Shown one piece after another: positions 1-64,000 of a stretch of DNA of 64,000 bases (position 1 is its first letter; every line of letters begins with the position of its first letter). Source of the stretch: Chloroflexales bacterium ZM16-3 (GTDB lineage: Bacteria; Chloroflexota; Chloroflexia; Chloroflexales; Chloroflexaceae). A program made the position numbers and the translations under genes. The notes below the pieces were generated by a model. That model was not told the DNA's origin. It made no database searches and saw only the letters and a program-made list of their open reading frames with translations. The stretch is from assembly GCA_004138175.2 (NCBI GenBank), contig RYFE02000004.1, positions 186,001-250,000 of the forward strand, in the 5' to 3' direction.

Positions 1-448
1 TCGGGGTGCTGATCCAGGCCAGGAAGTTCATCGGCGGTGCCATAAAGGCGGCCACCGCCTCGGCGCTCTGGAGGGCCAGGCGCTTCGGCACCAGCTCGCC
101 GAGCACCAGCGAGAGGTAGGAGACCAGGAGGACGACTAGGCCCTGGGCGAGGGGCACGGCGTAGGGGCTGACGTAGGGTAGCGCCGTGATCGTGGGGGTG
201 AGCTGGTCGGCCAGGGTGGCACCGGCGAAGACGCCGCTGAGGGTGCCGATCAGGGTGATGCCGACCTGGACGGCGGACAGGAAGCGGTTGGGGTCGTCTT
301 GAAGCTTGAGGGCGACCGCGGCCCCGGCGCTGCCGTCTTCGGCCCGCTGCTCCAGGCGGCCGCGGCGGGCCGAGACCATGGCGATCTCGGTTGCGGCGAA
401 GATGCCGTTGGCGAGCGAGAGCACGACGATGATCAGAAGTTCTATCAT
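1..448 (-). CDS. CNNM/HlyC-CorC family membrane protein, N-terminal part
   Basis: The first 149 residues of a membrane protein whose 3' part lies beyond the window edge. The start ATG is at 446-448. The translation begins MIELLIIVVLSLANGIFAATEI, a hydrophobic helix with the small-residue and acidic pattern of the DUF21/CNNM transmembrane domain. It continues with SARRGRLEQRAEDGS, QDDPNRFLSAVQVGITLIGTL and a third hydrophobic stretch ending in LGELVPKRLAL, all typical of the family. CNNM/HlyC proteins are cation (magnesium, cobalt) transport or efflux proteins, often followed by CBS and CorC_HlyC domains, which would lie off the window. Its start codon directly abuts the short-repeat array at 450-540 that separates it from tpiA. 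Family call is confident; ion specificity is unknown. Confidence 0.85.
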   Translation of the reverse strand, partial: MIELLIIVVLSLANGIFAATEIAMVSARRGRLEQRAEDGSAGAAVALKLQDDPNRFLSAVQVGITLIGTLSGVFAGATLADQLTPTITALPYVSPYAVPLAQGLVVLLVSYLSLVLGELVPKRLALQSAEAVAAFMAPPMNFLAWISTP

Positions 449-449
449 T

Positions 450-540
450 GTGACAGGGTGGCAGGGTGGCAGGGTGACAAGGCGACAAGGTGACAGCTTG
501 GCTGTCACCTTGTCATCTTGTCACCCTGTCACCTTGTCAT
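450..540. repeat. Head-to-head array of 8-bp repeats (GTGACAGG type)
   Basis: Six forward 8-mers (GTGACAGG, GTGGCAGG twice, GTGACAAG, GCGACAAG, GTGACAGC) fill 450-497. A 3-nt spacer TTG follows, then five inverted copies (GCTGTCAC, CTTGTCAT, CTTGTCAC, CCTGTCAC, CTTGTCAT) at 501-540. The centre is a perfect 14-bp stem (484-497 with 501-514). The array lies 3 nt beyond the tpiA stop codon and touches the next gene's start, so it could act as a terminator or processing hairpin. Confidence 0.85.
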
Positions 541-543
541 GAG

Positions 544-1296
544 TTACTGAAAGTGAATAATTCGCAGGAAGCTATCGGCCTTCAGCGCGGCCCCGCCAAC
601 GAGTGCGCCGTCGATATCGGGCTGGGACATCAGCTCATCGACATTGTCGGGCTTGACGCTGCCGCCGTACTGGATGCGCACCGTCTGGGCGACCTCATCG
701 CCATAGAGCTCGGCGAGGGTGGCGCGGATGGCGGCGTGCATGGCCTGGGCGTCGGCGGCGGTGGCCGTTTCGCCGGTGCCGATCGCCCAGATTGGCTCGT
801 AGGCGAGCACGAGATCAGCGAGTTGCTCGGCCGTCACATCGACCAGGCCGCCGCGCACCTGGCCGGTGACGATAGCCTCTGCCTGGCCCGAGTCGCGCTG
901 GGGCTTGCTCTCGCCGACGCACATGATCGGGCGCATGCCGCTGGTGAGGGCGGCGCGCAGCTTGCGGTTCACCGTCGCGTCGGTGTCGCCGAAGAACTGG
1001 CGGCGCTCGCTGTGGCCGACGATCACATAGGTACACCCGACATCACGCAGCATCTGCGGGGCGACGGCGCCGGTGAAGGCGCCCTGGGCCTCGTAGAAGA
1101 CCTCTTGGGCTCCGAGGCTGATCGGCGTGCCTGCGACCTGCTCGCCGATGGCGTAGAGCGCCGTGTAGGGCGGGCAGACGACCACCTCGCGGTCGGCGAC
1201 ATCGCCCAGGCCGGCCAGCAGGCCCGCCACCAGCTCACGGCCCTCGGCCACGGTCTTGTACATCTTCCAGTTCCCGGCAATGATCGGGGTTCGCAT
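544..1296 (-). CDS. tpiA: Triosephosphate isomerase
   Basis: Cytoplasmic glycolytic/gluconeogenic enzyme interconverting glyceraldehyde 3-phosphate and dihydroxyacetone phosphate. The 250-aa length is normal. All hallmarks are present: GNWKMYKT at residues 8-15 with the catalytic Lys11, VGHSERR with the electrophile His95, AYEPIWAIGTG with catalytic Glu167 and the loop-6 hinge, then GGSVKPDN and GALVGGAAL, which bind phosphate. Start ATG at 1294-1296. The gene lies between the M50 protein upstream and the CNNM gene downstream on the same strand, but the repeat array after its stop suggests separate transcription from the latter. Confidence 0.98.
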   Translation of the reverse strand: MRTPIIAGNWKMYKTVAEGRELVAGLLAGLGDVADREVVVCPPYTALYAIGEQVAGTPISLGAQEVFYEAQGAFTGAVAPQMLRDVGCTYVIVGHSERRQFFGDTDATVNRKLRAALTSGMRPIMCVGESKPQRDSGQAEAIVTGQVRGGLVDVTAEQLADLVLAYEPIWAIGTGETATAADAQAMHAAIRATLAELYGDEVAQTVRIQYGGSVKPDNVDELMSQPDIDGALVGGAALKADSFLRIIHFQ

Positions 1297-1347
1297 GGGT
1301 ATTCTCCACAGTGATTCAGATCACGAAAGACGCGAAGGGCGCGAAAC

Positions 1348-2025
1348 CTAGCGCAGCCGCGCGAGCGTGCTGAGCAGCGAGAGCACCACCTGATCGCCCA
1401 GCAGGAAGGCCAGCCCGACCCCGACGGCCACCGTGACAGCGAAGACCTGCCAGTTCCAGGCGAGCACCTTGGCACCGTCGAAGGGGCCGGCGGGGATCAT
1501 ATTGAACACGCCGATCCAGGCGTTGAACTTGAAGCCGATGAACAGGGTGATCAGCAGCAAGTTTGGCAGGGGTAGGCCGATCAGGACGATGGCGCAGAGG
1601 CTGAGCAGGAAGAGTATCGAGAGAACCAGGTTCGTCACCGGGCCGGCGAGGGCGATCAGTCCGCCCTGGCGCAGCGTGAGCTGGCCGCGGTGCCAGACGG
1701 CGCCCGGCGCAGCGATGAAGAAGCCGGCGAAGGCGATGACGATGGAGAGCAGCAGCCATTGGTCGTTGGCGATGAAGTGGGCCTCGGCACCGTAGTTGCG
1801 GGCCACCACCCGGTGGGCCAGCTCGTGGAGCACGAAGGCCATCCCGCAGACGATGGCCGAGATGATCAGGTTCTGGATGAGGCTGAGGCTGAGCAGGTTG
1901 CTCGGCCCCGTCTGCACAATCGCGAAGGCAATGCTTGACCCTGCCCATGCCTTAAGCAGCTCGATATTGTCATTCGTGCCGCGCGAGAAGACATCCTCGC
2001 TCGGCGTCGAGAAGATATTGCGCAC
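1348..2025 (-). CDS. Site-2-protease-like (M50) membrane metalloprotease
   Basis: An intramembrane zinc metalloprotease of the M50/S2P superfamily. The 225-aa protein has about five hydrophobic segments. The zinc motif HELAH is at residues 67-71 inside the second membrane segment, and the second motif NMIPAGPFDG (residues 175-184, Asp183) is the family NxxPxxxxDG signature for the third ligand. It lacks PDZ and CBS domains, so it is the compact form; its substrate cannot be guessed. The start is GTG (2023-2025), chosen because AAGAGGAG lies seven bases upstream. A hairpin GGGCG-TTT-CGCCC followed by TTTT lies just upstream near 2055-2071 but is not clearly functional. Confidence 0.85.
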   Translation of the reverse strand: MRNIFSTPSEDVFSRGTNDNIELLKAWAGSSIAFAIVQTGPSNLLSLSLIQNLIISAIVCGMAFVLHELAHRVVARNYGAEAHFIANDQWLLLSIVIAFAGFFIAAPGAVWHRGQLTLRQGGLIALAGPVTNLVLSILFLLSLCAIVLIGLPLPNLLLITLFIGFKFNAWIGVFNMIPAGPFDGAKVLAWNWQVFAVTVAVGVGLAFLLGDQVVLSLLSTLARLR

Positions 2026-2208
2026 CCCGATACTCCTCTTGGCTATGCCATATTGGGCGTTTCGCCCTTTTGACTCATTGTAGCATATTCGCAGATGTTA
2101 ACGGATTAGCCATCGGGAATAAACATAGACGGGACACTATTGGCAGGTGTGGCGGCGTATACTGTGCGCACGTTGTCGTACAACATCTTAGCAAGAGAGG
2201 TTCCACCA

Positions 2209-2784
2209 ATGAGCGCGTCCGCCCTGAGCCCTGATCTGATCCGCCGTGCCCAGCAGTCCGACCCGCAGGCCATCACCGCGATCTACGAGCGCTACGCGCC
2301 GGACATCTACCGCTACATCTACTTCCGCGTACACGACGCAGAGCTGGCCCGCGATCTCCAGTCCGATGTCTTTCTGCGCATGATCGAGGGGATCGGTCGC
2401 TACGAGGATCGGGGCTGGTCGATCTCGGCGTGGCTCTACCGGATCGCCCACGACCGGACGATCGATACGCTGCGGCGGCGCGAGCGGACGCACACGATCC
2501 CGCTTGATGCCTGGGTTGAGACGGGTGAGGATCAGGATGATGCTCTGGAGCTGAGCGTGGAGCGGGCGGCGCTGCGTCGGGCGATCGGCAGGCTGAGCCC
2601 GAGCCAGGCCCAGGTGCTGCGGCTGCGCTACAGCTACGATCTGTCTATCCAGGAGACGGCCCGGCAGATGGGGCGCAGCCAGGGCTCGATCAAGTCGCTC
2701 CAGCATCGGGCCCAGCTGAACCTGGCCCGGCTGATCGCGGAGGATATGGGCGGGGCGCCTGGCGATCCTTACTCCTTCGCCTAG
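2209..2784 (+). CDS. RNA polymerase sigma factor, sigma-70/ECF family
   Basis: A 191-aa sigma-70 family factor with region 2 and region 4 only. Region 2 runs from about AITAIYERYAPDIYRYIYFR to SAWLYRIAHDRTIDTLRRR; region 4 is LSPSQAQVLRLRYSYDLSIQETA followed by a recognition helix with QGSIKSLQHRAQ. The frame is open further upstream, but ATG 2209 (MSASALSP) is preferred because AGAGAGG lies just before it at about 2194-2200. A TATACT hexamer at 2158-2163 and a small palindrome GTTGT-CGT-ACAAC (2172-2184) lie upstream. No adjacent anti-sigma gene is visible. It ends convergently with the DHH-like gene across a strong terminator. Confidence 0.9.
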   Translation: MSASALSPDLIRRAQQSDPQAITAIYERYAPDIYRYIYFRVHDAELARDLQSDVFLRMIEGIGRYEDRGWSISAWLYRIAHDRTIDTLRRRERTHTIPLDAWVETGEDQDDALELSVERAALRRAIGRLSPSQAQVLRLRYSYDLSIQETARQMGRSQGSIKSLQHRAQLNLARLIAEDMGGAPGDPYSFA

Positions 2785-2802
2785 AGCGATCCGACCGAAA
2801 CA

Positions 2803-2836
2803 AAGCGGGGCGCGGTGCAAGCACCGCGCCCCGCTT
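2803..2836. terminator. Bidirectional terminator between convergent genes
   Basis: Perfect 15-bp GC-rich stem (2803-2817 with 2822-2836) with a CAAG loop. It sits between the stop codons of the sigma factor (plus) and the DHH-like gene (minus). No long T tract. Confidence 0.75.
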
Positions 2837-2838
2837 CG

Positions 2839-3666
2839 TTATCGTCTCGACCGCTGGCTGCCAGCTTTGAGTATGTCGACGAGCTCATCAAGCGAGAGGG
2901 CGGATCGTTGTCTGGGAGGTGCCTTAGGGGTGCCGCAGAGCAGCAGGCGGTGGCTGGGGTGCAGGTACCAGTCGGCCTGAGCATCGAGGCGCTGGAGGTC
3001 TCGGTAGACTATCTCAAGGTCAACATCAGATCGGTGCTGGGCGGCGACGCCCATGTAGCCCCTGCGGTCGCGGTAGGCGTAGAGCACGGCGCCGTGGCTG
3101 TAGGCCAGTCGGCTTGATCCGCCGTCGTCGCTCTGCATGGCGATCCCGAGCCCCCAGCGGGTGTTAAACTCAAGGCGGCGCTCGAAGGCCCGCTCCAGGC
3201 GGATCTGCCGCGCCTCGTGCTCGTACCATGCGTCCAGGTTGGGCAGCATGGCCTGGGCCACGTGGTGGGGCCGGTTCGGGTAGAGGGCGTTGTAGCCGCT
3301 GATCAGGTCGTTGATGTTGAAGAAGACCGGCTGCCGGCCGGGGTGCGCCTCGGCGTGGTCGATGCGGGTGACCTGATCGACGAGGCGGCGCAGGGCCTCG
3401 TTGTCGGGGGCGAGATCGCGGCGCACAAGTTCGGCGGCGCTGAGGGTGGTGTCGGCTGAGTGGTGATGATCGAAGCGCCCGCCGCCTGTGTCCACATGGA
3501 TAATCACGGGGTCGCCGTCGGCGGGCTGATCGTCGAGCGTGCGGCCGGCGGGGACAAACGATAGCTCGGCGTCTTTCGCGCCGCCGAAGCGCATCAGAAC
3601 CCATATCGCCGCTAGGCAGTCGAGGTCTGGGGCGAGGTGCCCTACGATTGTCTTAGGCGTGACCAA
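2839..3666 (-). CDS. DHH-superfamily phosphoesterase-like protein
   Basis: A 275-aa protein with N-terminal GHLAPDLDCLAAIWVL and VDTGGGRFDHHHS near residues 58-70. These resemble the DxD and DHH metal-binding motifs of the DHH/MYG1-type phosphoesterase superfamily. His and Asp residues later in the chain (DQVTRIDHAEAH) could complete the site. The C-terminal half, including a possible mRNA- or sugar-binding part, is not recognised. The only available start is TTG (3664-3666), since an in-frame TAG precedes it, and the first motif begins within nine residues. A TATAGA hexamer on the minus strand about 18 bases upstream would give a very short leader. Substrate unknown. Confidence 0.6.
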   Translation of the reverse strand: MVTPKTIVGHLAPDLDCLAAIWVLMRFGGAKDAELSFVPAGRTLDDQPADGDPVIIHVDTGGGRFDHHHSADTTLSAAELVRRDLAPDNEALRRLVDQVTRIDHAEAHPGRQPVFFNINDLISGYNALYPNRPHHVAQAMLPNLDAWYEHEARQIRLERAFERRLEFNTRWGLGIAMQSDDGGSSRLAYSHGAVLYAYRDRRGYMGVAAQHRSDVDLEIVYRDLQRLDAQADWYLHPSHRLLLCGTPKAPPRQRSALSLDELVDILKAGSQRSRR

Positions 3667-3690
3667 ATGGGGCGTGCTCGCATTCTATAG

Positions 3691-3735
3691 CACTGAGCAA
3701 AACGATTGAGCCACTGAGGCACTGAAGCTGGTAGC
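3691..3735. repeat. Dispersed degenerate CACTGAG repeat, copy 1
   Basis: The stretch reading GCACTGAGCAAAACGATTG followed by AGCCACTGAGGCACTGAAG closely resembles 34876-34914 and more loosely 16811-16850. It is related to the 8-bp CACTGAGC arrays elsewhere in this window but is degenerate. Confidence 0.5.
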
Positions 3736-3825
3736 TCGCTCCGCTCGCGTCTTTCTCTAACAGTCTCAGACAAGGCTTCACGTGGCAGATTTCAGGCGGC
3801 AGGGGTTGCGTATTGGGACGCCTTG

Positions 3826-3863
3826 CGCTACGCCGAACGGTAATATACTCTGAAATCTTGTCT
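3826..3863 (-). repeat. Dispersed 38-bp repeat, copy A
   Basis: Read on the minus strand it starts AGACAAGATTTCAG and passes through TTACCGTTCGGCGTA. It matches 13106-13143 on the plus strand at 31 of 38 positions by eye. The 3667-3913 gap contains only this, the repeat at 3691-3735 and the promoter area of the DHH-like gene. Confidence 0.55.
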
Positions 3864-3913
3864 CATCATGAGACAGTTGAAGGCTCAAGTATATCAGACG
3901 GCTTAAAGCGGAG

Positions 3914-4825
3914 TCAAATGTGCAGCACGCCGTTTGGCGCGTAGGGGATGAGCGCCCCCAGGCGTGTATCGGCGATGTTGAGCTGGACGGGGTTGGGCGA
4001 GAGGAGCATGGGCAGGCCGAGGGCGCGCAGCCACTCCTCGTCATCGTCGGCGGATTCGGGGCGCGGCCCGTTCATATCGCTGATCACGGCATAGTCGCAG
4101 CGGTCGAGGGGCAGTCCGTGGTGGAGGATGCTCTCGGTGTCGAGGCCGATCACGGCGGACTCGACGGTGGGGTCGGCGAGCAGGCGGCGGGCCGCCACAA
4201 AGTCTAGCCCGTCCTCGGCGCGCACGGGCAGGCCGCTGTCGGCCAGACGCTCCACGGCGGCGCGGCGCAGGGTGCCGCCGGTGACGAGGGTGATCGGGAT
4301 GCTGCCGACCTGATCCCAGGGCGGGGCGGGCGGCTCGCCTGTGCGCGGGTCGTACTGCCACGCGCGCGCGCCGTAGCCGATCTGGAGGCGGCCTTCGGGC
4401 AGGCGCAGGGTGGGCAGGCCGCGCTGGCGGGCCTCGGCGAGCAGCTGGAGGGTTGTCACGGGCGTGGCTTCGCGCCTGCGGCGGGCCTGGAGCTCGTACA
4501 GCGGGCCGTCGCGATCCCACTCCTCATCGCCCGCAGCCTCGGCGCGCATCCCGTCTACAATGTAGCGGCAGAGCTCGGCACCGATCTGCGGCTCGTTGGT
4601 GCTGAAGCGGGCCTCTAGCAGGAAGCTGTCGCCTAGCGGGTGGGAGTCGGCCTCTAGGTAGGCGATCACCAGGCCGATGGACTGGGCTCCGTCGCGGATT
4701 GCTGAGCGCAGGCGGCGGGCCTTGTCGGCGGCGGAGCTGATGCGTAGCAGTACGCCCGGCAGCGGCCCGTAGATGTTTGGGCCTTGGTAGGCGCGGAGCT
4801 GGGCTATGGTGATTGGTGTGCTCAT
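3914..4825 (-). CDS. Uncharacterised protein with cyanophycin-synthetase-like N-terminus
   Basis: A 303-aa soluble protein I cannot name. Its first 120 residues (LRAYQGPNIYGPLPGVLLRI through FSTNEPQIGAELCRYIVDGM) are reminiscent of the small N-terminal domain of cyanophycin synthetases. The ATP-grasp and Mur-ligase domains that would follow are absent. The middle contains LRLPEGRLQIGYGARAWQYD and ITLVTGGTLRRAAVERLA, reminiscent of the linker to the catalytic part; the rest shows acidic patches such as ESADDDEEWL and no catalytic motif I trust. ATG at 4823-4825, with no obvious Shine-Dalgarno sequence. It is divergent from the methyltransferase at 4885. It could be a decayed or repurposed scaffold of a cyanophycin-type ligase. 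Confidence 0.45.
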   Translation of the reverse strand: MSTPITIAQLRAYQGPNIYGPLPGVLLRISSAADKARRLRSAIRDGAQSIGLVIAYLEADSHPLGDSFLLEARFSTNEPQIGAELCRYIVDGMRAEAAGDEEWDRDGPLYELQARRRREATPVTTLQLLAEARQRGLPTLRLPEGRLQIGYGARAWQYDPRTGEPPAPPWDQVGSIPITLVTGGTLRRAAVERLADSGLPVRAEDGLDFVAARRLLADPTVESAVIGLDTESILHHGLPLDRCDYAVISDMNGPRPESADDDEEWLRALGLPMLLSPNPVQLNIADTRLGALIPYAPNGVLHI

Positions 4826-4848
4826 AAGGATTTGTTGTGGCGCAGCAG

Positions 4849-4876
4849 TTGTCGCGACGATCTGCTCGGCTATGAT
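4849..4876 (+). promoter_or_regulatory. Probable leaderless promoter of the methyltransferase
   Basis: TTGTCG (4849-4854), 16-nt spacer, TATGAT (4871-4876), overlapped by GATAAT at 4874-4879. Transcription would start close to the ATG at 4885, leaving almost no leader and no ribosome-binding site. Confidence 0.5.
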
Positions 4877-4884
4877 AATCGATC

Positions 4885-5640
4885 ATGGCGGCGACGACTG
4901 CGCCCTTCCACGATACTATGCGACAGCTATTGGATGATCTCCACGCGCCCTACGCCGCGCTGCTGCGGGCGGCCTTGGCCCTGGCGAGCCCGTCGGGCGC
5001 GCGGCTGGCTGTGGATATTGGCTGCGGGCCGGGCCTGAAGTCCGGCTGGCTGGCTGAGTGTCTGGCGCCGGGTGGGCTGCTGCTGGGCCTGGACATTGAC
5101 CGGGTCGCGGTGGCAGAGGCTGCGCGCCTGCGCCCTGGGGGCTGGCTTGTCGCCGATGGTCGCGATCTGCCGATGCGCGCGAGATGTACCGATATCTGTT
5201 GGTGTGTGGCCGCCCTGGAACTGTTCGAATCCCCACAGATGGCCCTGGCCGAGGCGCGGCGTGTGTTGCGCCCTGGGGGCGCTCTGGTGGTGGCTGCGGC
5301 GACGCAGCTCTGGGTGCGCCCGAGGGCCTGGCCCGCTGGAGTCTCCGCCGCCTGGGCGGATCGCGCCCCGCCTGGGCCAGCCGATGGGCTGGGCGATGAT
5401 CTGGCCGAGGCGCTGGCCGGTGCGGGCTTTGCCGAAGCTTATCTGCGGGCCTACTTGCTCGACCCGCCCGGCCCCGATCTGGCCCGCGCGGCGCTGCCCC
5501 TGGCCGCATGGCATGACCTTGCGCCTCATCTGGAGGCGCGGCTGACGCCTGATGAGCGCGCCGCCTGCGCAGAGGCCGAGGCACTGGCTGAGCCGGAGCC
5601 GCTGGCGGTGCTGCTAGTTGCCACTGGATCATGTCTGTAA
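4885..5640 (+). CDS. Class I SAM-dependent methyltransferase
   Basis: A 251-aa cytoplasmic methyltransferase. Motif I is VDIGCGPGLKSGWL near residues 35-48, followed by LGLDIDRVAVAEA (acidic loop binding the ribose), VADGRDLPMRARCTDICW (motif II/III) and the LRPGGALVVAA strand after it. The C-terminal third, with its many Ala, Pro and Leu residues, is not diagnostic, so the acceptor is unknown. The start at 4885 is supported by the adjacent -10 sequence, implying a leaderless message. It is followed at about 60 bp by a small gene with its own -10 box, so the two may be separately transcribed. Confidence 0.8.
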   Translation: MAATTAPFHDTMRQLLDDLHAPYAALLRAALALASPSGARLAVDIGCGPGLKSGWLAECLAPGGLLLGLDIDRVAVAEAARLRPGGWLVADGRDLPMRARCTDICWCVAALELFESPQMALAEARRVLRPGGALVVAAATQLWVRPRAWPAGVSAAWADRAPPGPADGLGDDLAEALAGAGFAEAYLRAYLLDPPGPDLARAALPLAAWHDLAPHLEARLTPDERAACAEAEALAEPEPLAVLLVATGSCL

Positions 5641-5658
5641 TTCTAAGATACGACATGC

Positions 5659-5664
5659 TATAAT
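5659..5664 (+). promoter_or_regulatory. Consensus -10 box TATAAT upstream of the 176-aa gene
   Basis: Perfect TATAAT 35 bp before the ATG at 5699. No convincing -35 at 17 bp (the position overlaps the stop codon of the previous gene). Confidence 0.5.
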
Positions 5665-5698
5665 CGGCCCAAACCCCAGACAGCGGAAGGAACATGCG

Positions 5699-6229
5699 AT
5701 GAGTGAGCAGCAGATGCCTTGGGAGCGGGCCGGCATGAATTCGGCATGGTATGAGAATGAGATCTTCGACGTGGGCATGCGCGTGGAGATCCGCGACTCG
5801 GTGTGGCGCACGCGCACAGGTGCTGCCGCCGGCCGGGTGGTCGGCTTCGATGCGAGCGGGCCGCTGCCTGGCGAGAACTTTGTCCGCGTCCTGGTGCAGC
5901 CCGACGCGGCGGTGGCAACGATAGTGGCGATACCGCCGGCGGCCCTCGGCCCCGAGGATGGCTCGGAGCTGCGCGGCATCGCCGTGACCCTGCTGACCGG
6001 CGCGGAGCAGTCGATGTCGCCTGAGCAGTTCGACAAGCTGCTGCACTGGCTCTCCGGGGACGCCTGCAAGGAGCTGATGGCCGAGCCTAAGATCCGCCTT
6101 CAGCGCATCCGGGCCGGCGGCGTCTACATCCCCGGCCTGGTGCTGCCCGAGCTTGCCGCGCTGGCCGAGGAGCGGCTGCGCCACCCCGGCTCCTCGGGCC
6201 AGCCTGTCCTGCGGCTTACGCCACGCTAG
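5699..6229 (+). CDS. Hypothetical protein, 176 aa
   Basis: Not recognised. The N-terminal half (DVGMRVEIRDSVWRTRTG, AGRVVGFD, ENFVRVLVQPD) looks like a small beta-barrel of SH3/KOW type. The C-terminal half (SPEQFDKLLHWLSG, IRLQRIRAGGVYIPGLVLPEL) is helical. No signal peptide or membrane segment. The frame is open further upstream, but ATG 5699 is chosen because GGAAGGA lies eight bases before it and the -10 box at 5659-5664 lies inside the longer version. Confidence 0.6.
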   Translation: MSEQQMPWERAGMNSAWYENEIFDVGMRVEIRDSVWRTRTGAAAGRVVGFDASGPLPGENFVRVLVQPDAAVATIVAIPPAALGPEDGSELRGIAVTLLTGAEQSMSPEQFDKLLHWLSGDACKELMAEPKIRLQRIRAGGVYIPGLVLPELAALAEERLRHPGSSGQPVLRLTPR

Positions 6230-6273
6230 GTGGTGCCTTACCTGGCAACGACGCCTGATAAGGGGGCTAGGTT

Positions 6274-7431
6274 ATGATCGACGTAGATCATTATACTGTC
6301 TCGCCCGCTGACTCTGATGTTTCTAGCGTATCGCCCGTTGCGGAGCCTGCGGCACTCCCCGTGGCGGCGCAGTCGGTTGGAGGCACCCGCGCCGCCCTGC
6401 TGGGCCGGGTCGCGGCCCTGATGGTGGGGCTGCTCATCTTCGTCGTCTCTCTGGAGCTGCTGAAGAAGGGCGCAGGCAGCTATGGCCGCCAGGTGGTCGG
6501 CTTCCTCCATGTCGGCGGGCCTGCGGCATCGCTTGGCCTGGGCTGGCTGCTGGCATACCTCTTCCTGAGCGGATCGCCGGTGGCGGCGGTGGCCGTCTCG
6601 CTGTTTGCGGCGGGCACGCTCAGCTCGGTGCAGACCTTCACCATGATCACCGGCTCGCGGCTGGGGGCGGCGCTGATCGTCCTGATCACGGGCGCGGTCT
6701 ACGCGGCGCGGGTGCGCCAGAACACCGACGGGCTGGCGGTGGGCGTGCTTGCGATGATTACGACGGCGGTGATCTACCTGCCGGCGCTGGCGATCGGCTC
6801 CTGGTTGCTGGGCAGCGGCCTGCTCGGCGAGCTTCATGTGAGCGCCTCTGCGCCGCTGGGCTCGCTGCTGGACTGGCTGATCGACCCGCTGGTGGGGGCG
6901 CTGTCGTCGCGGCTGCCGCCATGGGGGCTGCTGGTGGCGGGGGGCGCGGCGCTGTTGCTCGCCTTTAACCTGATGGATCGGGTGCTGCCGGCGATGAGCG
7001 GCGGGCACGGCCTGTTCCGTCACCTCGACCGGATCTCACAGCGGCCGATGGCGATGTTCGCCCTGGGTGCCGTCGTCACCGGGCTAACGCTGTCGGTCTC
7101 GGTGTCGATCTCGGTGCTGGTGCCACTGGCTGCGCGCGGGCTGCTGCGGCGCGAGCGGGTGGTGCCCTATATTATGGGCGCAAACATCACCACCTTCATC
7201 GACACGCTGGTGGCGGCGCTGCTGGTGGGTGGGCCGGCGGCCTTCACCATTGTGCTGGTGGAGATGGTGAGCGTGGCGGCGCTCTCGCTGCTGGTGCTGC
7301 TCTTCGCCTACGCGCCGTTTGAGCGGGGGCTGCTGCGGCTCCAGGAGCGCATCCTGAGCGACGGGCGCGCCCTGAGTGTGTTCATTGGGGTGCTGGTGAT
7401 CGCGCCGCTGGCGCTGCTCTTGTGGCGGTGA
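6274..7431 (+). CDS. Na+/phosphate cotransporter-like membrane protein
   Basis: A 385-aa polytopic membrane protein with about nine hydrophobic segments after a polar 35-residue N-terminus. The best clue is the C-terminal half. ALGAVVTGLTLSVSVSISVL and YIMGANITTFIDTLVAALLVG resemble the two inverted QSSS/GANIGTT-type repeats of the Na/Pi cotransporter family, but with altered residues (SVSVS instead of QSSSA, NITTFIDT instead of NIGTT). It may therefore carry another anion or have changed coupling. No PhoU-like C-terminal domain. AGGGGG lies about ten bases before the ATG. Confidence 0.6.
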   Translation: MIDVDHYTVSPADSDVSSVSPVAEPAALPVAAQSVGGTRAALLGRVAALMVGLLIFVVSLELLKKGAGSYGRQVVGFLHVGGPAASLGLGWLLAYLFLSGSPVAAVAVSLFAAGTLSSVQTFTMITGSRLGAALIVLITGAVYAARVRQNTDGLAVGVLAMITTAVIYLPALAIGSWLLGSGLLGELHVSASAPLGSLLDWLIDPLVGALSSRLPPWGLLVAGGAALLLAFNLMDRVLPAMSGGHGLFRHLDRISQRPMAMFALGAVVTGLTLSVSVSISVLVPLAARGLLRRERVVPYIMGANITTFIDTLVAALLVGGPAAFTIVLVEMVSVAALSLLVLLFAYAPFERGLLRLQERILSDGRALSVFIGVLVIAPLALLLWR

Positions 7432-7441
7432 GTGGGGCGCC

Positions 7442-7469
7442 GTAGGGACACAGCGTGCTGTGTCCCTAC
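7442..7469. repeat. GTAGGG palindrome, copy 1
   Basis: Arms GTAGGGACACAGC and its complement (13 bp) around a 2-nt centre. It lies between the convergent ends of the transporter gene and the S41 protease gene; the protease TAG stop (7466-7468) is formed by its right arm. Likely doubles as a bidirectional terminator. Confidence 0.8.
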
Positions 7470-8890
7470 GGGCTGCGGATCGCCTGGATGGCGGCGATGA
7501 TCTGGGGGTCGTCGTCTGGGGCATAGCGCCACCACTCGGCTTTGACGGTGCGGTCGGGGATGACTCCTCGGCCCTCGATCAGCGTGCCGTCGGGGAGCCG
7601 GTATGCCACCTCGGCGAGCAGGACGCGCGATCCGTCCTCGAAGTCGTAGGTGTAGAGGTTCTCGGTGTTGCCTGCGCTGGGCAGGCCAACAATCTGCGCC
7701 CGGCCGAGCACCTGCATGCCAGCGGCGAACATCTCGGCGGCGCTGACGGTCTCGGCGCTGGTGAGTACCACGATCGGCACCCCGTCCATGCCGACGATCG
7801 TCTTGCCGCCGGGGATGCGCTGCTCTTCGCTGTCGCCGGAATCCCGCCCGCTGGTTCTGCCAATCGAGCCGCCGTCGTGGAAGAGGGCGATGGTGCTCCG
7901 CATCAGGTGGACGTAGCCCCCTGAGTTGGAGCGCACATCAATCACCAGCCCCTCCAGCGGGCCTTTGGCCAACAGACCCACGACAGCGTCGCGCACGTGG
8001 ATGTCGACGGCCTCGACGTAGAAGCTGGGGATCGTCACGAGGCCGATTGTGCCGCCGTCGATGCGCCGGGCGCTGACCCGGTTGAAGGCGTCGAGGTCGA
8101 TCACCTCGCGTATGACGATAACCACGCGCTCATCCTGGCCGGGCGAGATGATGCCGAGTCGCACGCCGGTGCCGGGCTGGCCGCGCACCTGGCTGATCGG
8201 CCCGTCGGGGCCGAATGCCTCGTCGTTGATGTAGGGGATGCTGTTGATCGAGGTGATCACGTCGCGCGGCCTGATGCCTGCCCGCTCGGCCGGGCCGCCG
8301 GGCACCACGCTGCTCACGAGGCCGCCCTCGTCCACATCGCGGATCTCGGCACCGATGCCGCCGTAGCGTAGCTTCCCCGAGAACTCGGCATCCTGCTCGG
8401 CCACATCCTGGGGCGACTCGAATCGCGAGTGGTCGTCACCCAGGCTGTCGATCATCTGGCGCATCAGGCCGTAGAACTCTGCGGACGTTGCCGCCGCAGC
8501 GACCTTCGGCGCGTACTCCTCGCGGGTCGCCTGCCAGTCCACCCCCCGGAAGTCCGCGTAGAGGTAGTGGTCGTGGACTGTCTCCCAGATATTCTCAAAG
8601 ATCCGCTCGCGCTGGTTGGCGGACAGCGGGACAAGGGTGGGCGTCGGGTTCAGGGGCTCGACAACTTGTGTGGGGGCGAGCGGGCGGGCGGGGCGGGCGG
8701 TCGAGGGGCGCGCGGCGGTGGTTGGGGGCGCGGCGATGGCGAGCGTTGGCTCTGGGCTGAGAACCGGTGCCGCTGTGGCGCTGGGCACGGGCACCGCCGT
8801 AGTCACTGTCGCCGCGCGCGGCGAGATCTCGCAGGCCACAAGGGCGAGTGCGGTTAGGGTGAGGACTATGGCGCGCGACAGGTGGTTCAT
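7466..8890 (-). CDS. S41-family (C-terminal-processing-like) lipoprotein protease
   Basis: A 474-aa exported serine protease. A lipoprotein signal ends in ALVAC (Cys20), followed by a Thr/Pro-rich linker of about 70 residues. A helical cap comes next, then a PDZ domain with GLVSSVVPGGPAERAGIRPRDVI at about 210-235. The peptidase domain has VIDVRSNSGGYVHL and SAETVSAAEMF, with the likely nucleophile Ser near residue 380. The segment where CtpA-type enzymes have their general-base Lys reads VGLPSAGNTENL with no Lys, closer to the Ser-His-Glu tricorn/IRBP-like branch. The frame stays open far upstream, but that is antisense to the aminotransferase; ATG 8890 with its signal peptide is the real start. 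The minus-strand TATGAT at 8905-8900 would make the message nearly leaderless. Confidence 0.85.
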   Translation of the reverse strand: MNHLSRAIVLTLTALALVACEISPRAATVTTAVPVPSATAAPVLSPEPTLAIAAPPTTAARPSTARPARPLAPTQVVEPLNPTPTLVPLSANQRERIFENIWETVHDHYLYADFRGVDWQATREEYAPKVAAAATSAEFYGLMRQMIDSLGDDHSRFESPQDVAEQDAEFSGKLRYGGIGAEIRDVDEGGLVSSVVPGGPAERAGIRPRDVITSINSIPYINDEAFGPDGPISQVRGQPGTGVRLGIISPGQDERVVIVIREVIDLDAFNRVSARRIDGGTIGLVTIPSFYVEAVDIHVRDAVVGLLAKGPLEGLVIDVRSNSGGYVHLMRSTIALFHDGGSIGRTSGRDSGDSEEQRIPGGKTIVGMDGVPIVVLTSAETVSAAEMFAAGMQVLGRAQIVGLPSAGNTENLYTYDFEDGSRVLLAEVAYRLPDGTLIEGRGVIPDRTVKAEWWRYAPDDDPQIIAAIQAIRSP

Positions 8891-8909
8891 AGGATCAGTA
8901 TCATACCAT

Positions 8910-8934
8910 GGGGGTTGGGGGTTGGGGGTTGGGG
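8910..8934 (+). repeat. 7-bp GGGGGTT repeat, G-quadruplex type
   Basis: Three GGGGG tracts and one GGGG separated by TT, an ideal four-tract G-quadruplex motif on the plus strand. It lies in the 102-bp divergent promoter region between the protease and the aminotransferase. Its last TTGGGG (8929-8934) is correctly placed as the -35 hexamer for the aminotransferase. Confidence 0.85.
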
Positions 8935-8957
8935 CATTCGTTGAGACACGATATACT
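8929..8957 (+). promoter_or_regulatory. Promoter of the aminotransferase
   Basis: TTGGGG (8929-8934), 17-nt spacer, TATACT (8952-8957). The start codon at 8993 is preceded by AGAGGGAG. The -35 is part of the G-tract repeat. Confidence 0.6.
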
Positions 8958-8992
8958 GGGGCTGTCCTCGCCGCTAGTAGAGGGAGCGCGCC

Positions 8993-10147
8993 ATGCAGAT
9001 CCTTCCCGACGTCCAGATCATCCAGCGCCCCGGCATTGTGGAGTTCGGCTGGGGGCACCCGGCTCCCGAGCTGCTCCCTGCCGAGGCGCTGGCCCGTGCG
9101 GCCGCCCTCACCCTTGGCGGCGACTGGCATGCCGCGCTGACCTACGGCTATGGCCAGGAGCCGGGGCGGCTGATCGAGCTGATCCGCCTGCGCCTCGGCC
9201 GGCTGGAGGGGGTGACCCCGCCCGCCGAGCAGCTTATGATCACCGCCGGGATCTCGCAGGCGCTCGACATGCTCTGCGCCCAGCTCTCGCGCCCCGGCGA
9301 CGTTGTCCTGGTCGAGGCGCCCACCTACCACCTGGCCCTGCGCATCTTCCGCGACCGGGGGCTGCGGGCGGTGGCTGTCCCTGGAGACGGGCAGGGCATC
9401 CATGTGGACGCAGCCGAGGCTATGCTGCACATGCTGCGCAGCGGCGGCGAGCGGGTGGCTTTCCTCTACACGGTGGCCAGCTTCGGCAACCCGAGCGGGG
9501 CAACGCTCACCGCCGAGCGGCGCTACGCCCTGGCGGCCCTGGCCCGCCGCGAGAGCCTGATGGTGATCGAGGACGACGTCTACGGCGAGCTGTGGTACGA
9601 TGCGCCGCCCCCGCCGCCGATCTATAACCTCGCGCCCGGCGGCCCGATTGTGCGCGTCGGCTCCTACTCGAAGGTGCTGGCCCCCGGCCTGCGCCTGGGC
9701 TGGATGTTGGCCGCGCCCGATCTGGTGCGGCGCTGCTCTAGCTGCGGCGTGCTCGATAGCGGCGGCGGCGTCAGCCACTTCACCGCCCATATGGTGGCTG
9801 CCTTCCTTGAGCTTGGCCTGCTCGATCCCCACGTCGAGGGGCTGCGGGCTGCCCTGCGCTCCCGCCGCAACGTGATGCTGACGGCCCTCTCGCGCCATAT
9901 GCCCTCTGGCTGCACATGGAACCCCTCGCTGGGCGGCTTCTTCATCTGGGTGCGTCTGCCCACAGATACCGACAGCGCGGCGCTCCTGCCCGCCGCCGAG
10001 GCCGCCGGGGTGGGCTACCTGCCCGGCGAGCGCTTCTTCGCCGAGGGCGGCGGCCAGAACTACCTGCGTCTCTGCTTCAGCCTGCTCCCGCCCGACGAGA
10101 TCGCCGAGGGAGTCAGACGCCTGGGCGCTGCGCTGCGCCGGGGCTGA
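8993..10147 (+). CDS. PLP-dependent aminotransferase, class I/II (2-aminoadipate/MocR-like)
   Basis: A 384-aa fold-type I aminotransferase. It has AALTYGYGQEPGRLIELI at the N-terminus, TAGISQALDMLCAQLSRPGD, VEAPTYHLAL, the substrate-side FGNPSGATLT, VIEDDVYGELWYD with the PLP-contacting Asp, and GSYSKVLAPGLRLGW with the Schiff-base Lys near residue 227. The C-terminus has the conserved YLRLCFSLL with its carboxylate-binding Arg. The order and motifs match the LysN/aminoadipate and GntR-fused MocR enzymes, here without the N-terminal GntR domain. Substrate cannot be fixed; candidates are aromatic amino acids or 2-aminoadipate. Strong promoter upstream, rnpB immediately downstream. Confidence 0.88.
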   Translation: MQILPDVQIIQRPGIVEFGWGHPAPELLPAEALARAAALTLGGDWHAALTYGYGQEPGRLIELIRLRLGRLEGVTPPAEQLMITAGISQALDMLCAQLSRPGDVVLVEAPTYHLALRIFRDRGLRAVAVPGDGQGIHVDAAEAMLHMLRSGGERVAFLYTVASFGNPSGATLTAERRYALAALARRESLMVIEDDVYGELWYDAPPPPPIYNLAPGGPIVRVGSYSKVLAPGLRLGWMLAAPDLVRRCSSCGVLDSGGGVSHFTAHMVAAFLELGLLDPHVEGLRAALRSRRNVMLTALSRHMPSGCTWNPSLGGFFIWVRLPTDTDSAALLPAAEAAGVGYLPGERFFAEGGGQNYLRLCFSLLPPDEIAEGVRRLGAALRRG

Positions 10148-10194
10148 GCGGTACGGTGGTATACTAGGGCGATGCACATGTGGCGAGCCGCCGC

Positions 10195-10608
10195 TGGAGC
10201 ACAGCTCTAGAGGAACTTCCCGACTCCTCGCCCGCCTTCGGGCGGAAGGCCGCCCCGTGAAACAGTAAGCGGGGGCACCGGTTGGGCAACCTTCCGGTGA
10301 CGTAAGACGGCAACAGAGAGCAGACCCGCCGGGGCAACCCGGTGAGGGGTGAAAGGGCCGGGTAAGAGCCGGCCGGCGTCGGCAGCGATGTCGGCGGCCA
10401 GGCGACTGCGCCGGCTGATGGGGAGCAAGGTGCGTGGGGCGGGCTCATCGGTGGGAGCCGCAAGGCGTTTGTACCACCCCGCTCGCTCGCATCGCCGCCG
10501 CGACGGCAGACCGGGTAGTGCCCGGCGCGCTAGGAGCGGCCTTCGCCTTTTGCGAAGAGAGAGATGGCGGCAGCAAACAGAATCGGGGGTACAGCCACAT
10601 GTGCTCCG
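10195..10608 (+). ncRNA. rnpB: RNase P RNA, bacterial type A
   Basis: Catalytic RNA that removes tRNA 5' leaders. The universally conserved blocks appear in order: GAGGAACTTCC (CRI, about 10210-10220), ACAGAGAGCAGACC (CRII, near 10312), GGGGTGAAAGGGCCGGGTAAG followed by AGCCGGCCGG (P10/P11/P12 region, near 10346), GGAGCAAGG near 10422, and AGAGATGGCGGCAGCAAACAGAATC (split: AGAGATGGCGGCAGC and AAACAGAATC, CRIV/CRV, near 10558-10584) plus GGGGGTACAGCC. The P1 helix is GGAGCACA (10196-10203) with TGTGCTCC (10600-10607), which sets the ends to within a few bases. About 410 nt is normal. TATACT at 10160-10165 is a candidate -10. Confidence 0.95.
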
Positions 10609-10611
10609 ACG

Positions 10612-10638
10612 CGGCCCGCAGCGATGAGCTGCGGGCCG
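10612..10638 (+). terminator. Hairpin terminator after rnpB
   Basis: CGGCCCGCAGC (10612-10622), GATGA loop, GCTGCGGGCCG (10628-10638). No T tract, but it directly follows the P1 helix. It also faces the 3' end of the convergent sensor kinase at 10668. Confidence 0.65.
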
Positions 10639-10667
10639 TGCCCATATCTCCGCACCAGGCGACAGCC

Positions 10668-12986
10668 CTAGCTGCCTACCTCGTGCGATGCGAGCGACAT
10701 CACCGTCGGTGGGGATTCTGTAGATAGGGTGATGATCGGCAGGTCGATGAAGAAGGTCGAGCCGCTCCCCAGGGCGCTCTCGACACCGATCTCCCCGCCC
10801 ATCAGCGCGGTTAGCCGACGCGAGATGGCTAACCCCAGCCCTGCCCCGCTGTAGTGCCTGCCGCCGTGGTTGATCCGGCGGAACTCCTGGAAGATCGCCT
10901 CCTGATCCTCGGCGGCGATCCCGATCCCGGTGTCGCGCACGTAGATCCGCAGCCGATCCTCGGATGGCTGGGGGCTGACGCTGATCGTGCCGGTCTCGGT
11001 GAACTTGATCGCGTTGGTGATCAGGTTGGTGAGCACCTGCTCAAGCCGGGAGCTGTTGGCGTACACCAGCGGGAGCTGATCGGGGAGGTCGGCCCGCAGC
11101 TCCAGCTCGTGCTCGCGGGCCTGCGGCTGGAGCTGTCCGATCACGCTCTTGATCGCGCGCAGCGGCTCAACCGGGCTGAGATCGACCTTGAGCTGGCCAG
11201 CCTCCATCCGCGAGAAGTCGAGGATGTCGGTTATCAGGCGCAGCAGGGTGTTGCTCGCCTCGCGCATGTAGCCCAGCGGCTCTGCCACGCGATCACCCAG
11301 CGGGCCATACAGCCCCCGCTGGAGCATCTCGTTATAGCCGATGATCGAGGTCAGCGGCGTGCGCAGCTCGTGGCTGATCGTCGCCAGGAACGAGGACTTG
11401 AGCTGGTCGGCGGCGCGCACCTCCTCGTAGAGCCGGGTGCGGACGGTCGCGTCAGTGATCAGCTCGCCGATCGTCTCGGCTAGATGCGTCATCGCCGGGC
11501 TAATGGCGCGGGGGGCGCTGCTGCCCAGCACCAGGACTCCGAGCGGGGTGCTGTGGAGCACGAGCGGCACGACCAGGATGCTTCGCAGCCCCAGGCGCTC
11601 CATCATCTGCCCAACCAGTGACCTGGCCACCTCTGGGTCGTTCAGGGCGAGCAGGCTGCTGTGGTCGGCGGCCATCAGTGCCAGCAGATCGGCTCCGACC
11701 CGTCCGCTGATCAGGTTGCCCTCGTAGCTCTCGCCCGCCTCGTCGCGGTAGTCGGCCACAATGTCAAGCTGCCCGCCATCGACTCGTGCCATCCCCACCG
11801 TGACGCGATCCCATTGGCCTGCGCGGACGATCGTCTCGGCGATCGCCCGGATGAGCCGCTCGGTCTCGGCGGCGGTGTTCGCCGCCCGCGCCACCTGGTT
11901 GATCAGGCTCAGCTCGGCGAGGTGGCTGGCCCTGGCCTGCTCAACCCTGGCGCGCTCACTCACATCGCGCAGCAGCAGCAGGGTGCCGACCCGCACGCCG
12001 TTGGCGGCGTGCAGCGGGCGCAGGCGCAGATCGATTGCCTGGAGCTGATCGCCCTCGCCGGCCACAAGCTGCTGGGCGCTCGGGCCGGGCTCGTCGGCAA
12101 CCATCGCTTGCAGGTCGGCCATATGCGGGGAGTGGGCGAGCAGGCTAAGCAGCGGTCGGCCGATCTGCTGGCCTGGCGGGAGCCGCAGCAGCTCCACCGC
12201 CTCGGCGTTGATCTCGCTCACCAGCCCCTGCCGGTTCATCACCACCATGCCATCGGGCAGGGCGGCCAGCACCTCGCGCTCGACGAGCGGGGCCAGGTCG
12301 ATCACCCGAAAGTGAATCGTGGCATAGAAGGAGAGCGCCCCGCCGATAAAGAGCAGGATCGGCGTCGGATCATCGTTCCATGGCGACTGTGCGCCTGCCA
12401 GGTAGGCCAGGTTGCCGAGCGCTGGGATAAGCGCGGCGATCAGCATCATCCAGGCGTGGCGGCGGTCGATTGGCGCGGCGAGGAACACCGCCCGCGCCAG
12501 CAGGATGATCCCGGCGACGAAGCAGCTGTAGGCGTAGGCCGAGTGAACCCAGAAGAGCGGCCCGCGAATAACCTTTAGCCACATAAAGCTGCGGCTCGTG
12601 TCGGGCAGCGTATCGATCAGGAAGAAGTGGTGCAGCTCGTTGGTGAGGGCGAGGATGCAGAACAGCGCCGGGGGGATGAATATACCGATCTGAACCCGCC
12701 GCCGCCCGCGCCACCACTGGCCCGAGTACGAGATGGCGATCAGCAGCCAGGCGGGCATAATCGTCACGATCCCGGCGTACTGGAGCAGCGACCAGAAGAG
12801 CGTCCCCGCGAAGCTTGGCTCGGCGGCGGCCATGGCGTGGCAGGCGCACCAGAAGCTGATCGCGCCCATCAGCAGCGTGAAGGGCCGGCCGCTGCGGTAG
12901 TAGCGCCGACGCCATGCGTAGGCGGCGATCAGGCCCGCGATCACCGCCAGCGTGAGGTAGAAGGCGACAAAGGAAAGTGCGCCCAT
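10668..12986 (-). CDS. 7TM-PAS-GAF hybrid sensor histidine kinase
   Basis: A 772-aa membrane sensor kinase. The N-terminal 230 residues form about seven membrane helices of the 7TM histidine-kinase input type (YAWRRRYYRSGRPFTLLMG, WSLLQYAGIVTIMPAWLLIAI). A PAS domain follows (AALPDGMVVMNRQGLVSEINA, about 245-350), then a GAF domain (about 370-510, NQVARAANTAAETERLIRAI). The HisKA box FLATISHELRTPLTSIIGYNEM has the phospho-acceptor His near residue 537. The ATPase domain has EQVLTNLITNAIKF, VRDTGIGIAAEDQ and GAGLGLAISRRL. There is no receiver domain and no cognate regulator next to it, so it is an orphan kinase. Start ATG 12986; divergent from the GT2 gene. Confidence 0.92.
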   Translation of the reverse strand: MGALSFVAFYLTLAVIAGLIAAYAWRRRYYRSGRPFTLLMGAISFWCACHAMAAAEPSFAGTLFWSLLQYAGIVTIMPAWLLIAISYSGQWWRGRRRVQIGIFIPPALFCILALTNELHHFFLIDTLPDTSRSFMWLKVIRGPLFWVHSAYAYSCFVAGIILLARAVFLAAPIDRRHAWMMLIAALIPALGNLAYLAGAQSPWNDDPTPILLFIGGALSFYATIHFRVIDLAPLVEREVLAALPDGMVVMNRQGLVSEINAEAVELLRLPPGQQIGRPLLSLLAHSPHMADLQAMVADEPGPSAQQLVAGEGDQLQAIDLRLRPLHAANGVRVGTLLLLRDVSERARVEQARASHLAELSLINQVARAANTAAETERLIRAIAETIVRAGQWDRVTVGMARVDGGQLDIVADYRDEAGESYEGNLISGRVGADLLALMAADHSSLLALNDPEVARSLVGQMMERLGLRSILVVPLVLHSTPLGVLVLGSSAPRAISPAMTHLAETIGELITDATVRTRLYEEVRAADQLKSSFLATISHELRTPLTSIIGYNEMLQRGLYGPLGDRVAEPLGYMREASNTLLRLITDILDFSRMEAGQLKVDLSPVEPLRAIKSVIGQLQPQAREHELELRADLPDQLPLVYANSSRLEQVLTNLITNAIKFTETGTISVSPQPSEDRLRIYVRDTGIGIAAEDQEAIFQEFRRINHGGRHYSGAGLGLAISRRLTALMGGEIGVESALGSGSTFFIDLPIITLSTESPPTVMSLASHEVGS

Positions 12987-13105
12987 GGCATATCCGTAGC
13001 CGAGGTTTGGTGCGAATAGCCGGTGCTGAGGTGCGCGGGTGAGGTGTGCCTATAACAACGGCTGTGCCGATCACAATTAGCCTACCGACGCTGGCGCAGG
13101 CTCTC

Positions 13106-13143
13106 AGACAAGGTTTCAGCGTACTTTACCGTTTGGCGTCACG
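13106..13143 (+). repeat. Dispersed 38-bp repeat, copy B
   Basis: Begins AGACAAGGTTTCAGCGTA and continues with TTTACCGTTTGGCGT; inverted relative to 3826-3863. A short 7-bp CCCTGTA array follows at 13165-13188. Otherwise the 12987-13257 gap holds only the two divergent promoter regions. Confidence 0.55.
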
Positions 13144-13199
13144 GATCGCTTACTGATGCGCTCGGCCTGTACCCTGTACCCTGTGCCCTTGTTGTAACG

Positions 13200-13205
13200 T
13201 ATAAT
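13200..13205 (+). promoter_or_regulatory. -10 box TATAAT that decides the GT2 start
   Basis: Perfect TATAAT overlapping an upstream in-frame ATG at 13204. If it is used, that ATG cannot be transcribed as a start, which favours the ATG at 13258. No good -35. Confidence 0.45.
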
Positions 13206-13257
13206 GCGCGCACCGTCAACCGCCCCAGAGCAGACACCTATTGCAATCTGCAATCAT

Positions 13258-14412
13258 ATGATCCTCCCCACCATTATCGTGGTCGTCAGCGCCGCGCTGA
13301 TCCTGCTTGTCGCCCGCGACATCCGCAGGCTGCGCCGGATTCCGCACCTTGCCGCGCCGGCCATCCCGGCCGAGCCGCCGCTGATCTCGATCCTCATCCC
13401 GGCGCGGAATGAGGAGCGCAGCATCGGGCGCTGCGTGCGCGCCGCCCTGGCCCAGTCCTACCCGCAGATCGAGGTGATCGTAGTGGACGACGGATCGACC
13501 GATGGCACGGGCGCGATCCTGGCCGAGGTCGCCGATGTGCGCCTGCGGGTGATCGCCGGTCGGCCGCTGCCTGATGGCTGGGTGGGCAAGTGCAACGCCT
13601 GCCAGCAGATCGGCGAGCAGGCATCTGGCGCGTGGTTGCTCTTTCTGGACGCTGACACCGTGCCTGCGCCGGATCTGGTCGCCGCCCTGCTGTCTACCGC
13701 CAGCATCCGTCGGCTCGACCTGCTGACGATCTTTCCCTTTTTGGAGCTGGGCACCTTCTGGGAGCGGGTGGTTCTGCCGCCCTTTCTGGCCCTGATCACG
13801 GCGCTCTTCCCCTTCGAGCAGATGGAGCGACCCGACGTGCGGCCCGACCAGGTGCTGGCCAACGGCCAGTGCATCTTTGTGCGGCGGGCGGCCTACGAGG
13901 GTGTGGGCGGGCACGCGGCGGTGCGCGGCGAGGTGCTGGAGGACGTGCGGCTGGCCCAGGCCATCCGCGCCGCCGGGGGCCGGGTGGGCATTGCCGAGGG
14001 TATGGCCTTCCTGCGGGTGCGGATGTACACGAGCGGGCGCGAGGTGGCCGAGGGGCTGATGAAGAACGCGGCGGCGGGCTACCGCAGCGGCGGCGGGCGC
14101 TCGGCATGGGCGATGGCCGGGCTGATCCTCGAAACCTTTGGCCCGGCCTGGCTGCTGCTGGCGGGGCTGGCGGGGCTGGCGCTGGGGGATTTCGGCCTGT
14201 CCTGGGCGGGGCTCGGCGGCGGCGGGCTGAGCCTGCTGGCGGCCCTATCGCTGCGGGCGACGCTCTACCGGCGGCTCTACGGGCTGCCCGCAGCCTACGG
14301 GCTGCTCTGGCCGCTCGGGCTGCTCGCCTACCTGCTGATCGCCGGCATAGGCATGTGGAGGGTGCGCAGCGGGCGAGGCGTGATCTGGAAGGGGCGCACC
14401 TACTCAGGGTAG
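13258..14412 (+). CDS. Glycosyltransferase family 2, membrane-associated
   Basis: A 384-aa GT-A fold glycosyltransferase. An N-terminal membrane helix (MILPTIIVVVSAALILLVA) is followed by ISILIPARNEERSIGRCVRA, VIVVDDGSTDGTG (nucleotide binding), LFLDADTVP (DxD metal motif near residue 130) and EVLEDVRLAQAI, the acceptor-side ED motif near 226. Three to four membrane helices close the protein. The layout resembles hopanoid- or carotenoid-associated GT2 enzymes (HpnB/CrtQ type), but the acceptor is not certain. Start chosen at 13258 rather than 13204 because the longer form would start inside a TATAAT box and lacks a ribosome-binding site; neither start has a good one. Confidence 0.82.
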   Translation: MILPTIIVVVSAALILLVARDIRRLRRIPHLAAPAIPAEPPLISILIPARNEERSIGRCVRAALAQSYPQIEVIVVDDGSTDGTGAILAEVADVRLRVIAGRPLPDGWVGKCNACQQIGEQASGAWLLFLDADTVPAPDLVAALLSTASIRRLDLLTIFPFLELGTFWERVVLPPFLALITALFPFEQMERPDVRPDQVLANGQCIFVRRAAYEGVGGHAAVRGEVLEDVRLAQAIRAAGGRVGIAEGMAFLRVRMYTSGREVAEGLMKNAAAGYRSGGGRSAWAMAGLILETFGPAWLLLAGLAGLALGDFGLSWAGLGGGGLSLLAALSLRATLYRRLYGLPAAYGLLWPLGLLAYLLIAGIGMWRVRSGRGVIWKGRTYSG

Positions 14413-14448
14413 GCGCGCCCCTTCTGGATCAGTGCTGTCGCAAGGCTT

Positions 14449-14563
14449 CTGGGGCGGTGCCCCAGACCCAGTTTTTGTTGGGGTTTGGCGGCGCAGCCGC
14501 CAAACCCCAACAAAACAATAGTGCGGGGTGCGGGGCGGCGCAGCTGCCCCGCACCCCACAGGC
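14449..14563. terminator. Triple-hairpin terminator region between GT2 and rplY
   Basis: Three successive hairpins: CTGGGGC-GGT-GCCCCAG (14449-14465), a perfect 20-bp stem with GCA loop (14473-14492 with 14496-14515), and a GC-rich hairpin (about 14525-14563). The middle stem starts with TTTT and ends with AAAA, so it can terminate in both directions. It separates convergent genes and resembles the hairpin cluster at 27161-27349. Confidence 0.75.
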
Positions 14564-14565
14564 TC

Positions 14566-15204
14566 CTACTCCTCGTCGCCCTCGTGCGGCTTGCGGATGA
14601 GCTCCGGCTCAGTCGGCGTCTCGACCGCAGGCACATCCTCGATGGCGCGCAGCTGGCTCAGCGAGAGCAGCACCTGGTTCGGGTCGGCCAGGATCTTGTA
14701 GTTCACCTGCCCGATCAGGTCGCGCACATGGATGACCTTGTCCATAGCGTCCAGGACGCTGATGTCGATGTCGATGTGCTGGGGCAGGTCGTTCGGCAGG
14801 GCCGCCACCATCATCGAGTTGAGGACGTGGTTGAGCAGGGCGTCGCCGCGAGCGACCAGCGGTGACTCGCCGACGACGACGATCGGTACCTCGACAGTGA
14901 CTGATTTCAGCAGGTCGACGACCTTGAAGTCGATGTGCAGGATGTTGCGCGTCACCGGGTGGCGCTGGATGTCTTGCACGAAGACCGACTGCATGCTGTA
15001 GCCTTCGATCATCAGGTCGATCAGCGACGTGCGGCCAGCCTTGCGGAAGGTTATCTCGAAGTCGCGGGCGCTCACCTGGGTGGAGACGGCCTCGAAACCC
15101 TTGCCGTAGACGGTGGCAGGGATCTTGCCCTCTGTGCGAAGGTACTTGACCTTCTTGCCGAGCACCGTGCGTACCTGGGCGTTTAGGATCTGATGGGTAG
15201 ACAT
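14566..15204 (-). CDS. rplY: 50S ribosomal protein L25 (long, CTC/TL5 form)
   Basis: Ribosomal protein binding 5S rRNA. The 212-aa length corresponds to the two-domain CTC form. The N-terminal L25 domain (about 1-95) has VLGKKVKYLRTEGKIPATVYG and the FEITFRKAGRTSLIDL segment. The C-terminal TL5-type beta domain (about 96-190) has HIDFKVVDLLKSVTVEVPI and HIDIDISVLDAMDKVIHVRDL. The acidic tail (PTEPELIRKPHEGDEE) is typical. Start ATG 15202-15204 with AGGAG upstream. Transcribed alone. Confidence 0.95.
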   Translation of the reverse strand: MSTHQILNAQVRTVLGKKVKYLRTEGKIPATVYGKGFEAVSTQVSARDFEITFRKAGRTSLIDLMIEGYSMQSVFVQDIQRHPVTRNILHIDFKVVDLLKSVTVEVPIVVVGESPLVARGDALLNHVLNSMMVAALPNDLPQHIDIDISVLDAMDKVIHVRDLIGQVNYKILADPNQVLLSLSQLRAIEDVPAVETPTEPELIRKPHEGDEE

Positions 15205-15339
15205 GAGTAGGGCTGCTCCTCATCTTGCGTGCGCTACGCGGCACCACGCAATACTTATACAGCGACATAAGAATGGCGACCGACGGATCGCCGGTCGCGC
15301 AGGGCAGAGTGTAGCACAGTGCGTCGTTCTTTTCAAGTC

Positions 15340-15368
15340 TTGACAGCTCTAGCTCGTCGTAGTATAGT
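15340..15368 (+). promoter_or_regulatory. Strong sigma-A-type promoter of the MFS exporter
   Basis: TTGACA (15340-15345), 17-nt spacer, TATAGT (15363-15368), the best consensus promoter in the window. GAGGAG at 15399-15404 is the ribosome-binding site for ATG 15408. Confidence 0.8.
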
Positions 15369-15379
15369 CAGCGTGGGAA

Positions 15380-15395
15380 TAGTCAATACTGACTA
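15380..15395 (+). promoter_or_regulatory. Operator-like palindrome at the MFS promoter
   Basis: TAGTCA-ATAC-TGACTA, a perfect 6-bp inverted repeat starting about five bases after the expected transcription start. The position suits repression by a MarR- or TetR-type regulator, but no regulator gene is adjacent. Confidence 0.55.
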
Positions 15396-15407
15396 ATTGA
15401 GGAGTCT

Positions 15408-16808
15408 ATGACAACATCGAAGGACGGGGCATCGCTGCGGCTGGTGCTGACAGTACTCTTCCTGGGCGTGCTGATGGGCGCCCTGGATATCGCAATCGTC
15501 GGCCCGGCCCTGCCAGCGCTGCGCGAGTGGTTCGGGGTGGATGATCGGGCGGGGGCATGGATCTTCACGATCTATGTGTTTCTAAATCTGCTGGGCGCGC
15601 CGCTGATGGCGAAGCTGAGCGACCGCTACGGTCGGCGGCCGGCCTATATGCTGGCGGTGGGCCTGTTCACCATCGGCTCAGCGCTGGCCGCCGCCGCGCC
15701 GAACTTCGTGATCCTGCTGATCGCCCGGGCGCTCCAGGGCCTCGGGGCGGGCGGTATCTTCCCGGTGGCCAGCGCGGTGGTGGGCGACAGCTTCCCGCCC
15801 GAGCGCAAGGGCTTCGCCCTGGGCATGATCGGCGCGGTCTTCGGGCTGGCCTTCATCGTCGGGCCGATCCTCGGCGCGCTGCTGCTCACGATCAGCTGGC
15901 ACTGGATCTTCCTAGTAAACCTGCCGGTGGCCGCGGTGGTGCTGATCATGAGCTGGTACACGCTGCCGGTCACGGGCGCGGCCAAGCCGCAGCCCTTCGA
16001 CATCCTTGGCCTGATCACGCTGGCCCTGCTGCTGGGCGGCCTGACGGTGGGAGCCAGCAACCTTGACGCCAATAACCTGCTGGGCAGCCTGGCCACGCCG
16101 CTGGTCTGGCCCTTCCTGCTGCTGTTCCTGCTGGCCACGCCAGCCTTCTGGTGGGCCGAGGGCCGCGCCGCCGACCCGCTGTTGCGCCGAATCCTGATCA
16201 CCACGCCGCAGCTGGCCCTGGCCAACGGGCTTAGCATCGGGGCCGGCCTTGGCGAGGGCGTGATCGTCTTCCTGCCCAGCCTGGCCGTGCTGGCCTACGG
16301 GGTGAGCGTGAGCACGGCCAGCTATATGACGCTGCCGGTGGTGCTGGCCATGGCGGTGGGCTCGCCCCTGGCCGGACGGCTGCTTGACAAGATCGGCGCA
16401 CGTCTGGTGGTGATCGCGGGCACGCTGCTGCTCACGGCGGGGATGCTGGTGCTGGGCCTGCTCGGCGCGCAGCTCTGGGCCTTCTACGTGGCCAGCACCC
16501 TGATCGGTCTCGGCCTGGCAAGCCTGCTCGGCGCGCCCATCCGCTATATTATGCTCAACGAGGCCCCGCCCGAGGACCGCACCGCCGCCCAGGGCGCGGT
16601 GACAGTCTTCACCGGCGTGGGCCAGCTGCTCAGCGGCGCCCTGGTGGGCGCGGTGGCGGCCAGCGGCGGCGGCGGGGTCTCTGGCTACACTTTGGCCTAC
16701 CTGGTGAGCGGCGGGATGGCCTTCCTGCTGGTGTTCCTGGCCCTGGGCCTGCGGCGCGGCAGCGCCAATCCTGCGGCGGGTACCCAGGCTGCTTCCACCG
16801 CCCGCTAG
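15408..16808 (+). CDS. MFS drug-efflux transporter, DHA2/EmrB-QacA type
   Basis: A 466-aa inner-membrane exporter with 12-14 hydrophobic segments. It carries the MFS motif A in LSDRYGRRPAYM near residue 72, the first-helix sequence LGVLMGALDIAIVGPALP with the Asp typical of DHA2 drug/proton antiporters, and the motif-C-like stretch GMIGAVFGLAFIVGPILG. Substrate is unknown. It has its own strong promoter with an operator-like palindrome, suggesting inducible expression. Nothing co-transcribed downstream. Confidence 0.9.
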   Translation: MTTSKDGASLRLVLTVLFLGVLMGALDIAIVGPALPALREWFGVDDRAGAWIFTIYVFLNLLGAPLMAKLSDRYGRRPAYMLAVGLFTIGSALAAAAPNFVILLIARALQGLGAGGIFPVASAVVGDSFPPERKGFALGMIGAVFGLAFIVGPILGALLLTISWHWIFLVNLPVAAVVLIMSWYTLPVTGAAKPQPFDILGLITLALLLGGLTVGASNLDANNLLGSLATPLVWPFLLLFLLATPAFWWAEGRAADPLLRRILITTPQLALANGLSIGAGLGEGVIVFLPSLAVLAYGVSVSTASYMTLPVVLAMAVGSPLAGRLLDKIGARLVVIAGTLLLTAGMLVLGLLGAQLWAFYVASTLIGLGLASLLGAPIRYIMLNEAPPEDRTAAQGAVTVFTGVGQLLSGALVGAVAASGGGGVSGYTLAYLVSGGMAFLLVFLALGLRRGSANPAAGTQAASTAR

Positions 16809-16904
16809 ATCACCGAGCGGAACTATTGAGCCGCTGAGCCGGGTGGCTCGCATCTTGATTTGGCAAGTGCAATCGATTGGCCACAATACCGTAGAAGGCA
16901 CGCT

Positions 16905-17052
16905 GTCACCCTGAGTCGCCCGGCCGTAAACGGCCGGGCTGAGTCTACGAAGGCCGCTGAAGCGGCCTCGGACAGGCCGCTTCAGCGGCCTTCGTAGACT
17001 CAGCCGGGGGCTTCAGCCCCCGGCGAGCGTTGACGCACAGCGTGACTTCTGC
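16905..17052. repeat. Nested palindromic element with 31-bp perfect stem
   Basis: Outer ends are ACGCTGTCACCCTGAG and ACAGCGTGACTTCTGC, related to the element at 43822-43909. Inside lie a CCGGCCG-TAAA-CGGCCGG hairpin, a perfect 31-bp inverted repeat (16938-16968 with 16974-17004, loop CGGAC), and CGGGGG-CTTCAG-CCCCCG. The rest of the 16809-17194 gap holds a degenerate CACTGAGC-type repeat near 16811-16850 and the promoter at 17131-17159. Confidence 0.8.
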
Positions 17053-17130
17053 TCCATTGCGATTTACCCATTGCTATTGGTGCCTTGTCGGGGTGGTGGT
17101 GACATCGTCACCACCCCGGCATATCTCCTT

Positions 17131-17159
17131 TTGACGCCCCGCGCCCCCATAGGTATACT
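17131..17159 (+). promoter_or_regulatory. Promoter of the GT39-like gene
   Basis: TTGACG (17131-17136), 17-nt spacer, TATACT (17154-17159), giving a leader of about 30 nt before ATG 17195. Confidence 0.75.
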
Positions 17160-17194
17160 TTCTACACCGATCCGCCGCCCGCGCAGGCCGCCTC

Positions 17195-19381
17195 ATGCCA
17201 CTAGATCCGAGCGACGCCCCACCCAGCCGCCTTGTCCGGGCCGTCTACCGCGACGGCGCGCTCATCCCTGATGAGTCGCTTGGCCTGCCCGACGGCACTT
17301 CGGTTCAGGTGATTGTGCCCAGCCAGGCGCCCCCCCCCGGCCGGTTCGGTGTCCTGGCCGAGCTGCGCCGCGCCGATCTGCTCGCCCTGGCCGCCGGACT
17401 GCTGCTCTACGCGGTCACGCGGCTGGTCGGGATCACCGCCTTCCCGATCTACTTCTTCTGCGACGAGGCCATCCAGACCAACCTGGCCCGCCAGCTCCTC
17501 TCCAACGGGCTGCGCAGCGCCGATGGCACCTTCCTGCCGCCCTACTTTCTCAATGCCGAGAAGTGGAACCTCAGCCTGAGCGTCTACATCCACCTGATCA
17601 GCGCGGCGATCTTCGGCGGGAACTCGGTCTTCCTGACCCGCGCCACCTCGGCGGCGGTGAGCCTGCTGGCCCCGCTCGCGGTCGCCCTCACCCTGCGCCT
17701 CGTCTTCCGCAGCCGCTTCTGGTGGGCCGGCCCGCTGGCGCTCGCCGTCGCCCCGGCCTGGTTTCTGCACTCGCGCACCGCCTTCGAGACGGTGATGATG
17801 GTGGCGTTCTACGCCTGCTTTCTCTGCTGCTACCTGCTCTACCGCACTCGCGGCGCGGCATGGCTCTTCCCCGCCCTCGTCTTCGGGGCGATGACCTTCT
17901 ACGCCTACGCGAATGGCCAGGGCGTGATGCTGATGAGTGGCTTGCTGCTGCTGATCTCGGATCTGCCCTACCACCTGCGCCAGGGCTGGCGGGTGATCAC
18001 TGGGGCCGTCGGGACGCTGCTGCTGCTCGTCATCCCGCTGGCCCGCTTCCGGCTGCTTCAGCCCGACGCCTACGCCAGCCAGCTGCGCGCGCTCGACTCG
18101 TACTGGACACACAGCATCCCGCTGGGCGAGAAGCTGGCCACCTTTGGCACAACCTATCTCGCCGGTCTCAACCCGGCCTACTGGTTCCTGCCCAATACCG
18201 TCGACCTTGACCGCCACCGCATGCTCGGCATGGGCCACCTGCCGCTCCTGCTGCTGCCCTTCATCCTGGTCGGCCTGGGCGTCTGCCTGGTCAACCTGCG
18301 CTCGCCGATCTACCGTGCGGTGCTGATCGCGGTGCTCGCCTCGCCATTCTCCTCGGCCCTGGTGGCGGTCAGCATCACCCGCGTGCTGGCCATGGTGGTG
18401 CCCGCTGCCATCCTGACTGTCATCGGGCTCGACCGCTGCTACAGCTGGGTTGCTGGCTGGCTGCGCTACCGGCTGGCCGCCTGGGCGGTGGCGCTCACCC
18501 TTGGCCTCTCTAGCCTGCTGCTCCTGCGCACCGCACTGGCCGACGGGCCTATCTGGTTCACCAACTATGCCCTGGACGGGATGCAGTACGGCGCACAGCA
18601 GCTCTTCAGCGAGGCCATCCCCGAGCTGCTCGCCAGCGAGCCCGACACGCAGCTACTCGTCTCGCCGACCTGGGCGAACAACCCGAACGCCTTTCTTGAC
18701 TTCTTCCTCACACCGGCTCAGGTCAGCCGCGTCCAGCTGATCAATATCGACGCCTTCACCGTCTCGCACAGATCCCTCGATCCGATGAGACAGATCTTCA
18801 TTATGCCGCCCTACGAGTATGATCGCGCCCGCCGGAGCGGTAAATTTCTGGTGGGCGCGCCCGAGCAGGTTATCCCTTACCCGGATGGCTCGCCTGGCTT
18901 CTATGTGGTGCGGCTGGACTACGTCGCGAACGTGGACGAGATCTTCGCGGCGGATAGGGCCGCCCGCGCGCAGCTGGTGGTGGATCAGATTGACATAAAT
19001 GGGCCAGTTACGCTGGCCCACTCGCTGCTGGACATGGGCTCGCCAGCGGATCTTTTTGACGGCGACCCGCACAGCCTGGTGCGCGGCTTCGAGGCGAACC
19101 CGCTGATTATCGAGCTGCGCTTCCCCGAGCCGCGCAGCATCGCCGGGGTGACGCTCACCGTCGGCTCAATGGACATGAACCTGCGCCTGGTCGCCACGCC
19201 ATCCGACGGCGGCCCGCAGATCGTCGCCGAGCAGCGCTTCACCGGCATGCCGCCCGACCCGACCGTGCAGCTGAACCTGTCCGGCGGCGCACGCGCGCTG
19301 AGCAGCCTGCGCCTGGAGATCGAGCAGATCGGCGGCGGCGATGTTGCCCACGTGCATGTGCGCGATTTGGCGCTGCGGTAG
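17195..19381 (+). CDS. GT39-like membrane glycosyltransferase with DUF104-like N-terminal domain
   Basis: A 728-aa protein. Residues 12-45 (LVRAVYRDGALIPDE, LGLPDGTSVQVIV) match the pattern of the small DUF104/AF2212-like antitoxin family, here fused to a membrane protein. After RADLLALAAGLLLYAV come about ten membrane helices with the PMT/GT39 arrangement. The first periplasmic loop carries an acidic pair (FFCDEAIQTNLARQL), as expected for dolichyl- or undecaprenyl-phosphosugar-dependent transferases. The last 250 residues are a soluble beta-rich extracellular domain. Acceptor unknown. Start ATG 17195 fits the promoter. The stop is followed at once by a short AGGCAAAA repeat (19384-19406). 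Confidence 0.75.
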   Translation: MPLDPSDAPPSRLVRAVYRDGALIPDESLGLPDGTSVQVIVPSQAPPPGRFGVLAELRRADLLALAAGLLLYAVTRLVGITAFPIYFFCDEAIQTNLARQLLSNGLRSADGTFLPPYFLNAEKWNLSLSVYIHLISAAIFGGNSVFLTRATSAAVSLLAPLAVALTLRLVFRSRFWWAGPLALAVAPAWFLHSRTAFETVMMVAFYACFLCCYLLYRTRGAAWLFPALVFGAMTFYAYANGQGVMLMSGLLLLISDLPYHLRQGWRVITGAVGTLLLLVIPLARFRLLQPDAYASQLRALDSYWTHSIPLGEKLATFGTTYLAGLNPAYWFLPNTVDLDRHRMLGMGHLPLLLLPFILVGLGVCLVNLRSPIYRAVLIAVLASPFSSALVAVSITRVLAMVVPAAILTVIGLDRCYSWVAGWLRYRLAAWAVALTLGLSSLLLLRTALADGPIWFTNYALDGMQYGAQQLFSEAIPELLASEPDTQLLVSPTWANNPNAFLDFFLTPAQVSRVQLINIDAFTVSHRSLDPMRQIFIMPPYEYDRARRSGKFLVGAPEQVIPYPDGSPGFYVVRLDYVANVDEIFAADRAARAQLVVDQIDINGPVTLAHSLLDMGSPADLFDGDPHSLVRGFEANPLIIELRFPEPRSIAGVTLTVGSMDMNLRLVATPSDGGPQIVAEQRFTGMPPDPTVQLNLSGGARALSSLRLEIEQIGGGDVAHVHVRDLALR

Positions 19382-19411
19382 GGGCAAGGCAAAAGGCAAA
19401 AGGCAATCAGT

Positions 19412-20245
19412 CTACATGATCCCGCCGGCAACCCGTGTGGCCGTGCGCAAATCTGTCAGCAGAGCGGAGCCCAGCCCGACCGCCGTGGCCCCGGCGGCGA
19501 GCATGGCCCGCGCCCCGGCGGCGTCGCGCATCCCGCCGATGCCGATCACCGGCACAGAGACCTCGGCGCAGACGGCGGCGACGAGGCGCAGGGCCAGCGG
19601 GGCAATCGCGGGTCCGCAGAGCATCCCCTCGGCCAGGGAGCCGTCGGGCATGGGCGTGGTTGCGGGGAGTCCGTCGATCAGGGCCAGGGTGTCGGCCCCG
19701 CGCTCGACGGCGGCGCGGGCCAGTGCCAGGGTATCGGGGGCGTGGCCGGGCAGCTTCACCACCAGCGGCAGCATCGTGGCTCGGCGCACCGCCGCCACTA
19801 GTCGGCCGGCCGCCTCGGGCGTCAGGGCGCCGTGGGCTGCCAGAGACAGCTCGACGCCAGCCACCCCCTCGACTCCCTCAAGCTGCGCGGCGGCCTCGGC
19901 CACATCGGCCACGCTCTCGCCCCAGATGCTCACGACCACCGGCAGATCCCAGGTCGCCCAGATCGGCGCGAAGCGCTCGCGCACCGCCCGCATGCCGGGG
20001 TTATGCGCCCAGCCCCGGCAGAGCAGCCCGGCGGGCGTCTCGATCATATCCTGCAGGGGCCGGGACTTCTGCGGTCGCAGGCTGGTACCACGGGTGAAGA
20101 TGGCCCCTAGCCCGTGCGTCGCCGGGCGTGATCCCAGCCCCAGGTGGCGGGCCACCTCCACGCCATAGCCGAGGCTGCCCGCCGCCGCGATGATCGGCGA
20201 GGCGATGGTGAGCGCGTAGGGGTTTTGTGGCGCTAGATCGATCAT
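19412..20245 (-). CDS. Dihydroorotate-dehydrogenase-like TIM-barrel protein
   Basis: A 277-aa protein with the outline of class 1 PyrD: an N-terminal SPIIAAAGSLGYG, GLGAIFTRGTSL then METP-like MIETPAGLL and NPGM, central VVSIWGES, LPLVVKLPGH with the FMN-contacting Lys, and C-terminal GIGGMRDAAGARAMLAAGATAVGLGSAL for phosphate binding. The family's NxSCPN segment with the catalytic Cys/Ser is replaced by VELSLAAHG, so normal dihydroorotate oxidation is doubtful. ATG 20243-20245 is chosen; the frame upstream runs through the repeat array at 20247-20295. It follows murE on the same strand. Confidence 0.65.
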   Translation of the reverse strand: MIDLAPQNPYALTIASPIIAAAGSLGYGVEVARHLGLGSRPATHGLGAIFTRGTSLRPQKSRPLQDMIETPAGLLCRGWAHNPGMRAVRERFAPIWATWDLPVVVSIWGESVADVAEAAAQLEGVEGVAGVELSLAAHGALTPEAAGRLVAAVRRATMLPLVVKLPGHAPDTLALARAAVERGADTLALIDGLPATTPMPDGSLAEGMLCGPAIAPLALRLVAAVCAEVSVPVIGIGGMRDAAGARAMLAAGATAVGLGSALLTDLRTATRVAGGIM

Positions 20246-20246
20246 A

Positions 20247-20295
20247 AGTGTTGAGTGTTGAGTGTTGAGATGCTGCACACTCAACACTCAACACT
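20247..20295. repeat. Head-to-head array of 7-bp GTGTTGA repeats
   Basis: Three forward units from 20248, a short loop around 20270-20276, then TCAACAC units to 20295, forming a 19-bp stem. It reaches the murE stop codon (20294-20296) on one side and the next gene's start (20245) on the other. Confidence 0.85.
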
Positions 20296-21811
20296 ATTCG
20301 TAGCCCAGCGCGCGCAGGGCGTTTCGGGCGGACTCGGCCTCGTCCCAGGGGATGGCACCGGCGGCGTAGATAATATTGCCCTCGTGGCCTTTGCCCAGGA
20401 GCAGCACCAGATCGCCGGGGCGGGCGGCGGCCATGGCGGCGCGGATGGCCTCGGCGCGGTCGGGGATGCAGAGGTAGCCGTCGCCCGAGCGCTTGCCGGC
20501 ATGCTCGGCACCCTCGGCGATCTCGGCGATAATCGCGGCCGGGTCCTCGCCGCGCGGGTCCTCGTCCGTCAGCACCAGCAGGTCGGCGTAGCGCCCGGCG
20601 ATCTGGCCCTGGACGGCGCGCTTGGCCCGGTCGCGCTCGCCCGCGCTGCCGAACACGGCGATGATCCGGCCCTGGGTGAGCGGGCGGAGCATGCCCAGCA
20701 CCTGCTCGAAAGAGTCCGGGTTATGGGCATAGTCCACGATCACATCGAAGGGCTGTCCCATACTCACGGGCTGCATGCGCCCGCGGATGCCCGGCACCGC
20801 CTCTAGGGCGGCGACGGCCCGCTCTAGGGGGATGCCCTGGCTGAGGGCGACGCCGAGGGCCGCCAGGGCGTTTGACACGTTGAAGCTGCCGGGCAGATAG
20901 AGCTGCAGGCGTGCCTCTCCCCAGGGCGTCGTCACGCGCAGCGACGATCCACCCGGCCCTGCACTCACCTCGTGGGCGCGCAGGTCGGCCTCAGCGCGGA
21001 TGCCGAAGGTCAGGCGACGGGCGCGGGCCGGCGCTGCGTCGAGGAAATATTGGTGGCTCGGGTCATCGGCGTTGGCGATAGCCCACGCCTCGCCCTTCTC
21101 ACCCTCGCCGAGCATCTCGAAGAGGCGGGCCTTATCGGCGCGGTACTGCGCGAAGCTGCCGTGGTAGTCCAGGTGCTCGTGGGTAATGTTGAGGAAGACC
21201 GCCACATCGAAGGCGCAGCCGCCGAGCCGGTTCCAGCGCGCCGAGAGGGCGTGCGATGTCGACTCGATCACCGCGTAGGAGCAGCCCGCATCGACCATCT
21301 CACGTAGAAGCCCCTGGATCTCAACCGCCTCGGGGGTGCTCTGGCGGGTGCTGTTTGGCCAGCGGCGCGGGCCGACCTTAAAATCCACGGTGCTGATCAT
21401 CCCGGTGCTAAGCCCCCCGCCCTCGATCACCTGGCTCACCAGGTCGGTGGTGGTGCTCTTGCCCTTGGTGCCGGTGATCCCGACGGTGCGCAGGCTCATG
21501 GCCGGGCGGCGGTAGAAGTTGGCCGCCAGCGGCGCAAGGGCCACCCGGCTATCGGCCACGCGGATGAGCGGCACGCCGGGCGGGTCGCCGCCCCAGTGAC
21601 GCGCATCCACCACCACGGCGGCGGCCCCGGCTGCGATGGCCTGAGCCACATACTGGTGTCCATCCAGGTGGAACCCGCGGATGGCCACGAACAGCCAGCC
21701 TGGCCGCACCTGCCGGGAGTCGTAGGCGATGCCGAGGATGGGTATGTCGAGTGCGGCGGGCGCGCTCGTCACCTCCACATCTCGGAGCATATCGTGCAGC
21801 GTGACCATCAT
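20294..21811 (-). CDS. murE: UDP-N-acetylmuramyl-tripeptide synthetase MurE
   Basis: Cytoplasmic Mur ligase adding the third amino acid of the peptidoglycan stem peptide. It has an N-terminal UDP-MurNAc-binding domain (ILGIAYDSRQVRPGWLFVAIRG), the ATP loop GITGTKGKSTTTDLV near residue 112, the central NITHEHLDYHG, and a C-terminal domain with DVIVDYAHNPDSFEQVL. The specificity loop reads DEDPRGEDP instead of the canonical DNPR of meso-DAP enzymes. The Arg is kept, but the Asn is not. Chloroflexus-type walls contain L-ornithine, so the substrate is open. Start at the MM pair (21806-21811); about 505 aa is normal. Downstream of femAB and PIG-L on the same strand. Confidence 0.93.
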   Translation of the reverse strand: MMVTLHDMLRDVEVTSAPAALDIPILGIAYDSRQVRPGWLFVAIRGFHLDGHQYVAQAIAAGAAAVVVDARHWGGDPPGVPLIRVADSRVALAPLAANFYRRPAMSLRTVGITGTKGKSTTTDLVSQVIEGGGLSTGMISTVDFKVGPRRWPNSTRQSTPEAVEIQGLLREMVDAGCSYAVIESTSHALSARWNRLGGCAFDVAVFLNITHEHLDYHGSFAQYRADKARLFEMLGEGEKGEAWAIANADDPSHQYFLDAAPARARRLTFGIRAEADLRAHEVSAGPGGSSLRVTTPWGEARLQLYLPGSFNVSNALAALGVALSQGIPLERAVAALEAVPGIRGRMQPVSMGQPFDVIVDYAHNPDSFEQVLGMLRPLTQGRIIAVFGSAGERDRAKRAVQGQIAGRYADLLVLTDEDPRGEDPAAIIAEIAEGAEHAGKRSGDGYLCIPDRAEAIRAAMAAARPGDLVLLLGKGHEGNIIYAAGAIPWDEAESARNALRALGYE

Positions 21812-21898
21812 AGATCGTGCCGTGAGTAACAGAGAAACCTGCTTCCGTGGGGGGATTGTACTCGAAAACTGCTTGATTGGGTTCCACACCTATCGTGC

Positions 21899-22981
21899 TT
21901 AGCCGATCCGCCGCCGGGCGATGCCGTAGAGCGCCGGGATGAACACGCGGTCGTAGGCGGGGAGGTAGCGCACGATCTGGCCGCCGAAGCCCTTCTTAAA
22001 GCGGTAGACCCCGAGCAGCGGGTCGTCCTGGGCGGCCCGCTCAAGGGCGGCCCGCTCGGTCTCATCGGCACCGGCTGCTCTGCCGAGGGCGTCGGGGATT
22101 CCCCAGAGGTCGTAGCTGATGCAGCCGAGCCCGGCGGCCCACTGGATGGCCCGCCACTCAAGCAGGTGGTTGGCCCCCGCCTTCAGCCCGGCCTCGTCGG
22201 CCCCGCTGTAGAGGTAGCGACCGCTGCGGGCGTCGGCGAAGACCATGTGAGCGGCCACGGCCCGCCCGTCGATCTCGGCCAGCAGCAGCTGGCTGCGCGG
22301 CTGGAAGAGTTTCCATGCGGCCCGGTAGTAGCTCTCGCTGTGGATGCCGAACCCGGCCCGCTCCCCTGTGGCCCGCATGATCGCGTAGAAGGTCGGGATG
22401 TCGGACTCATCGCCCACGCGCACGGCCACGCCATTGCGTTCGGCCCGGCGGATGTCGGCGCGGTGGCCCTTGCTGAACCCGGCGAAGATCGCCTCGGCCG
22501 GACGGTTGATCGGCACATGCACGCTGCTGCGCGGCTGGATCGTCCGCTCGGGCAGCAGCCCTTGGAGCAGCAGCCATGTGTGGGTCGCGTCTGCCTCGGG
22601 CTGATCCTCGGTCAGGTTCGGCTCCAGCCGCAGGAAGATCGCTCGCTGGCGGCGGGCGATCCGGGCCAGGCCGCCGATTAGCAGCAGGTTCGCCGCGTCA
22701 TCTCTGGCGAACAGCGGGCCGCGTGGGGCGTAAGCGACGGCCATGCCGTACTGATGGCGAATGAGCAGCAGCGCGCCAGCGAGGAGCGACCCATCGGCGG
22801 CGAGGATAGCCAGACGGCGCGGCTGCCACCCGGCAGATTCCTTGAGCGCGCCCCATGCGCTGCGCTGGAGCAGGCTGCCCTGGGGGTGCGCGTCCACGAA
22901 GGCGTCCCAGGTGGCGGTATTCGGCTCAACCAGGGCGATCTCGCCCGTGCGGGACTGGGCGGGGCGGGCCAGGATACTCAT
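21899..22981 (-). CDS. FemAB-like peptidoglycan interpeptide-bridge aminoacyltransferase
   Basis: A 360-aa member of the FemABX/GNAT-like family that adds bridge amino acids to lipid II from aminoacyl-tRNA. The N-terminal lobe has HPQGSLLQRSAWGALKESAGW and YGMAVAYAPRGPLF; the second lobe has FSKGHRADIRRAERNGV and HMVFADARSGRYLYSGADEAG, then NHLLEWRAIQWAAGLGCISYDLWGIPD (split GCISYDLWGIP), all characteristic. The helical insert of tRNA-binding FemA types is not evident, as in shorter FemX proteins. Its ATG overlaps the PIG-L stop (ATGA), indicating translational coupling; murE lies 87 bp downstream. Confidence 0.88.
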   Translation of the reverse strand: MSILARPAQSRTGEIALVEPNTATWDAFVDAHPQGSLLQRSAWGALKESAGWQPRRLAILAADGSLLAGALLLIRHQYGMAVAYAPRGPLFARDDAANLLLIGGLARIARRQRAIFLRLEPNLTEDQPEADATHTWLLLQGLLPERTIQPRSSVHVPINRPAEAIFAGFSKGHRADIRRAERNGVAVRVGDESDIPTFYAIMRATGERAGFGIHSESYYRAAWKLFQPRSQLLLAEIDGRAVAAHMVFADARSGRYLYSGADEAGLKAGANHLLEWRAIQWAAGLGCISYDLWGIPDALGRAAGADETERAALERAAQDDPLLGVYRFKKGFGGQIVRYLPAYDRVFIPALYGIARRRIG

Positions 22982-23784
22982 CGTCGCATCCAGATCCGCT
23001 CGCCATAGGTGCCAGCCTCGGGGCGCAGCCCCTCCGCGTAGGCGGTGATGCTGCTAGCCATCGCTGCCAGGTCGCCGAAAAGCGTGCCGATTTGGCTGGC
23101 GTATGCCTCAACCGCGCTGATCTTGCGGGCCAGGGTCGCATCGATGTTAGTCACGCTGGGCAAGAAGATCTCCGCCCCGCCGATCTTGGCCATACGCTCC
23201 GTAAGGGCTGTAGGCTTCGCCACATAGGGGAAGTCCTCGTAGAAGGCCAGGCTCATGCCGCGCTGCGCGAGGTCGGCGGCGGCCGCGTAGGTGACCTGGT
23301 GGTCTACGTGCTGGCCCACGCCGAGGGGCGCGTAGAAGATCGCCGCCGGGAAGCGCGCCGCGAGCGCCGCGACGTGTCCGCGCAGGGCATCGGCGAGCGT
23401 GTCGTCGGGGGCGACAGTGCCGAAGAGCGTGTCGTCACCCGTGTAGGCATCGGGCATGCGGTAGATCGCATCGAGCGCATCGAGCAGGAGGCAGTCGGCA
23501 CCGAGAGTCTCCAGCGCCTCGATATCCTCCTGGATGCGGCGGCGCACAGCCTCATCGGGAGGCAGCGCCCACTGGCGATGGAGCTGCTGGGCGAAGGGGC
23601 TGAATGGGCCTTCGGGGGGCGGGCTGCCAGCGCAGATGTTCACTACCAGCACCGACTGCCCCGCGCCGACGAAGCCGGCGATGCTCCCACCGCACGAGAG
23701 GGCTGCGTCGTCGATGTGGGGCGAGAGATAGATATGGTCGTACGTCGCGGCAAGATCGTCTAGGTTCGTGTAGTGACGTGGCAT
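22978..23784 (-). CDS. PIG-L (LmbE-like) family N-deacetylase
   Basis: A 268-aa zinc deacetylase of the PIG-L family, which typically removes acetyl groups from GlcNAc-containing small molecules. The metal motif is LSPHIDDAALSCGG (His23, Asp25, Asp26) and the third ligand lies in LGVGQHVDHQVTYAAA (HxxH region, near residue 150). It is four bases overlapped with femAB. With murE this suggests cell-envelope or glycan work, but PIG-L enzymes also act in thiol cofactor and glycolipid synthesis, so the substrate is open. Confidence 0.85.
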   Translation of the reverse strand: MPRHYTNLDDLAATYDHIYLSPHIDDAALSCGGSIAGFVGAGQSVLVVNICAGSPPPEGPFSPFAQQLHRQWALPPDEAVRRRIQEDIEALETLGADCLLLDALDAIYRMPDAYTGDDTLFGTVAPDDTLADALRGHVAALAARFPAAIFYAPLGVGQHVDHQVTYAAAADLAQRGMSLAFYEDFPYVAKPTALTERMAKIGGAEIFLPSVTNIDATLARKISAVEAYASQIGTLFGDLAAMASSITAYAEGLRPEAGTYGERIWMRR

Positions 23785-23807
23785 AGATCTTATCCTGTTG
23801 GGGAGCT

Positions 23808-23835
23808 GTAGGGACGCAGCGCGCTGCGTCCCTAC
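23808..23835. repeat. GTAGGG palindrome, copy 2, inside a 48-bp palindrome
   Basis: Perfect 28-bp palindrome (GTAGGGACGCAGCG and its complement). Flanking AGCTCCCCAA-type arms extend it to a perfect 48-bp palindrome (23798-23845). Its right arm supplies the TAG stop of the HEAT gene (23832-23834), and the extended arm encodes that protein's last residues (LGEL). Identical core at 54002-54029. Confidence 0.85.
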
Positions 23836-24737
23836 AGCTCCCCAAGCGAGAGCTCCTCTAACGCCTCGGTGGCTGCGGTGCGGCGGGCTTCATCCTTGGA
23901 GCGGACGAGGCGCTGGAGCACACGCTTTGCGCTCGGGCCGCCCACCTGGCCGAGCGACCAGATGGCGGCGGTGGATATCTCACCGTCATCATCATCCACG
24001 AGGGGCAGCAGGCTTGGCAGAAGCGGCTGGCCGTCCTCGCCAAGCTCGCCGACAGCGCGGGCCGCCTCGTAGCGCATGGCGGGCGAGGGGCTCTTCAGCT
24101 CGCGCTCGATGTAGGGGTACCAGGTTGGCCGCATCGAGCGTCCCATGGCCAGCACCGCGCTCTCGCGCACCGTCACTTCGGGGTGTGCGTAGGCTCTGCC
24201 GATCTCGACCTGGACCTCCTTCGAGCTGGCGAAGTAGCCAAGCCCCTCGACGGCGCGGCGGCGCACATCCAGCGGCTGCTCGGGGTCGATGGCCGTCTGC
24301 ATCAGTGCGCCATACACGCGCTGCGTGGCTGCGGGCGACATCTCGCCGATCTCGCCCCGGTAGGCGAAGCTGGCCAGCGCGACGACGGCGGCCTCTCGGA
24401 CAGCACCCGACTCATCGCCGAGCATGCGGATCAGGCGATCCATCGTGTCCTCACGCTCATCCTCCCAGAGGCCAGCGATGGCGGCGGCGCGCACCTCCGG
24501 GTCGCTATCGCCCAGGCAGACCTGGAAGACAGGTCGAAAGTCGAGGTCGACATTATCTTCTGCCAGCGGGTTGATGTCGCGGATGATCGCGAGCCGCCGC
24601 TCGCCGGGGAACTGGCGCCAAGCCTGCCAGAATATCTTCAGGCTCTCTGGCCCGAGGTTCGCGAGGGTTCGCAGCTCATTGTGTGAAAGGGGCTTGGCGA
24701 GGTCGCCCAATTGAGCGATCTGCTCTTCAAAGCTCAT
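23832..24737 (-). CDS. HEAT-repeat protein
   Basis: A 301-aa soluble protein made of about seven HEAT/PBS-lyase-like helical repeats. Examples are DSDPEVRAAAIAGLWEDE, DESGAVREAAVVALASFA, HPEVTVRESAVLAMGRSM, SPAMRYEAARAVGELGEDG and DDGEISTAAIWSLGQVGG. These scaffold repeats bind proteins; no enzymatic residues are apparent. It follows the 686-aa gene on the same strand with a hairpin (about 24765-24782) between. The terminal residues LGEL and the stop codon lie in a long palindrome. Partner unknown; the neighbouring unknown protein is the natural candidate. Confidence 0.8.
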   Translation of the reverse strand: MSFEEQIAQLGDLAKPLSHNELRTLANLGPESLKIFWQAWRQFPGERRLAIIRDINPLAEDNVDLDFRPVFQVCLGDSDPEVRAAAIAGLWEDEREDTMDRLIRMLGDESGAVREAAVVALASFAYRGEIGEMSPAATQRVYGALMQTAIDPEQPLDVRRRAVEGLGYFASSKEVQVEIGRAYAHPEVTVRESAVLAMGRSMRPTWYPYIERELKSPSPAMRYEAARAVGELGEDGQPLLPSLLPLVDDDDGEISTAAIWSLGQVGGPSAKRVLQRLVRSKDEARRTAATEALEELSLGEL

Positions 24738-24807
24738 GATTATTTTCTTTCCTCATAACAAGAGGGCGGCTGTGCCGCCCCCTGTTCTCCATTGTGCGAC
24801 GCCGCTT

Positions 24808-26868
24808 CTACTCGTCGTCGTCTGTATAGCGCCCGAAGCGGCGGCGGGCTGGCAGCAGATCCTCGTCCTCGCCCTGTGCCTCATCGGTGCTATCGGCGGT
24901 GTCGCTTGGCGCGGGCGTGAAGGCATAGCGACCTGGGATCTCCTCATCGGTGCTAAAGCTCTCGCTGTTTGTCAGCAGTTGCTCCAGCAGGCTGCGTGAT
25001 CCCGGCCGCAGGACGTTAAATGACAGCAGCAGGTCGCCCATGTCAATGGTGTAGCGCGGCTCACTACGGCTGCCCACTTGCTCACCCATCACCTCAAAAA
25101 CATGCTCAAGCACCACCTCGGACTTGCGCCGCTCGCCCATCGGCAGCGACTTGAGGTTCTTCAGTCGGCCATAGCGCGACTGGCTCGGCACCTGATCCTC
25201 ATCGACAGCGCAGAAGTAGGAGAGGTTCGCGAAGGCAAACTTATTCTTCTTCTCGTCCAGGGTCAGCAGGCGGTCGCTCGCCTCGGCGGCCTCCTCATAG
25301 CTGATCGTGAAGAGGTTTGGCTCGCTGCCGTGAGCGATGGTGATCAGGGCACCGGGCACCAGGTGCTCACGGAAGAACTCCTCAAGACCCTGGAGCCAGC
25401 CGCCGCGGTTGCCGGTGGGGTAGCGCACCTCGACCAGATAGCTCGTGTAGTGCTGGGGCGACTCGAAGCGTAGCACGGCGCTGCGCTGGTCGGGCAGCAT
25501 AGGCGTCGGTATGAGGGCGGCGATGCTGGCGTCGAAGGGCAGCACGCCATACTCCCACTCGAAGAAGGTGAGCATCCGGGTGAGCGTGCCGCCCGTGAGG
25601 ATTGACTCGGCGCTCTGAAGCTCCAGGCTGTTGTCGTAACCCTCGACGAGGTAAGAGGTGATCTGTCCCATCTCGGCGGCTTTCACCCGCTTGCCGCTGA
25701 TCGCCGGCAGCCCCTTGGTAGACCAGAGCCTGGCGCCTTCGACCCCGACGAACTCAAAGTCCTTCTCGCGGTGCAGGCGGTAGTTCAGCGAGAAGCGGAA
25801 GCCCTCATAGTCGGCCTGGCGTGGGTTGTGGTAGTAGAGGTCGGCGATGATCTCGGTATCGGAGAGCGGCTCATTGCGCTCCAGGATGTAGTCGCGGATC
25901 TTGCGCAGATCGTTCTTGCCGAGGTTGATAATGCTGGCCTCGGGGTAGTAGCTTCGTCCGAAGCTAACAATCCGGCGAAGGGGGTCCTGATCGAGCCGCT
26001 CGGTCATGATCTTCTCAAGCTGCTCGCCCTGCTCTGCGAGGATATCCGCGATCGACCGACGCAGGTCGATCGACAGGCCCTCGGGCAGCGTGATCACCGT
26101 GTTGCGGTCGCGCGGCACCTCGCGGACGGGTGTCGGCTTGACGGCCACAGGCTCGGTCACGGGCTCAGGCGCAGCGACCGGCTCGGCCACAGGCTCGGCC
26201 ACGGGCTCAGGTGCAGCGACCGGCTCGGCCACAGGCTCGGCCACGGGCTCAGGTGCAGCGACCGGCTCGGCCTCAGCCTCGGGAGCGGCTACAGACTCAG
26301 GCGCAGCGACCAACTCGGCCTCAGCCTCGGGCGCGGCGGCGACATCCTCGGCGGTGATAGGTGACGCAGGCGCAGTGCTGACCTGTCCGAGGGTGTCGGC
26401 TGTGGGAACCAGATTCAGCGGTGCCATACCGGCCTGAACCTGCCAGTAGTCTGAGATAAACACAGGCTCAATCGTCGTGATCGCTGGCCGTGACGTTGAT
26501 ACGACGACGCTAATATCATCAACTGGCAGAGGGTGCTCAGGCTCGTGCAGGCGCTGCCGGAACGAGTGTGTGTCCTCAGTCGAGCGTGCCACATAGGCAC
26601 CCTGGCGCGAGGTGACGTAGAGCACACCGTGCTCGGTCTCCTCGCGCGCAAAGAGCATATCGTTCGCCCGCAGCGCGGCGTCGATATCAGTGGCGATATC
26701 GTCACGGCTGCGCTGGTACTTCCCTGCCAGGTAGTCGGCGAGGTTGTCGAGCGACTGACGGATCGGCGCATCGACAGCGAAGAGCGCGCCCTGCGTTGTC
26801 ATCAGGCGATAGACTTCGTCGGCAAGCTCCTGCTGGCTCGGGCTGCCCTGAAACGAGGCGACTGTCAT
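24808..26868 (-). CDS. Uncharacterised 686-aa protein with Ala-Pro-Glu repeat linker
   Basis: Not recognised. Residues 1-100 are helical with a possible winged-helix character (SQQELADEVYRLM, DDIATDIDAALRANDMLFAR, HGVLYVTSRQGAYV). Residues 170-245 are a repetitive VAAPEPVAEPVAEP linker encoded by an exactly duplicated 42-bp unit (26179-26220 and 26221-26262). Residues 260-640 form one or two globular domains (LDQDPLRRIVSFGRSYYPEA, ADLYYHNPRQADYEGFRFSL, HYTSYLVEVRYPTGNRGGW, NKFAFANLSYFCAVDEDQ). The C-terminus is acidic and disordered (EGEDEDLL, TDDDE). The start overlaps the stop of a 49-aa ORF (ATGA), so the two are translationally coupled. Confidence 0.75.
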   Translation of the reverse strand: MTVASFQGSPSQQELADEVYRLMTTQGALFAVDAPIRQSLDNLADYLAGKYQRSRDDIATDIDAALRANDMLFAREETEHGVLYVTSRQGAYVARSTEDTHSFRQRLHEPEHPLPVDDISVVVSTSRPAITTIEPVFISDYWQVQAGMAPLNLVPTADTLGQVSTAPASPITAEDVAAAPEAEAELVAAPESVAAPEAEAEPVAAPEPVAEPVAEPVAAPEPVAEPVAEPVAAPEPVTEPVAVKPTPVREVPRDRNTVITLPEGLSIDLRRSIADILAEQGEQLEKIMTERLDQDPLRRIVSFGRSYYPEASIINLGKNDLRKIRDYILERNEPLSDTEIIADLYYHNPRQADYEGFRFSLNYRLHREKDFEFVGVEGARLWSTKGLPAISGKRVKAAEMGQITSYLVEGYDNSLELQSAESILTGGTLTRMLTFFEWEYGVLPFDASIAALIPTPMLPDQRSAVLRFESPQHYTSYLVEVRYPTGNRGGWLQGLEEFFREHLVPGALITIAHGSEPNLFTISYEEAAEASDRLLTLDEKKNKFAFANLSYFCAVDEDQVPSQSRYGRLKNLKSLPMGERRKSEVVLEHVFEVMGEQVGSRSEPRYTIDMGDLLLSFNVLRPGSRSLLEQLLTNSESFSTDEEIPGRYAFTPAPSDTADSTDEAQGEDEDLLPARRRFGRYTDDDE

Positions 26869-27014
26869 TCGCTATCCTCCGTCACCGACCTGCTGAGGAT
26901 CAGAAGGTACTGCTGCAGCACGTCTTTGATGTCTTTCGGCTCGCCGCTTGAGCGGAGCCACTGAAGAAGCTTATCGAGTGATGTCTCGCCAAAGGTGACC
27001 ATTTTCGCGTCCAT
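26865..27014 (-). CDS. Small 49-aa protein coupled to the 686-aa protein
   Basis: Runs from ATG 27012-27014 to TGA 26865-26867 and starts MDAKMVTFGETSLDKLLQWL; it ends in SRSVTEDSE. It looks amphipathic and helical (LDKLLQWLRSSG, IKDVLQQYLLILSRS), with no membrane segment. GGGG lies a few bases before the ATG, and a good promoter lies 80-110 bp upstream. The stop overlaps the next start by the classic ATGA. The pattern suggests a small partner or regulator of the larger protein. Function unknown. Confidence 0.6.
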   Translation of the reverse strand: MDAKMVTFGETSLDKLLQWLRSSGEPKDIKDVLQQYLLILSRSVTEDSE

Positions 27015-27095
27015 AGCACCCCGCTCAAAACAGCATTAAGCAGAGAGACTCTTCGTCTCCCCGCTTGTCTGATGAAATCTACACACACTGGGCTA

Positions 27096-27124
27096 ATTAT
27101 AGCATTGCGGTGCGGTCTGCGCAA
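27096..27124 (-). promoter_or_regulatory. Promoter of the 49-aa/686-aa operon
   Basis: On the minus strand TTGCGC (27124-27119), 17-nt spacer, TATAAT (27101-27096). Confidence 0.7.
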
Positions 27125-27160
27125 ACATCACTGTGGTTCCAGCAGTATCATGCAAAGTCC

Positions 27161-27294
27161 TGGGGCGAAGCCCCATGCGCATCAAGTTTAGGGCTGCCGC
27201 CCTAAGAACCAGCGTTGTTTTGCCAAAACAACAAGAAATTTGTTGCCAGCAACAACACTGCGCATGGTGAGGGTGTGGGAGAGCGAAGCTCTCC
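27161..27294. repeat. Cluster of nested hairpins with 3-4-nt loops
   Basis: In order: TGGGGC-GAA-GCCCCA (27161-27175), TTAGGGC-TGCC-GCCCTAA (27188-27205), GTTGTTTT-GCC-AAAACAAC (27214-27232), TTGTTG-CCAG-CAACAA (about 27239-27255) and GTGGGAGAGC-GAA-GCTCTCCCAC (about 27275-27297). CCATGCGCA (27173-27181) pairs with TGCGCATGG (27259-27267), enclosing three of them. No gene is present in 27015-27379 apart from this, the promoter and the terminator. Confidence 0.75.
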
Positions 27295-27349
27295 CACAAA
27301 AAAACTGATGGTGCTGCGGCGCGGCGTAGCCGCGCCGCAGCACCATCAG
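27295..27349 (-). terminator. Intrinsic terminator of the ROK gene
   Basis: Perfect 21-bp stem (27305-27325 with 27329-27349, GTA in the loop on the plus strand). On the minus strand it is followed by seven Ts, 30 bp after the ROK stop codon. Confidence 0.85.
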
Positions 27350-27379
27350 TGCAGCATGTGCCTGCTGGACACATGTGGC

Positions 27380-28348
27380 CTAATCGGTGAGGCTATCGAG
27401 GGCGAGGGCCACAGCCCCCATGGTGACGCTATCGTGGCCGAGGATGGAGGCGACGATCGGCACGGGGTGGGCGAACTGCGGGGCGATACACTCGTTCATC
27501 TTGTCGCTGATCGCCTTCACAAAGCGCTCGCCGCCGATGCGGACGACGATTCCGCCGAGCACGATGATCTCCGGGTCAAGGAGCGCGATCGTCTGGGCGC
27601 AGCGGGTCGCGATCAGCTCGATCGTCTCCTGGATCACGCGCTGGCCGACGGGGTGATCGCTGAAGATCTCGTCGAGGTTATTCGTCTCAAGGCCGAGGGT
27701 GCGCGCGCGACGCAGTATTCCGCTGATCGAGACCAGTTCCTCCAGCGTCTCGGGGCGGCCAGTCCCGTCCCACCCTTTGCCTACCATGGCGTGGCCAATC
27801 TCACCGGCGGTCGATGTGGCTCCGTGATAGAGCCGACCGTTCAGAACGGCCCCGCCGCCTACACCGCTGCTCAGGTGCATGTAGAAGACGTGCTGGCGAT
27901 CTTTGGCCACGCCGAAGGTCGCCTCGCCGAGGGCGATCAGGTTGGCGTCATTATCGATCAGGGTGACGGCGTCAAACGCCTGCTCGAATCGCTCCTGGAG
28001 CGGGTAGTTCTCCCACCCCGCCATCCGGGGCGACAGGCGCACCACGCCGTGATGGAGGTCGAGCGGGCCACCAAAGCCAACGCCAACTCGCACCAGCCGC
28101 CCGGTTGCCACGTCCGCCTCTTCGAGCAACCCTTTGGCCATGCCGATCACCTGCTCGATGATCGCGTCCGGAGCTGCAGACTCAAAAGCCTTGTCTACGC
28201 TGGTAAAGCTGTAGCCGCTCAGGTCGACGAGTGCCGCGCGCAGCCCGTAGCTCCCTACGTCGATCCCCAGGATGTAACCCTGATTGCTGAGCAGCCCTCC
28301 ACGCTTGTGCGATAGGCGTTCCCTGATCAGCGTTTGTAGATCGGTCAT
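27380..28348 (-). CDS. ROK-family sugar kinase or regulator-like protein
   Basis: A 322-aa ROK protein of the glucokinase/NagC superfamily. ATP-binding signatures are GIDVGSYGLRAALVDLSG near the N-terminus and LSSGVGGGAVLNGRLYHGAT. The catalytic Asp is in IDNDANLIALGEA, and the ROK GEIGH motif is present. The zinc cluster (CxCGxxGC) that normally follows is absent (HAMVGKGWDGTGRPETLEEL), which occurs in some divergent members, so sugar kinase activity is likely but not certain. There is no N-terminal HTH, so it is not a NagC/XylR-type repressor. AAGGAG lies eight bases before ATG 28348. Confidence 0.82.
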   Translation of the reverse strand: MTDLQTLIRERLSHKRGGLLSNQGYILGIDVGSYGLRAALVDLSGYSFTSVDKAFESAAPDAIIEQVIGMAKGLLEEADVATGRLVRVGVGFGGPLDLHHGVVRLSPRMAGWENYPLQERFEQAFDAVTLIDNDANLIALGEATFGVAKDRQHVFYMHLSSGVGGGAVLNGRLYHGATSTAGEIGHAMVGKGWDGTGRPETLEELVSISGILRRARTLGLETNNLDEIFSDHPVGQRVIQETIELIATRCAQTIALLDPEIIVLGGIVVRIGGERFVKAISDKMNECIAPQFAHPVPIVASILGHDSVTMGAVALALDSLTD

Positions 28349-28491
28349 ACGGGACTCCTTTCAGGTGCTCGGGACTGCGGTCGGATCCACAGGGAGCGTG
28401 TGCCTGGCCATTTCTGCGGGGGGGTGAGGTATGCGCTGATGTGTACGATCCCGCATCACGATGGGCTCGTCAGTTCATCTGCGCCTGTGGA

Positions 28492-30063
28492 TTATAGCAT
28501 AGGTTCATCTGCGGTTTCGGTCACTCGACGTTTATGATCAATAACCGCCAGGATGCAGCCGATAACGATACTGAGCCCGCCGCCAGCACTGTATGGCCAG
28601 GTGGGTGTTGCTGCGGGCGTTGCGGGTTCCTCTTCGGCTATGGCTATGCTTGTCGGTGTTGGCATGGGGGTGCTGCTCGCGGTAGCGGTCTCGTAGCGGT
28701 AGCGGCTTCCGCTCTCGCCGCGATAGGGTTCTACTGGCGTCGCTACACCGGCGCGCAGTGCGGGCGGCGGGGTGTGCTCCGGCACCGGGGTGTGGATGGG
28801 CATGCTCGGCGCGAACACACTGATCTGTTCGCTCTGTTCGCTCGTTTCTTGCGCGTATTGTCGCTCTGCTGGGAGAGTTGTGGCGTTTGATGTGCGGGTG
28901 GGGCTAGGGGTACGGGTGGGACTGAGGGTGCGGGTGGGGCTAGGGGTGCGGGTAGGGCTAGGGGTGCGGGTGGGGCTAGGGGTTCTTGTTGCCGTTGGGC
29001 TTGGCTCATCAGTCAGGGTGGGGCTAGGGCTTGGCGTGGCTGTCGGTGGCGGTGTCGGGTTTGCTGTTCCTTGCGATGCAAGCTCAGTTACTTCCCACGT
29101 GCCTGAGCTGAGCAACGCATACACCTGCGCCGCATCGAGCGCGGGGTAGCTGATTGGATCGCTCATCGGCGCGTCAACGCTGTCATGCAACACCACCGTT
29201 GCTCCATCGTTGGGCAAGAAGCCTTTTGTGAAGCTGGCTACGGCAAACTCGCCAGGGGCGATGCTTACCTCCGGCAGCGTGCGCGACACGCTCTGGCTCC
29301 CCGAGGTGCGTACAATATGCCAGCTACTCAGGGACACGATCTGATCCCCTCCGTTATAGAGTTCTACCCACTCAGGGTCTGCGCTGGCCGCAATCTCATT
29401 GATCCTGATCGCCCCGAAGACCGGGGTGGCTGTTGGCGTGGTGGTGTGGGTTGCGGTTGCGGTCGCGGTTGGTGTACGCGTTGCGGTTGGCGACGGCGAG
29501 GGGGGCGTGGGGGTGATCGCGGTGATCTGAGTGCTTGGCGTGGCCGTCTCAGAACCGATGATCAGCGTCGCTGTCGGCGGCACCTCTGTCGCATCGCTGG
29601 TTTCGGTTGGCGCGGGGCCATTCGGCTCTCCAATTGTCGGCGCACCCCAGAGCCAGTCTGCCGCGCCGTCGGGGATTCGTGCGAGGGACAGGTCGCTCTG
29701 GGCCGCGCCGTAGCTGTAGCTGTCGATGGTGACGCCGAGAGGGTCGAGGAGCAGGATCGTGTCGCCAGTCTTATTCAGGATATTCATGGCCCAGGAGAAC
29801 ACTAGTCGCTCGCCGGGTGCAATTGTTGTGCCTATGCCAATAACGATGCCGGGCTTGCCAGGGCTCTCATCGTCGATCTGCCAGCCGCCGATATCGACGT
29901 GGCTGCTGCCGCTATTGTAGAGCTCCGCCCACTCATCGCCCGCAGTTGGGTCGGGCATGAACTCGTTGATCAGGACGGTGTTTCCTTCAGCGCGGGCGGC
30001 GGGGTGATTGGCGCAGGTGATGCCCAGCAGGGCGATGATGGCGAGGGCGGCGAGGTGTCGCAC
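28492..30063 (-). CDS. Secreted/anchored protein with two lamin-tail domains
   Basis: Exported surface protein, about 523 aa. A signal peptide (RHLAALAIIALLGITCANHPAARA) precedes a lamin-tail domain at about 30-145 (VLINEFMPDPTAGDEWAELYN, WQIDDE), a Thr/Pro-rich linker, and a second lamin-tail domain (IRINEIAASADPEWVELYNGG, SWHIVRTSG). A (SPTRTP)n repeat linker encoded by 18-bp tandem units (about 28895-28990) follows, then a C-terminal membrane anchor (GGGLSIVIGCILAVI) and a short charged tail. The GTG at 30061-30063 is preferred because AAGGAGG lies five bases upstream; the longer TTG start would bury that site. Lamin-tail domains often accompany secreted nucleases or calcium-dependent adhesion, but neither is visible here. 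Confidence 0.75.
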   Translation of the reverse strand: MRHLAALAIIALLGITCANHPAARAEGNTVLINEFMPDPTAGDEWAELYNSGSSHVDIGGWQIDDESPGKPGIVIGIGTTIAPGERLVFSWAMNILNKTGDTILLLDPLGVTIDSYSYGAAQSDLSLARIPDGAADWLWGAPTIGEPNGPAPTETSDATEVPPTATLIIGSETATPSTQITAITPTPPSPSPTATRTPTATATATHTTTPTATPVFGAIRINEIAASADPEWVELYNGGDQIVSLSSWHIVRTSGSQSVSRTLPEVSIAPGEFAVASFTKGFLPNDGATVVLHDSVDAPMSDPISYPALDAAQVYALLSSGTWEVTELASQGTANPTPPPTATPSPSPTLTDEPSPTATRTPSPTRTPSPTRTPSPTRTLSPTRTPSPTRTSNATTLPAERQYAQETSEQSEQISVFAPSMPIHTPVPEHTPPPALRAGVATPVEPYRGESGSRYRYETATASSTPMPTPTSIAIAEEEPATPAATPTWPYSAGGGLSIVIGCILAVIDHKRRVTETADEPML

Positions 30064-30150
30064 GGGTGCCTCCTTAAAGGGCGGCAAGCTGATAGTATCG
30101 CCCTTGCGGGGGCGCTATCCATATACCGTGCGGGCGAGGCGAAGGTTGTG

Positions 30151-31329
30151 TTAGGGGCCGACGTTAACGTCGGGCGCGACGGCACTCTCGATTGGCCAGC
30201 CTGCCGTGCCGCTATCGCGGACAGTAAGCACCAGTCCAGTGGCGTCGTTGGGGACATCGAAGAGGATCGGCACGCTGCGCATGCCGCTATGGGGCGTGAG
30301 GCTATCTTCGAGAGCGAGGTCGCCATGCTGGCCGCGCCCATAGAGCGTGAGGTAGGCGGTTGATGCGTTAGATGCCGGGCTATAGCGACGGCCCCGGCTA
30401 TCGACGAGGGTGAGCAGGTCGGCGGGGATGCGGCGCGGCTCGGCGCTATTATTGCTGATCGCCATCAGCGCAAGGACGAAGCGCCCGCTCGGGTTCAGAT
30501 CGCCGATGCTGCCGTCGAGGATCAGGGCGTAGTCGGGACGTAGCAGTGTAGCGCTCCAGTCATCGACCTCGATGAGGGTGCCGAGGGGCAGGCTGGCCGC
30601 TGTGGGGAGCCCGACGGCAGGCGTCAGCCCGGCGGGGGCGGTCGGCTGCGTTGCTGTGGAGCCTTGGTTTATCTGTGCTGTAGGTATTGGCCCTGTTGTC
30701 GGGGACTCGTCAGTGGCTGAGGATGGCACGTTGCTAGAGGGTGCCTCGGTGGCGGGGAGGGGCGGCGCAGCCTGGAGTACTGGCGAGGGGGGCGGCACGG
30801 TCGTATCGGCGCGTTGCTCGGCCCTTGGGTATAGGCCGCTCACAACGACAATAAGTATGATGATCAGGAGGGCCATGATTCCCAGCGCGACCATGTTCAT
30901 CAGCGGGAATCGCTGTGCCGCTGCCTTCTGTTCTTCCTCTTGCTCTTCTTCTTCTCGTTCTTTCTCTTCCTCAATCCGCTGCTGATCCGGCGATAGAGCG
31001 GGAGAATCGACCGGTGGCGTAGATGCTACAGCTGTTGCTGCTGGAGATGGTGGTGTCTGTTCCTGTGCTGGGGCGAGACTCGCCAGTCCCTGGCGTGCCT
31101 TGGGGTGATCCGGGTCGATTGCGATGACATGTTCCAGGGCATCGCGCTGCTCCTGAGCGCTGGTGGCTACTCCGGCGAGGCCGAGCCAGGGGCGCACATC
31201 ATGGGGGTACTCGCGGGCGATGGCGAGGAAAAGCGCGTGGGCGGCGTTCCGATTGCCGGATCGCGCAGCGGCCACGCCCATGCGGAGGAGTTGGTCAAGG
31301 TTGAGCTTGGCAGGTATGGGGTCGGTCAC
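30151..31329 (-). CDS. TPR-membrane-beta-domain protein, paralogue 1
   Basis: About 392 aa. N-terminal TPR-like helices (MGVAAARSGNRNAAHALFLAI, PWLGLAGVATSAQEQRDALEHVIAIDPD) are followed by a Pro-rich linker and a highly charged stretch (EEEKEREEEEQEEEQ). One membrane helix (NMVALGIMALLIIILIVVV) leads to a Thr/Pro/Ser linker and an extracellular beta domain (SLPLGTLIEVDDWSATLLRPD, PSGRFVLALMAISNNSAEPRRIP) of the DUF4352/TRF2-like type. GTG 31327-31329 is chosen by comparison with its paralogue. The frame further upstream passes through a hairpin (about 31347-31372, GTGGGGAGAG arms) that separates the two genes. Confidence 0.65.
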   Translation of the reverse strand: MTDPIPAKLNLDQLLRMGVAAARSGNRNAAHALFLAIAREYPHDVRPWLGLAGVATSAQEQRDALEHVIAIDPDHPKARQGLASLAPAQEQTPPSPAATAVASTPPVDSPALSPDQQRIEEEKEREEEEQEEEQKAAAQRFPLMNMVALGIMALLIIILIVVVSGLYPRAEQRADTTVPPPSPVLQAAPPLPATEAPSSNVPSSATDESPTTGPIPTAQINQGSTATQPTAPAGLTPAVGLPTAASLPLGTLIEVDDWSATLLRPDYALILDGSIGDLNPSGRFVLALMAISNNSAEPRRIPADLLTLVDSRGRRYSPASNASTAYLTLYGRGQHGDLALEDSLTPHSGMRSVPILFDVPNDATGLVLTVRDSGTAGWPIESAVAPDVNVGP

Positions 31330-31383
31330 GTTGAGGGGGGGATATGTGGGGAGAGGCGACGCTCTCCCCACACCTGAGGTTGT

Positions 31384-32757
31384 CTACACGTTCGGCAGGA
31401 CGAGCCAGCCCTGTAGGGGGTTGCTGCGGGCGAAGAAGACCAGGTTCGTCGCGTCGGGTGCAACGTCGAAGATCAGGGCGACGCTGCGGGTCAACCCGTC
31501 GGACGGGAGTTGCTGGGTCTGGCTGAGGTCGGCGTTGACGCCGGGGATAACATAGGCGTCAGACACCTCGGGCCGAGTGCTCCAGACGCGGCCCTGGGCA
31601 TCTTTGAGCACAAAGAAGTCGGGCGGGATCGTCTGGCTTGTGCCAGTGCTATTCACGGCGAACAGAAGCACAACCACGAAGCGTCCGTTGTTGGGCTGGT
31701 ACTGGCCGAGCGGGCCGATGATCGGTGCGGCGTAGGTGGGCTGGTTGAAGTCGTAGAGCCAGCCCTCGCTCTGGAGCGGTGTGTTGGCCGAGACGATCAC
31801 CGGGTTGGCCTGAGAGACATCGGGCGGCGTGGTTGCGACCGGCTCGACCGTTGGCTCGACGGTTGGGGGCTCCAGCGTTGCGGTTGTGGTGACAGCTTCG
31901 GTGGGGCCGGTGCCCTGGTCAACTCCTACGCCAAGGGCCGTGGTTGGCTGTAGCACGGCGGCAGCGGCAGCGGTGGCAGCTTGGCTTGTGGCGGCGGCGA
32001 TCTGCTGTGAAGGCTGGTTGGCGATGTTCTGGTCTCTGTCGTTGAAGACGAAGAACACGAGCAGCAGGCCGATCAGGAATATGGCGACCAGGCCGAGGAG
32101 GATGCTGAGCATGGGGCTCATGCCTCGACGTGCTGGCACCATGCCGTCATCGTCATCGTAGATGCTGGTGCGGTTGCTGCTGGTGGGGCGATTGCTGCTG
32201 GTGGGGCGATTGCTGCTGGTGGGGCGATTGCTGCTGGTGGAGCTGCTGCTGACATCTACGCCAGCTGTACTCCCCACACCTACTGTACCGGCATCATCCG
32301 CCGCAGCGGGCACTGGGTCGGCCTTGCGTACTGGCTTATCGGCGTCGGCCATAATGTCGGAGAGGTCGTTAAGCGAGGCGAATGGGTCGTCGTCATCGCC
32401 GAAGGGGTCATCATTACCGCCGAAGGGGTCATCATCATTTGCAACGGGCGTGGGCGTGGGCGTAGGCGTGGGCGGTGTGGGCGGCGCAACGGTGGCGCTG
32501 TCACCGCTACCGGGGCGCACCCCAAGTGCTTGTAGGCCCTTGATCGCCATCTCATTCTTAGGGTCGAGTTCGACGACGTGCTCAAGAGACGCCTGGCGCT
32601 CTTCGCGGGTCTCTGCTACACCGGCAAGCCAGAGCCATGCCTGAGCATTCGCAGGATCCTGAAGGGTGAGCAGGCGAAAAAGATTACGCGCCTCCTCTTT
32701 ATTTCCATCGCGGGCGGCCTCTATCCCGAGTTGCATAAGGCTATCCGGCTCCGCCAT
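31384..32757 (-). CDS. TPR-membrane-beta-domain protein, paralogue 2
   Basis: A 457-aa paralogue of the downstream gene with the same order. TPR-like helices (LMQLGIEAARDGNKEEARNLF, WLWLAGVAETREERQASLEHVVELDPK) precede an acidic Asp/Pro linker with repeated DDPFG motifs. A (NRPTSS)n repeat encoded by four 18-bp units (about 32165-32240) comes next, then a membrane helix (MLSILLGLVAIFLIGLLLVFFV) and an extracellular beta domain (GQYQPNNGRFVVVLLFAVNST, FFVLKDAQGRVWSTRPEV). Probable role is a cytoplasmic-extracellular scaffold; no catalysis visible. ATG 32755-32757 with GGAGGAAGGA upstream. The two genes are adjacent and likely arose by duplication. Confidence 0.7.
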   Translation of the reverse strand: MAEPDSLMQLGIEAARDGNKEEARNLFRLLTLQDPANAQAWLWLAGVAETREERQASLEHVVELDPKNEMAIKGLQALGVRPGSGDSATVAPPTPPTPTPTPTPVANDDDPFGGNDDPFGDDDDPFASLNDLSDIMADADKPVRKADPVPAAADDAGTVGVGSTAGVDVSSSSTSSNRPTSSNRPTSSNRPTSSNRTSIYDDDDGMVPARRGMSPMLSILLGLVAIFLIGLLLVFFVFNDRDQNIANQPSQQIAAATSQAATAAAAAVLQPTTALGVGVDQGTGPTEAVTTTATLEPPTVEPTVEPVATTPPDVSQANPVIVSANTPLQSEGWLYDFNQPTYAAPIIGPLGQYQPNNGRFVVVLLFAVNSTGTSQTIPPDFFVLKDAQGRVWSTRPEVSDAYVIPGVNADLSQTQQLPSDGLTRSVALIFDVAPDATNLVFFARSNPLQGWLVLPNV

Positions 32758-32876
32758 GCGCAGTCCTTCCTCCTACGCCCGTTCAGGGCAGAGACGACGA
32801 GGGGTATTGATCATCTTGACCATTTTATCACACCCATACGCAAGGGTCAACACCTGCTTTCATTCATATCGCACTA

Positions 32877-33434
32877 TTAAGAGGCGAATGATAGCCGGAG
32901 GCGATAAAAGTGCAAAGAGTTTTTGAGAGTCCTCGTTGGGCGGCTCACGCTTGCAGTTGTTGCATTGGTGTTGCGCGTTCTGTATTTCGGACACGGGTGG
33001 GGAGTTTTGTACTGTTGTCGGTGTTCGCTGATCCGGTGTCCGGCTGTCGGTGGCTCGATCTCGGTTTCTGAGCCATAGGTGCTGGTTGCGTCGGTGCCCC
33101 CCGTAGGTGGTGGCAGGAGGTTGCGCGGGCGTCGCTGGGGGATGTCGTATGCCTTGCGCAAGTTATTGATCGTGTTGATGCTCACGCCGAGCTGTTTTGC
33201 GATATCCTTAATCAACACGTGCTCGACGCAGTAGAGTTGCACGAGTACCTCCCTTGGGATGTTGATGCGCTTGGGGAAGCGCCCGGGGCGGGCGGGGATG
33301 CCGTAGCGCCGCAGCATGTTCGAGACGGTGGCTGCGCTACAGCCGATCGCTGCGGCGATGACGACCAGGGTCTGCCCTTCGTCAATGTAGCGCTGCCGCA
33401 ACGCCTCTGGGGTGATGGTTATACGCTGTTTCAT
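32877..33434 (-). CDS. Two-domain helix-turn-helix DNA-binding protein
   Basis: A 185-aa protein. Residues 1-50 (LRQRYIDEGQTLVVIAAAIGCSAATVSNMLRRYG) and 55-105 (REVLVQLYCVEHVLIKDIAKQLGVSINTINNLRKAYD) are two homeodomain-like HTH units of the kind seen in transposase or recombinase DNA-binding regions and in phage regulators. The rest is a basic, low-complexity tail. ATG 33432-33434 is preferred over an upstream start. The region upstream holds ACACG-type palindromes. With the adjacent XRE gene it makes a small regulator pair in slightly less GC-rich DNA. Targets unknown. Confidence 0.55.
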   Translation of the reverse strand: MKQRITITPEALRQRYIDEGQTLVVIAAAIGCSAATVSNMLRRYGIPARPGRFPKRINIPREVLVQLYCVEHVLIKDIAKQLGVSINTINNLRKAYDIPQRRPRNLLPPPTGGTDATSTYGSETEIEPPTAGHRISEHRQQYKTPHPCPKYRTRNTNATTASVSRPTRTLKNSLHFYRLRLSFAS

Positions 33435-33541
33435 AGTACTCACACGTAAAAGGATATACTGAGTGAAAGAAAACACGATGTGTCCATCGTGCCTTCTTTA
33501 GACCATGCGACTGGCGATCACTCTATCACTATCTGTGATTA

Positions 33542-33559
33542 TAACACGATTACGTGTTA
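33542..33559. promoter_or_regulatory. Operator-like palindrome between the two regulators
   Basis: TAACACG-ATTA-CGTGTTA, 7-bp perfect arms, four bases from the XRE stop codon. A related ACAC-GAT-GTGT lies at about 33471-33481. They could be binding sites for one of the adjacent regulators. Confidence 0.45.
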
Positions 33560-33562
33560 ATG

Positions 33563-33853
33563 TCAAGCCTCGCCTTGCGGATGCTCGTGGTCATCAACAG
33601 GTGGCTGGTCTGTTTGGTAGATAAAGCCAGCCCGCTCCGCCACGAGCGAGAGCGTCTTCTGGGTGGATCGGTGGGGCTTATGCGTTCCCGTCTCCCACTC
33701 GCTGATCGTCTGCTGACGCACCTCTAGCTCATCGGCCATCTGCTGCTGTGTCATCCCCATGTGTTCACGGAGCGCCCGGATCTTGTGGGCGTCCCACTCC
33801 TGGCGTGCGCGCCTGCGCGATTTTGTCGGCGGGTACTGATATTCGTCACTCAT
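33563..33853 (-). CDS. XRE-family transcriptional regulator
   Basis: A 96-aa Cro/C1-type HTH protein. The HTH (IRALREHMGMTQQQMADELEVRQ then QTISEWETGTHKPHRSTQKTL) occupies residues 25-75, with a basic N-terminal arm (KSRRRARQEW). The very conserved QxxxxxxL...W.....P pattern is present. ATG 33851-33853 is chosen because GAGGGAGC lies before it. No toxin or phage gene is adjacent. The C-terminal tail is acidic and short. Confidence 0.85.
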   Translation of the reverse strand: MSDEYQYPPTKSRRRARQEWDAHKIRALREHMGMTQQQMADELEVRQQTISEWETGTHKPHRSTQKTLSLVAERAGFIYQTDQPPVDDHEHPQGEA

Positions 33854-34075
33854 TGGCGCTCCCTCATTCATTGAGTTAGGCGGATTCTCCGCCAGGCTAG
33901 TGGGCCCCCCTTCTATTCTAACACGGCATCGGATAGGTGCAAGTCGGTATATCGGGCTGTTTCTGAGGATGTTGAGCAGGGCTGCTGCTATACTGAGTTA
34001 TGCCATTCCAGATGGCAGATTGTAGATTGCGGGCGCTCCCGGTTTGGCGCGGAGCTACGCATACGGAGGACGTTT

Positions 34076-34873
34076 ATGAATAGCTCGCCGGATGGCCAGG
34101 CGGCGATCAAGACGCTGGTCCAGGCCCAGTTTGCCCCCGCCGCCCATGACTATGTGACCAGCGCGACCCACGCCCACGGCGGGGATCTTCAGCGTCTTGT
34201 CGAACTGGCTGCTCCGCAGGGCTACGAATATGCCCTCGATGTGGCTACTGGTGGCGGCCATACCGCCCTCGTCTTCGCCCCTCATGTGCGCCTGATGATC
34301 GCCAGTGACCTGACGCTCTCGATGCTCCATGCCGCCCGCGACCATATCCGCGCCCAGGGTGTGTCGAACGTGGCCTATCTGCGGGCCGAGGCCGAGAGTC
34401 TGCCATGTGCGCCGGAAAGCCTCGACCTCGTCACCTGCCGGGTCGCGGCCCATCACTTCGCTGATGTCCGTGCCTTTGTGCGCGCCGCCGCCGCTGCCCT
34501 GCGCCCCGGCGGGCTGCTGCTGGTCTCTGACCACATCGGCCTAGAGGATGCCGAGCAGGATGCGTTTATGGATCGCTTTGAGCGCTGGCGTGACCCAAGC
34601 CATGTGCGGGCCTACTCGTACGCCGAGTGGCGCACGTTCTGCGCCGAGGCCGGGCTAGAGGTGATGTACTGCGAGGACGACCCGCGTGAGCCCTATGAGT
34701 TTGCCTCATGGACGGCCCGCATACGTATGCGCGACGAGGATCGGGATGCCCTGGGCGCCTGGCTGCTGGCTGCGCCGCCGCATCTGCGCGAGCGCTTTGC
34801 GGTGGTCGAGCGCGACGGGCGGGTCGAGTCGCTGCGTGGCACCTTCGGGATCATCGTCGCCCGCAAAGCCTAG
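34076..34873 (+). CDS. Class I SAM methyltransferase, UbiE/MenG-like
   Basis: A 265-aa methyltransferase. LDVATGGGHTALVFAP near residues 53-68 is motif I, SDLTLSMLHAARDHIRA binds the SAM ribose region, and AEAESLPCAPESLDLVTCRVAAHHFADV (motifs II-III) with LRPGGLLLVSDHI follow. The HHF after CRVA is the arrangement typical of UbiE/COQ5-like and SmtA-type small-molecule methyltransferases. The late segment EFASWTARIRM is common in arsenite- or phospholipid-type members, but the acceptor is uncertain. ACGGAGGA lies six bases before ATG 34076. Confidence 0.85.
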   Translation: MNSSPDGQAAIKTLVQAQFAPAAHDYVTSATHAHGGDLQRLVELAAPQGYEYALDVATGGGHTALVFAPHVRLMIASDLTLSMLHAARDHIRAQGVSNVAYLRAEAESLPCAPESLDLVTCRVAAHHFADVRAFVRAAAAALRPGGLLLVSDHIGLEDAEQDAFMDRFERWRDPSHVRAYSYAEWRTFCAEAGLEVMYCEDDPREPYEFASWTARIRMRDEDRDALGAWLLAAPPHLRERFAVVERDGRVESLRGTFGIIVARKA

Positions 34874-34875
34874 AG

Positions 34876-35018
34876 CACTGAGCAAATGCTTGAGCCACTG
34901 CGGCGCTGAACATGGTGACTCCTTCGACTCGCACCTTTGCTCCAACAAGCTCAATCGCTCCGCTCGCCACTATAGCGCATAGGGACATTCGTAGGGGCGC
35001 GTCGCGACGCGCCCCTAC
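34876..35018. repeat. Degenerate CACTGAGC repeat followed by GTAGGG palindrome copy 3
   Basis: 34876-34914 repeats the motif at 3691-3735. The palindrome 34991-35018 (GTAGGGGCGCGTCG and its complement, perfect 28 bp) is followed by GAGGCGTTTTTG, so it can terminate plus-strand transcription. The 34874-35174 gap has no gene; besides these it carries the promoter at 35088-35117. Confidence 0.75.
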
Positions 35019-35087
35019 GAGGCGTTTTTGTGCCATGGTCGCCTAACTGCGCTTGTTTGCCATAAGCAGAGTACGGGATTCTAGGTA

Positions 35088-35117
35088 TTGGCGGACGGCA
35101 GATTGCGCGGGTATAAT
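35088..35117 (+). promoter_or_regulatory. Promoter of the oligoendopeptidase pair
   Basis: TTGGCG (35088-35093), 18-nt spacer, TATAAT (35112-35117); the start codon is at 35175 with AAGGGAG upstream. Confidence 0.65.
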
Positions 35118-35174
35118 TGGCTATTCTTATGCTAACAGATCCGGTAATGATGCTGCGAATAGAAAGGGAGCCTC

Positions 35175-36974
35175 ATGACTGTATCCCTGCCGCACCGCGA
35201 TGAGGTCGCGACCGAGCACACCTGGGATCTCGCTCACATCTGCGCCGACGCCGCCGCGTGGGACGCCGAGGCCCGGCGGGTTGAGGGCGCGCTGCCGGAT
35301 CTGGCCAGCTTCCATGGCCGCCTGGGCGAGTCTGCGGGGGCGCTGCTTGGCTGGTTCGACGCCTGGCTTGAGCTGCGCGTTGCGATGTATAAGCTGCTCT
35401 CCTATGCCACGATGGCCTTCGATCAGGACACCGCCAACCAGCAGATGGCGGCCCTACGTGATCGGGCGATCGGCATGTTCTCCCGCTTTATGGCGGCCTC
35501 GGCCTTCGCAGAGCCGGAGCTGCTGGCGCTCGACCCGGCCCAGGTTGAGGCGTTTCTGGCGGCGGAGCCAGCGCTGGGTGCCTACGCCCACTACCTGGAC
35601 AACCTGCAGCGGCGGCGCGATCATGTGCGCTCGTCTGAGGTGGAGCAGCTGCTGGCGGCGGCGGGCGACGCGCTGAGCACGCCCTACAGTGCCTATATGA
35701 TGCTTGCTGATGGCGACCTGCGCTTCGCCGACGCGGTGGACGGCGCGGGCAGGCCGCACCAGGTGGCGCGCGGTATCATCGGTGAGCTGACCCAGAGCAA
35801 GGATCGGGCGTTGCGTAAGAGCGCCTGGGACTCCTACGCCGATGGCTTCCTGTCGCTGAAGAACAGCTTTGGTTCCCTGTACGCGGGCAGCGTGAAGAGC
35901 GATGTATTTCTGGCTCGCTCGCGCGGCTACGCGAGCGCCATAGAAGCCTCGCTGAGCGCGTCGAATGTGCCGATGGCTGTGTATGACACGGTTATCGACG
36001 CCTGTAACCGGCACCTGCCAACCTGGCATCGTTACTGGAACATCCGGCGGCGAGCGCTGGGCCTGGAGCAGATGGAGCCCTGCGATATCTTTGCGCCGCT
36101 GGCTGAGTCGCCTGCGGTGAGCTATGCCGAGTCGGTGGAGATGATCTGCGCGGGGATGGCACCGCTGGGCGAGGAGTACGTGCGCATCGCACATGCTGGC
36201 CTGACCAGCGGGCGCTGGGTGGACATCTACCCGAACCAGGGGAAGGCGAACGGTGCCTACTCGGGGGGCTGCTACGGGACGCCGCCGTTCATCCTGATGA
36301 ACTATAGCGACAGCCTGATCAGCATGAGCACCCTGGCCCACGAGCTGGGCCACTCGATGCACAGCTGGCACACCAACCGGGCGCAGCCAGCGGTCTACAG
36401 CGACTATACGCTTTTTGTGGCTGAAGTGGCCTCGAACTTCAACCAGGCCATGGTGCGCAGCCACCTGCTGGCTCAGGGTGGCACGCGGGAGTTTCAGATC
36501 GCCCTGATCGAGGAGGCGATGGCGAACTTCCACCGCTACCTTTTTGTGATGCCGATCCTCGCGCAGTTTGAGCAGCAGACCCACGCATGGGCCGAGGCTG
36601 GCGAGGCGGTGACGGCTGATCGTATGGGCGATCTGCTGGCCGAGCTGTTTCATCGCGGCTACGGCCCGGCGGTGCGTGTGGACCCCGCGCGCGACGGGAT
36701 CGTCTGGGCGCAGTTCCCGCATCTCTACAGCAACTTCTATGTCTACCAGTACGCCTCGGGCATCGCGGCGGCCAACGCCCTGGCCGACGGGGTGCTGCGC
36801 GGCGCGGCGGGCGCCGCCGAGCGCTACCTGCAGTTCCTCTCGGCGGGCGGCTCGCGCTACCCGCTGGACGCCCTGGCGCTGGCCGGGATCGATATGACCG
36901 CGCCGGAGGCGATGGATCGGGCCTTCGGGGTGATGGCGGGGTTTGTGGATCGGCTGGAGGGTTTGATCGGATGA
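35175..36974 (+). CDS. pepF: Oligoendopeptidase F (M3 family), copy 1
   Basis: A 599-aa cytoplasmic zinc peptidase of family M3B, cutting short oligopeptides. The zinc motif is LAHELGHSMHSWHT (HExxH near residue 389), followed by the family's downstream Glu (FVAEVASNFNQAM) and YVYQYASGIAAANALADGVL near the C-terminus. The start is TEHTWDLAHICADAAAWDAE, the usual M3B N-terminus. The length is typical. Together with the next gene it forms a tandem duplicate; a GTAGGG palindrome (36979-37006) separates them. A chaperone of peptide recycling is the likely role; no importer is adjacent. Confidence 0.93.
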   Translation: MTVSLPHRDEVATEHTWDLAHICADAAAWDAEARRVEGALPDLASFHGRLGESAGALLGWFDAWLELRVAMYKLLSYATMAFDQDTANQQMAALRDRAIGMFSRFMAASAFAEPELLALDPAQVEAFLAAEPALGAYAHYLDNLQRRRDHVRSSEVEQLLAAAGDALSTPYSAYMMLADGDLRFADAVDGAGRPHQVARGIIGELTQSKDRALRKSAWDSYADGFLSLKNSFGSLYAGSVKSDVFLARSRGYASAIEASLSASNVPMAVYDTVIDACNRHLPTWHRYWNIRRRALGLEQMEPCDIFAPLAESPAVSYAESVEMICAGMAPLGEEYVRIAHAGLTSGRWVDIYPNQGKANGAYSGGCYGTPPFILMNYSDSLISMSTLAHELGHSMHSWHTNRAQPAVYSDYTLFVAEVASNFNQAMVRSHLLAQGGTREFQIALIEEAMANFHRYLFVMPILAQFEQQTHAWAEAGEAVTADRMGDLLAELFHRGYGPAVRVDPARDGIVWAQFPHLYSNFYVYQYASGIAAANALADGVLRGAAGAAERYLQFLSAGGSRYPLDALALAGIDMTAPEAMDRAFGVMAGFVDRLEGLIG

Positions 36975-36978
36975 TAGT

Positions 36979-37006
36979 GTAGGGGCGCATCGCGATGCGC
37001 CCCTAC
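36979..37006. repeat. GTAGGG palindrome, copy 4
   Basis: Perfect 28-bp palindrome (GTAGGGGCGCATCG and its complement), four bases after the stop of the first peptidase and 22 bases before the next start. Confidence 0.85.
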
Positions 37007-37028
37007 GCCTTAACACATAGGAGACAAT

Positions 37029-38837
37029 ATGACGGTCGATACACAGAAGGTGCCCACTCGCGCCGAGGCCGCGCCGGAGCACACCTGGGATCTGAGCCTG
37101 ATCTTTGCGAGCGCGGAGGCATGGGATGCCGAGCTGACCGCCGTTGACGCGCTGGCGCAGCAGTTTCTGGCCATGCAGGGCACCCTCGGCCAGGGGGCGG
37201 GGCAGCTGCTCGCCGCCCTGCGCCTGCGCGACGAGGTGAGCCAGCGGCTCTGGTCGCTGTATGTGTACGCACGCCAGCTGAAGGACTCGGACGGCACCAG
37301 CCCCGCCGGGCAGGCGCTCAGCGAGCGGGCTGGCTCGTTTGCGGCCCGCACCTCGGCGGCCATGGCCTTCATCGACCCGGAGATCTTGGCCATCCCCGAG
37401 GAGACGCTGACCGCATGGGTGTCCCAGGAGGAGGGCCTGAAACTCTACGCCTACGAGCTGGAGAAGCTAAACCGGCAGCGCGCCCACATTCGCTCGGCCG
37501 AGGTCGAGGGGCTCCTGGCCCAGTTCGGCGACATCACCCGCGCGCCCTACGAGATCTTCGAGACGCTGAACAGCTCTGACATCAGCTTCCCGAGCATCGA
37601 GGACGAGCAGCGGGCCACGGTGCAGCTCTCGCACGCGCGCTACGGCCGCTATATGGAGAGCGGCGACCGGCGGGTGCGCCACGACGCCTTCAAGGGCTTG
37701 TACAACGCCTACAAGCCCTTCCGCAACACCATCGCCACCACCCTGGGCACGGCAGTGCGCACCCATGTGCTCGACGCCCGCGTGCGCAACTACAGCTCGG
37801 CCCTTGAGGCGGCCCTCAAGCCGAACGAGATCCCGCTGGATGTGTACCACAACCTGGTGGGCACGATCGAGGCCAACCTGCCGAAGCTGCACCGCTACAT
37901 GGCCATCCGCAAGAAGCTGATGGGACTGGACGACTTGAGGATCTACGATCTCTACACCCCGCCGGTGCCCGAGGTGACGATGGAGATACCCTACGCCGAG
38001 GCCCGCGAGATGGTGCTGGCGGCGTTTGCGCCGCTCGGGGAGAGCTACGGCGAGGCTCTGCGCGAGAGCTTCGGCAGCCGCTGGATCGATGTCTACGAGA
38101 ATGTGGGCAAGCGCAGCGGTGCCTACAGCGGCGGCTCCTACGGCACGCCGCCCTATATCCTGCTCAACTATCAGGATCGCCTGCATGATGTCTTCACCCT
38201 GGCCCACGAGCTGGGCCACTCGATGCACTCCTACTTCACCCGCAAGACGCAGCCCTTCCCCTATGGCAACTACACGATCTTTGTGGCTGAGGTGGCCTCG
38301 ACGCTCAACGAGACGCTGCTGACGAACTATCTGCTCAAGCACCGTGACGATGAGCAGCTGCGCAAGCGCCTGCTGGTGCAGCAGCTTGAGGATGTGCGCA
38401 CGACGATCTTCCGCCAGACAATGTTTGCCTCGTTTGAGCTTGATATGCACACCAGGGCCGAGGCTGGCGAGCCGCTGACGGCGGACGGGCTCAGCCAGCG
38501 CTACTTCGATCTGGTGGGCAGGTATCACGGCCCGGCGGTGACGCTCGACGAGGAGATCGCCTGGGAGTGGGCGCGCATCCCGCACTTCTACTACAACTAC
38601 TATGTCTACCAGTACGCCACCGGCCTCTCTGCGGCCCTGGCCCTGAGCCGACAGATTGTTGACGAGGGTCAGCCGGCGATCGACCGCTACCTGCGCTTCC
38701 TCAGCAGCGGCTCGTCCCGCTCTTCAATCGACCTGCTGCGCGGGGCGGGCGTGGATATGGCCACCACCGCGCCGATCCAGGCGGCGATGGATACCTTCGG
38801 CGGCCTGCTCGACCAGCTGGAATCACTGAGCCACTGA
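37029..38837 (+). CDS. pepF: Oligoendopeptidase F (M3 family), copy 2
   Basis: A 602-aa paralogue of the preceding enzyme with the same landmarks: PEHTWDLSLIFASAEAWDAEL start, AHELGHSMHSYFTRK zinc motif near residue 395, FVAEVASTLNETLL and YVYQYATGLSAALALSR. The copies are clearly diverged, so the duplication is not recent. AGGAGA lies before the ATG at 37029. The last residues (ESLSH) and the stop lie in the 8-bp repeat array at 38823-38948. Both genes are probably transcribed from the promoter at 35088-35117, with the palindrome between them possibly modulating the second. Confidence 0.93.
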   Translation: MTVDTQKVPTRAEAAPEHTWDLSLIFASAEAWDAELTAVDALAQQFLAMQGTLGQGAGQLLAALRLRDEVSQRLWSLYVYARQLKDSDGTSPAGQALSERAGSFAARTSAAMAFIDPEILAIPEETLTAWVSQEEGLKLYAYELEKLNRQRAHIRSAEVEGLLAQFGDITRAPYEIFETLNSSDISFPSIEDEQRATVQLSHARYGRYMESGDRRVRHDAFKGLYNAYKPFRNTIATTLGTAVRTHVLDARVRNYSSALEAALKPNEIPLDVYHNLVGTIEANLPKLHRYMAIRKKLMGLDDLRIYDLYTPPVPEVTMEIPYAEAREMVLAAFAPLGESYGEALRESFGSRWIDVYENVGKRSGAYSGGSYGTPPYILLNYQDRLHDVFTLAHELGHSMHSYFTRKTQPFPYGNYTIFVAEVASTLNETLLTNYLLKHRDDEQLRKRLLVQQLEDVRTTIFRQTMFASFELDMHTRAEAGEPLTADGLSQRYFDLVGRYHGPAVTLDEEIAWEWARIPHFYYNYYVYQYATGLSAALALSRQIVDEGQPAIDRYLRFLSSGSSRSSIDLLRGAGVDMATTAPIQAAMDTFGGLLDQLESLSH

Positions 38838-38948
38838 ATCACTGAGCCACTGAATCACTGAGCCACTGAGTCACTGAGTCACTGAATCACTGAGCCACTG
38901 AAGCGAGATTCTGTGGCTCAGTGGCTCAGTGATTCAGTGGCTCAGTGA
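38823..38948. repeat. Head-to-head array of 8-bp CACTGAG repeats, with two gene ends inside
   Basis: Ten forward units alternating TCACTGAG and CCACTGAA (38823-38902), a 6-nt spacer, then five inverted units (38909-38948). The peptidase stop (38835-38837) and the lipoprotein stop (38926-38928) both lie inside. As RNA it can fold into a long stem. Confidence 0.9.
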
Positions 38949-39975
38949 TCCCGCAGACCACGCCCTTCTCCTGGTAGTACTTCTCGACATACTGGTTATC
39001 GACGGACGTATCGAGATCCGCCGGCCGGGTGAGGATAGCCAGGCTCTTGAGGGTGGCCGCCTCGGATTCCCAAACGGTTAGGTCGCTATAGCCTGGGCAG
39101 GTCTTTCCCGCACCGTAGCTGATCAGCTTGATCGTCTCCTCGGCCTCGAAGGTGAGCTGGCCCTTGTCGAGATCCGGGTTGTAGGCGGCGATCAGATCGA
39201 CCGTTTCCCTGGGGTTATTAATGGCGTCCTGCCAGCCGTGTAGCGTAGCCTCCACGAAGGCGCGGACGGTGTCGGGGTTCTCACGGGCGAAGGTCTCGCT
39301 GGTGAAGAGCACATCGCCCATGAGCTGCACGCCGTAGTCGCGGGCGAAGATCAGGCTAATCCTGGCCCCCTCGCGGCGGGCGGTGTTGGGCTGGTCGGTG
39401 GCGTAGATCGGCCAGATGTCTGCGCGATGCTCCAGGAAGGGGGCGAGGCTGAAGTCGCCGGGGATCTCGTTGATCGTCGTGCGGTCGATGCCGGTGGCTG
39501 CCAGCATAGCGCGGTACTCGGTCTCTACATTGTCGCCGTAGAACATGCCGACCGTGTGGCCGGGGAAGTCCTGTGGCCCGGTGATCCCCGAGTCGCTATG
39601 AACCATAAAGGCCACGGGGCTGGCCTGGAACCAGGTGGCCAGGGCGACGACGTTGATGTCCTGCTCGCGGGCGGAGAGCACCGTGTCGGCGCCCGTGCTG
39701 CCGAAGGTGTCTTTGCCGGTGGCCACCAGGGGCAGGGGCACCAGGTCGGGGCCGCCGGGGTTGAGCGTCACGTCGAGGCCGGCCTGCTCGTAGTAGCCCT
39801 TGACCTTGGCGACGATGTAGCCGGCGAACTGGTATTGCGGGAACCACTGGAGGCGCATGGATACCTGGCGCAGCTCGGGGCCAGCGCTGCTTTCGGCCGG
39901 GGCGGGCGCCGGGGCGCACCCGGCGATGGCGGTGGCCAGGATGATGATCAAGAGCGGGATATGTGTGCGGTGCAT
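38926..39975 (-). CDS. THI5/NMT1-like ABC substrate-binding lipoprotein
   Basis: A 349-aa periplasmic or membrane-anchored solute-binding protein. A lipoprotein signal (LLIIILATAIAGC) is followed by LQWFPQYQFAGYIVAKVKG then YYEQAGLDV, the standard N-terminus of the SsuA/THI5 family. QDFPGHTVGMFYGDNVETEY and INEIPGDFSLAPFLEHRADIW shape the ligand pocket. Thiamine-pyrimidine precursor (ThiY), nitrate/taurine or sulfonate ligands are possible; the absence of other thi genes leaves it open. The final residues ITEPLNH and the TGA stop are encoded by the CACTGAG array. AGGAG lies before ATG 39975. A family permease gene lies 11 kb away at 50792-51607. Confidence 0.8.
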   Translation of the reverse strand: MHRTHIPLLIIILATAIAGCAPAPAPAESSAGPELRQVSMRLQWFPQYQFAGYIVAKVKGYYEQAGLDVTLNPGGPDLVPLPLVATGKDTFGSTGADTVLSAREQDINVVALATWFQASPVAFMVHSDSGITGPQDFPGHTVGMFYGDNVETEYRAMLAATGIDRTTINEIPGDFSLAPFLEHRADIWPIYATDQPNTARREGARISLIFARDYGVQLMGDVLFTSETFARENPDTVRAFVEATLHGWQDAINNPRETVDLIAAYNPDLDKGQLTFEAEETIKLISYGAGKTCPGYSDLTVWESEAATLKSLAILTRPADLDTSVDNQYVEKYYQEKGVVCGITEPLNH

Positions 39976-40197
39976 AGGGTCTCCTGACGACGGTTTTTTT
40001 TGCCTGATACGCGCATCGTAACACGTTGCAACTGTGAGCCGCGTCTTTATCGCTATCTAGCAGGGTATAGGCACCCAGTGTAGCGCGTGTTGGTGGAAAT
40101 TTCTCAACGTAGTATAGCGAAGCGTATCTACAGATCGTTAGCGCGTCCGATTAGACTTGATCGCATGTATGGCGATAGCAATCTTAATCGGGGCGTA

Positions 40198-40266
40198 AAC
40201 CTGTCAGATGCGGCCCCTGACGCAACAGAATGCGGTCATTTCATTGCTGGCCGCATCTGACAGGTT
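40198..40266. repeat. 18-bp perfect inverted repeat with 33-nt loop
   Basis: Arms 40198-40215 (AACCTGTCAGATGCGGCC) and 40249-40266. It lies 46 bp before the kinase start codon. Apart from this the 39976-40311 gap has a weak -10 (TATACA, 40294-40299) and no gene that I can support. Confidence 0.8.
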
Positions 40267-40311
40267 GGATGTCGCTATTGTTCTAGTGACTTGTATACAG
40301 GGCAGTTTTTC

Positions 40312-43300
40312 ATGGCAGCCGCGACCACATCCTGCCCCCTCTGTGCCGCCTCGTGTCGGGTCACTGCGCGCTTTTGCCCGCAGTGCGGGGCGCGGCTGTC
40401 CGCTGCGCCCGATCCTGATGCGGCGACATCCGCGTCGGCCCCGCCAGATCTCCCGACCATAGCCGCCGCCGATCAGGCCAGTGCCGGTACGATTGGGAAG
40501 ACGACCCAGCGCGATCTTCCACCGCCGCTGCCGCCGGTCGGTGCCTTCTCTCCCGGTTCGTTCATCGATCCTGCGGATCGCTATCGGATCGAGCGCACGC
40601 TGGGCAAGGGCGGATTCGGCGAGGCATACCTGGCCCACGACCTGCGGCTCGACCGGCCCTGTGTGGTCAAGCGGCTGGTGTTTGGCAGCGACTGGCCCGC
40701 CCATATCCGCGAGGCGGCGACCGCAGCGTTTGTGCGCGAGGCCCAGCTGCTGGTGTCGCTGAATACGCCGGGCCACGCGCACATCCCCGAGATCTACGAC
40801 TTCTTCCCCGATAGCCGCTGCCTGGTGATGAAGTACATTGTCGGCGAGGATCTGGCGCGTGAGCTCAAGCGGCGCGGCGCGGCTTTCCCGCTTGATGAGG
40901 CGCTACAAGTCATGTGCGAAGCGGCGTCGTCGCTGGTCTATATGCACAGCCGGACGCCCGAGCCGGTGCTGCACCGCGACATCAAGCCGGCCAACCTGCT
41001 GCGCGATAGCGAGGGTCGGGTCTGGCTGATCGACTTCGGGCTGGCCCAGCGCGCAGTGGCGGAGGCTAAGGCTGATCTGGCCAGCGGCACCCCCGGCTAC
41101 GCCCCGCCCGAGCAGTGGCGCGGCCAGGCCATGCCCGCGTCGGATGTGTATGCGCTCGCGGCCACGCTGTATGCCTTGCTGACCGCCCGCTCGCCGCAGG
41201 AGTCGGGGATCGGCAGCCTGGGCCAGAGTAGCCAGGCGCTGCCAGCGCAGGCTCGCCTGCTCCCCGACATCCCGCCCGCCCTGGATGCGCTGGTGCGCCA
41301 GGCGCTCGCGCCCGACCCGGCGGCGCGGCCCAGCGCACGGGCCTTCCTCGATCTTCTTGAGGAGCTGCGCGATCAGCTGCGCATCCCGCCGCCCCCAGCG
41401 CCGACCTTCCCGCCCGACCTCCCCGGCTTCGTCGGTCGCGCCGTCGAGCTGGCCGCGCTCAGCGCCGAGCTGGATCGCGACGGTATGGTGCTGCTGACCG
41501 GCATGCCAGGGGTGGGCAAGACCAGTATGGCCGTCGCGCTGGCTCGCCAGGTGGCCGACCCGGACACGACGTTTTGGCACAGCATTCGCCCCGGCGATGG
41601 GGCCGAGAGCCTGATCTGGGCGCTGGCTGGCTTTCTGTCCCACCAGGGCTACGCCGGGCTCTGGGAGATGCTCCAGCGCGCCCGGCTGAGCGGCACCCCG
41701 CCACCGCCCGTGAACATGCAGATCGACTACGTGACCCAGCTGCTGGCCGGCGCGGGTGGCCTGCTGCTCTGCCTGGATGACTTCCACCTGGTCGATGCGG
41801 ATGCGCAGTTTGGGCTGCTTATCGAGCGGCTGGCCCCGCTGCGCCATGCCGGCCAGCTGCGCCTGATCGTCACCTCGCGACGGGTGCCCGACTTCGCCCT
41901 GGCCGATCAGGTTGAAATGCTGACTGGGCTGAATGCCGCCGACGCGGCCCTGCTGCTGGCCGGGCGCGGCGTGGTGCTGGAGGAAGCCCTCCAGACCGAG
42001 CTCTACGCCCAGGTGGGCGGCAACGCCCAGCTGCTTACCCTGGCCGCCGACGCGCTGCGCCGCACGAACAACCCATCCCGGCTGGTTGGCGCACTGACCG
42101 GAGCCGACAATATCGAGCGCTACCTGCTCGACCAGATCGACGCCGCGCTGAGCGAAGAAGAGCGCGGCACGATGAAGCCGGTGGCGGCGCTGCTGGAGCC
42201 GGGCGGCACCCGAGGGGCGATCGAATCGCTGGCCGAGGGGGCCAACCTGCGTCGCCCGCTGCGCTCGCTGAGCGACCGCTACCTGCTTGAGACCCAGGAG
42301 GCGGCGGCGGGCAAGGAGTACCGCCAGCACGCGATTGTGCGGCGCTTCTACTACGAGGAGCTGGGCAAGCGCGAGCGGGCCGAGCTGCATCGCCGGGCGG
42401 CGGCCTACTACGAGACTGAGGAGCCTGACCCGCTGCGGGCGATCATGCACCACCTGCGGGCGGGCGACCCCGACCGTGCTGCGCATCTGGCGATCAAGCA
42501 CGGCAATGAAGCGCTCAACAGCGGGCAGGGCTCGGCGCTGCTGACGATCATGCGAGCGATCGACGTCGCGCAGATCGAGCCGGCGCAGCAGGTCGAGTTC
42601 TGCCTGGCCCGTGGCGAGCTGGCCACACAGCTCAGGGTCGGCGAGGTGGCCCGCGCCAGCTTCCAGCAGGCGCTCGATCTGCTAACCGAGCGCGAAGTGG
42701 ATCAGGATGTGCGTGTGGCGCGGGCGCGGGCCTGCCGGGGCATGGGCGAACTGCTAGAACTAGAGAACCCGCAGGAGGCGCTGGAGTGGCTCCAGCGCGG
42801 GTTGACCGAACTCGCTGGGGTTGACACGCTGGAGGAGGCCCGGCTGAATCGCTGGGTGGGGGCAACGCTGATGAGCCTGGGCAAGCCGGTAGAGGCCGCC
42901 GCGCCCCTGGAGCGCAGCCTGGCTCTGTTGCCGCCTACAGATCTGGCCACGCGGGCCGATGTGCTGCTGAATCTGGGAGCTACCCACTGCATGCGTGGCA
43001 ACCTCGCGACCGGTGCCGACATATTCACGCAGTCGCTCGAATTCTATGAGCGCACCGGGCAGAAGTGGGCCACGATCAGCGTCCGCCAAAATCTGGCCCA
43101 GATCTATGAGATTAGCGGCAACTGGAGCGACGCGAGCAAGGAGTACCAGTCGGCACTGACCGAGGCCACCCAGATGGGACATGTTGTGCGCCAGGTTGAT
43201 CTCAACCTTGCTCTGGGTCGTCTCCACACCTTCCAGGGCAAACTTGACTCTGCGCTTGAGTTGCTGAACATGGCCCAGGAGCGCGCCGAACATGAAGGGC

Positions 43301-43812
43301 TGCTTCTACATATGCTCACGATTCAGAGTAATCTGGGCGACTTATATGTGCGCCGAGGAGATATAGCGGAGGCTGAGGCTGTAGCTCAAGCCGGCCTGGA
43401 TCTGGCCACAAGGCTGGGAACTACTGACCAACTCTCGGAGATCTATTGTATACAAACATTGCTGCATCTCCAGGGAAGTAATGCTACCGATGCGCGAGAG
43501 ACGGTAGCTCAGGCCATACAGGCCGCGCGCGAGATTGCTGACCCCCTCAGCGAAGGGGTCAGCCTGCGTGTCCAGGGCCAGGTATTTGCCGCTATGGGCC
43601 AGCTGCCAGAGGCCCAGGAAGCCTTTTCGCACAGCAACAAACTGCTGGCTGATGTCCCCTACGAGCTTGCGCGGGCCAGGGCCGCATGGGGAGCGGCTCT
43701 GGCGGCGAGCGACCCTGCGCGGAGCCAGGAGCTCTACTCCCAGGCCCGCATGGCTTTTGAGACCCTGGGCGCACAGTATGACCTGGCGGCGCTCAAAGAA
43801 AAAGGGCAATAG
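40312..43812 (+). CDS. Zinc-ribbon / Ser-Thr kinase / STAND NTPase / TPR multidomain protein
   Basis: A 1166-aa cytoplasmic signalling protein. Residues 6-31 are a CxxC...CPQC zinc ribbon (CPLCAASC, RFCPQCGARL). A eukaryote-like protein kinase domain occupies about 85-350: LGKGGFGEAYLAHDL, PCVVKRLVF with the ATP-binding Lys, VLHRDIKPANLLRD catalytic loop near 220, LIDFGLAQ (DFG) and GTPGYAPPEQW. A STAND-type NTPase at about 370-690 has the P-loop LTGMPGVGKTSMAVALA and LLCLDDFHLVD (Walker B). The C-terminal 450 residues are TPR repeats. ATG 40312 is preferred over a TTG seven codons earlier because a TATACA lies 12 bp upstream. Architecture suggests a stimulus-gated switch, possibly defence-related. 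Confidence 0.9.
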   Translation: MAAATTSCPLCAASCRVTARFCPQCGARLSAAPDPDAATSASAPPDLPTIAAADQASAGTIGKTTQRDLPPPLPPVGAFSPGSFIDPADRYRIERTLGKGGFGEAYLAHDLRLDRPCVVKRLVFGSDWPAHIREAATAAFVREAQLLVSLNTPGHAHIPEIYDFFPDSRCLVMKYIVGEDLARELKRRGAAFPLDEALQVMCEAASSLVYMHSRTPEPVLHRDIKPANLLRDSEGRVWLIDFGLAQRAVAEAKADLASGTPGYAPPEQWRGQAMPASDVYALAATLYALLTARSPQESGIGSLGQSSQALPAQARLLPDIPPALDALVRQALAPDPAARPSARAFLDLLEELRDQLRIPPPPAPTFPPDLPGFVGRAVELAALSAELDRDGMVLLTGMPGVGKTSMAVALARQVADPDTTFWHSIRPGDGAESLIWALAGFLSHQGYAGLWEMLQRARLSGTPPPPVNMQIDYVTQLLAGAGGLLLCLDDFHLVDADAQFGLLIERLAPLRHAGQLRLIVTSRRVPDFALADQVEMLTGLNAADAALLLAGRGVVLEEALQTELYAQVGGNAQLLTLAADALRRTNNPSRLVGALTGADNIERYLLDQIDAALSEEERGTMKPVAALLEPGGTRGAIESLAEGANLRRPLRSLSDRYLLETQEAAAGKEYRQHAIVRRFYYEELGKRERAELHRRAAAYYETEEPDPLRAIMHHLRAGDPDRAAHLAIKHGNEALNSGQGSALLTIMRAIDVAQIEPAQQVEFCLARGELATQLRVGEVARASFQQALDLLTEREVDQDVRVARARACRGMGELLELENPQEALEWLQRGLTELAGVDTLEEARLNRWVGATLMSLGKPVEAAAPLERSLALLPPTDLATRADVLLNLGATHCMRGNLATGADIFTQSLEFYERTGQKWATISVRQNLAQIYEISGNWSDASKEYQSALTEATQMGHVVRQVDLNLALGRLHTFQGKLDSALELLNMAQERAEHEGLLLHMLTIQSNLGDLYVRRGDIAEAEAVAQAGLDLATRLGTTDQLSEIYCIQTLLHLQGSNATDARETVAQAIQAAREIADPLSEGVSLRVQGQVFAAMGQLPEAQEAFSHSNKLLADVPYELARARAAWGAALAASDPARSQELYSQARMAFETLGAQYDLAALKEKGQ

Positions 43813-43821
43813 AGCAGAAGT

Positions 43822-43909
43822 AACGCTGTCACCCTGAGCGAAGCGAAGGGTCCCGGCCGGGATTCTTCGCTCCGCTCAGAATGACAGGATTTCTCACAGC
43901 GTTACTGCG
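43822..43909. repeat. Palindromic dispersed element related to 16905-17052
   Basis: Starts AGAAGTAACGCTGTCACC and ends CACAGCGTTACT, forming an approximately 85-bp imperfect hairpin with the inner CTGAGCGAAGCGAAG and CTTCGCTCCGCTCAG arms. The same outer ends flank the element at 16905-17052. Confidence 0.7.
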
Positions 43910-43927
43910 GTGTTGCGAAAAAGGGCT

Positions 43928-43954
43928 GTAGGGGCGCGTCATGTGCGCCCCTAC
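43928..43954. repeat. GTAGGG palindrome, copy 5 (imperfect)
   Basis: Arms GTAGGGGCGC and GCGCCCCTAC with a 7-nt centre, 10 bases from the end of the FG-GAP gene (on its 3' side). Confidence 0.75.
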
Positions 43955-43964
43955 AACCCCTGGA

Positions 43965-46900
43965 TTAGCGCGCGAGGAAGGGCAGAAAGACTTTTCTCTC
44001 CTGCACCAGGATCGCCCCGCCGGTGTCCCATGCGACTATCTTGCGGGCCAGTTCCCCGCTGGCATCGCTAAAGACGAGCGTGACCACTGCCCTAGCACGC
44101 CCGCAGCTAACCGGCTCGCCATCGTTGGCCCGCACGGTGACGGCAAAGGCGTCGGCGCTCTGGCCATTGATCGAATTGATCGCGGTTGTCGCCGTGCCAC
44201 ACACCACACCATCAATCTGCGCCTGTACCGTCAGGCCACCGGTTGAGTCTGGCACTGGGACAAACCCATAATAGGTTGCCGGAACCGGCGGCAAAGTACC
44301 GCCGCCGATCACGCTGGTCTGGAGCCCGCTGCTCGTGCCACGTACCGGCACCGTGACCGGCTCGGTCGCTCGGATCCAGTAACTCCCGCCATTCGCGATC
44401 TGGGTGAGGGTATTGACCCAATCGGGTGCATATAGGTCATGGATCAGCCAGGGCTGGGCTGGGCTGCTGTCGCTGGCATAGCCATAGACCGTCATCACCT
44501 GCTTTGCGGCCCCGCCCAGCGCATCCGGCAGCGCCTGGGTCGCACCCAGGTAGAAGGGCACCAGGTTCCAGCCTGATCGCGACAGTGTCAGCGGTACGCT
44601 GGTCATCAATTGGTAGGTTCCTGTCTGGTTTGCTAACGCCGATGCGGTGTTATGCTCAAGATCCAGGTCGGTCGTCAGTAGCTCCCACTGCGGCGAGGTT
44701 GCCTGCGTATTCCAGTAGTAGATCTGGATGCCGCCCTCTTGCCCTTGTGGCACATCACCGCTCAGGTAGCCAATGTTGAGCGAGGCGTCGGCCAAGGGCA
44801 CACCTGCTGTCGCGGTCAGGCGATATGCCTGGCCTACCGGCGTGGCCCACGGCGGTGGTTCTGGGGCCAACGCAACCGTTTGGATGGCGAAGAACTGCTC
44901 TTCTGCAAGTTGCAGATCGGCACCATACAGGATGGCCTGGCCGTCACCGGAGAGTACCGGCGCGTGCGCCCAGCGATACCCTGGATTCCCGCGTGGCGCG
45001 TGCGCCCAGCGATACCCCGGGTTGCCGCCCAGACGCACATCAACTACCGTCTCACGGCGCGGCGTTGTCTCATTCACCCATATTCGCACCAACCCGTCAA
45101 AGGCCGGCGCAGCGGGATCACTGGTCAGGTTGGCATGGTAGCCAGCGCTAAAGGCGCTCAGCTGCACGGCCGGTCGGGCACTATCGCTGCTGGGGAAGAG
45201 CTGCGCCCGCAGATCCAGCCCCGTCGGCACCCCCGTCACCAGCAGCTGGAGGGTGGTCGAGGTGACTGGTGTGATCTGCATATCGGGCTGCCAGTCGCTG
45301 CGGGTGATCAGCGCGAGCTGCTGATAGTTCGCTGCCACCGTCACACAGCCCTGGCGCTGCTGATCGAGCTCATAGACACACACCGCGTCGCCTGCTCGTG
45401 CGCCGCGTGCCAGCATCTGATCGACATTTGGCTCACCCAGCTCGATCGCCAGTTCGCCACTGTCGGTTTGCTGGAACAGCACGCCACGGGTGCGGCTGCC
45501 AGGCAGCGGGGCGGGCAGTTGGCCCTGAGCATCGGTTAGCACCAACACTGGGGCGTCGAGCGGCAATGCCTGGCTGCTGGTACTAAACTCGCCGTCGTGA
45601 ATCACGCGGGTGAGGGCGAGGGGCAGCAGCAGCGGCATTTGCGTTGGGGCGAACGCTGCAGGCTGCTTGAAGCTGAAGCTCGGGTTCAGATCGTTGTAGA
45701 GCGTCTGGATTGTCGCCCAGTCGGAGCGCCCGGTCTCCAGTTGCGACAGGGTCTGTTGACAGCCCGGCAGCCAGCCCACATCAGGGTTGAACGAGCCATA
45801 GTCGTCACGGTAGGGGTCGCTCATCGGACCGGGGCAACTGCTAATACTGATCAGGCGGCCGACGGCATCCTGGCCCAGGTAGTTATCGTCGAGGAACAGG
45901 GCGTAGTGGCCGATCTCGTGGGCCAGCGTTCGCGCCCAGTCGTCGCCCAGGTTGGCGGTTGCCTCGCCGTAGCGGTTCCAGATCGCGCCCATGCGCAGCT
46001 GGCCAGGGAAGTAGGACAGATCTGCGCGATCAGGATCAACCCGCTCGGTCTCTACAATGCCTCCCTTGACCGCGTTGGGCCGCAGGCGATTGGTGGCATA
46101 GATCCGAATATGGGCGTCATCCCAGTGGGTATGGTCGTTGAAGACATGGATGTCGCCCAGCGCGACCTGGCCATTTGTCCAGCGGAACAGCAGCTCCGAG
46201 GCGCGCGTGATATTTGCGTCGAGCTGGCTGAGGAAGGCCGGGTCGCTACGTGCGTCCCACTCCAGCGATACATTCAGGTTGAGCAAGAGCAGCGGGTGAT
46301 CCGGGCTGACCGTAAGATTCTGCACACCAGGGCCAGTCACCGTATCCATGGTCAGGCCGGTGGAGACAGGCACGGCGCTAATCAGCGCCAGAGTGTAGGT
46401 GCTGGTCGCCGCAAGCGGTGCGACGGCCACTAGCTTGTCGCGTTCTACCAGCGGCTCGCGACTATTCAGGTAGCCCTGCGGATTGGTCGTGGCAACCGTG
46501 TCGTTCGGGTAGCGCAGCTGGCTGCCATTGCGGGTCTGCTGCGCCGATAAATGGTAGACGCTGGCGTCGGGTACGGGCTGGCCTGCCCGCAGCACCCGCG
46601 CCAGCGTGCCGCGTACCCGGAAGGGGAAGGTTGTCGCGCTGGCCGCCGGGTAGGCAAACGAGCCAGCCACGCCGCCCGGGCTCACCCCCTGGGAGTCGGC
46701 GATCAGGCGGACAACGACATTGTCCGCCTGGCCGAAGACCCCGCTTGCCCCGGTATCCCAGTTGAACACATGCGGTTCTCCGGCTGGCGAGGTGCTCAGG
46801 CTTCGGGTGATCGTGCCGGTCGCCGCAATCGCGGGCCGCCAGGCGCCGCCGCCATCAAGCGAGAAGAAGGCCCGCACCGACGGCACCGCACGGCTGGCCG

Positions 46901-48911
46901 GGTCGGTCAGGGTATAGCTGATCGGGATGGTTCCGCTGAGGAAGGCAGGAGTGGAGAAACCGGCGGCGTCAGGGGTGGGGCCAGGCCGCTGGACGGAGAT
47001 GGTGGGTGGCGCAGGCTGTACCCCGACGAGCTGCTGCCCCACATGCAGTACCACCATGTTCCCAGCATTTATGACACCGAAGACAAGGTCGAGCTTTCCA
47101 TCGCTGTTGAGGTCGCCCAACGCCACACTAAAGATATTGCCCCCTATCCCGCGGGGGATATTAGTCGACGCCATGAAGCCGCCCAGGCCATCGCCCAGCA
47201 GCGCCTGGCTTTCATCTTTGCCAAGGACGAGGTCGAGCTTCCCGTCGCCATTCAGGTCGCCCAGCGCCACGTTCCGGGCACCAAGTCCGGTATTGGGGAT
47301 GTCGGTCGGCGCCATAAAGCCGCCCAGGCCATCGCCCAGCGCCACATGGTTGCCACTACCGTTACCGAGGACAAGGTCGAGTTTCCCGTCGGCGTTGAGG
47401 TCGCCCAACGCCACACTGGAGGTGTCCTGCGCAGCAGGGATGTTGGTCGGCGCCATAAAGCCGCCCAGGCCATCGCCTAGCGCCACCTGGCTGACATACC
47501 CATAATTGTTACCAAGGACAAGGTCGAGCTTCGCGTCGTCATTCAGGTCGCCCAGCGCCATACTATAGGTATTGTGCCCGGTACCACCAATGTCGGTTGG
47601 CGCGGCGAAGCCGCCCAGGCCATCGCCTAGCATGACTTGGCTGGCGACGTCGGCATTGCCGAGGACGACGTCGAGCTTCCCGTCGCCGTTCAGGTCAGCC
47701 AGAGCTGCGCTTGAGGTCATACGCCCAGTGCCGGGGATGTCGCTCGGTGCCATAAAGCCGCCCAGGCCATCGCCCAGCGCCACCTGGCTGGCAGCCTGCC
47801 AGTTGCCGAGGACGAGGTCGAGTTTCCCGTCGGCGTTGAGGTCGCCCAGGGCCACACTATACGTCCAGCGCCCAGTGCCGGGGATGTCGGTCGGCGCCAT
47901 AAAGCCGCCGTGTCCATCGCCTAGCGTGACCTGGCTGATACTCCCACAGTTGCCGAGGACAAGGTCGAGCTTCGCGTCGCCGTTGAGGTCGCCCAGCGCC
48001 ACACTGTACGTATAGAGTGGGGAGGCGTTGACGTAGGTCGCCGCCATGAAGCCGCCCTGCTCATTGCCCAACACCACCTGACTGGCACTACCATCATTGC
48101 CTAAGACAAGGTCGAGATCTCCATCGCCGTTGAGGTCGCCCATTGCCACGCTTGTGGTATTACGCCCGGTGCCGGGGATGTCGGTCGGTGCCATAAAGCC
48201 GCCCAGGCCATCGCCCAGGGCTACTTGAATGACAGGCCCATTGTTACCGAGGACAAGGTCGAGATCTCCATCGCCGTTGAGGTCGCCTAGCACCACATTC
48301 CTGGTAAAGTGTCCGGTGCCGCCAATGGCGGCCGGTGCGGCAAAGCCGCCCAGGCCATCGCCGAGGGCCACTTGGCTGCTACCTTGCTCGTTGCCGAGGA
48401 CAAGGTCGAGCTTCTTATCGGCGTTGAGGTCGCCCAGCGCCACACTATAGATCATGCCCCCGGTGCCGGGGATGTCGGTCGGCGCAGCGAAGCCGCCCAG
48501 GCCATCGCCCAGGGCCACCTGGCTAGCTCCTCCATAGTTGCCGAGGAGGATGTCGAGCTTCCCATCCGCGTTGAGGTCGCCCAGCGCCACGCTCCGGGTA
48601 TTGCGCTCAGTGCCGGGGATGTCGGCCGGTGTGGTGAAGCCGCCCAAACCATCACCCAGCACCACCTGGCTGACATCCCCATAGCCGTTGCCAAGGACGA
48701 GGTCGAGGATCCCATCGGCGTTGAGGTCGCCGATCGCTACACTATTTGTATTGCGTCCGGTGCCAGGGATGTCGGCCGGCGCAAGAAACCCCGCGGCGTG
48801 GGCCACAGGGGCCAGCGGCGGCGCGGCGGGGATGAGCAGGGCAGATAGGAGAATTAGCAGCGAGCCAATGCGGAGCGAACGGTGGGATCTGTGTGGCAGA
48901 AGGTGAAGCAT
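43965..48911 (-). CDS. Giant secreted FG-GAP/VCBS-repeat protein with zincin motif
   Basis: A 1648-aa exported protein. A signal peptide (RIGSLLILLSALLIPAAPPLAPVAHA) leads to twelve tandem FG-GAP/VCBS repeats of about 46-49 residues each (residues 40-620). Each has a GDLNxDGxLDLVLGN calcium-binding loop, and they likely build a beta-propeller-like surface. The middle has Ig-like beta domains (VRAFFSLDGGGAWRPAI) and, near residue 1005, TLAHEIGHYALFLDDNY, an HExxH metalloprotease motif with a downstream Asp. The last third contains further beta domains and a duplicated GNPGYRWAHAP motif (DNA 44955-45030). Probably a surface adhesin with peptidase activity. AGAGGA precedes ATG 48909-48911; a 56-bp repeat array lies upstream. 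Confidence 0.85.
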   Translation of the reverse strand: MLHLLPHRSHRSLRIGSLLILLSALLIPAAPPLAPVAHAAGFLAPADIPGTGRNTNSVAIGDLNADGILDLVLGNGYGDVSQVVLGDGLGGFTTPADIPGTERNTRSVALGDLNADGKLDILLGNYGGASQVALGDGLGGFAAPTDIPGTGGMIYSVALGDLNADKKLDLVLGNEQGSSQVALGDGLGGFAAPAAIGGTGHFTRNVVLGDLNGDGDLDLVLGNNGPVIQVALGDGLGGFMAPTDIPGTGRNTTSVAMGDLNGDGDLDLVLGNDGSASQVVLGNEQGGFMAATYVNASPLYTYSVALGDLNGDAKLDLVLGNCGSISQVTLGDGHGGFMAPTDIPGTGRWTYSVALGDLNADGKLDLVLGNWQAASQVALGDGLGGFMAPSDIPGTGRMTSSAALADLNGDGKLDVVLGNADVASQVMLGDGLGGFAAPTDIGGTGHNTYSMALGDLNDDAKLDLVLGNNYGYVSQVALGDGLGGFMAPTNIPAAQDTSSVALGDLNADGKLDLVLGNGSGNHVALGDGLGGFMAPTDIPNTGLGARNVALGDLNGDGKLDLVLGKDESQALLGDGLGGFMASTNIPRGIGGNIFSVALGDLNSDGKLDLVFGVINAGNMVVLHVGQQLVGVQPAPPTISVQRPGPTPDAAGFSTPAFLSGTIPISYTLTDPASRAVPSVRAFFSLDGGGAWRPAIAATGTITRSLSTSPAGEPHVFNWDTGASGVFGQADNVVVRLIADSQGVSPGGVAGSFAYPAASATTFPFRVRGTLARVLRAGQPVPDASVYHLSAQQTRNGSQLRYPNDTVATTNPQGYLNSREPLVERDKLVAVAPLAATSTYTLALISAVPVSTGLTMDTVTGPGVQNLTVSPDHPLLLLNLNVSLEWDARSDPAFLSQLDANITRASELLFRWTNGQVALGDIHVFNDHTHWDDAHIRIYATNRLRPNAVKGGIVETERVDPDRADLSYFPGQLRMGAIWNRYGEATANLGDDWARTLAHEIGHYALFLDDNYLGQDAVGRLISISSCPGPMSDPYRDDYGSFNPDVGWLPGCQQTLSQLETGRSDWATIQTLYNDLNPSFSFKQPAAFAPTQMPLLLPLALTRVIHDGEFSTSSQALPLDAPVLVLTDAQGQLPAPLPGSRTRGVLFQQTDSGELAIELGEPNVDQMLARGARAGDAVCVYELDQQRQGCVTVAANYQQLALITRSDWQPDMQITPVTSTTLQLLVTGVPTGLDLRAQLFPSSDSARPAVQLSAFSAGYHANLTSDPAAPAFDGLVRIWVNETTPRRETVVDVRLGGNPGYRWAHAPRGNPGYRWAHAPVLSGDGQAILYGADLQLAEEQFFAIQTVALAPEPPPWATPVGQAYRLTATAGVPLADASLNIGYLSGDVPQGQEGGIQIYYWNTQATSPQWELLTTDLDLEHNTASALANQTGTYQLMTSVPLTLSRSGWNLVPFYLGATQALPDALGGAAKQVMTVYGYASDSSPAQPWLIHDLYAPDWVNTLTQIANGGSYWIRATEPVTVPVRGTSSGLQTSVIGGGTLPPVPATYYGFVPVPDSTGGLTVQAQIDGVVCGTATTAINSINGQSADAFAVTVRANDGEPVSCGRARAVVTLVFSDASGELARKIVAWDTGGAILVQERKVFLPFLAR

Positions 48912-48933
48912 ACGATCCTCTCGCAGTAAGACG

Positions 48934-48991
<58 letters not shown>

Positions 48992-49268
48992 TGTCGCCGA
49001 TCAGAATAGCGATGCATAATGCCCAATTGGGCGCGTAGACTGAAGCTTTATCTAAACGAGATGGTACTACTGTCAAAGCATTGTGGAAATGTTGGGAGAG
49101 GTGTGAAATGCTCACAATGTCTACTCATATTGTAGGCAGAAGACGTGAGAAATGAAGCGCTATCTACGTAAACTAAGATTACAATAATGAAAGTCAAAAG
49201 AATATATTTATTCTGTGTGAAAAACAGCGCTAATTAACTGGTATGCAGGATGTACAAAGGGAGGCCCT

Positions 49269-49505
49269 ATGCCCACGCATCCCATCGGCGACATCCAGCT
49301 CTTCTACGAGATCGTCGGCACCGGCCCGCCGGTGCTGCTCATCCACGGCCTCGGCAGCAGCGCCCGCGACTGGGAGTTTCAGACGCCTGTGCTGGACCAG
49401 GAGTTTACGGTCATCAGCGCCGACCTGCGCGGGCTGACGAAAACCGCCAACTCTAAAATCTTGCCGACGGCGTCGCCTGTGAGTGCTGTTGGGGCGTGTG
49501 TATAA
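49269..49505 (+). pseudogene. Truncated alpha/beta-hydrolase, N-terminal fragment
   Basis: About 60 residues of an alpha/beta-hydrolase (IGDIQLFYEIVGTGPPVLLIHGLGSSARDWEF with the HGLG oxyanion region, split as LFYEIVGTGPPVLLIHGLG and SSARDWEF; then ADLRG) after a good AGGGAGG site. A full protein has about 260 residues and a nucleophile GxSxG, which would lie beyond the end; here the frame runs into unrelated sequence and stops. I treat it as a remnant. Confidence 0.7.
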
Positions 49506-49531
49506 TGCTTGACACCTTTCCCTCTCCCTAT

Positions 49532-50440
49532 ATGAGTTTCAATGAGCTCGCCATCTGGATACCGCAGACGAAGCTGATGCCGCCGCGCCTGCGTGGCGAT
49601 ATTGTCCCCCGCCCGCAGCTGGTTCAGTCCTTACAGCACGCCGCGACGAACCATTCCCTGACACTGGTCGCCGCACCCGCTGGCTATGGCAAGACCACCT
49701 TGCTCGTCGCGTCCGCCCAGTCCCCCGCACACATGCCGATGGTCTGGCTGTCCCTCAATGAGCAAGACGATGACCCGATGCTCTTTCTGGCCGGCCTCGT
49801 CGCAGCTATCCAGCGGCGCTACCCAGGCTGTGGCCAGCGCGCACAGGCGCTGCTGGCGCAGCCCGCGCTCTCGGCGCAGCAGGTGGCTGGCGTCCTGATC
49901 AATGATCTCCTCTCCGCCCTGGATACGCCCACGATGCTCGTCCTCGACGACCTGCACCTGCTGCGCGACCCGGCGATTTATGCCATGCTGACCTATTTGG
50001 TGGAGCACATCCCACCGCTGCTGCGGCTGGTGATCGCCACGCGGCACGATCCGCCCCTGGCCCTGGCACGCTGGCGGGCGCGCGGCATGTTGGCCGAACT
50101 GCGGCGCTGACGATGCGATCCGGCGGATTGAGCGGGAGGGCAGCCTGCTGCTGCGCCGTGGGCTGAGCCGCAGGTCGGGGGCTGGATCGCCGCACTGCCC
50201 GCCGAGATGGTCAAGTCTCGCCCGCGCTTGTGCTACCTGCTGGGCGTCTGCGCTTGGCAGCGGGGCGTTGCCGACGAGGCATCGGACTGGCTTCAGCGCG
50301 CCGCCGCCGGCTTCGTAGCGCTTGGCGATATCGTCGGCCAGGGTGAGGCGCTGATCGACCTGGGCATCCCGCTGATCTGGCGCGGTGAGCTGACGAAGGG
50401 CTTGGAGATCACGCGCCAGGCCCTGGAGCTGCCGTTGCTG
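49532..50440 (+). pseudogene. Remnant of a MalT/LuxR-type ATPase regulator
   Basis: MSFNELAIWIPQTKLMPPRLR then the P-loop LTLVAAPAGYGKTTLLVASA and LDTPTMLVLDDLHLL (Walker B) match the N-terminal ATPase of large MalT-like LuxR regulators. The frame stops at 50108-50110 after LAELRR. A further stretch (ADDAIRRIEREGSLLLRRG) and, in another frame, GGWIAALPAEMVKSRPRLC with QRAAAGFVALGDI belong to the following TPR region. The winged-helix/LuxR DNA-binding end is absent. An internal deletion and a frameshift are needed to explain it, so it is a pseudogene. A TATAAT at 49501-49506 may be its old -10 box. Confidence 0.75.
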
Positions 50441-50790
50441 CCGTGCTCGCGCCCGTCTTCGCGCGCTACCTGCCCCAGGCCCAGCAGATGCAGATGAGCT
50501 GTGAGATCACGGCGGGCTGCAAGGTGGTTTCTGCCACCGGCGCGGTGCTGGCTGAGGTGCCGCTAGGCGCGGGCGACGCCTTTACGGTCGCCACGGTGAG
50601 CCTGCCCGACGTCCGGCCGCGCCCGCTGGCCGCCCAGCCACGCTCGACCGTGTCCTGGCTCTCCTACCTCTCCTCCGACGTGATCCTCTCGTGGCTCGCT
50701 ATCCCGGTCTACCGCCGAGGTGTCCGCCGGGCCTGGGGCGCACAGATGGCCCCGCTGGGGCGCGGGGCGCGGCTGGCCCTGGCCCTGCGC
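50440..50790 (+). pseudogene. Remnant of a nitrilase-like carbon-nitrogen hydrolase, C-terminal part
   Basis: In one frame the sequence reads YLPQAQQMQMSCEITAGCKVV, GAVLAEVPLGAGDAFTVATVSLPD, resembling the C-terminal end of a nitrilase-superfamily amidase. The N-terminal half with the catalytic Glu and Cys is missing, and there is no start codon or ribosome-binding site. It abuts the 3' end of the minus-strand permease gene, whose stop is at 50792. The assignment of the family is tentative. Confidence 0.5.
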
Positions 50791-50791
50791 G

Positions 50792-51607
50792 TTATTGGTC
50801 GTGCTGCCAGAAGACAACCTTCTGCTCGACGGCCACGACGATGGCATAGAGCGCGAGGCTGAGGGCTGCGGCGAGGGTGACGGCGGCGAAGACGCGGTCG
50901 GTCTGGAGGTGGTAGGTGGCGATGCTGATCACATAGCCGAGCCCGCTGCTTGACCCGGCCAGCTCGCCGACGATGGCGCCGACGACGGCGAGGGTGGAGG
51001 CGATCTTCAGCCCGGTGAAGAGGGCGGGCAGGCAGGCGGGCAGGCGGAGCAGGCGGAAGACCTGGGCGGGCGTGGCTCCCCAGGCGCGCAGGAGGTCGAG
51101 CTGTTCGGCGCTGATGCGGCGCAGCCCCTGGGCGGTGTTGACGAGGACGGGGAAGAAGGCGAACAGGGCGGCCATGGCTATGCGCGGGGCGAGCCCGTTG
51201 CCGAGCCAGATGGTGAGCAGGGGGGCCAGGGCGGCGGCCGGCAGGGTCTGCGAGACGAGCACCCAGGGGTAGAGGGCGCGCTCGACCGGGCGCACGGCGA
51301 CGAAGAGGGCGGCCAGGGCCACGCCAGCTACGGCCCCTATGACCAGCCCGCCCACCCCGGCGGCGGCGGTGGCTGTCAGGTGGCCGATCAGCCCGCTGGC
51401 GGGGTCGATCAGCCTGGCCAGCACGCGCCCAGGTGTGGGCAGCAGGTAGGGCGGCACGCCCAGGGCTGGCAGGGCGAGCTGGAGGCCCCCCAGCATGGCC
51501 AGGAAGAGCAGCGCCGAGGGCGCGTAGCGGCGCACGAGATGCCCGCTGGCGCGGGCCTGATGCGCGGCGCGGCGCCGGATCTTCGGGTGGACGGCGGCAT
51601 TGGACAT
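50792..51607 (-). CDS. ABC transporter permease, SsuC/TauC/ThiX type
   Basis: A 271-aa inner-membrane permease of the NitT/TauT family with about six hydrophobic segments. The EAA-like loop is EQLDLLRAWGATPAQVFRLLRLPACLPALFTGL (split EQLDLLRAWGATPAQVFRLL and RLPACLPALFTGL), near residues 180-215, and a typical WLGNGLAPRI precedes it. ATG 51605-51607 is chosen over an upstream in-frame ATG because a TATAAT at 51622-51617 lies in that extension. A partner ATPase is not in the window; the THI5-like binding protein at 38.9-40 kb is the only related component. Confidence 0.82.
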   Translation of the reverse strand: MSNAAVHPKIRRRAAHQARASGHLVRRYAPSALLFLAMLGGLQLALPALGVPPYLLPTPGRVLARLIDPASGLIGHLTATAAAGVGGLVIGAVAGVALAALFVAVRPVERALYPWVLVSQTLPAAALAPLLTIWLGNGLAPRIAMAALFAFFPVLVNTAQGLRRISAEQLDLLRAWGATPAQVFRLLRLPACLPALFTGLKIASTLAVVGAIVGELAGSSSGLGYVISIATYHLQTDRVFAAVTLAAALSLALYAIVVAVEQKVVFWQHDQ

Positions 51608-51616
51608 AATGCCGGT

Positions 51617-51644
51617 ATTATACGGCATTGAGGGCCATAGACAA
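51617..51644 (-). promoter_or_regulatory. Leaderless promoter of the permease
   Basis: On the minus strand TTGTCT (51644-51639), 16-nt spacer, TATAAT (51622-51617), ten bases before the ATG at 51607. Confidence 0.6.
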
Positions 51645-51822
51645 GGTCTCGGGCTACAGGCGGCAGGGCTGGTGCAAGGCCCTGGGTGCCCTCGGCTGGC
51701 GACTGGAAGTCGCGCCGGCGGGGCGCGTTGCGCCGGGCGTCGGCCTGCGCCGCCGCCGGAATCGCCTGCGGCTTCCAGCCGCCGGGCGATGCGGCACCGC
51801 GCTCCTTCTGCGCTACTGCCTT

Positions 51823-53988
51823 TTATTGCTGCGTCGGCAGCGGCATGCTGATCGTGATCACGGTAGCCCGGCGGGGCGCACTGGCGATGCTGAGGGTGCC
51901 GCCCATGATTGCCAGAAGCGTGCTGTGGAGGGCTAGTCCATGGCCGCCGTCGGCGCGGGTTGGCACCGCGCCCATGCCGACCCCATCATCCTCGATGGTG
52001 ACAGTGAGCAGCGGGCGCCCGCCGGGGTCGCTGCCAGCGTATGCGCGGGCGGTGAGGGTGAGCTGACGGCCAGGTGTGTCGCCGCGCCCGTGGCGGGCGG
52101 CGTTGCGCACGGCCTCGCGGGCCGCGTAGTAGAGCGCCTCGGCGCTGAGGGGGTCGAGCCGACGGGCGGCGGCCTCGGCCTCAGCCTGCACCTCCCAGCG
52201 CACATGGTCGAAGGCTCCGCCCAGGTCGGAGTCGACCGCGCGGCGCAGGGCACCGAGCGCACCCACGCGGGCTAGGTCCGGGCCGATGGCCGGCGGCAGT
52301 GCGTGGAGCAGATCGGAGATCTGGCGGTGGACAGCTTGCAGATTTGCGATTGCAGATTGCAGATGGGGGCCGCCCTGCGTATCAATCGGCAATCTACAAT
52401 CGGCAATCTGCAATAAGGTCGCGTGGATCTGGGGCAGCACCTCATCGTGGAGGACGCGGCGGGTGCGCTGGTCGATCACCTGGCTTTCGGCGATCCGGCG
52501 GCGCTGGAGGGCTACCAGGCGGCGGGCCATCTCGGCGGCGGCGCGGGCGTCGATCAGGCGCTCGCCTGCGGCTCGGGCCACTTCGATCTCCTCTTGGGTG
52601 TAGACGCCGCCATCGGCCTTGGCCCCGAGCAGCAGCACCCCGATCAGCCCTCGGTCGTTGCGCAGCGGCACGGCCCATCCGGCGCCGCTGTGGCTGGCGG
52701 GATTGATCGGCAGGCAGAGGGGCGCGTGGCCAGTCGGCGTCGCCTGGATCGTGGCGATGATCGCGCTGGCGTCTGGGATCGGGCCGTCGGGGTGGGCCAG
52801 GGCCGGGCCTGCCATCTCGGCCAGCGAGCCGAGGGGCAGCAGGTAGGCCGCCCGCGCGCCGAGCAGCTCGCCGCAGAGCGCGTGGAAGACCGCCTCGGGC
52901 TCATCATCGCCCCCCCCGCCCGGCCCGAGCAGCCGGTCGTAGAGGTTCTGGCTGGCCACGAAGGGCCGCAGCCGCGCCAGGCCGCCAGATGGCTCGCTGG
53001 CCGAGCGCCAGCCCACCAGGGCGAGGAATGCCGTCATCAGCACAGTCGCGATCAGCAGTTGATAGATCGGCTGGCCGGGGATCCCCGCGCCGCTGAGGCT
53101 CCAGCCGACGGCCACGGCGTAGACGCCGCCCAGGATGAGGGCGCGCCGCCACTGGCGGGCCAGCTCGCCCCTGGGCAGCGCCGCGCCGGTGAAGACCTCG
53201 TAGGCCACCACCGCCTGGCCGATCAGCACGACGGCGGCGGCGATCAGCAGGCAGATCAGGAAGTCGAATCCGATCAGCATGCCGATGCCGCGCGCGGTCA
53301 GGCCGGGGAAGATCTCGGCGCGGGCCTGGTCGAGGAACCAGACCGAGGCGATGCCGATGGCTAGGGCGATGGCGAGCAGCACCGCCGATGCCGCCAGCAG
53401 CCAGGGCCGCGCCCGTTGGCGGGCCAGGTCGCCCATGAAGCGGTCGGACGAGGTGGCCGGGGCGCGCAGGCTGAGCAGGGCCAGCACAATGCAGAGGGCG
53501 GCGAAGCCGGGGTAGATCAGGCGTGCCAGGGTGGTCTGGCTGAGCAGGTCGGCCGGGCCGAGCGGGGGCCGGGCCAGGTCGGCGTAGCTGGGCAGCGGGT
53601 CGACGAAGAGGGCCATCAGGAGGGCCACGGCGCCCAGGAGGCTCACCCCGATGAGCTTCAGGCGTGCGGCGCGGTCGCGCAGCACCCCGCTGTACCAGCC
53701 CATCACCAGGTACCAGAGGTAGGGGGCGATGATCAGCACCAGCCAGCCGGTGCGCCAGTAGAAGTCCATCTCGCCGGTGAAGGCGCCGATCACCCGGCCG
53801 ACCACGGCGGTGTGGCCGACGAAGAAGGTCCCGCCGAAGAGCAGCCCGCCGCCGGCCAGCCAGGTGCCCCAGCTGCGCCGTTCGGCGCTGAGCAGCACCG
53901 TCAGGCCCAGCCAGAGCAGGGCGATGGCGTTAAAGAGCGACCCGGCGATCAGCGCCCAGTCGACCAGGGTGAGGAGTTTGTAGACCAT
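51823..53988 (-). CDS. Multi-TM sensor histidine kinase of NarX/DesK type
   Basis: A 721-aa sensor kinase. About eight to ten membrane helices fill residues 1-330 (LIAGSLFNAIALLWLGLTVLL, WRTGWLVLIIAPYLWYL and so on). A GAF-like sensor follows at about 350-490 (LLPLGSLAEMAG, TGHAPLCLPINP, GLIGVLLLGAKADGG). The dimerisation/phospho-acceptor motif RRVLHDEVLPQIHATLLQ has its His near residue 513. An ATPase domain of the HATPase_c type has ALYYAAREAVRNAARHG, IEDDGVGMG and GHGLALHSTLL. A run of about 26 residues near 525-550 (IADCRLPID and SAIANLQAV) is encoded by a 7-8-bp repeat palindrome. The response regulator lies just upstream and is transcribed with it. Confidence 0.9.
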   Translation of the reverse strand: MVYKLLTLVDWALIAGSLFNAIALLWLGLTVLLSAERRSWGTWLAGGGLLFGGTFFVGHTAVVGRVIGAFTGEMDFYWRTGWLVLIIAPYLWYLVMGWYSGVLRDRAARLKLIGVSLLGAVALLMALFVDPLPSYADLARPPLGPADLLSQTTLARLIYPGFAALCIVLALLSLRAPATSSDRFMGDLARQRARPWLLAASAVLLAIALAIGIASVWFLDQARAEIFPGLTARGIGMLIGFDFLICLLIAAAVVLIGQAVVAYEVFTGAALPRGELARQWRRALILGGVYAVAVGWSLSGAGIPGQPIYQLLIATVLMTAFLALVGWRSASEPSGGLARLRPFVASQNLYDRLLGPGGGGDDEPEAVFHALCGELLGARAAYLLPLGSLAEMAGPALAHPDGPIPDASAIIATIQATPTGHAPLCLPINPASHSGAGWAVPLRNDRGLIGVLLLGAKADGGVYTQEEIEVARAAGERLIDARAAAEMARRLVALQRRRIAESQVIDQRTRRVLHDEVLPQIHATLLQIADCRLPIDTQGGPHLQSAIANLQAVHRQISDLLHALPPAIGPDLARVGALGALRRAVDSDLGGAFDHVRWEVQAEAEAAARRLDPLSAEALYYAAREAVRNAARHGRGDTPGRQLTLTARAYAGSDPGGRPLLTVTIEDDGVGMGAVPTRADGGHGLALHSTLLAIMGGTLSIASAPRRATVITISMPLPTQQ
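52334..52415. repeat. Short-repeat palindrome inside the histidine kinase coding region
   Basis: Forward units of the ATTGCAG/GATTTGC type (52336-52364) and inverted ATCGGCA/ATCTGCA units (52384-52415) flank a GC-rich middle. The run is in frame. The same unit occurs at 54811-54838 and 34009-34031. Confidence 0.7.
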
Positions 53989-54001
53989 ATCGTTACGCAG
54001 C

Positions 54002-54029
54002 GTAGGGACGCAGCGCGCTGCGTCCCTAC
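54002..54029. repeat. GTAGGG palindrome, copy 6
   Basis: Perfect 28-bp palindrome with the same core as 23808-23835, 13 bp from the 3' end of the response regulator gene and before the kinase start. Confidence 0.85.
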
Positions 54030-54047
54030 CGCGCTCCTCCTGCGCCC

Positions 54048-54785
54048 TTACATATCACAGGGCACCCATTGTCCCCGCTCATCCTCAGCTAATGGCGTGC
54101 CGTCCTCGGCCCAGCGCATGAGGCGGCCGGTGTGGATGATCAGGGCCGCGCGGGTGCGGGCGACCTTCTCGTCGGTGGCGCTGTCGCTGAGGCCCCATGC
54201 GGCGTAGATCTGGCCGTTGGTGCGGCTGATCGTGCGCTTGTCGCGGAAGCCCAGGCGGGCGGCGATCTGCTCGTTGCTCATGCCCTGGGCGATCATGTGG
54301 GCCACTTGCTGCTCGTTTGGCTCTAGCAGGGCCATAGGCGCGCGCTCATCTTTGCGGCTCACCTCCTGCACCCGCGACTCGATCTCCGGGTCGATGTAGC
54401 TGCGCCCGGCCACGGCGTCGCGCAGCAGGGGCACGATCATCTGCGGCAGCAGGTAGCTCGACTTGCGCACGTAGGCGTAGTGGCTGAGGATGCCGGAGCG
54501 GCGGAATGACCGGTAGTAGGCGTCGTCGTCCTGGATGGAGTAGAAGACCACCGGCAGGCGCGGGTGCTCGCGGCGGATGGCTACGGCGGCCTCGATTCCG
54601 TTCCATGCCCCCTCTAGCTGCACGTCCATCAGGATGGCCTCGGGCGGCGAGTCGAGGCAGCGAGACAGAGCCTCCTCGCCGCTGCCGCAGTCGCCCACCA
54701 TGGCCACCTCGCCTGTGGCGGCCAGCCCCGCGCAGAGGGCAGGCCGCAGCTTCTCGTTATCCTCGACCACCAGCAGGCGGATCAT
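54048..54785 (-). CDS. NarL/FixJ-like response regulator
   Basis: A 245-aa two-domain regulator. The receiver (residues 1-125) begins LLVVEDNEKLRPAL, has the phospho-acceptor Asp in AILMDVQ near residue 54, and shows RKSSYLL as the conserved Lys. The C-terminal HTH contains LEPNEQQVAHMIAQGMSNEQ and IAARLGFRDKRTISRTNGQIYAAWG, a LuxR-like DNA-binding domain with an unusual tail (GLSDSATDEKVARTRAALIIH). It lies immediately upstream of the kinase in the same direction and is its likely partner. ATG 54783-54785; the preceding membrane-protein frame overlaps it by 29 bp. Confidence 0.88.
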   Translation of the reverse strand: MIRLLVVEDNEKLRPALCAGLAATGEVAMVGDCGSGEEALSRCLDSPPEAILMDVQLEGAWNGIEAAVAIRREHPRLPVVFYSIQDDDAYYRSFRRSGILSHYAYVRKSSYLLPQMIVPLLRDAVAGRSYIDPEIESRVQEVSRKDERAPMALLEPNEQQVAHMIAQGMSNEQIAARLGFRDKRTISRTNGQIYAAWGLSDSATDEKVARTRAALIIHTGRLMRWAEDGTPLAEDERGQWVPCDM

Positions 54786-55191
54786 GGCTGGGGCGCTCCT
54801 TCGGTGAGATTGCAGATTGCAGATGTCTGATTGCAGTTTGTGATGACGCGAGCCACACAGTGGTGGCGGCGACCATATCGACCAGCAGATCGCCCAGGGT
54901 GTCCTCCAGGTACAGATGACCCTTGTAGATCACCTGGAAGCCCTCCTGCCCCAGGGCGACGAGCAGGATCAGGGCGACATAGGCGGCAGGTCGTCCGCGC
55001 AGGGCTGGGAAATACATAAGGGACAGGGCACCGATCAGGGCGAAGATGGCGGCGTGGCCGATGATGTGGGCGGCCAGGCTGTGGAACACCTGGTTGAAGA
55101 GGACGTCTAGGGCGGGCGACTGCTGGGCGACCCAGCCATATGGTACCAGAAAGATGGCGATCAGGGCGATGATCAGGATGTACGGCTTCAT
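54757..55191 (-). CDS. Small VanZ-like membrane protein
   Basis: A 144-aa protein with three to four membrane helices (MKPYILIIALIAIFLVPYGW, HIIGHAAIFALIGALSLMYF, AAYVALILLVALGQEGFQ). It resembles the compact VanZ/DUF family with a conserved His in the second helix and DTLGDLLVDMVAA near the third. Its last 25 residues (SSQTAIRHLQSAIS) read through the same ATTGCAG-type repeat found in the histidine kinase and overlap the response-regulator start, so the true C-terminus may be a recent extension. Function unknown. Confidence 0.55.
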   Translation of the reverse strand: MKPYILIIALIAIFLVPYGWVAQQSPALDVLFNQVFHSLAAHIIGHAAIFALIGALSLMYFPALRGRPAAYVALILLVALGQEGFQVIYKGHLYLEDTLGDLLVDMVAATTVWLASSQTAIRHLQSAISPKERPSHDPPAGGRG

Positions 55192-55319
55192 GCGCTTAGG
55201 ATAGGCTGCCCGTCAAGCACCTGAGTGCGTCGGATCGGTGATCTGAGGCGTCGCGCGCGGGCGGGTTGATCGGGCACACTACATCTATCACTCGCAACCT
55301 ACACCTGGAGGAGCAGCAT

Positions 55320-55982
55320 ATGCGCCCGATCACATACCTACACTCGCGCCTAGCGTCCACCCTCTTCTACCCGACCGCCGCCGCGAGCGCCCTGGCGGTT
55401 GGCATGGTGCTCGGTCGCTCCCTGATGACGGGCGTGCTCGGCCCCAACTTCCTGATCTGGAACCTGTTCCTGGCCTGGATGCCCTACCTGATGGCGATCT
55501 GGGCCGAGTCATCGGCCCGGCGCAGTTGGTGGAGGGCCATCCTGCCCAGCACCCTCTGGCTGCTCTTTCTGCCGAACGCGCCCTATATTATGACCGACTT
55601 TGTCCACTTTGAGCGGCTGGGCTTTGTCTGGTGGTACACCCTGGGTATGCTGGTGGCCTTCGCCTGGGCGGGGTGTATGCTGGGGGTGGCCTCGCTCTAC
55701 ATTATGCAGCGGATCGTGCGCGAGCGCCTGGGGGCGGCGATGAGCTGGGCCTTTGTGCTGGCTAGCTGTGGCCTGAGCGGCCTGGGGGTCTACTTCGGGC
55801 GCTTCCTGCGCTGGAACTCCTGGGATGTGCTGTTCAGCCCGAGCGGCCTGGCCCATGATCTGCGGCACCTGCTCGGCGACCCCTCCAACTACCCGCAGAT
55901 GATCGGGGTGAGCGGGCTCTTCGCCTGCTTCCTGGCTCTGGGCTACCTGACCCTGACGGCGGTGCGATCACTGAGGCACTGA
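55320..55982 (+). CDS. DUF1361-family membrane protein
   Basis: A 220-aa inner-membrane protein with about six helices. The conserved pattern is WLLFLPNAPYIMTDFVHF near residue 80 and GVYFGRFLRWNSWDVLF near 160, diagnostic for DUF1361. Function in the family is unknown. ATG 55320 is preferred to an upstream start because TGGAGGAG lies eight bases before it. The last residues (RSLRH) and the stop codon are encoded by the repeat array at 55968-56031. Confidence 0.85.
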   Translation: MRPITYLHSRLASTLFYPTAAASALAVGMVLGRSLMTGVLGPNFLIWNLFLAWMPYLMAIWAESSARRSWWRAILPSTLWLLFLPNAPYIMTDFVHFERLGFVWWYTLGMLVAFAWAGCMLGVASLYIMQRIVRERLGAAMSWAFVLASCGLSGLGVYFGRFLRWNSWDVLFSPSGLAHDLRHLLGDPSNYPQMIGVSGLFACFLALGYLTLTAVRSLRH

Positions 55983-56031
55983 GGCACTGAGGCACTGAGG
56001 CACTGAGGCACTGAGGCGCTGAGGCGCTGAG
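55968..56031. repeat. Eight direct 8-bp CACTGAGG units
   Basis: TCACTGAG, five GCACTGAG and two GCGCTGAG in direct order; contains the stop of the DUF1361 gene (55980-55982). The terminator at 56037-56076 follows. Confidence 0.9.
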
Positions 56032-56036
56032 ATGTA

Positions 56037-56076
56037 AAGATGGCTCAGGGAGGATGTACCCTCCCTGAGCCATCTT
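56037..56076. terminator. Bidirectional terminator
   Basis: A 17-bp stem (56037-56053 with 56060-56076) with a six-base loop; AAGATGG and CCATCTT ends. It separates the convergent DUF1361 and 2Fe-2S genes. Confidence 0.75.
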
Positions 56077-56097
56077 GCCGAAGGGGATCTGCGGCTG

Positions 56098-56793
56098 CTA
56101 GCCCTCGCTCGGCTCTCCCTCTGGCGGCGTGGCGGGTCGGTTGAGCCGCGCCCTGATGCGGTCCGCTGCGGACATGCCGGGGGCGGGCGGGGGCGGGGGC
56201 GGGGCGGCCCCCACATCGGCGGCGGCGTCTTCGATGTCGATAATGGTGCTGCCCATGCTAACCGGGGAGACCCCCAGGTTGGCGTTGATCGTCCGCATCG
56301 TATCGGTAATGTAGCGATCGAGGTTCTGGATCGGCCAGAGGAAGGTAGCGATGCCGAGCCGGTTGATCGTGTTGATGATGTTGAGGGGGTAGAGGGCGAG
56401 CTGGTCGACATTGAGCTTGATCAGGTTATTGACCAGCGGGCCGAGCTGCGCGATCGGGTTGGAGCCGATGGGCGGGCTGAACACCGCAAACACCTGTTGG
56501 CGCAGCTCCTCGATGGTGGTGACTACCTCGACCTTGCCATTGCCGCGCAGGGATGCCTGGCAGGCTAGGCGGTTGCCGTCGTCTAGGCGACGCTCGGGCA
56601 TCCATGTCCGCTCGACATCATTCGCTGGGTTGAGCTGATCCGCCCCTTCGATCACGCGGCACTGGCAGGTCTGACAGATCCCGTTCCCATCGCACACAAA
56701 GCCGATGTGTGCGCCATTGCGTCGGGCTACGTCGAGCAGCCGCTCGCCGAGCAGCGCCTCCATCTCGACGCCGTTGATGACGACCGTAGGCAT
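56098..56793 (-). CDS. 2Fe-2S ferredoxin-domain protein with hydrophobic middle and Pro-rich tail
   Basis: A 231-aa redox protein. Residues 1-95 form an adrenodoxin-type 2Fe-2S domain: GFVCDGNGICQTCQCRVIEG (C-x5-C-x2-C) and a fourth Cys in RLACQASLRG. Residues 96-180 are apolar and helical (LVNNLIKLNVDQLALYPLNI, ATFLWPIQNLDRYITDTM), and the rest is Pro-rich and disordered. This order (2Fe-2S domain then hydrophobic segment) recalls chlorosome-envelope proteins CsmI/J/X and the CsmY-type protein of Chloroflexus, but no chlorosome genes are nearby. ATG 56791-56793 with GAGGAG upstream. Electron partner unknown. Confidence 0.8.
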   Translation of the reverse strand: MPTVVINGVEMEALLGERLLDVARRNGAHIGFVCDGNGICQTCQCRVIEGADQLNPANDVERTWMPERRLDDGNRLACQASLRGNGKVEVVTTIEELRQQVFAVFSPPIGSNPIAQLGPLVNNLIKLNVDQLALYPLNIINTINRLGIATFLWPIQNLDRYITDTMRTINANLGVSPVSMGSTIIDIEDAAADVGAAPPPPPPAPGMSAADRIRARLNRPATPPEGEPSEG

Positions 56794-56901
56794 GTATCTG
56801 CTCCTCAATTTCTGTGTTCAGGGTGCTGTGCATGTTATTGTAGCACACTGTGCAGGGGGCATGTCCTGTCTCGTAACGACGAACGACGAATACCTGGATC
56901 A

Positions 56902-57417
56902 TCAGGTTTGTGGATGCCTCTCATCGTCGGCATCCTCGTCCTCGCTCACGCCGAAGAGGCGCATCCACTCAGCGATCTCGGCCTTGCTCAGCGGTCGGTC
57001 GTTGCGCTTCTCGCGCATCGACACGCTCGGCTTGGGGGTGTCGAGGGCCTCCAGGCGGCGGGCGAACTCCTGCGAGCTGATCACCGGCACGCCGTGGGCG
57101 CGGGCCGCCCCAGCCACCGCGTGGTCCGAGCTGACCACGTGCCACTCGTCGCGCCGCCGCACCGCGCGGATGCGCCGGATCAGCTCGCTGTCGGCGTCCG
57201 AGGGCGACTTGGCGAAGCGCGCCTCGACCCCGTAGCCGTTCAGGTTGTCGGGGTGCCCATAGACCCCGCCGTCGAAGATGACCACCACCTTGCGACCGCG
57301 CTTCTTGGTCGCGTAGCGGCGCAGGATCATCACGAGCTGGGCCTCGTCGTCCGGGTCGCTCAGGCTGATGCTGCGCATCTGCCCGATCAGGTTGTGTCCA
57401 TCGATCAGGATCGGCAT
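56902..57417 (-). CDS. YacP/NYN-domain endoribonuclease-like protein
   Basis: A 171-aa protein of the NYN (PIN-like) nuclease family. LIDGHNLIGQM at residues 4-14, VVVIFDGGVYG near 48, FAKSPSDADSELIRRI near 71 and VVSSDHAVAGAARAHG near 97 supply the conserved acidic residues of the active site. Members such as YacP/Rae1 cut mRNA or rRNA-bound targets. The C-terminal helical tail (SKAEIAEWMRLFGVSEDEDADDE) is acidic. It lies downstream of the DNA methyltransferase on the same strand, separated by about 80 bp. Confidence 0.82.
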   Translation of the reverse strand: MPILIDGHNLIGQMRSISLSDPDDEAQLVMILRRYATKKRGRKVVVIFDGGVYGHPDNLNGYGVEARFAKSPSDADSELIRRIRAVRRRDEWHVVSSDHAVAGAARAHGVPVISSQEFARRLEALDTPKPSVSMREKRNDRPLSKAEIAEWMRLFGVSEDEDADDERHPQT

Positions 57418-57497
57418 GGTGTTATGCTAGCTCAATCCGCCCCTCCGCCCGGTGGATGGTCACGCCCGCCAGCCGCGCCCCGGCGAGCTCGTTTGGC

Positions 57498-58847
57498 TCA
57501 AGCTTGTGCAGGCCCCAACAACTCCCGCCACTCGCCCAATTCCTCGCCATTATGCCCGCCGCCATAGAGCGTAAAGCTGCTGATCCTGTGATTGTGCAGC
57601 TCTGCCACTGAGCGATTCTCATCGGCAAATAGGCCAAGCTGCTGCTCGGATGGGCTCATAGGGCTGAGCGTTGTATCAGTGCGATCAACAAAATCGCCCA
57701 TGCGCTCGGTGCCTTTGGTGAAGCGCCGCAGCGTTGCGGTGATCGCCTCCCGGCTTCTGTCGATACCTATCCATTGGCGGCCGAGCACATCTGCGACAGC
57801 AAGGGTGGTGCCTGACCCGCTGAAGCAGTCAAGCACCAGATCGCCGGGGTTCGAGGATGCCTGAATAATCCGCTCAAGCAGATGCGGGTTCTTCTCGGTG
57901 GGGTAGCCGGTGGTATGCACGTTCTGGTTTCTGGTGTCGCGGAAGTCGTACCAGATATCTTGCACGGGCACGCCCTCGCTCTTGTCGAGGTAGATCTTTC
58001 GGCGTGGATTTCCAGTCGGCGACCAGTAGATCTCCCCGCGCGCATCCATCTCATCGAGCGTCTTTGGGGTGTACTGCCAGTGCTTGCCGGGCGGCGGGGG
58101 CACGCCGCGCCAGGGTTTGCCAGTCTCGCCATTGCGCGTGCCGGGCGCGTGTACCGGCACCTTCTTGTACCTACGGCCTGTCCCCTCCTCTATATTCGTG
58201 TACTCTTTTATCGAGCGTTCCGTTGTCCACGCCTCAACGGGGCGATTCCATACGTAGGTATCTGACTTTGTGTAGAACAAGATGTAGTCGGCGATGTTGC
58301 CATAGGTTTTCTTTGTGTAGTTCTTGTGGCTGCATTTTCGTCTCGTGATCCAGTTGCGGAAATTGTGCGCCCCGAAGACCTCATCCATGATGACTTTGAT
58401 GTGAAACGCCATATTTTCGTCAAGATGCACATAGATTGAGCCGTCTTCTGAGAGAAGTTCTCTGAGCAGGATAAGCCGCTTGCGCATGAAATCAATAAAG
58501 CTCGCTCCGACCAGCAGATCCTGATAGGCGTCTGCCTGGTCACGCGAGTGAAAGACGCTGTTTGTGGCGAAGGGCGGGTCGATGTAGATCAGCTTGACCT
58601 GCCCTCTGACGCTGCTGTCGTGCAGAAGAGAGGCGAGCAGTGGCAGATTATCCCCATAGTAGAGCCGGTTTGGCGATCCGGGGTGCGCTGTCCATATCGA
58701 TAGTACAGTGCCCGGTGGCGTTGCCAGCACTTCGTGCTCAGGGGTCTTTCCTACATAGCTGAGGGTGACACCTGCTGGCAACTGCTCATGGCTCAATAGA
58801 GGATCTCCCTGCGCGATCCATTTTGTCTTTGGGTTTCCGGTTGCCAT
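57498..58847 (-). CDS. Site-specific DNA methyltransferase, beta-class amino-MTase
   Basis: A 449-aa DNA methyltransferase that modifies adenine N6 or cytosine N4. Motif IV IDPPFATNSVF lies near residue 87 and motif I CFSGSGTTLAVAD near 342, so the motif order is IV-then-I (beta class). NLPLLASLLHDSSVRGQVKLIY and SFIDFMRKRLILLRELL fit type III/IIS modification enzymes. The C-terminus ends LLGPAQA, but a -1 frame continues with LHKLEPNELAGARLAGVTIH and might be the original end. No restriction partner is next to it, though an HsdR-like gene starts at the window end, 5 kb away. Confidence 0.85.
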   Translation of the reverse strand: MATGNPKTKWIAQGDPLLSHEQLPAGVTLSYVGKTPEHEVLATPPGTVLSIWTAHPGSPNRLYYGDNLPLLASLLHDSSVRGQVKLIYIDPPFATNSVFHSRDQADAYQDLLVGASFIDFMRKRLILLRELLSEDGSIYVHLDENMAFHIKVIMDEVFGAHNFRNWITRRKCSHKNYTKKTYGNIADYILFYTKSDTYVWNRPVEAWTTERSIKEYTNIEEGTGRRYKKVPVHAPGTRNGETGKPWRGVPPPPGKHWQYTPKTLDEMDARGEIYWSPTGNPRRKIYLDKSEGVPVQDIWYDFRDTRNQNVHTTGYPTEKNPHLLERIIQASSNPGDLVLDCFSGSGTTLAVADVLGRQWIGIDRSREAITATLRRFTKGTERMGDFVDRTDTTLSPMSPSEQQLGLFADENRSVAELHNHRISSFTLYGGGHNGEELGEWRELLGPAQA

Positions 58848-59083
58848 TAGTTATGGGCGTCTGCCTTGTAGTGCGCGAAGGTTGTTCTCATCTCAGGTGC
58901 CGTTGTCATATGTTGTTGCCGTATCCCATAGTAGCACAGAGGTGCGAGATCCGCAGGCGTGTATCCGCTGCGCCGAGAGCTTCCCCCTTCAGTATACCCC
59001 AACGCCGCTCGCACCTCCTCCCCTGCAACACTCCCCCCCGCCCCCGCGTCACATCCCCAGCGATGATCGTGAGGAGGGTAACG

Positions 59084-60088
59084 ATGCAAACCGACACTTC
59101 GCCCCGCCTGGCGACGCCGGGGGAGACATACTATCGCGGCGGCCCCGCCCGGCGCTGGGGCGTCCTGCTGCTGGTCGTCGGCGTGATCTGGCTGGTGTTT
59201 GAGCTGACCAGCCGGGGCTCGGTCTTTGGCCTGGGCCTGGGCTTTATGGAGCGCAGCGCCGATACGTCCGCCCAGAGCTTCACCGCCTCCCGGCTGGTGG
59301 TGCGTGGCGCTAACGACAATATCTACATTGATCGCGCCCCCGGCGACAGCGTCACTGTCGCCTCGGTGCGCCACGGCTTCGGCTGGAACGCCGACTCGGC
59401 CCGCGCCGCGATCGACCGGCTCGACGTGCAGATCACCCAGAGCGGCGACACGCTCACCGTCGAGGTGCGGCGCAACGGCTTTAGCGGCTTCATCGGCCGC
59501 GCGCCCTATGTTGACCTGACTATCGGCGTGCCCGACGGCCTCGCCCTCGATGTGCAGACGGTCAGCGGCGAGCTGCGGGCCAGTGGGCTGCGCGCCACCG
59601 GCAGCCTCGCCACGGTCAGCGGCGACATTGCTCTGGCCGACAGCTCCGGCCAGCTGAGCGTCAGCAGCACCAGCGGCGATGTGCAGATGTCCGGCGCCTT
59701 CAGCGGCCCACGGGTTCAGACGGTCAGCGGCGATATTTGGCTGGAGGGCGCGAGCGGCCCGCTCTATGCCCGCACGATCTCCGGCGACATCCAGCTGCGC
59801 GGTCTGCGCGATGCCCAGCTTGATCTGGAGACGACCAGCGGCGATGTTGAGGTCACCGGCACCCTGGCCGGCACGATCAGCACGATCTCCGGCGATGTCC
59901 AGCTGCGCCTGCCCTCCGCGTCCGACCTCGTCCTCGACATGAGCACCGTCAGCGGCGACCTGTCGAGCGACCTGGAGCTGCGCGACACTCAGCAGGATCG
60001 GCGGCACCTGAGCGGCACCCTTGGTGCGGGCGAGGCGGCCCTGAAGATATCGACCACCAGCGGCGATGTGGAGGTTGACGGGGAGTAG
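59084..60088 (+). CDS. DUF4097-like beta-helix surface protein
   Basis: A 334-aa single-span protein. A short cytoplasmic N-terminus is followed by a membrane helix (WGVLLLVVGVIWLVFELTS) and an extracellular beta-helical domain with repeated GDI/GDV turns (TVSGDIALADSSG, STSGDVQMSGAFSG, TISGDIQLRG, TTSGDVEVTG, TISGDVQLRLP). This matches the DUF4097/putative-adhesin fold. ATG 59084 with GAGGAGGG upstream. No partner is visible. Anti-sigma-type DUF4097 proteins are known to sense envelope stress, but no sigma gene is adjacent. Confidence 0.75.
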   Translation: MQTDTSPRLATPGETYYRGGPARRWGVLLLVVGVIWLVFELTSRGSVFGLGLGFMERSADTSAQSFTASRLVVRGANDNIYIDRAPGDSVTVASVRHGFGWNADSARAAIDRLDVQITQSGDTLTVEVRRNGFSGFIGRAPYVDLTIGVPDGLALDVQTVSGELRASGLRATGSLATVSGDIALADSSGQLSVSSTSGDVQMSGAFSGPRVQTVSGDIWLEGASGPLYARTISGDIQLRGLRDAQLDLETTSGDVEVTGTLAGTISTISGDVQLRLPSASDLVLDMSTVSGDLSSDLELRDTQQDRRHLSGTLGAGEAALKISTTSGDVEVDGE

Positions 60089-60100
60089 CTTGAGACAGAG

Positions 60101-60133
60101 CTGGCCCCGGTGAGCAAAGCTCACCGGGGCCAG
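60101..60133. terminator. Bidirectional terminator
   Basis: Perfect 15-bp stem (60101-60115 with 60119-60133) with an AAA loop, followed by TTCT. It separates the convergent DUF4097 and WD40 genes. Confidence 0.8.
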
Positions 60134-60162
60134 TTCTATCTCAGGGGCATGTCTTCGGGGGC

Positions 60163-61194
60163 TCAGTCCGTGGGCTCGGCCAGCGCCCGGACGGACTGAG
60201 CGACCTCGATGAGGAGATGATCGGGAATGGGCTGCGCTGGCCCGTCCTTCAGGAAGCTCGCGAAGCTCTGCTCCGAGGCACCGCCGCCCGCGTGCGGGTT
60301 ATGGCTGTGGCTGAACCAGAGCAGGCACCCCTCGTAGCTGTGAACGCCCTCGTAGCCCCACTGCGTCGCGCCCCATGTCCACTCGCGCCTGGCCTTGAAA
60401 CCGGATTCGGTCGGCGGGTCGGGGACGCGGCTCATGAAGGTCTGCCACGCCGTTAGCAGCGGGGTTTGCGGTAGATCCAGCGCGGCCAGTTCTCGGCCTA
60501 GAGCGTAGATGATCTGCCGGGAGTCGCTGAGCACGGCCAGCCCGCCCACCTCCTCGTTGGAGGGCAGCCCTGTGGCGTAGAAGCTCGGCTTGTCCTCAAG
60601 CGGCAGCCACACCCCGGCCCAGCCCCGCCCCGCCAGCGCCAGCGCCCGTGAGTCTGCCGACCATGCCATAGCGCTGACGCCGGGGGTGAGGCTTTCGTAT
60701 TTGCTAAGCTCAAGCGCGCCTAGCTCCGTCGTCGTCCTGTACTGCATGATCTTGACATCCGCCGCGCCGAAGCTGGACGCCAGCAGCTTCCCGTTCGGCG
60801 CCAGCGCTCGCCTGGTCTGGCTGTGGATCGACTCGGAGAGCATGACCGGCAGGCGTGTGCGGCGGGCGGAATCTGGGTACACGAGCGAGCGTATTCGGCG
60901 GCTCTTCGCCTCGGGCCTGGCCTCAAGCAGATCGCTCTCGGCGACGCCCCACACGCACAGCCCGCCCCAGAGGTTCGCCGCCGCGAGCAGCGACGAGTCG
61001 GGCGAGAAGGCCAGGGCGTGGGCCTGGCGCGACAAGCCGGCCAGGCGGGCGACGAGCGCGCCCGTGGAGAGATCCCAGACGGTGATCGGCGCGGACTCGG
61101 CGCCGCCGCAGGCCAGCAGCCGCTCGTCGCGCGAGAGGGCCAGCGCGAAGATGTGCGACTCGTGCCTGATGGACGCGATCTTGCTCAGATCCAT
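60163..61194 (-). CDS. WD40-like beta-propeller protein
   Basis: A 343-aa soluble protein. The N-terminal half has WD40-like blades: HIFALALSRDERLLACGG, SAPITVWDLSTGALVARLAG and HALAFSPDSSLLAAANLWGGLCVWGVA. The C-terminal half is divergent, with AMAWSADSRALALAGRGWAGVW and AVLSDSRQIIYALG. ATG 61192-61194 is chosen because CAGGAAG precedes it. Probably a protein-interaction propeller; partner unknown. Divergent from OsmC. Confidence 0.7.
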   Translation of the reverse strand: MDLSKIASIRHESHIFALALSRDERLLACGGAESAPITVWDLSTGALVARLAGLSRQAHALAFSPDSSLLAAANLWGGLCVWGVAESDLLEARPEAKSRRIRSLVYPDSARRTRLPVMLSESIHSQTRRALAPNGKLLASSFGAADVKIMQYRTTTELGALELSKYESLTPGVSAMAWSADSRALALAGRGWAGVWLPLEDKPSFYATGLPSNEEVGGLAVLSDSRQIIYALGRELAALDLPQTPLLTAWQTFMSRVPDPPTESGFKARREWTWGATQWGYEGVHSYEGCLLWFSHSHNPHAGGGASEQSFASFLKDGPAQPIPDHLLIEVAQSVRALAEPTD

Positions 61195-61432
61195 GTGGCT
61201 TCCTGGAGATGAACCTGCGTGCGCTCCATTGCGGGCCACGCTGCTGTGTGCGCGCCATACTTCCCGCTGGAGCGTATCATACCGGATGTTGTCAAACAGT
61301 AACTGGCAGATCATGTGCTGCCTCTACTCTCAGACTGATCCGCGCACTACCATGAGAGTTGCCTGATTGGCCCTGCGTGCGGCATCTCTCACGGGCACCG
61401 CGAACGCACATAAATAGTATGAGGAGACTGAT

Positions 61433-61849
61433 ATGGGAACCATCACAACCCGTCTGGTCGGTGAGATGCTCTTTGAGAGCCAGATGGGGCAGCATAAGCT
61501 CATGATCGACGTGCCGCCGTCGATGGGCGGCAGCGACCGCGCCCCGACCCCGCCCGAGATCTTCGTCGCGTCGCTCGGCTCGTGCGTCGCGGCGTTCGTC
61601 GCGCAGTACTGCAACCGCGTCGGGATCGATGCAAGCGGCCTGGAAGTGGCGATCATATTCGATAAGGCCGATAACCCGACCCGCCTGACGAACCTGCGCG
61701 CGGTGATCACGCTGCCGCACGGCGAGTACGGCAACCGCGAGGAGGCGCTGCGCCGCGTCGCCGAGCACTGCCCGGTCCACGAGACGATCACGACTCTGGG
61801 CGGGGTGACTTTTGAGTTCCACGACGCTAAGGATGAAGCGCTGGTCTGA
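61433..61849 (+). CDS. OsmC-family peroxiredoxin-like protein
   Basis: A 138-aa protein of the OsmC/Ohr superfamily, reducing organic hydroperoxides through a cysteine pair. ASLGSCVAAFVAQY has Cys51, and EHCPVHETI has Cys113, positions typical for the resolving pair. The acidic DVPPSMGGSDRAPTPPEIF substrate loop is present. GAGGAGA lies before ATG 61433. It is followed by an intrinsic terminator at 61881-61915, so it is monocistronic. Confidence 0.88.
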   Translation: MGTITTRLVGEMLFESQMGQHKLMIDVPPSMGGSDRAPTPPEIFVASLGSCVAAFVAQYCNRVGIDASGLEVAIIFDKADNPTRLTNLRAVITLPHGEYGNREEALRRVAEHCPVHETITTLGGVTFEFHDAKDEALV

Positions 61850-61880
61850 TCGCAATAAGGCCCGTTCCCGCTCATCTTTA

Positions 61881-61915
61881 TGTGATGCAGGCAGATGCCT
61901 GCATCACATTGTTTT
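61881..61915 (+). terminator. Intrinsic terminator of the OsmC gene
   Basis: Stem TGTGATGCAGGCA (61881-61893) with 61896-61908, GA loop, then TTGTTTT. Confidence 0.85.
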
Positions 61916-62050
61916 CCCCTGGCGCTCTCCTGGGTAAACATTGAGGGAACGCTTAGGCGCACCTCATCGGCCTCTTAGCCGGGGCGGCTAGACTGTAATC
62001 ACGGCGGATTGTTCCTCCGGGTACAGCTAATTCTCAACAGGGAGGCCGCG

Positions 62051-62449
62051 ATGATGACGCCCACCCGTGTGCTGATTGTAGATGATGACGCCCCGTTCCG
62101 TCGTCTGCTGCGCATGATCCTGGCCGCGCCTGAGCTAGAGATCGTCGGCGAGGCCGCCGATGGCGCGGAGGCGCTGGAGGCTACGCGGCGGCTTGCGCCC
62201 GACCTAGTGCTGATGGATCATAATATGCCGGTGATGAGCGGCCTGGAGTCCGCTCGCCTGATGGCCCATCTGCCGACGCGTCCGGTGATCGTGATGCTCA
62301 CCAGCGACGCCTCGCCGGAGCTGTGCGCGGCGGCGCTGCGCTTTGGCGTAGGCACCGTCCTGCCGAAGGGTCTCAGCATCAACGCCCTGGGCCAGGCGGT
62401 GATCGAGGCGGCCGGCGTAGCGCCCCGGCAGCTGGAGCGAGCGGCCTGA
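62051..62449 (+). CDS. Single-domain response regulator (CheY-like receiver)
   Basis: A 132-aa free receiver. VLIVDDDAPFRRLLRMIL gives the acidic triad near residues 11-13, LVLMDHNMPVMSG the phospho-acceptor Asp56, VIVMLTSDAS the conserved Thr/Ser, and TVLPKGLSINAL the Lys. No output domain. It may carry a phosphoryl group between kinases such as those at 10.7 and 51.8 kb, but nothing proves it. ATG 62051 with GGGAGG upstream. Confidence 0.9.
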   Translation: MMTPTRVLIVDDDAPFRRLLRMILAAPELEIVGEAADGAEALEATRRLAPDLVLMDHNMPVMSGLESARLMAHLPTRPVIVMLTSDASPELCAAALRFGVGTVLPKGLSINALGQAVIEAAGVAPRQLERAA

Positions 62450-62454
62450 CGGAA

Positions 62455-62524
62455 CACTCAATGCAAAATGCAAAGTGCAAAGTGCAAAAATTTGCATTTT
62501 GCACTTTGCATTTTGCATTGAGTG
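62455..62524. repeat. Palindromic array of 7-bp TGCAAAA units
   Basis: Forward and inverted TGCAAAA/TTTTGCA units, with mirrored ends CACTCAATGC (62455) and GCATTGAGTG (to 62524). Between the receiver stop and the epimerase start; can form a hairpin with a stem of roughly 27 bp. Confidence 0.85.
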
Positions 62525-62538
62525 TATACTTGCCGGTG

Positions 62539-63513
62539 ATGAACATCCTAATCACCGGCGGCACCGGCTTCCTTGGCCGACACGCCGCCCGCCTGCTGCT
62601 GCATAACGGTCACCGCGTGCGCCTGCTGGGCCGCGATTTTACCGAGGTCGCCGACCTGCTCGCCGCCGGGGCCGTCCCCGTCCGCGCCGATCTGCGCGAC
62701 CACGCGGCGGTGATCGCCGCCTGCGCCGGGGCCGACGCCGTGGTTCACTCCGGGGCGCTCTCTGCGCCTTGGGGGCCGCGCCGCGATTTCCTGGCGATCA
62801 ACCTGGGCGGCACCGCTGCTGTGATCGCTGGCTGCCGTCGCCACGGCGTGTCGCGCCTGGTGGCGATCTCCTCGCCCGCCGTCGTCTTCACTGGGCGCGA
62901 CCACGTCCTCACCACCGAGGCCGCGCCCTACCCGCGCCGCCCCAGCTCAATCTACGCCCACAGCAAGCGCCTGGCCGAGGAGCTGGTGCGCGCCGCGCCC
63001 GATGTGCCCGCCGTCACCCTGCGGCCCAAGGCGATCTTCGGGCCGGGCGACCGCGCCCTGCTGCCCAGGATCATCGCCGCCGCCCGCGCGGGCCGCCTGC
63101 CGCAGGTGGGCCACGGGCGCAACCTGGTCGATCTGACCTACGTCGAGAATGTGGCCCACGCGATCGCGCTGTCCCTCACGGCAGATGTGGCCGTGGGGCG
63201 CACCTACCACATCACCAATGGTGAGCACGTACCCCTGTGGGATCTCATCCGCGATGTGCTGGCCCGCCTGGGCATCCCCGCGCGCCTGCCGCGCGTGCCG
63301 CTGCCGGCCATGCTCGCCGCCGCCGCAGCGATGGAGGCCCGCGCCACGATCACTGGCCGCGAGCCGCTGCTCACCCGCTACAGCGTGGCCATCCTGGCCC
63401 GCACCCAGACCTACGACATCGCCGCGGCCCGCCGCGACCTCGGCTACGCGCCGATCTTCAGCGTGGCCGAGGGGGTGGAGCGGACGATGCAAATGTTGAA
63501 TGCTGAATGTTGA
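62539..63513 (+). CDS. NAD-dependent epimerase/dehydratase (SDR)
   Basis: A 324-aa extended SDR enzyme acting on a nucleotide sugar or a 3-beta-hydroxysteroid-like substrate. The Rossmann motif GGTGFLG lies at residues 7-13 and the YxxxK catalytic pair in YAHSK near 138. RPKAIFGPGD and VDLTYVENVAHAI follow, as in 3beta-HSD/UDP-glucose-epimerase-like family members. ATG 62539 is chosen over much longer frames; TATACT at 62525-62530 lies just before it, implying a leaderless message. The last residues (MLNAEC) and the stop are inside the repeat array at 63493-63527. Confidence 0.85.
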   Translation: MNILITGGTGFLGRHAARLLLHNGHRVRLLGRDFTEVADLLAAGAVPVRADLRDHAAVIAACAGADAVVHSGALSAPWGPRRDFLAINLGGTAAVIAGCRRHGVSRLVAISSPAVVFTGRDHVLTTEAAPYPRRPSSIYAHSKRLAEELVRAAPDVPAVTLRPKAIFGPGDRALLPRIIAAARAGRLPQVGHGRNLVDLTYVENVAHAIALSLTADVAVGRTYHITNGEHVPLWDLIRDVLARLGIPARLPRVPLPAMLAAAAAMEARATITGREPLLTRYSVAILARTQTYDIAAARRDLGYAPIFSVAEGVERTMQMLNAEC

Positions 63514-63527
63514 ATGTTGAATGTTGA
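63493..63527. repeat. Five direct 7-bp ATGTTGA units at the epimerase 3' end
   Basis: ATGTTGA, ATGCTGA, then three ATGTTGA, followed by a partial unit; the stop TGA (63511-63513) lies in the third unit. Confidence 0.85.
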
Positions 63528-63632
63528 ATGTCGGGGACTCAATGGAATGGTGGGGTTGGGTATAGCCCTTCTGGGCATGCTATACTTGCGTGTGCAAAGC
63601 ACAACCCTCTCGCCTGCGCTACCCGAACGCCT

Positions 63633-64000
63633 ATGACTACCCCCGAGGCTCGCGCTCGCACTGAGATTGACCGTCTCCTCACCGCTGTCGGCTGGGTCGT
63701 GCAGGATCTGGCCGACCTCAACCTGACCGCTGGCGTCGGCGTGGCGGTGCGCGAGTTCCCGCTGGCCACTGGCTTCGCTGATTATCTGCTCTTTGTTGAT
63801 CGCAAGGCGATTGGCGCGGTTGAGGCCAAGAGGGTTGGCGTGCCGCTCAGCGGGGTTGAGGCGCAGTCGGCGAAGTATGGCGCTGGCCTGCCGCCGAACC
63901 TCAAGCCGTGGCGTAGGGGCGGCTCGCGAGCCGCCCCTACCGATGCCGCCCCTACATTGTCCTTCCTCTATGAGAGCACCGGCGTTGAGACCTTCGTCAC
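63633..64000 (+). CDS. HsdR-like type I restriction / helicase protein, N-terminal part
   Basis: The first 122 residues of a protein that continues past the window. Residues 1-20 (TPEARARTEIDRLLTAVGW) and DYLLFVDRKAIGAVEAKRVG contain the PD-(D/E)xK nuclease signature (Asp, Glu-x-Lys) of the HSDR N-terminal domain. QSAKYGAGLPPNLKPW and LSFLYESTGVETF are classic for this family. Between them lies a run of about 14 residues (RGGSRAAPTDAAPT) absent from what I know of the family; it is encoded by a GTAGGG palindrome (63913-63940). Start ATG 63633. A DNA methyltransferase lies 5 kb upstream. Confidence 0.8.
   Translation, partial: MTTPEARARTEIDRLLTAVGWVVQDLADLNLTAGVGVAVREFPLATGFADYLLFVDRKAIGAVEAKRVGVPLSGVEAQSAKYGAGLPPNLKPWRRGGSRAAPTDAAPTLSFLYESTGVETFV
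63913..63940. repeat. GTAGGG palindrome, copy 7, in frame inside HsdR
   Basis: Perfect 28-bp palindrome (GTAGGGGCGGCTCG and its complement), followed by an extra right-arm copy (GCCGCCCCTAC) at about 63945-63955. The reading frame is kept. Confidence 0.85.

Follow-up and report, generated by a model that had tools for sequence, protein, structure and literature searches.

An in-frame palindrome, probably of the GTAG-tagged REP kind, in the nuclease domain of HsdR

The closest described systems are the GTAG-tagged REPs, which are reported from several phyla, Chloroflexi included, in excerpts of Di Nocera, De Gregorio and Rocco (2013, PMC3733652). According to these excerpts, they are located on the 3' side of coding regions, where ORFs are convergent or in tandem, and their GTAG termini 'often provide' the flanking ORFs with a TAG stop codon; some are found inside ORFs, many of which are DNA synthesis and repair genes. 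The same excerpts give CGTC as the end of the Rickettsia palindromic element (RPE) sequences of R. conorii. The phenomenon is, hence, already known in other bacteria, and the insertion in hsdR described here adds a new and well-documented example to a known class. Among the literature matches listed, none concerns this insertion in hsdR or such palindromes in Oscillochloris. A paper by Elhai from 2008 reportedly deals with small dispersed repeats.

The window—the whole stretch of 64,000 nt that was analysed—ends within this hsdR. The whole gene (L005:4633-7425, window position 63633 onward) comprises 2793 nt including the stop codon and encodes 930 aa. One open frame carries profile matches to PF04851, PF08463, and helicase domains, and the protein is assigned to the type I R subunits of the EcoEI type because of its ResIII, helicase, and EcoEI_R_C domains; the nuclease residues of this type are likewise found. 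D50, E64, and K66 are taken by us to be the PD-(D/E)xK motif, and Q78...Y82 presumably represents the QxxxY motif. The insert consists of a perfect palindrome, a spacer, and an exact copy of the last 11 nt of the palindrome (Table 1), and the reading frame is open across palindrome and duplicated arm, the continuation of the contig included. The initial annotation had described a GTAGGG palindrome with a kept frame in an HsdR-like gene, followed by a duplicated right arm, and was right on both points, with a perfect 28-mer in an open frame of 930 aa and the 11-nt repeat in place. Its 14 extra residues are indeed encoded by the insert; however, they replace two, so the net gain amounts to 12 residues. 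At the DNA level, the gain is exactly 36 nt, or 12 codons, as judged by alignment to the paralogue and to relatives. The gain is divisible by three, and the frame in which the palindrome is translated does not contain its TAG; the gene accordingly encodes a full-length protein, longer by 12 residues. Probably, a palindrome of the GTAG-tagged REP kind has been inserted, together with a duplicated half-arm, in a loop of the HsdR nuclease domain that tolerates insertions, with a full-length protein still encoded and the insert most likely neutral.

Table 1. Coordinates of the hsdR insert, its host gene, and related features (window positions unless prefixed by L005)
Feature	Position	Strand	Basis or context
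hsdR, type I restriction enzyme R subunit, EcoEI type, first 368 nt	63633-64000	+	domains, ORF, alignment
Nuclease residues D50, E64, K66	63780-63782, 63822-63824, 63828-63830	+	invariant in 60-row alignment
Q78...Y82	63864-63878	+	invariant in 60-row alignment; helix just before insertion loop
Perfect 28-nt GTAG...CTAC palindrome GTAGGGGCGGCTCGCGAGCCGCCCCTAC, core type GCTCGCGAGC	63913-63940	.	in frame in hsdR
Spacer CGAT plus duplicated right arm GCCGCCCCTAC, together CGATGCCGCCCCTAC	63941-63955 (arm 63945-63955)	+	sequence
Family copy, core type CGTCGCGACG	34991-35018	.	outside called genes
Family copy, core type CATCGCGATG	36979-37006	.	just past a called gene
Imperfect family copy GTAGGGGCGCGTCATGTGCGCCCCTAC	43928-43954	.	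outside called genes
RAYT-like gene right after hsdR stop, then BIME-like array	L005:7426-7953 and L005:7963-8540		

The insertion in hsdR is real and is well supported by an empty paralogue. This second hsdR of the same genome, on contig C59, encodes a protein that is 92% identical and lacks the insert; its empty site reads TGGCGCAG/CCCGATGCCC, and the window copy is 36 nt longer. The same difference of 36 nt is observed toward G005 and L006 (TGGCGTAG/CCCGTTGCCT), toward G003 (TGGCGTCG/CCCGCTGCCC), and toward G040, whose hsdR likewise lacks the insert. G005 and L006, both uncultured Oscillochloris sp. KT5_bin-278, do not differ over the aligned part and probably represent one record. The tetranucleotide at the empty site is GTAG in G005, GCAG in the paralogue, and GTCG in G003. 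Palindrome-free orthologues with the same residues, the comparison on which the initial annotation had staked its proposal, were searched for in a 60-row HsdR alignment (the window protein, P0001, and 59 others) and in 75 N-terminal HsdR alignments obtained from 80 loci: The insert residues occur in none of the 59 other rows and in none of the 75 alignments. An artefact of assembly or binning, as might be suspected in a draft genome of 127 contigs with hsdR less than 7 kb from a contig end, is scarcely credible since the frame is kept exactly and both flanks align to the relatives and to the paralogue.

Alignment and AlphaFold2 model place the insert between the helix 76-84, which carries Q78 and Y82, and the strand 111-115, with D50, E64, and K66 upstream of it and the ResIII match beginning at residue 170. 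It therefore sits in a loop of the N-terminal nuclease domain and not, as initially proposed, in the nuclease–helicase linker. The model, computed from the 60-row alignment, features a mean pLDDT of 83.5 and a pTM of 0.70. Only one stretch of at least three residues, 98-102 in the insert, has a pLDDT below 50, and the lowest mean pLDDT among the first 150 residues is that of the blocks in 91-110 (64 and 63). As judged by this model, the insert occupies a low-confidence loop of the nuclease domain. The best solved relatives in Foldseek are HsdR chains (3h1t and EcoR124I HsdR), with low global TM-scores; a comparison of P0002 with the PDB sequences gave no match. The segment from Y82 to F111 comprises 15-18 residues in 58 of the 60 rows and 28 in the window protein and in L011, from an Anaerolineae MAG. 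The extra residues of L011 are unrelated in sequence to the window insert and include, at the DNA level, an inverted repeat. That these 12 residues are a further REP is not borne out by the counts, the hairpin having one exact and two one-mismatch places in its genome and the reversed control three.

The hsdR copy with the insert looks to be under purifying selection. Its dN/dS is 0.078 toward G005 and 0.123 toward the paralogue, a value from which the date of the insertion is not readable, and with G005 as outgroup it carries 20 unique amino-acid changes versus 32 in the empty paralogue. The low dN/dS and the smaller number of unique changes thus give no sign of decay over a span in which the period after the insertion is not separable. 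Because dN/dS is low, the insert most likely has little or no effect on fitness, and HsdR with the insert presumably still works. It is very improbable that this copy is becoming a pseudogene in which the insertion survives because a second, empty paralogue renders the gene dispensable. Such a paralogue does exist, at 92% identity on contig C59; however, the frame of the window copy is open over 930 codons, D50, E64, K66, Q78, Y82, and the helicase domains are retained, and both the dN/dS of 0.123 and the count of unique changes, lower than that of the paralogue, speak against decay. An adaptive insert, lowering or tuning the nuclease activity of HsdR as proposed for REPs in DNA repair genes, is somewhat easier to conceive and still quite improbable. 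The excerpts of PMC3733652 regard REPs in repair genes as perhaps not fortuitous. The host gene encodes a DNA nuclease–helicase, the loop comes after the Q78/Y82 helix, and the same loop holds a second, unrelated insert in L011. Against this stand the low confidence of the loop in the model, the constraint, which shows no sign of change by dN/dS, and the two unrelated inserts themselves, which point to tolerance; a neutral insert is the preferred reading.

The palindrome belongs to a family dispersed over the genome. The pattern GTAGGGGCG-N(2-20)-CGCCCCTAC has 109 matches in the 6.27-Mb genome and none in the reversed control; 38 copies, that of hsdR included, are letter-identical to the hsdR 28-mer, and 46 further copies match GTAGGGGCGC-NN-CGCG-NN-GCGCCCCTAC. 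With 38 identical 28-mers and 109 versus 0 matches, the hsdR palindrome is not a product of chance. GTAG at the end of a short many-copy stem-loop, a feature of GTAG-tagged REPs, is thereby found in 109 copies. The 113 core matches in the sample carry GTA/TAC at both sides (89), at one side (10), or at neither (14). The pattern is present in 36 of the 61 genomes searched, the own genome included, and the reversed control yields one match each in two of the 61. The five other members of the genus hold 4-67 copies per genome, and one genome from another genus of the same family holds 115. An Rfam gathering search of the window gave 0 matches. Other short inverted or tandem repeats (AATGCAAAGTGCAAA, CACTGAATCACTGAGC, and GGGACAGGGGACAGG) were noticed between genes and within the hsdS linker (window 62454-62525, 38832-38949, and 459-539; L005:9255-9300).

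As to the way of arrival, a dispersed palindrome akin to the GTAG-tagged REPs would have landed, with a duplicated half-arm, in the loop of the HsdR nuclease domain, presumably by transposition and perhaps 3' of a pre-existing GTAG—a course pieced together from the presence and absence of the insert. Replication slippage or template switching at GTAG, or gene conversion from another copy, might instead have produced the palindrome. The partial duplication of the arm at 63945-63955 and the extra arms that also stand on one side of other family copies, e.g., in L118, L151, L170, and L183, are in line with such an origin. It is nevertheless distinctly unlikely: The 28-mer matches 37 other copies letter for letter, so the sequence came from the family and copying of some kind is needed, and gene conversion would need flanking homology, of which no sign was noticed at the site. 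Under arrival by transposition, the hsdR copy would be one that survived within a gene.

The other insertions of this family have been retained nearly exclusively outside genes, for the most part near gene 3' ends. For this comparison, 90 of the 109 copies were examined in approximately 1.48 Mb of stretches (overlaps included), with genes called by a home-made codon-usage caller that misses some genes (hsdS and RAYT) and leaves starts uncertain. The hsdR copy is the only one of the 90 that is clearly intragenic; the doubtful copy L165:3742, which lies 18 nt inside a predicted 5' end, and L149:18808, which overlaps a 5' end, were excluded from this count. The 89 two-ended copies lie between convergent (23), tandem (64), or divergent genes (1) or are flanked by a called gene on just one side (1), and thus show the position next to 3' ends known from GTAG-tagged REPs. 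On the 111 sides that face a gene 3' end, the stop codon falls exactly on the TAG of GTAG in 42, precedes the palindrome by 3-21 nt (d 7-25) in 53, and lies elsewhere in 16, including the hsdR and L165 copies. Altogether, 33 of the 89 copies supply a stop codon, nine of them to both convergent neighbours. These nine, in which two genes end within one 28-mer, are located in L119, L120, L124, L135, L136, L165 (980), L169, L175, and L178 (16592). A frame count that does not depend on gene calls gives 56 of 179 sides at which an ORF of at least 100 codons ends at the TAG, versus 14 and 24 in the other frames. The second genus (G032; 20 stretches with 27 copies) yields 5 of 51 sides, versus 0 and 1 in the other frames, so that shared stops by ORF are rarer there; its gene calls place 0 sides at distance 0, with a caller that performed poorly in this genome.

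GTAG is, apart from the palindromes, the commonest stop tetranucleotide, at 231 of the 915 gene ends more than 60 nt from strict copies and at 129 of 506 ends in the sister species G004, whose stretches were chosen independently of copies. The overall share of 298 in 1012 ends is biased because the sample is centred on copies. Among the stop codons, TAG is the most frequent; the GC content of the genome sample is 65%.

The sister species G004 is 87% identical to this genome over the first block compared and 79-94% identical at the listed gene ends. In a comparison of 102 orthologous gene ends, the stop position is unchanged in 80. A GTAGGG stop is present at 18 ends in this genome, at 5 of which G004 carries GTAGGG too and at 13 of which it does not; at 6 ends, GTAGGG is found in G004 alone. 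Where both genomes have GTAGGG, the sequence behind it differs, e.g., at L169_6615, with GTAGGGACGGGCCTGTGTGCCCGTCCCTAC here and GTAGGGGCGCAGCGCGCTGCGCCCCCTAC in G004. The stop position is unchanged at 12 of the 18 ends, and most such stops were therefore not made by gene shortening. Among these 12 ends, G004 stops with GTAG at 6 and with TAA or TGA at the other 6. G004 thus has GTAG at 6 of the 12 ends where this genome has GTAGGG, versus 19 of 68 otherwise, and 5 of the 6 are themselves GTAGGG. Six strict sites have an orthologous flank in G004. In four of them, another hairpin stands at the same stop or close to it, and the other two have no alignable hairpin there, one lying beside a run of N; none of the six is a clean empty site such as that of hsdR. 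One reading would be that, in this genus, insertion or exchange of the symmetric, two-ended palindrome takes place specifically 3' of GTAG, above all at stops, and that a given stop is occupied again and again by different palindromes in sister species. We consider this rather unlikely. If true, one 28-mer could end two convergent genes, the insertion in hsdR would be an uncommon case in which an in-frame GTAG was hit, and the target site of a REP would be directly visible in the paralogue and the relatives.

A RAYT-like gene adjoins hsdR (NF047646, E 2.9e-19, below the curated cut-off), with hsdS coming afterwards, and the hsdR palindrome lies approximately 2.5 kb upstream of it. Four RAYT-like loci are found in the draft genome, all below the NCBIfam cut-off. 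None of the four has a full strict palindrome within approximately 1.3 kb, the nearest being at 1.4 kb, on C58; the flanking of a RAYT gene by the family, a feature of GTAG-tagged REPs, is accordingly absent from these loci of a draft genome. Hairpins with a CCTTGTG loop occur 16 times in a 1.46-Mb sample, 7 of them within approximately 1.5 kb after the RAYT that adjoins hsdR, two of these 7 inside the open frame of hsdS. This RAYT is not supported as the mobiliser of the palindrome, as its neighbourhood holds CCTTGTG-loop hairpins and not the two-ended palindrome. RAYT and CCTTGTG array together indicate a REPtron-like unit at the locus, but for another repeat. Across 61 genomes, the counts of palindrome and RAYT correlate weakly (Spearman 0.34, p 0.0075; related genomes are not independent), and three genomes with at least 5 palindrome copies have no RAYT match. 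The order hsdR–RAYT with hairpins of the CCTTGTG type also occurs in L008 (G015), from another Oscillochloris MAG, at L008:1836-2560. Past the window end, the HsdS linker between the two target-recognition domains contains in-frame repeats (L005:9240-9460, G000:C62)—GAGGGCGGGCACAAG, present three times, and GTAGGGGCGCCCCTTGTGGGCGCCC, a CCTTGTG-loop hairpin that bears GTAG at one end—and the HsdS linker of the C59 system is shorter.

For REP-like insertion, the locus offers filled and empty copies of one conserved enzyme gene within a single genome. The shared stops of the family and the turnover between species at the same stop provide material on how REPs spread and what they need as a target. 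The more interesting question is how a two-ended family comes to lie so exactly on stop codons.

The arrangement resembles the RAYT/TnpAREP REPtrons and BIMEs, as described in excerpts of PMC2817692, PMC8266576, and PMC6006769, in having a RAYT-like gene after hsdR and then a BIME-like array. It differs from them in that the neighbours of the RAYT are CCTTGTG-loop hairpins and not the two-ended palindrome. With the RPEs of Rickettsia, the hsdR insert shares the in-frame insertion of a palindrome in a protein gene with the frame kept. In contrast to their CGTC end, the ends here are GTAG and CTAC, no CGTC terminus is found, the phylum is another one, and nearly all examined copies lie outside genes, with 1 clear case of in-frame residence in 90 copies. 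The initial annotation had proposed a different element in a different phylum from the RPEs. This stands with regard to the phylum, the in-frame position, and the absence from orthologues; GTAG-tagged REPs in Chloroflexi and inside ORFs had, however, already been published, as the excerpts of PMC3733652 show. To these GTAG-tagged REPs, as far as the excerpts describe them, the family is similar in its GTAG end, its short many-copy stem-loop, its place downstream of genes in convergent and tandem arrangement in preference to divergent, its use of TAG as stop codon, its occasional in-frame genic copies, and the phylum Chloroflexi. There, the tag stands unpaired at one end, whereas here GTAG pairs with CTAC in a perfect palindrome and 89 of the 113 cores are tagged at both ends. 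Since GTAG is paired and present at both ends, the family is called a variant of GTAG-tagged REPs.
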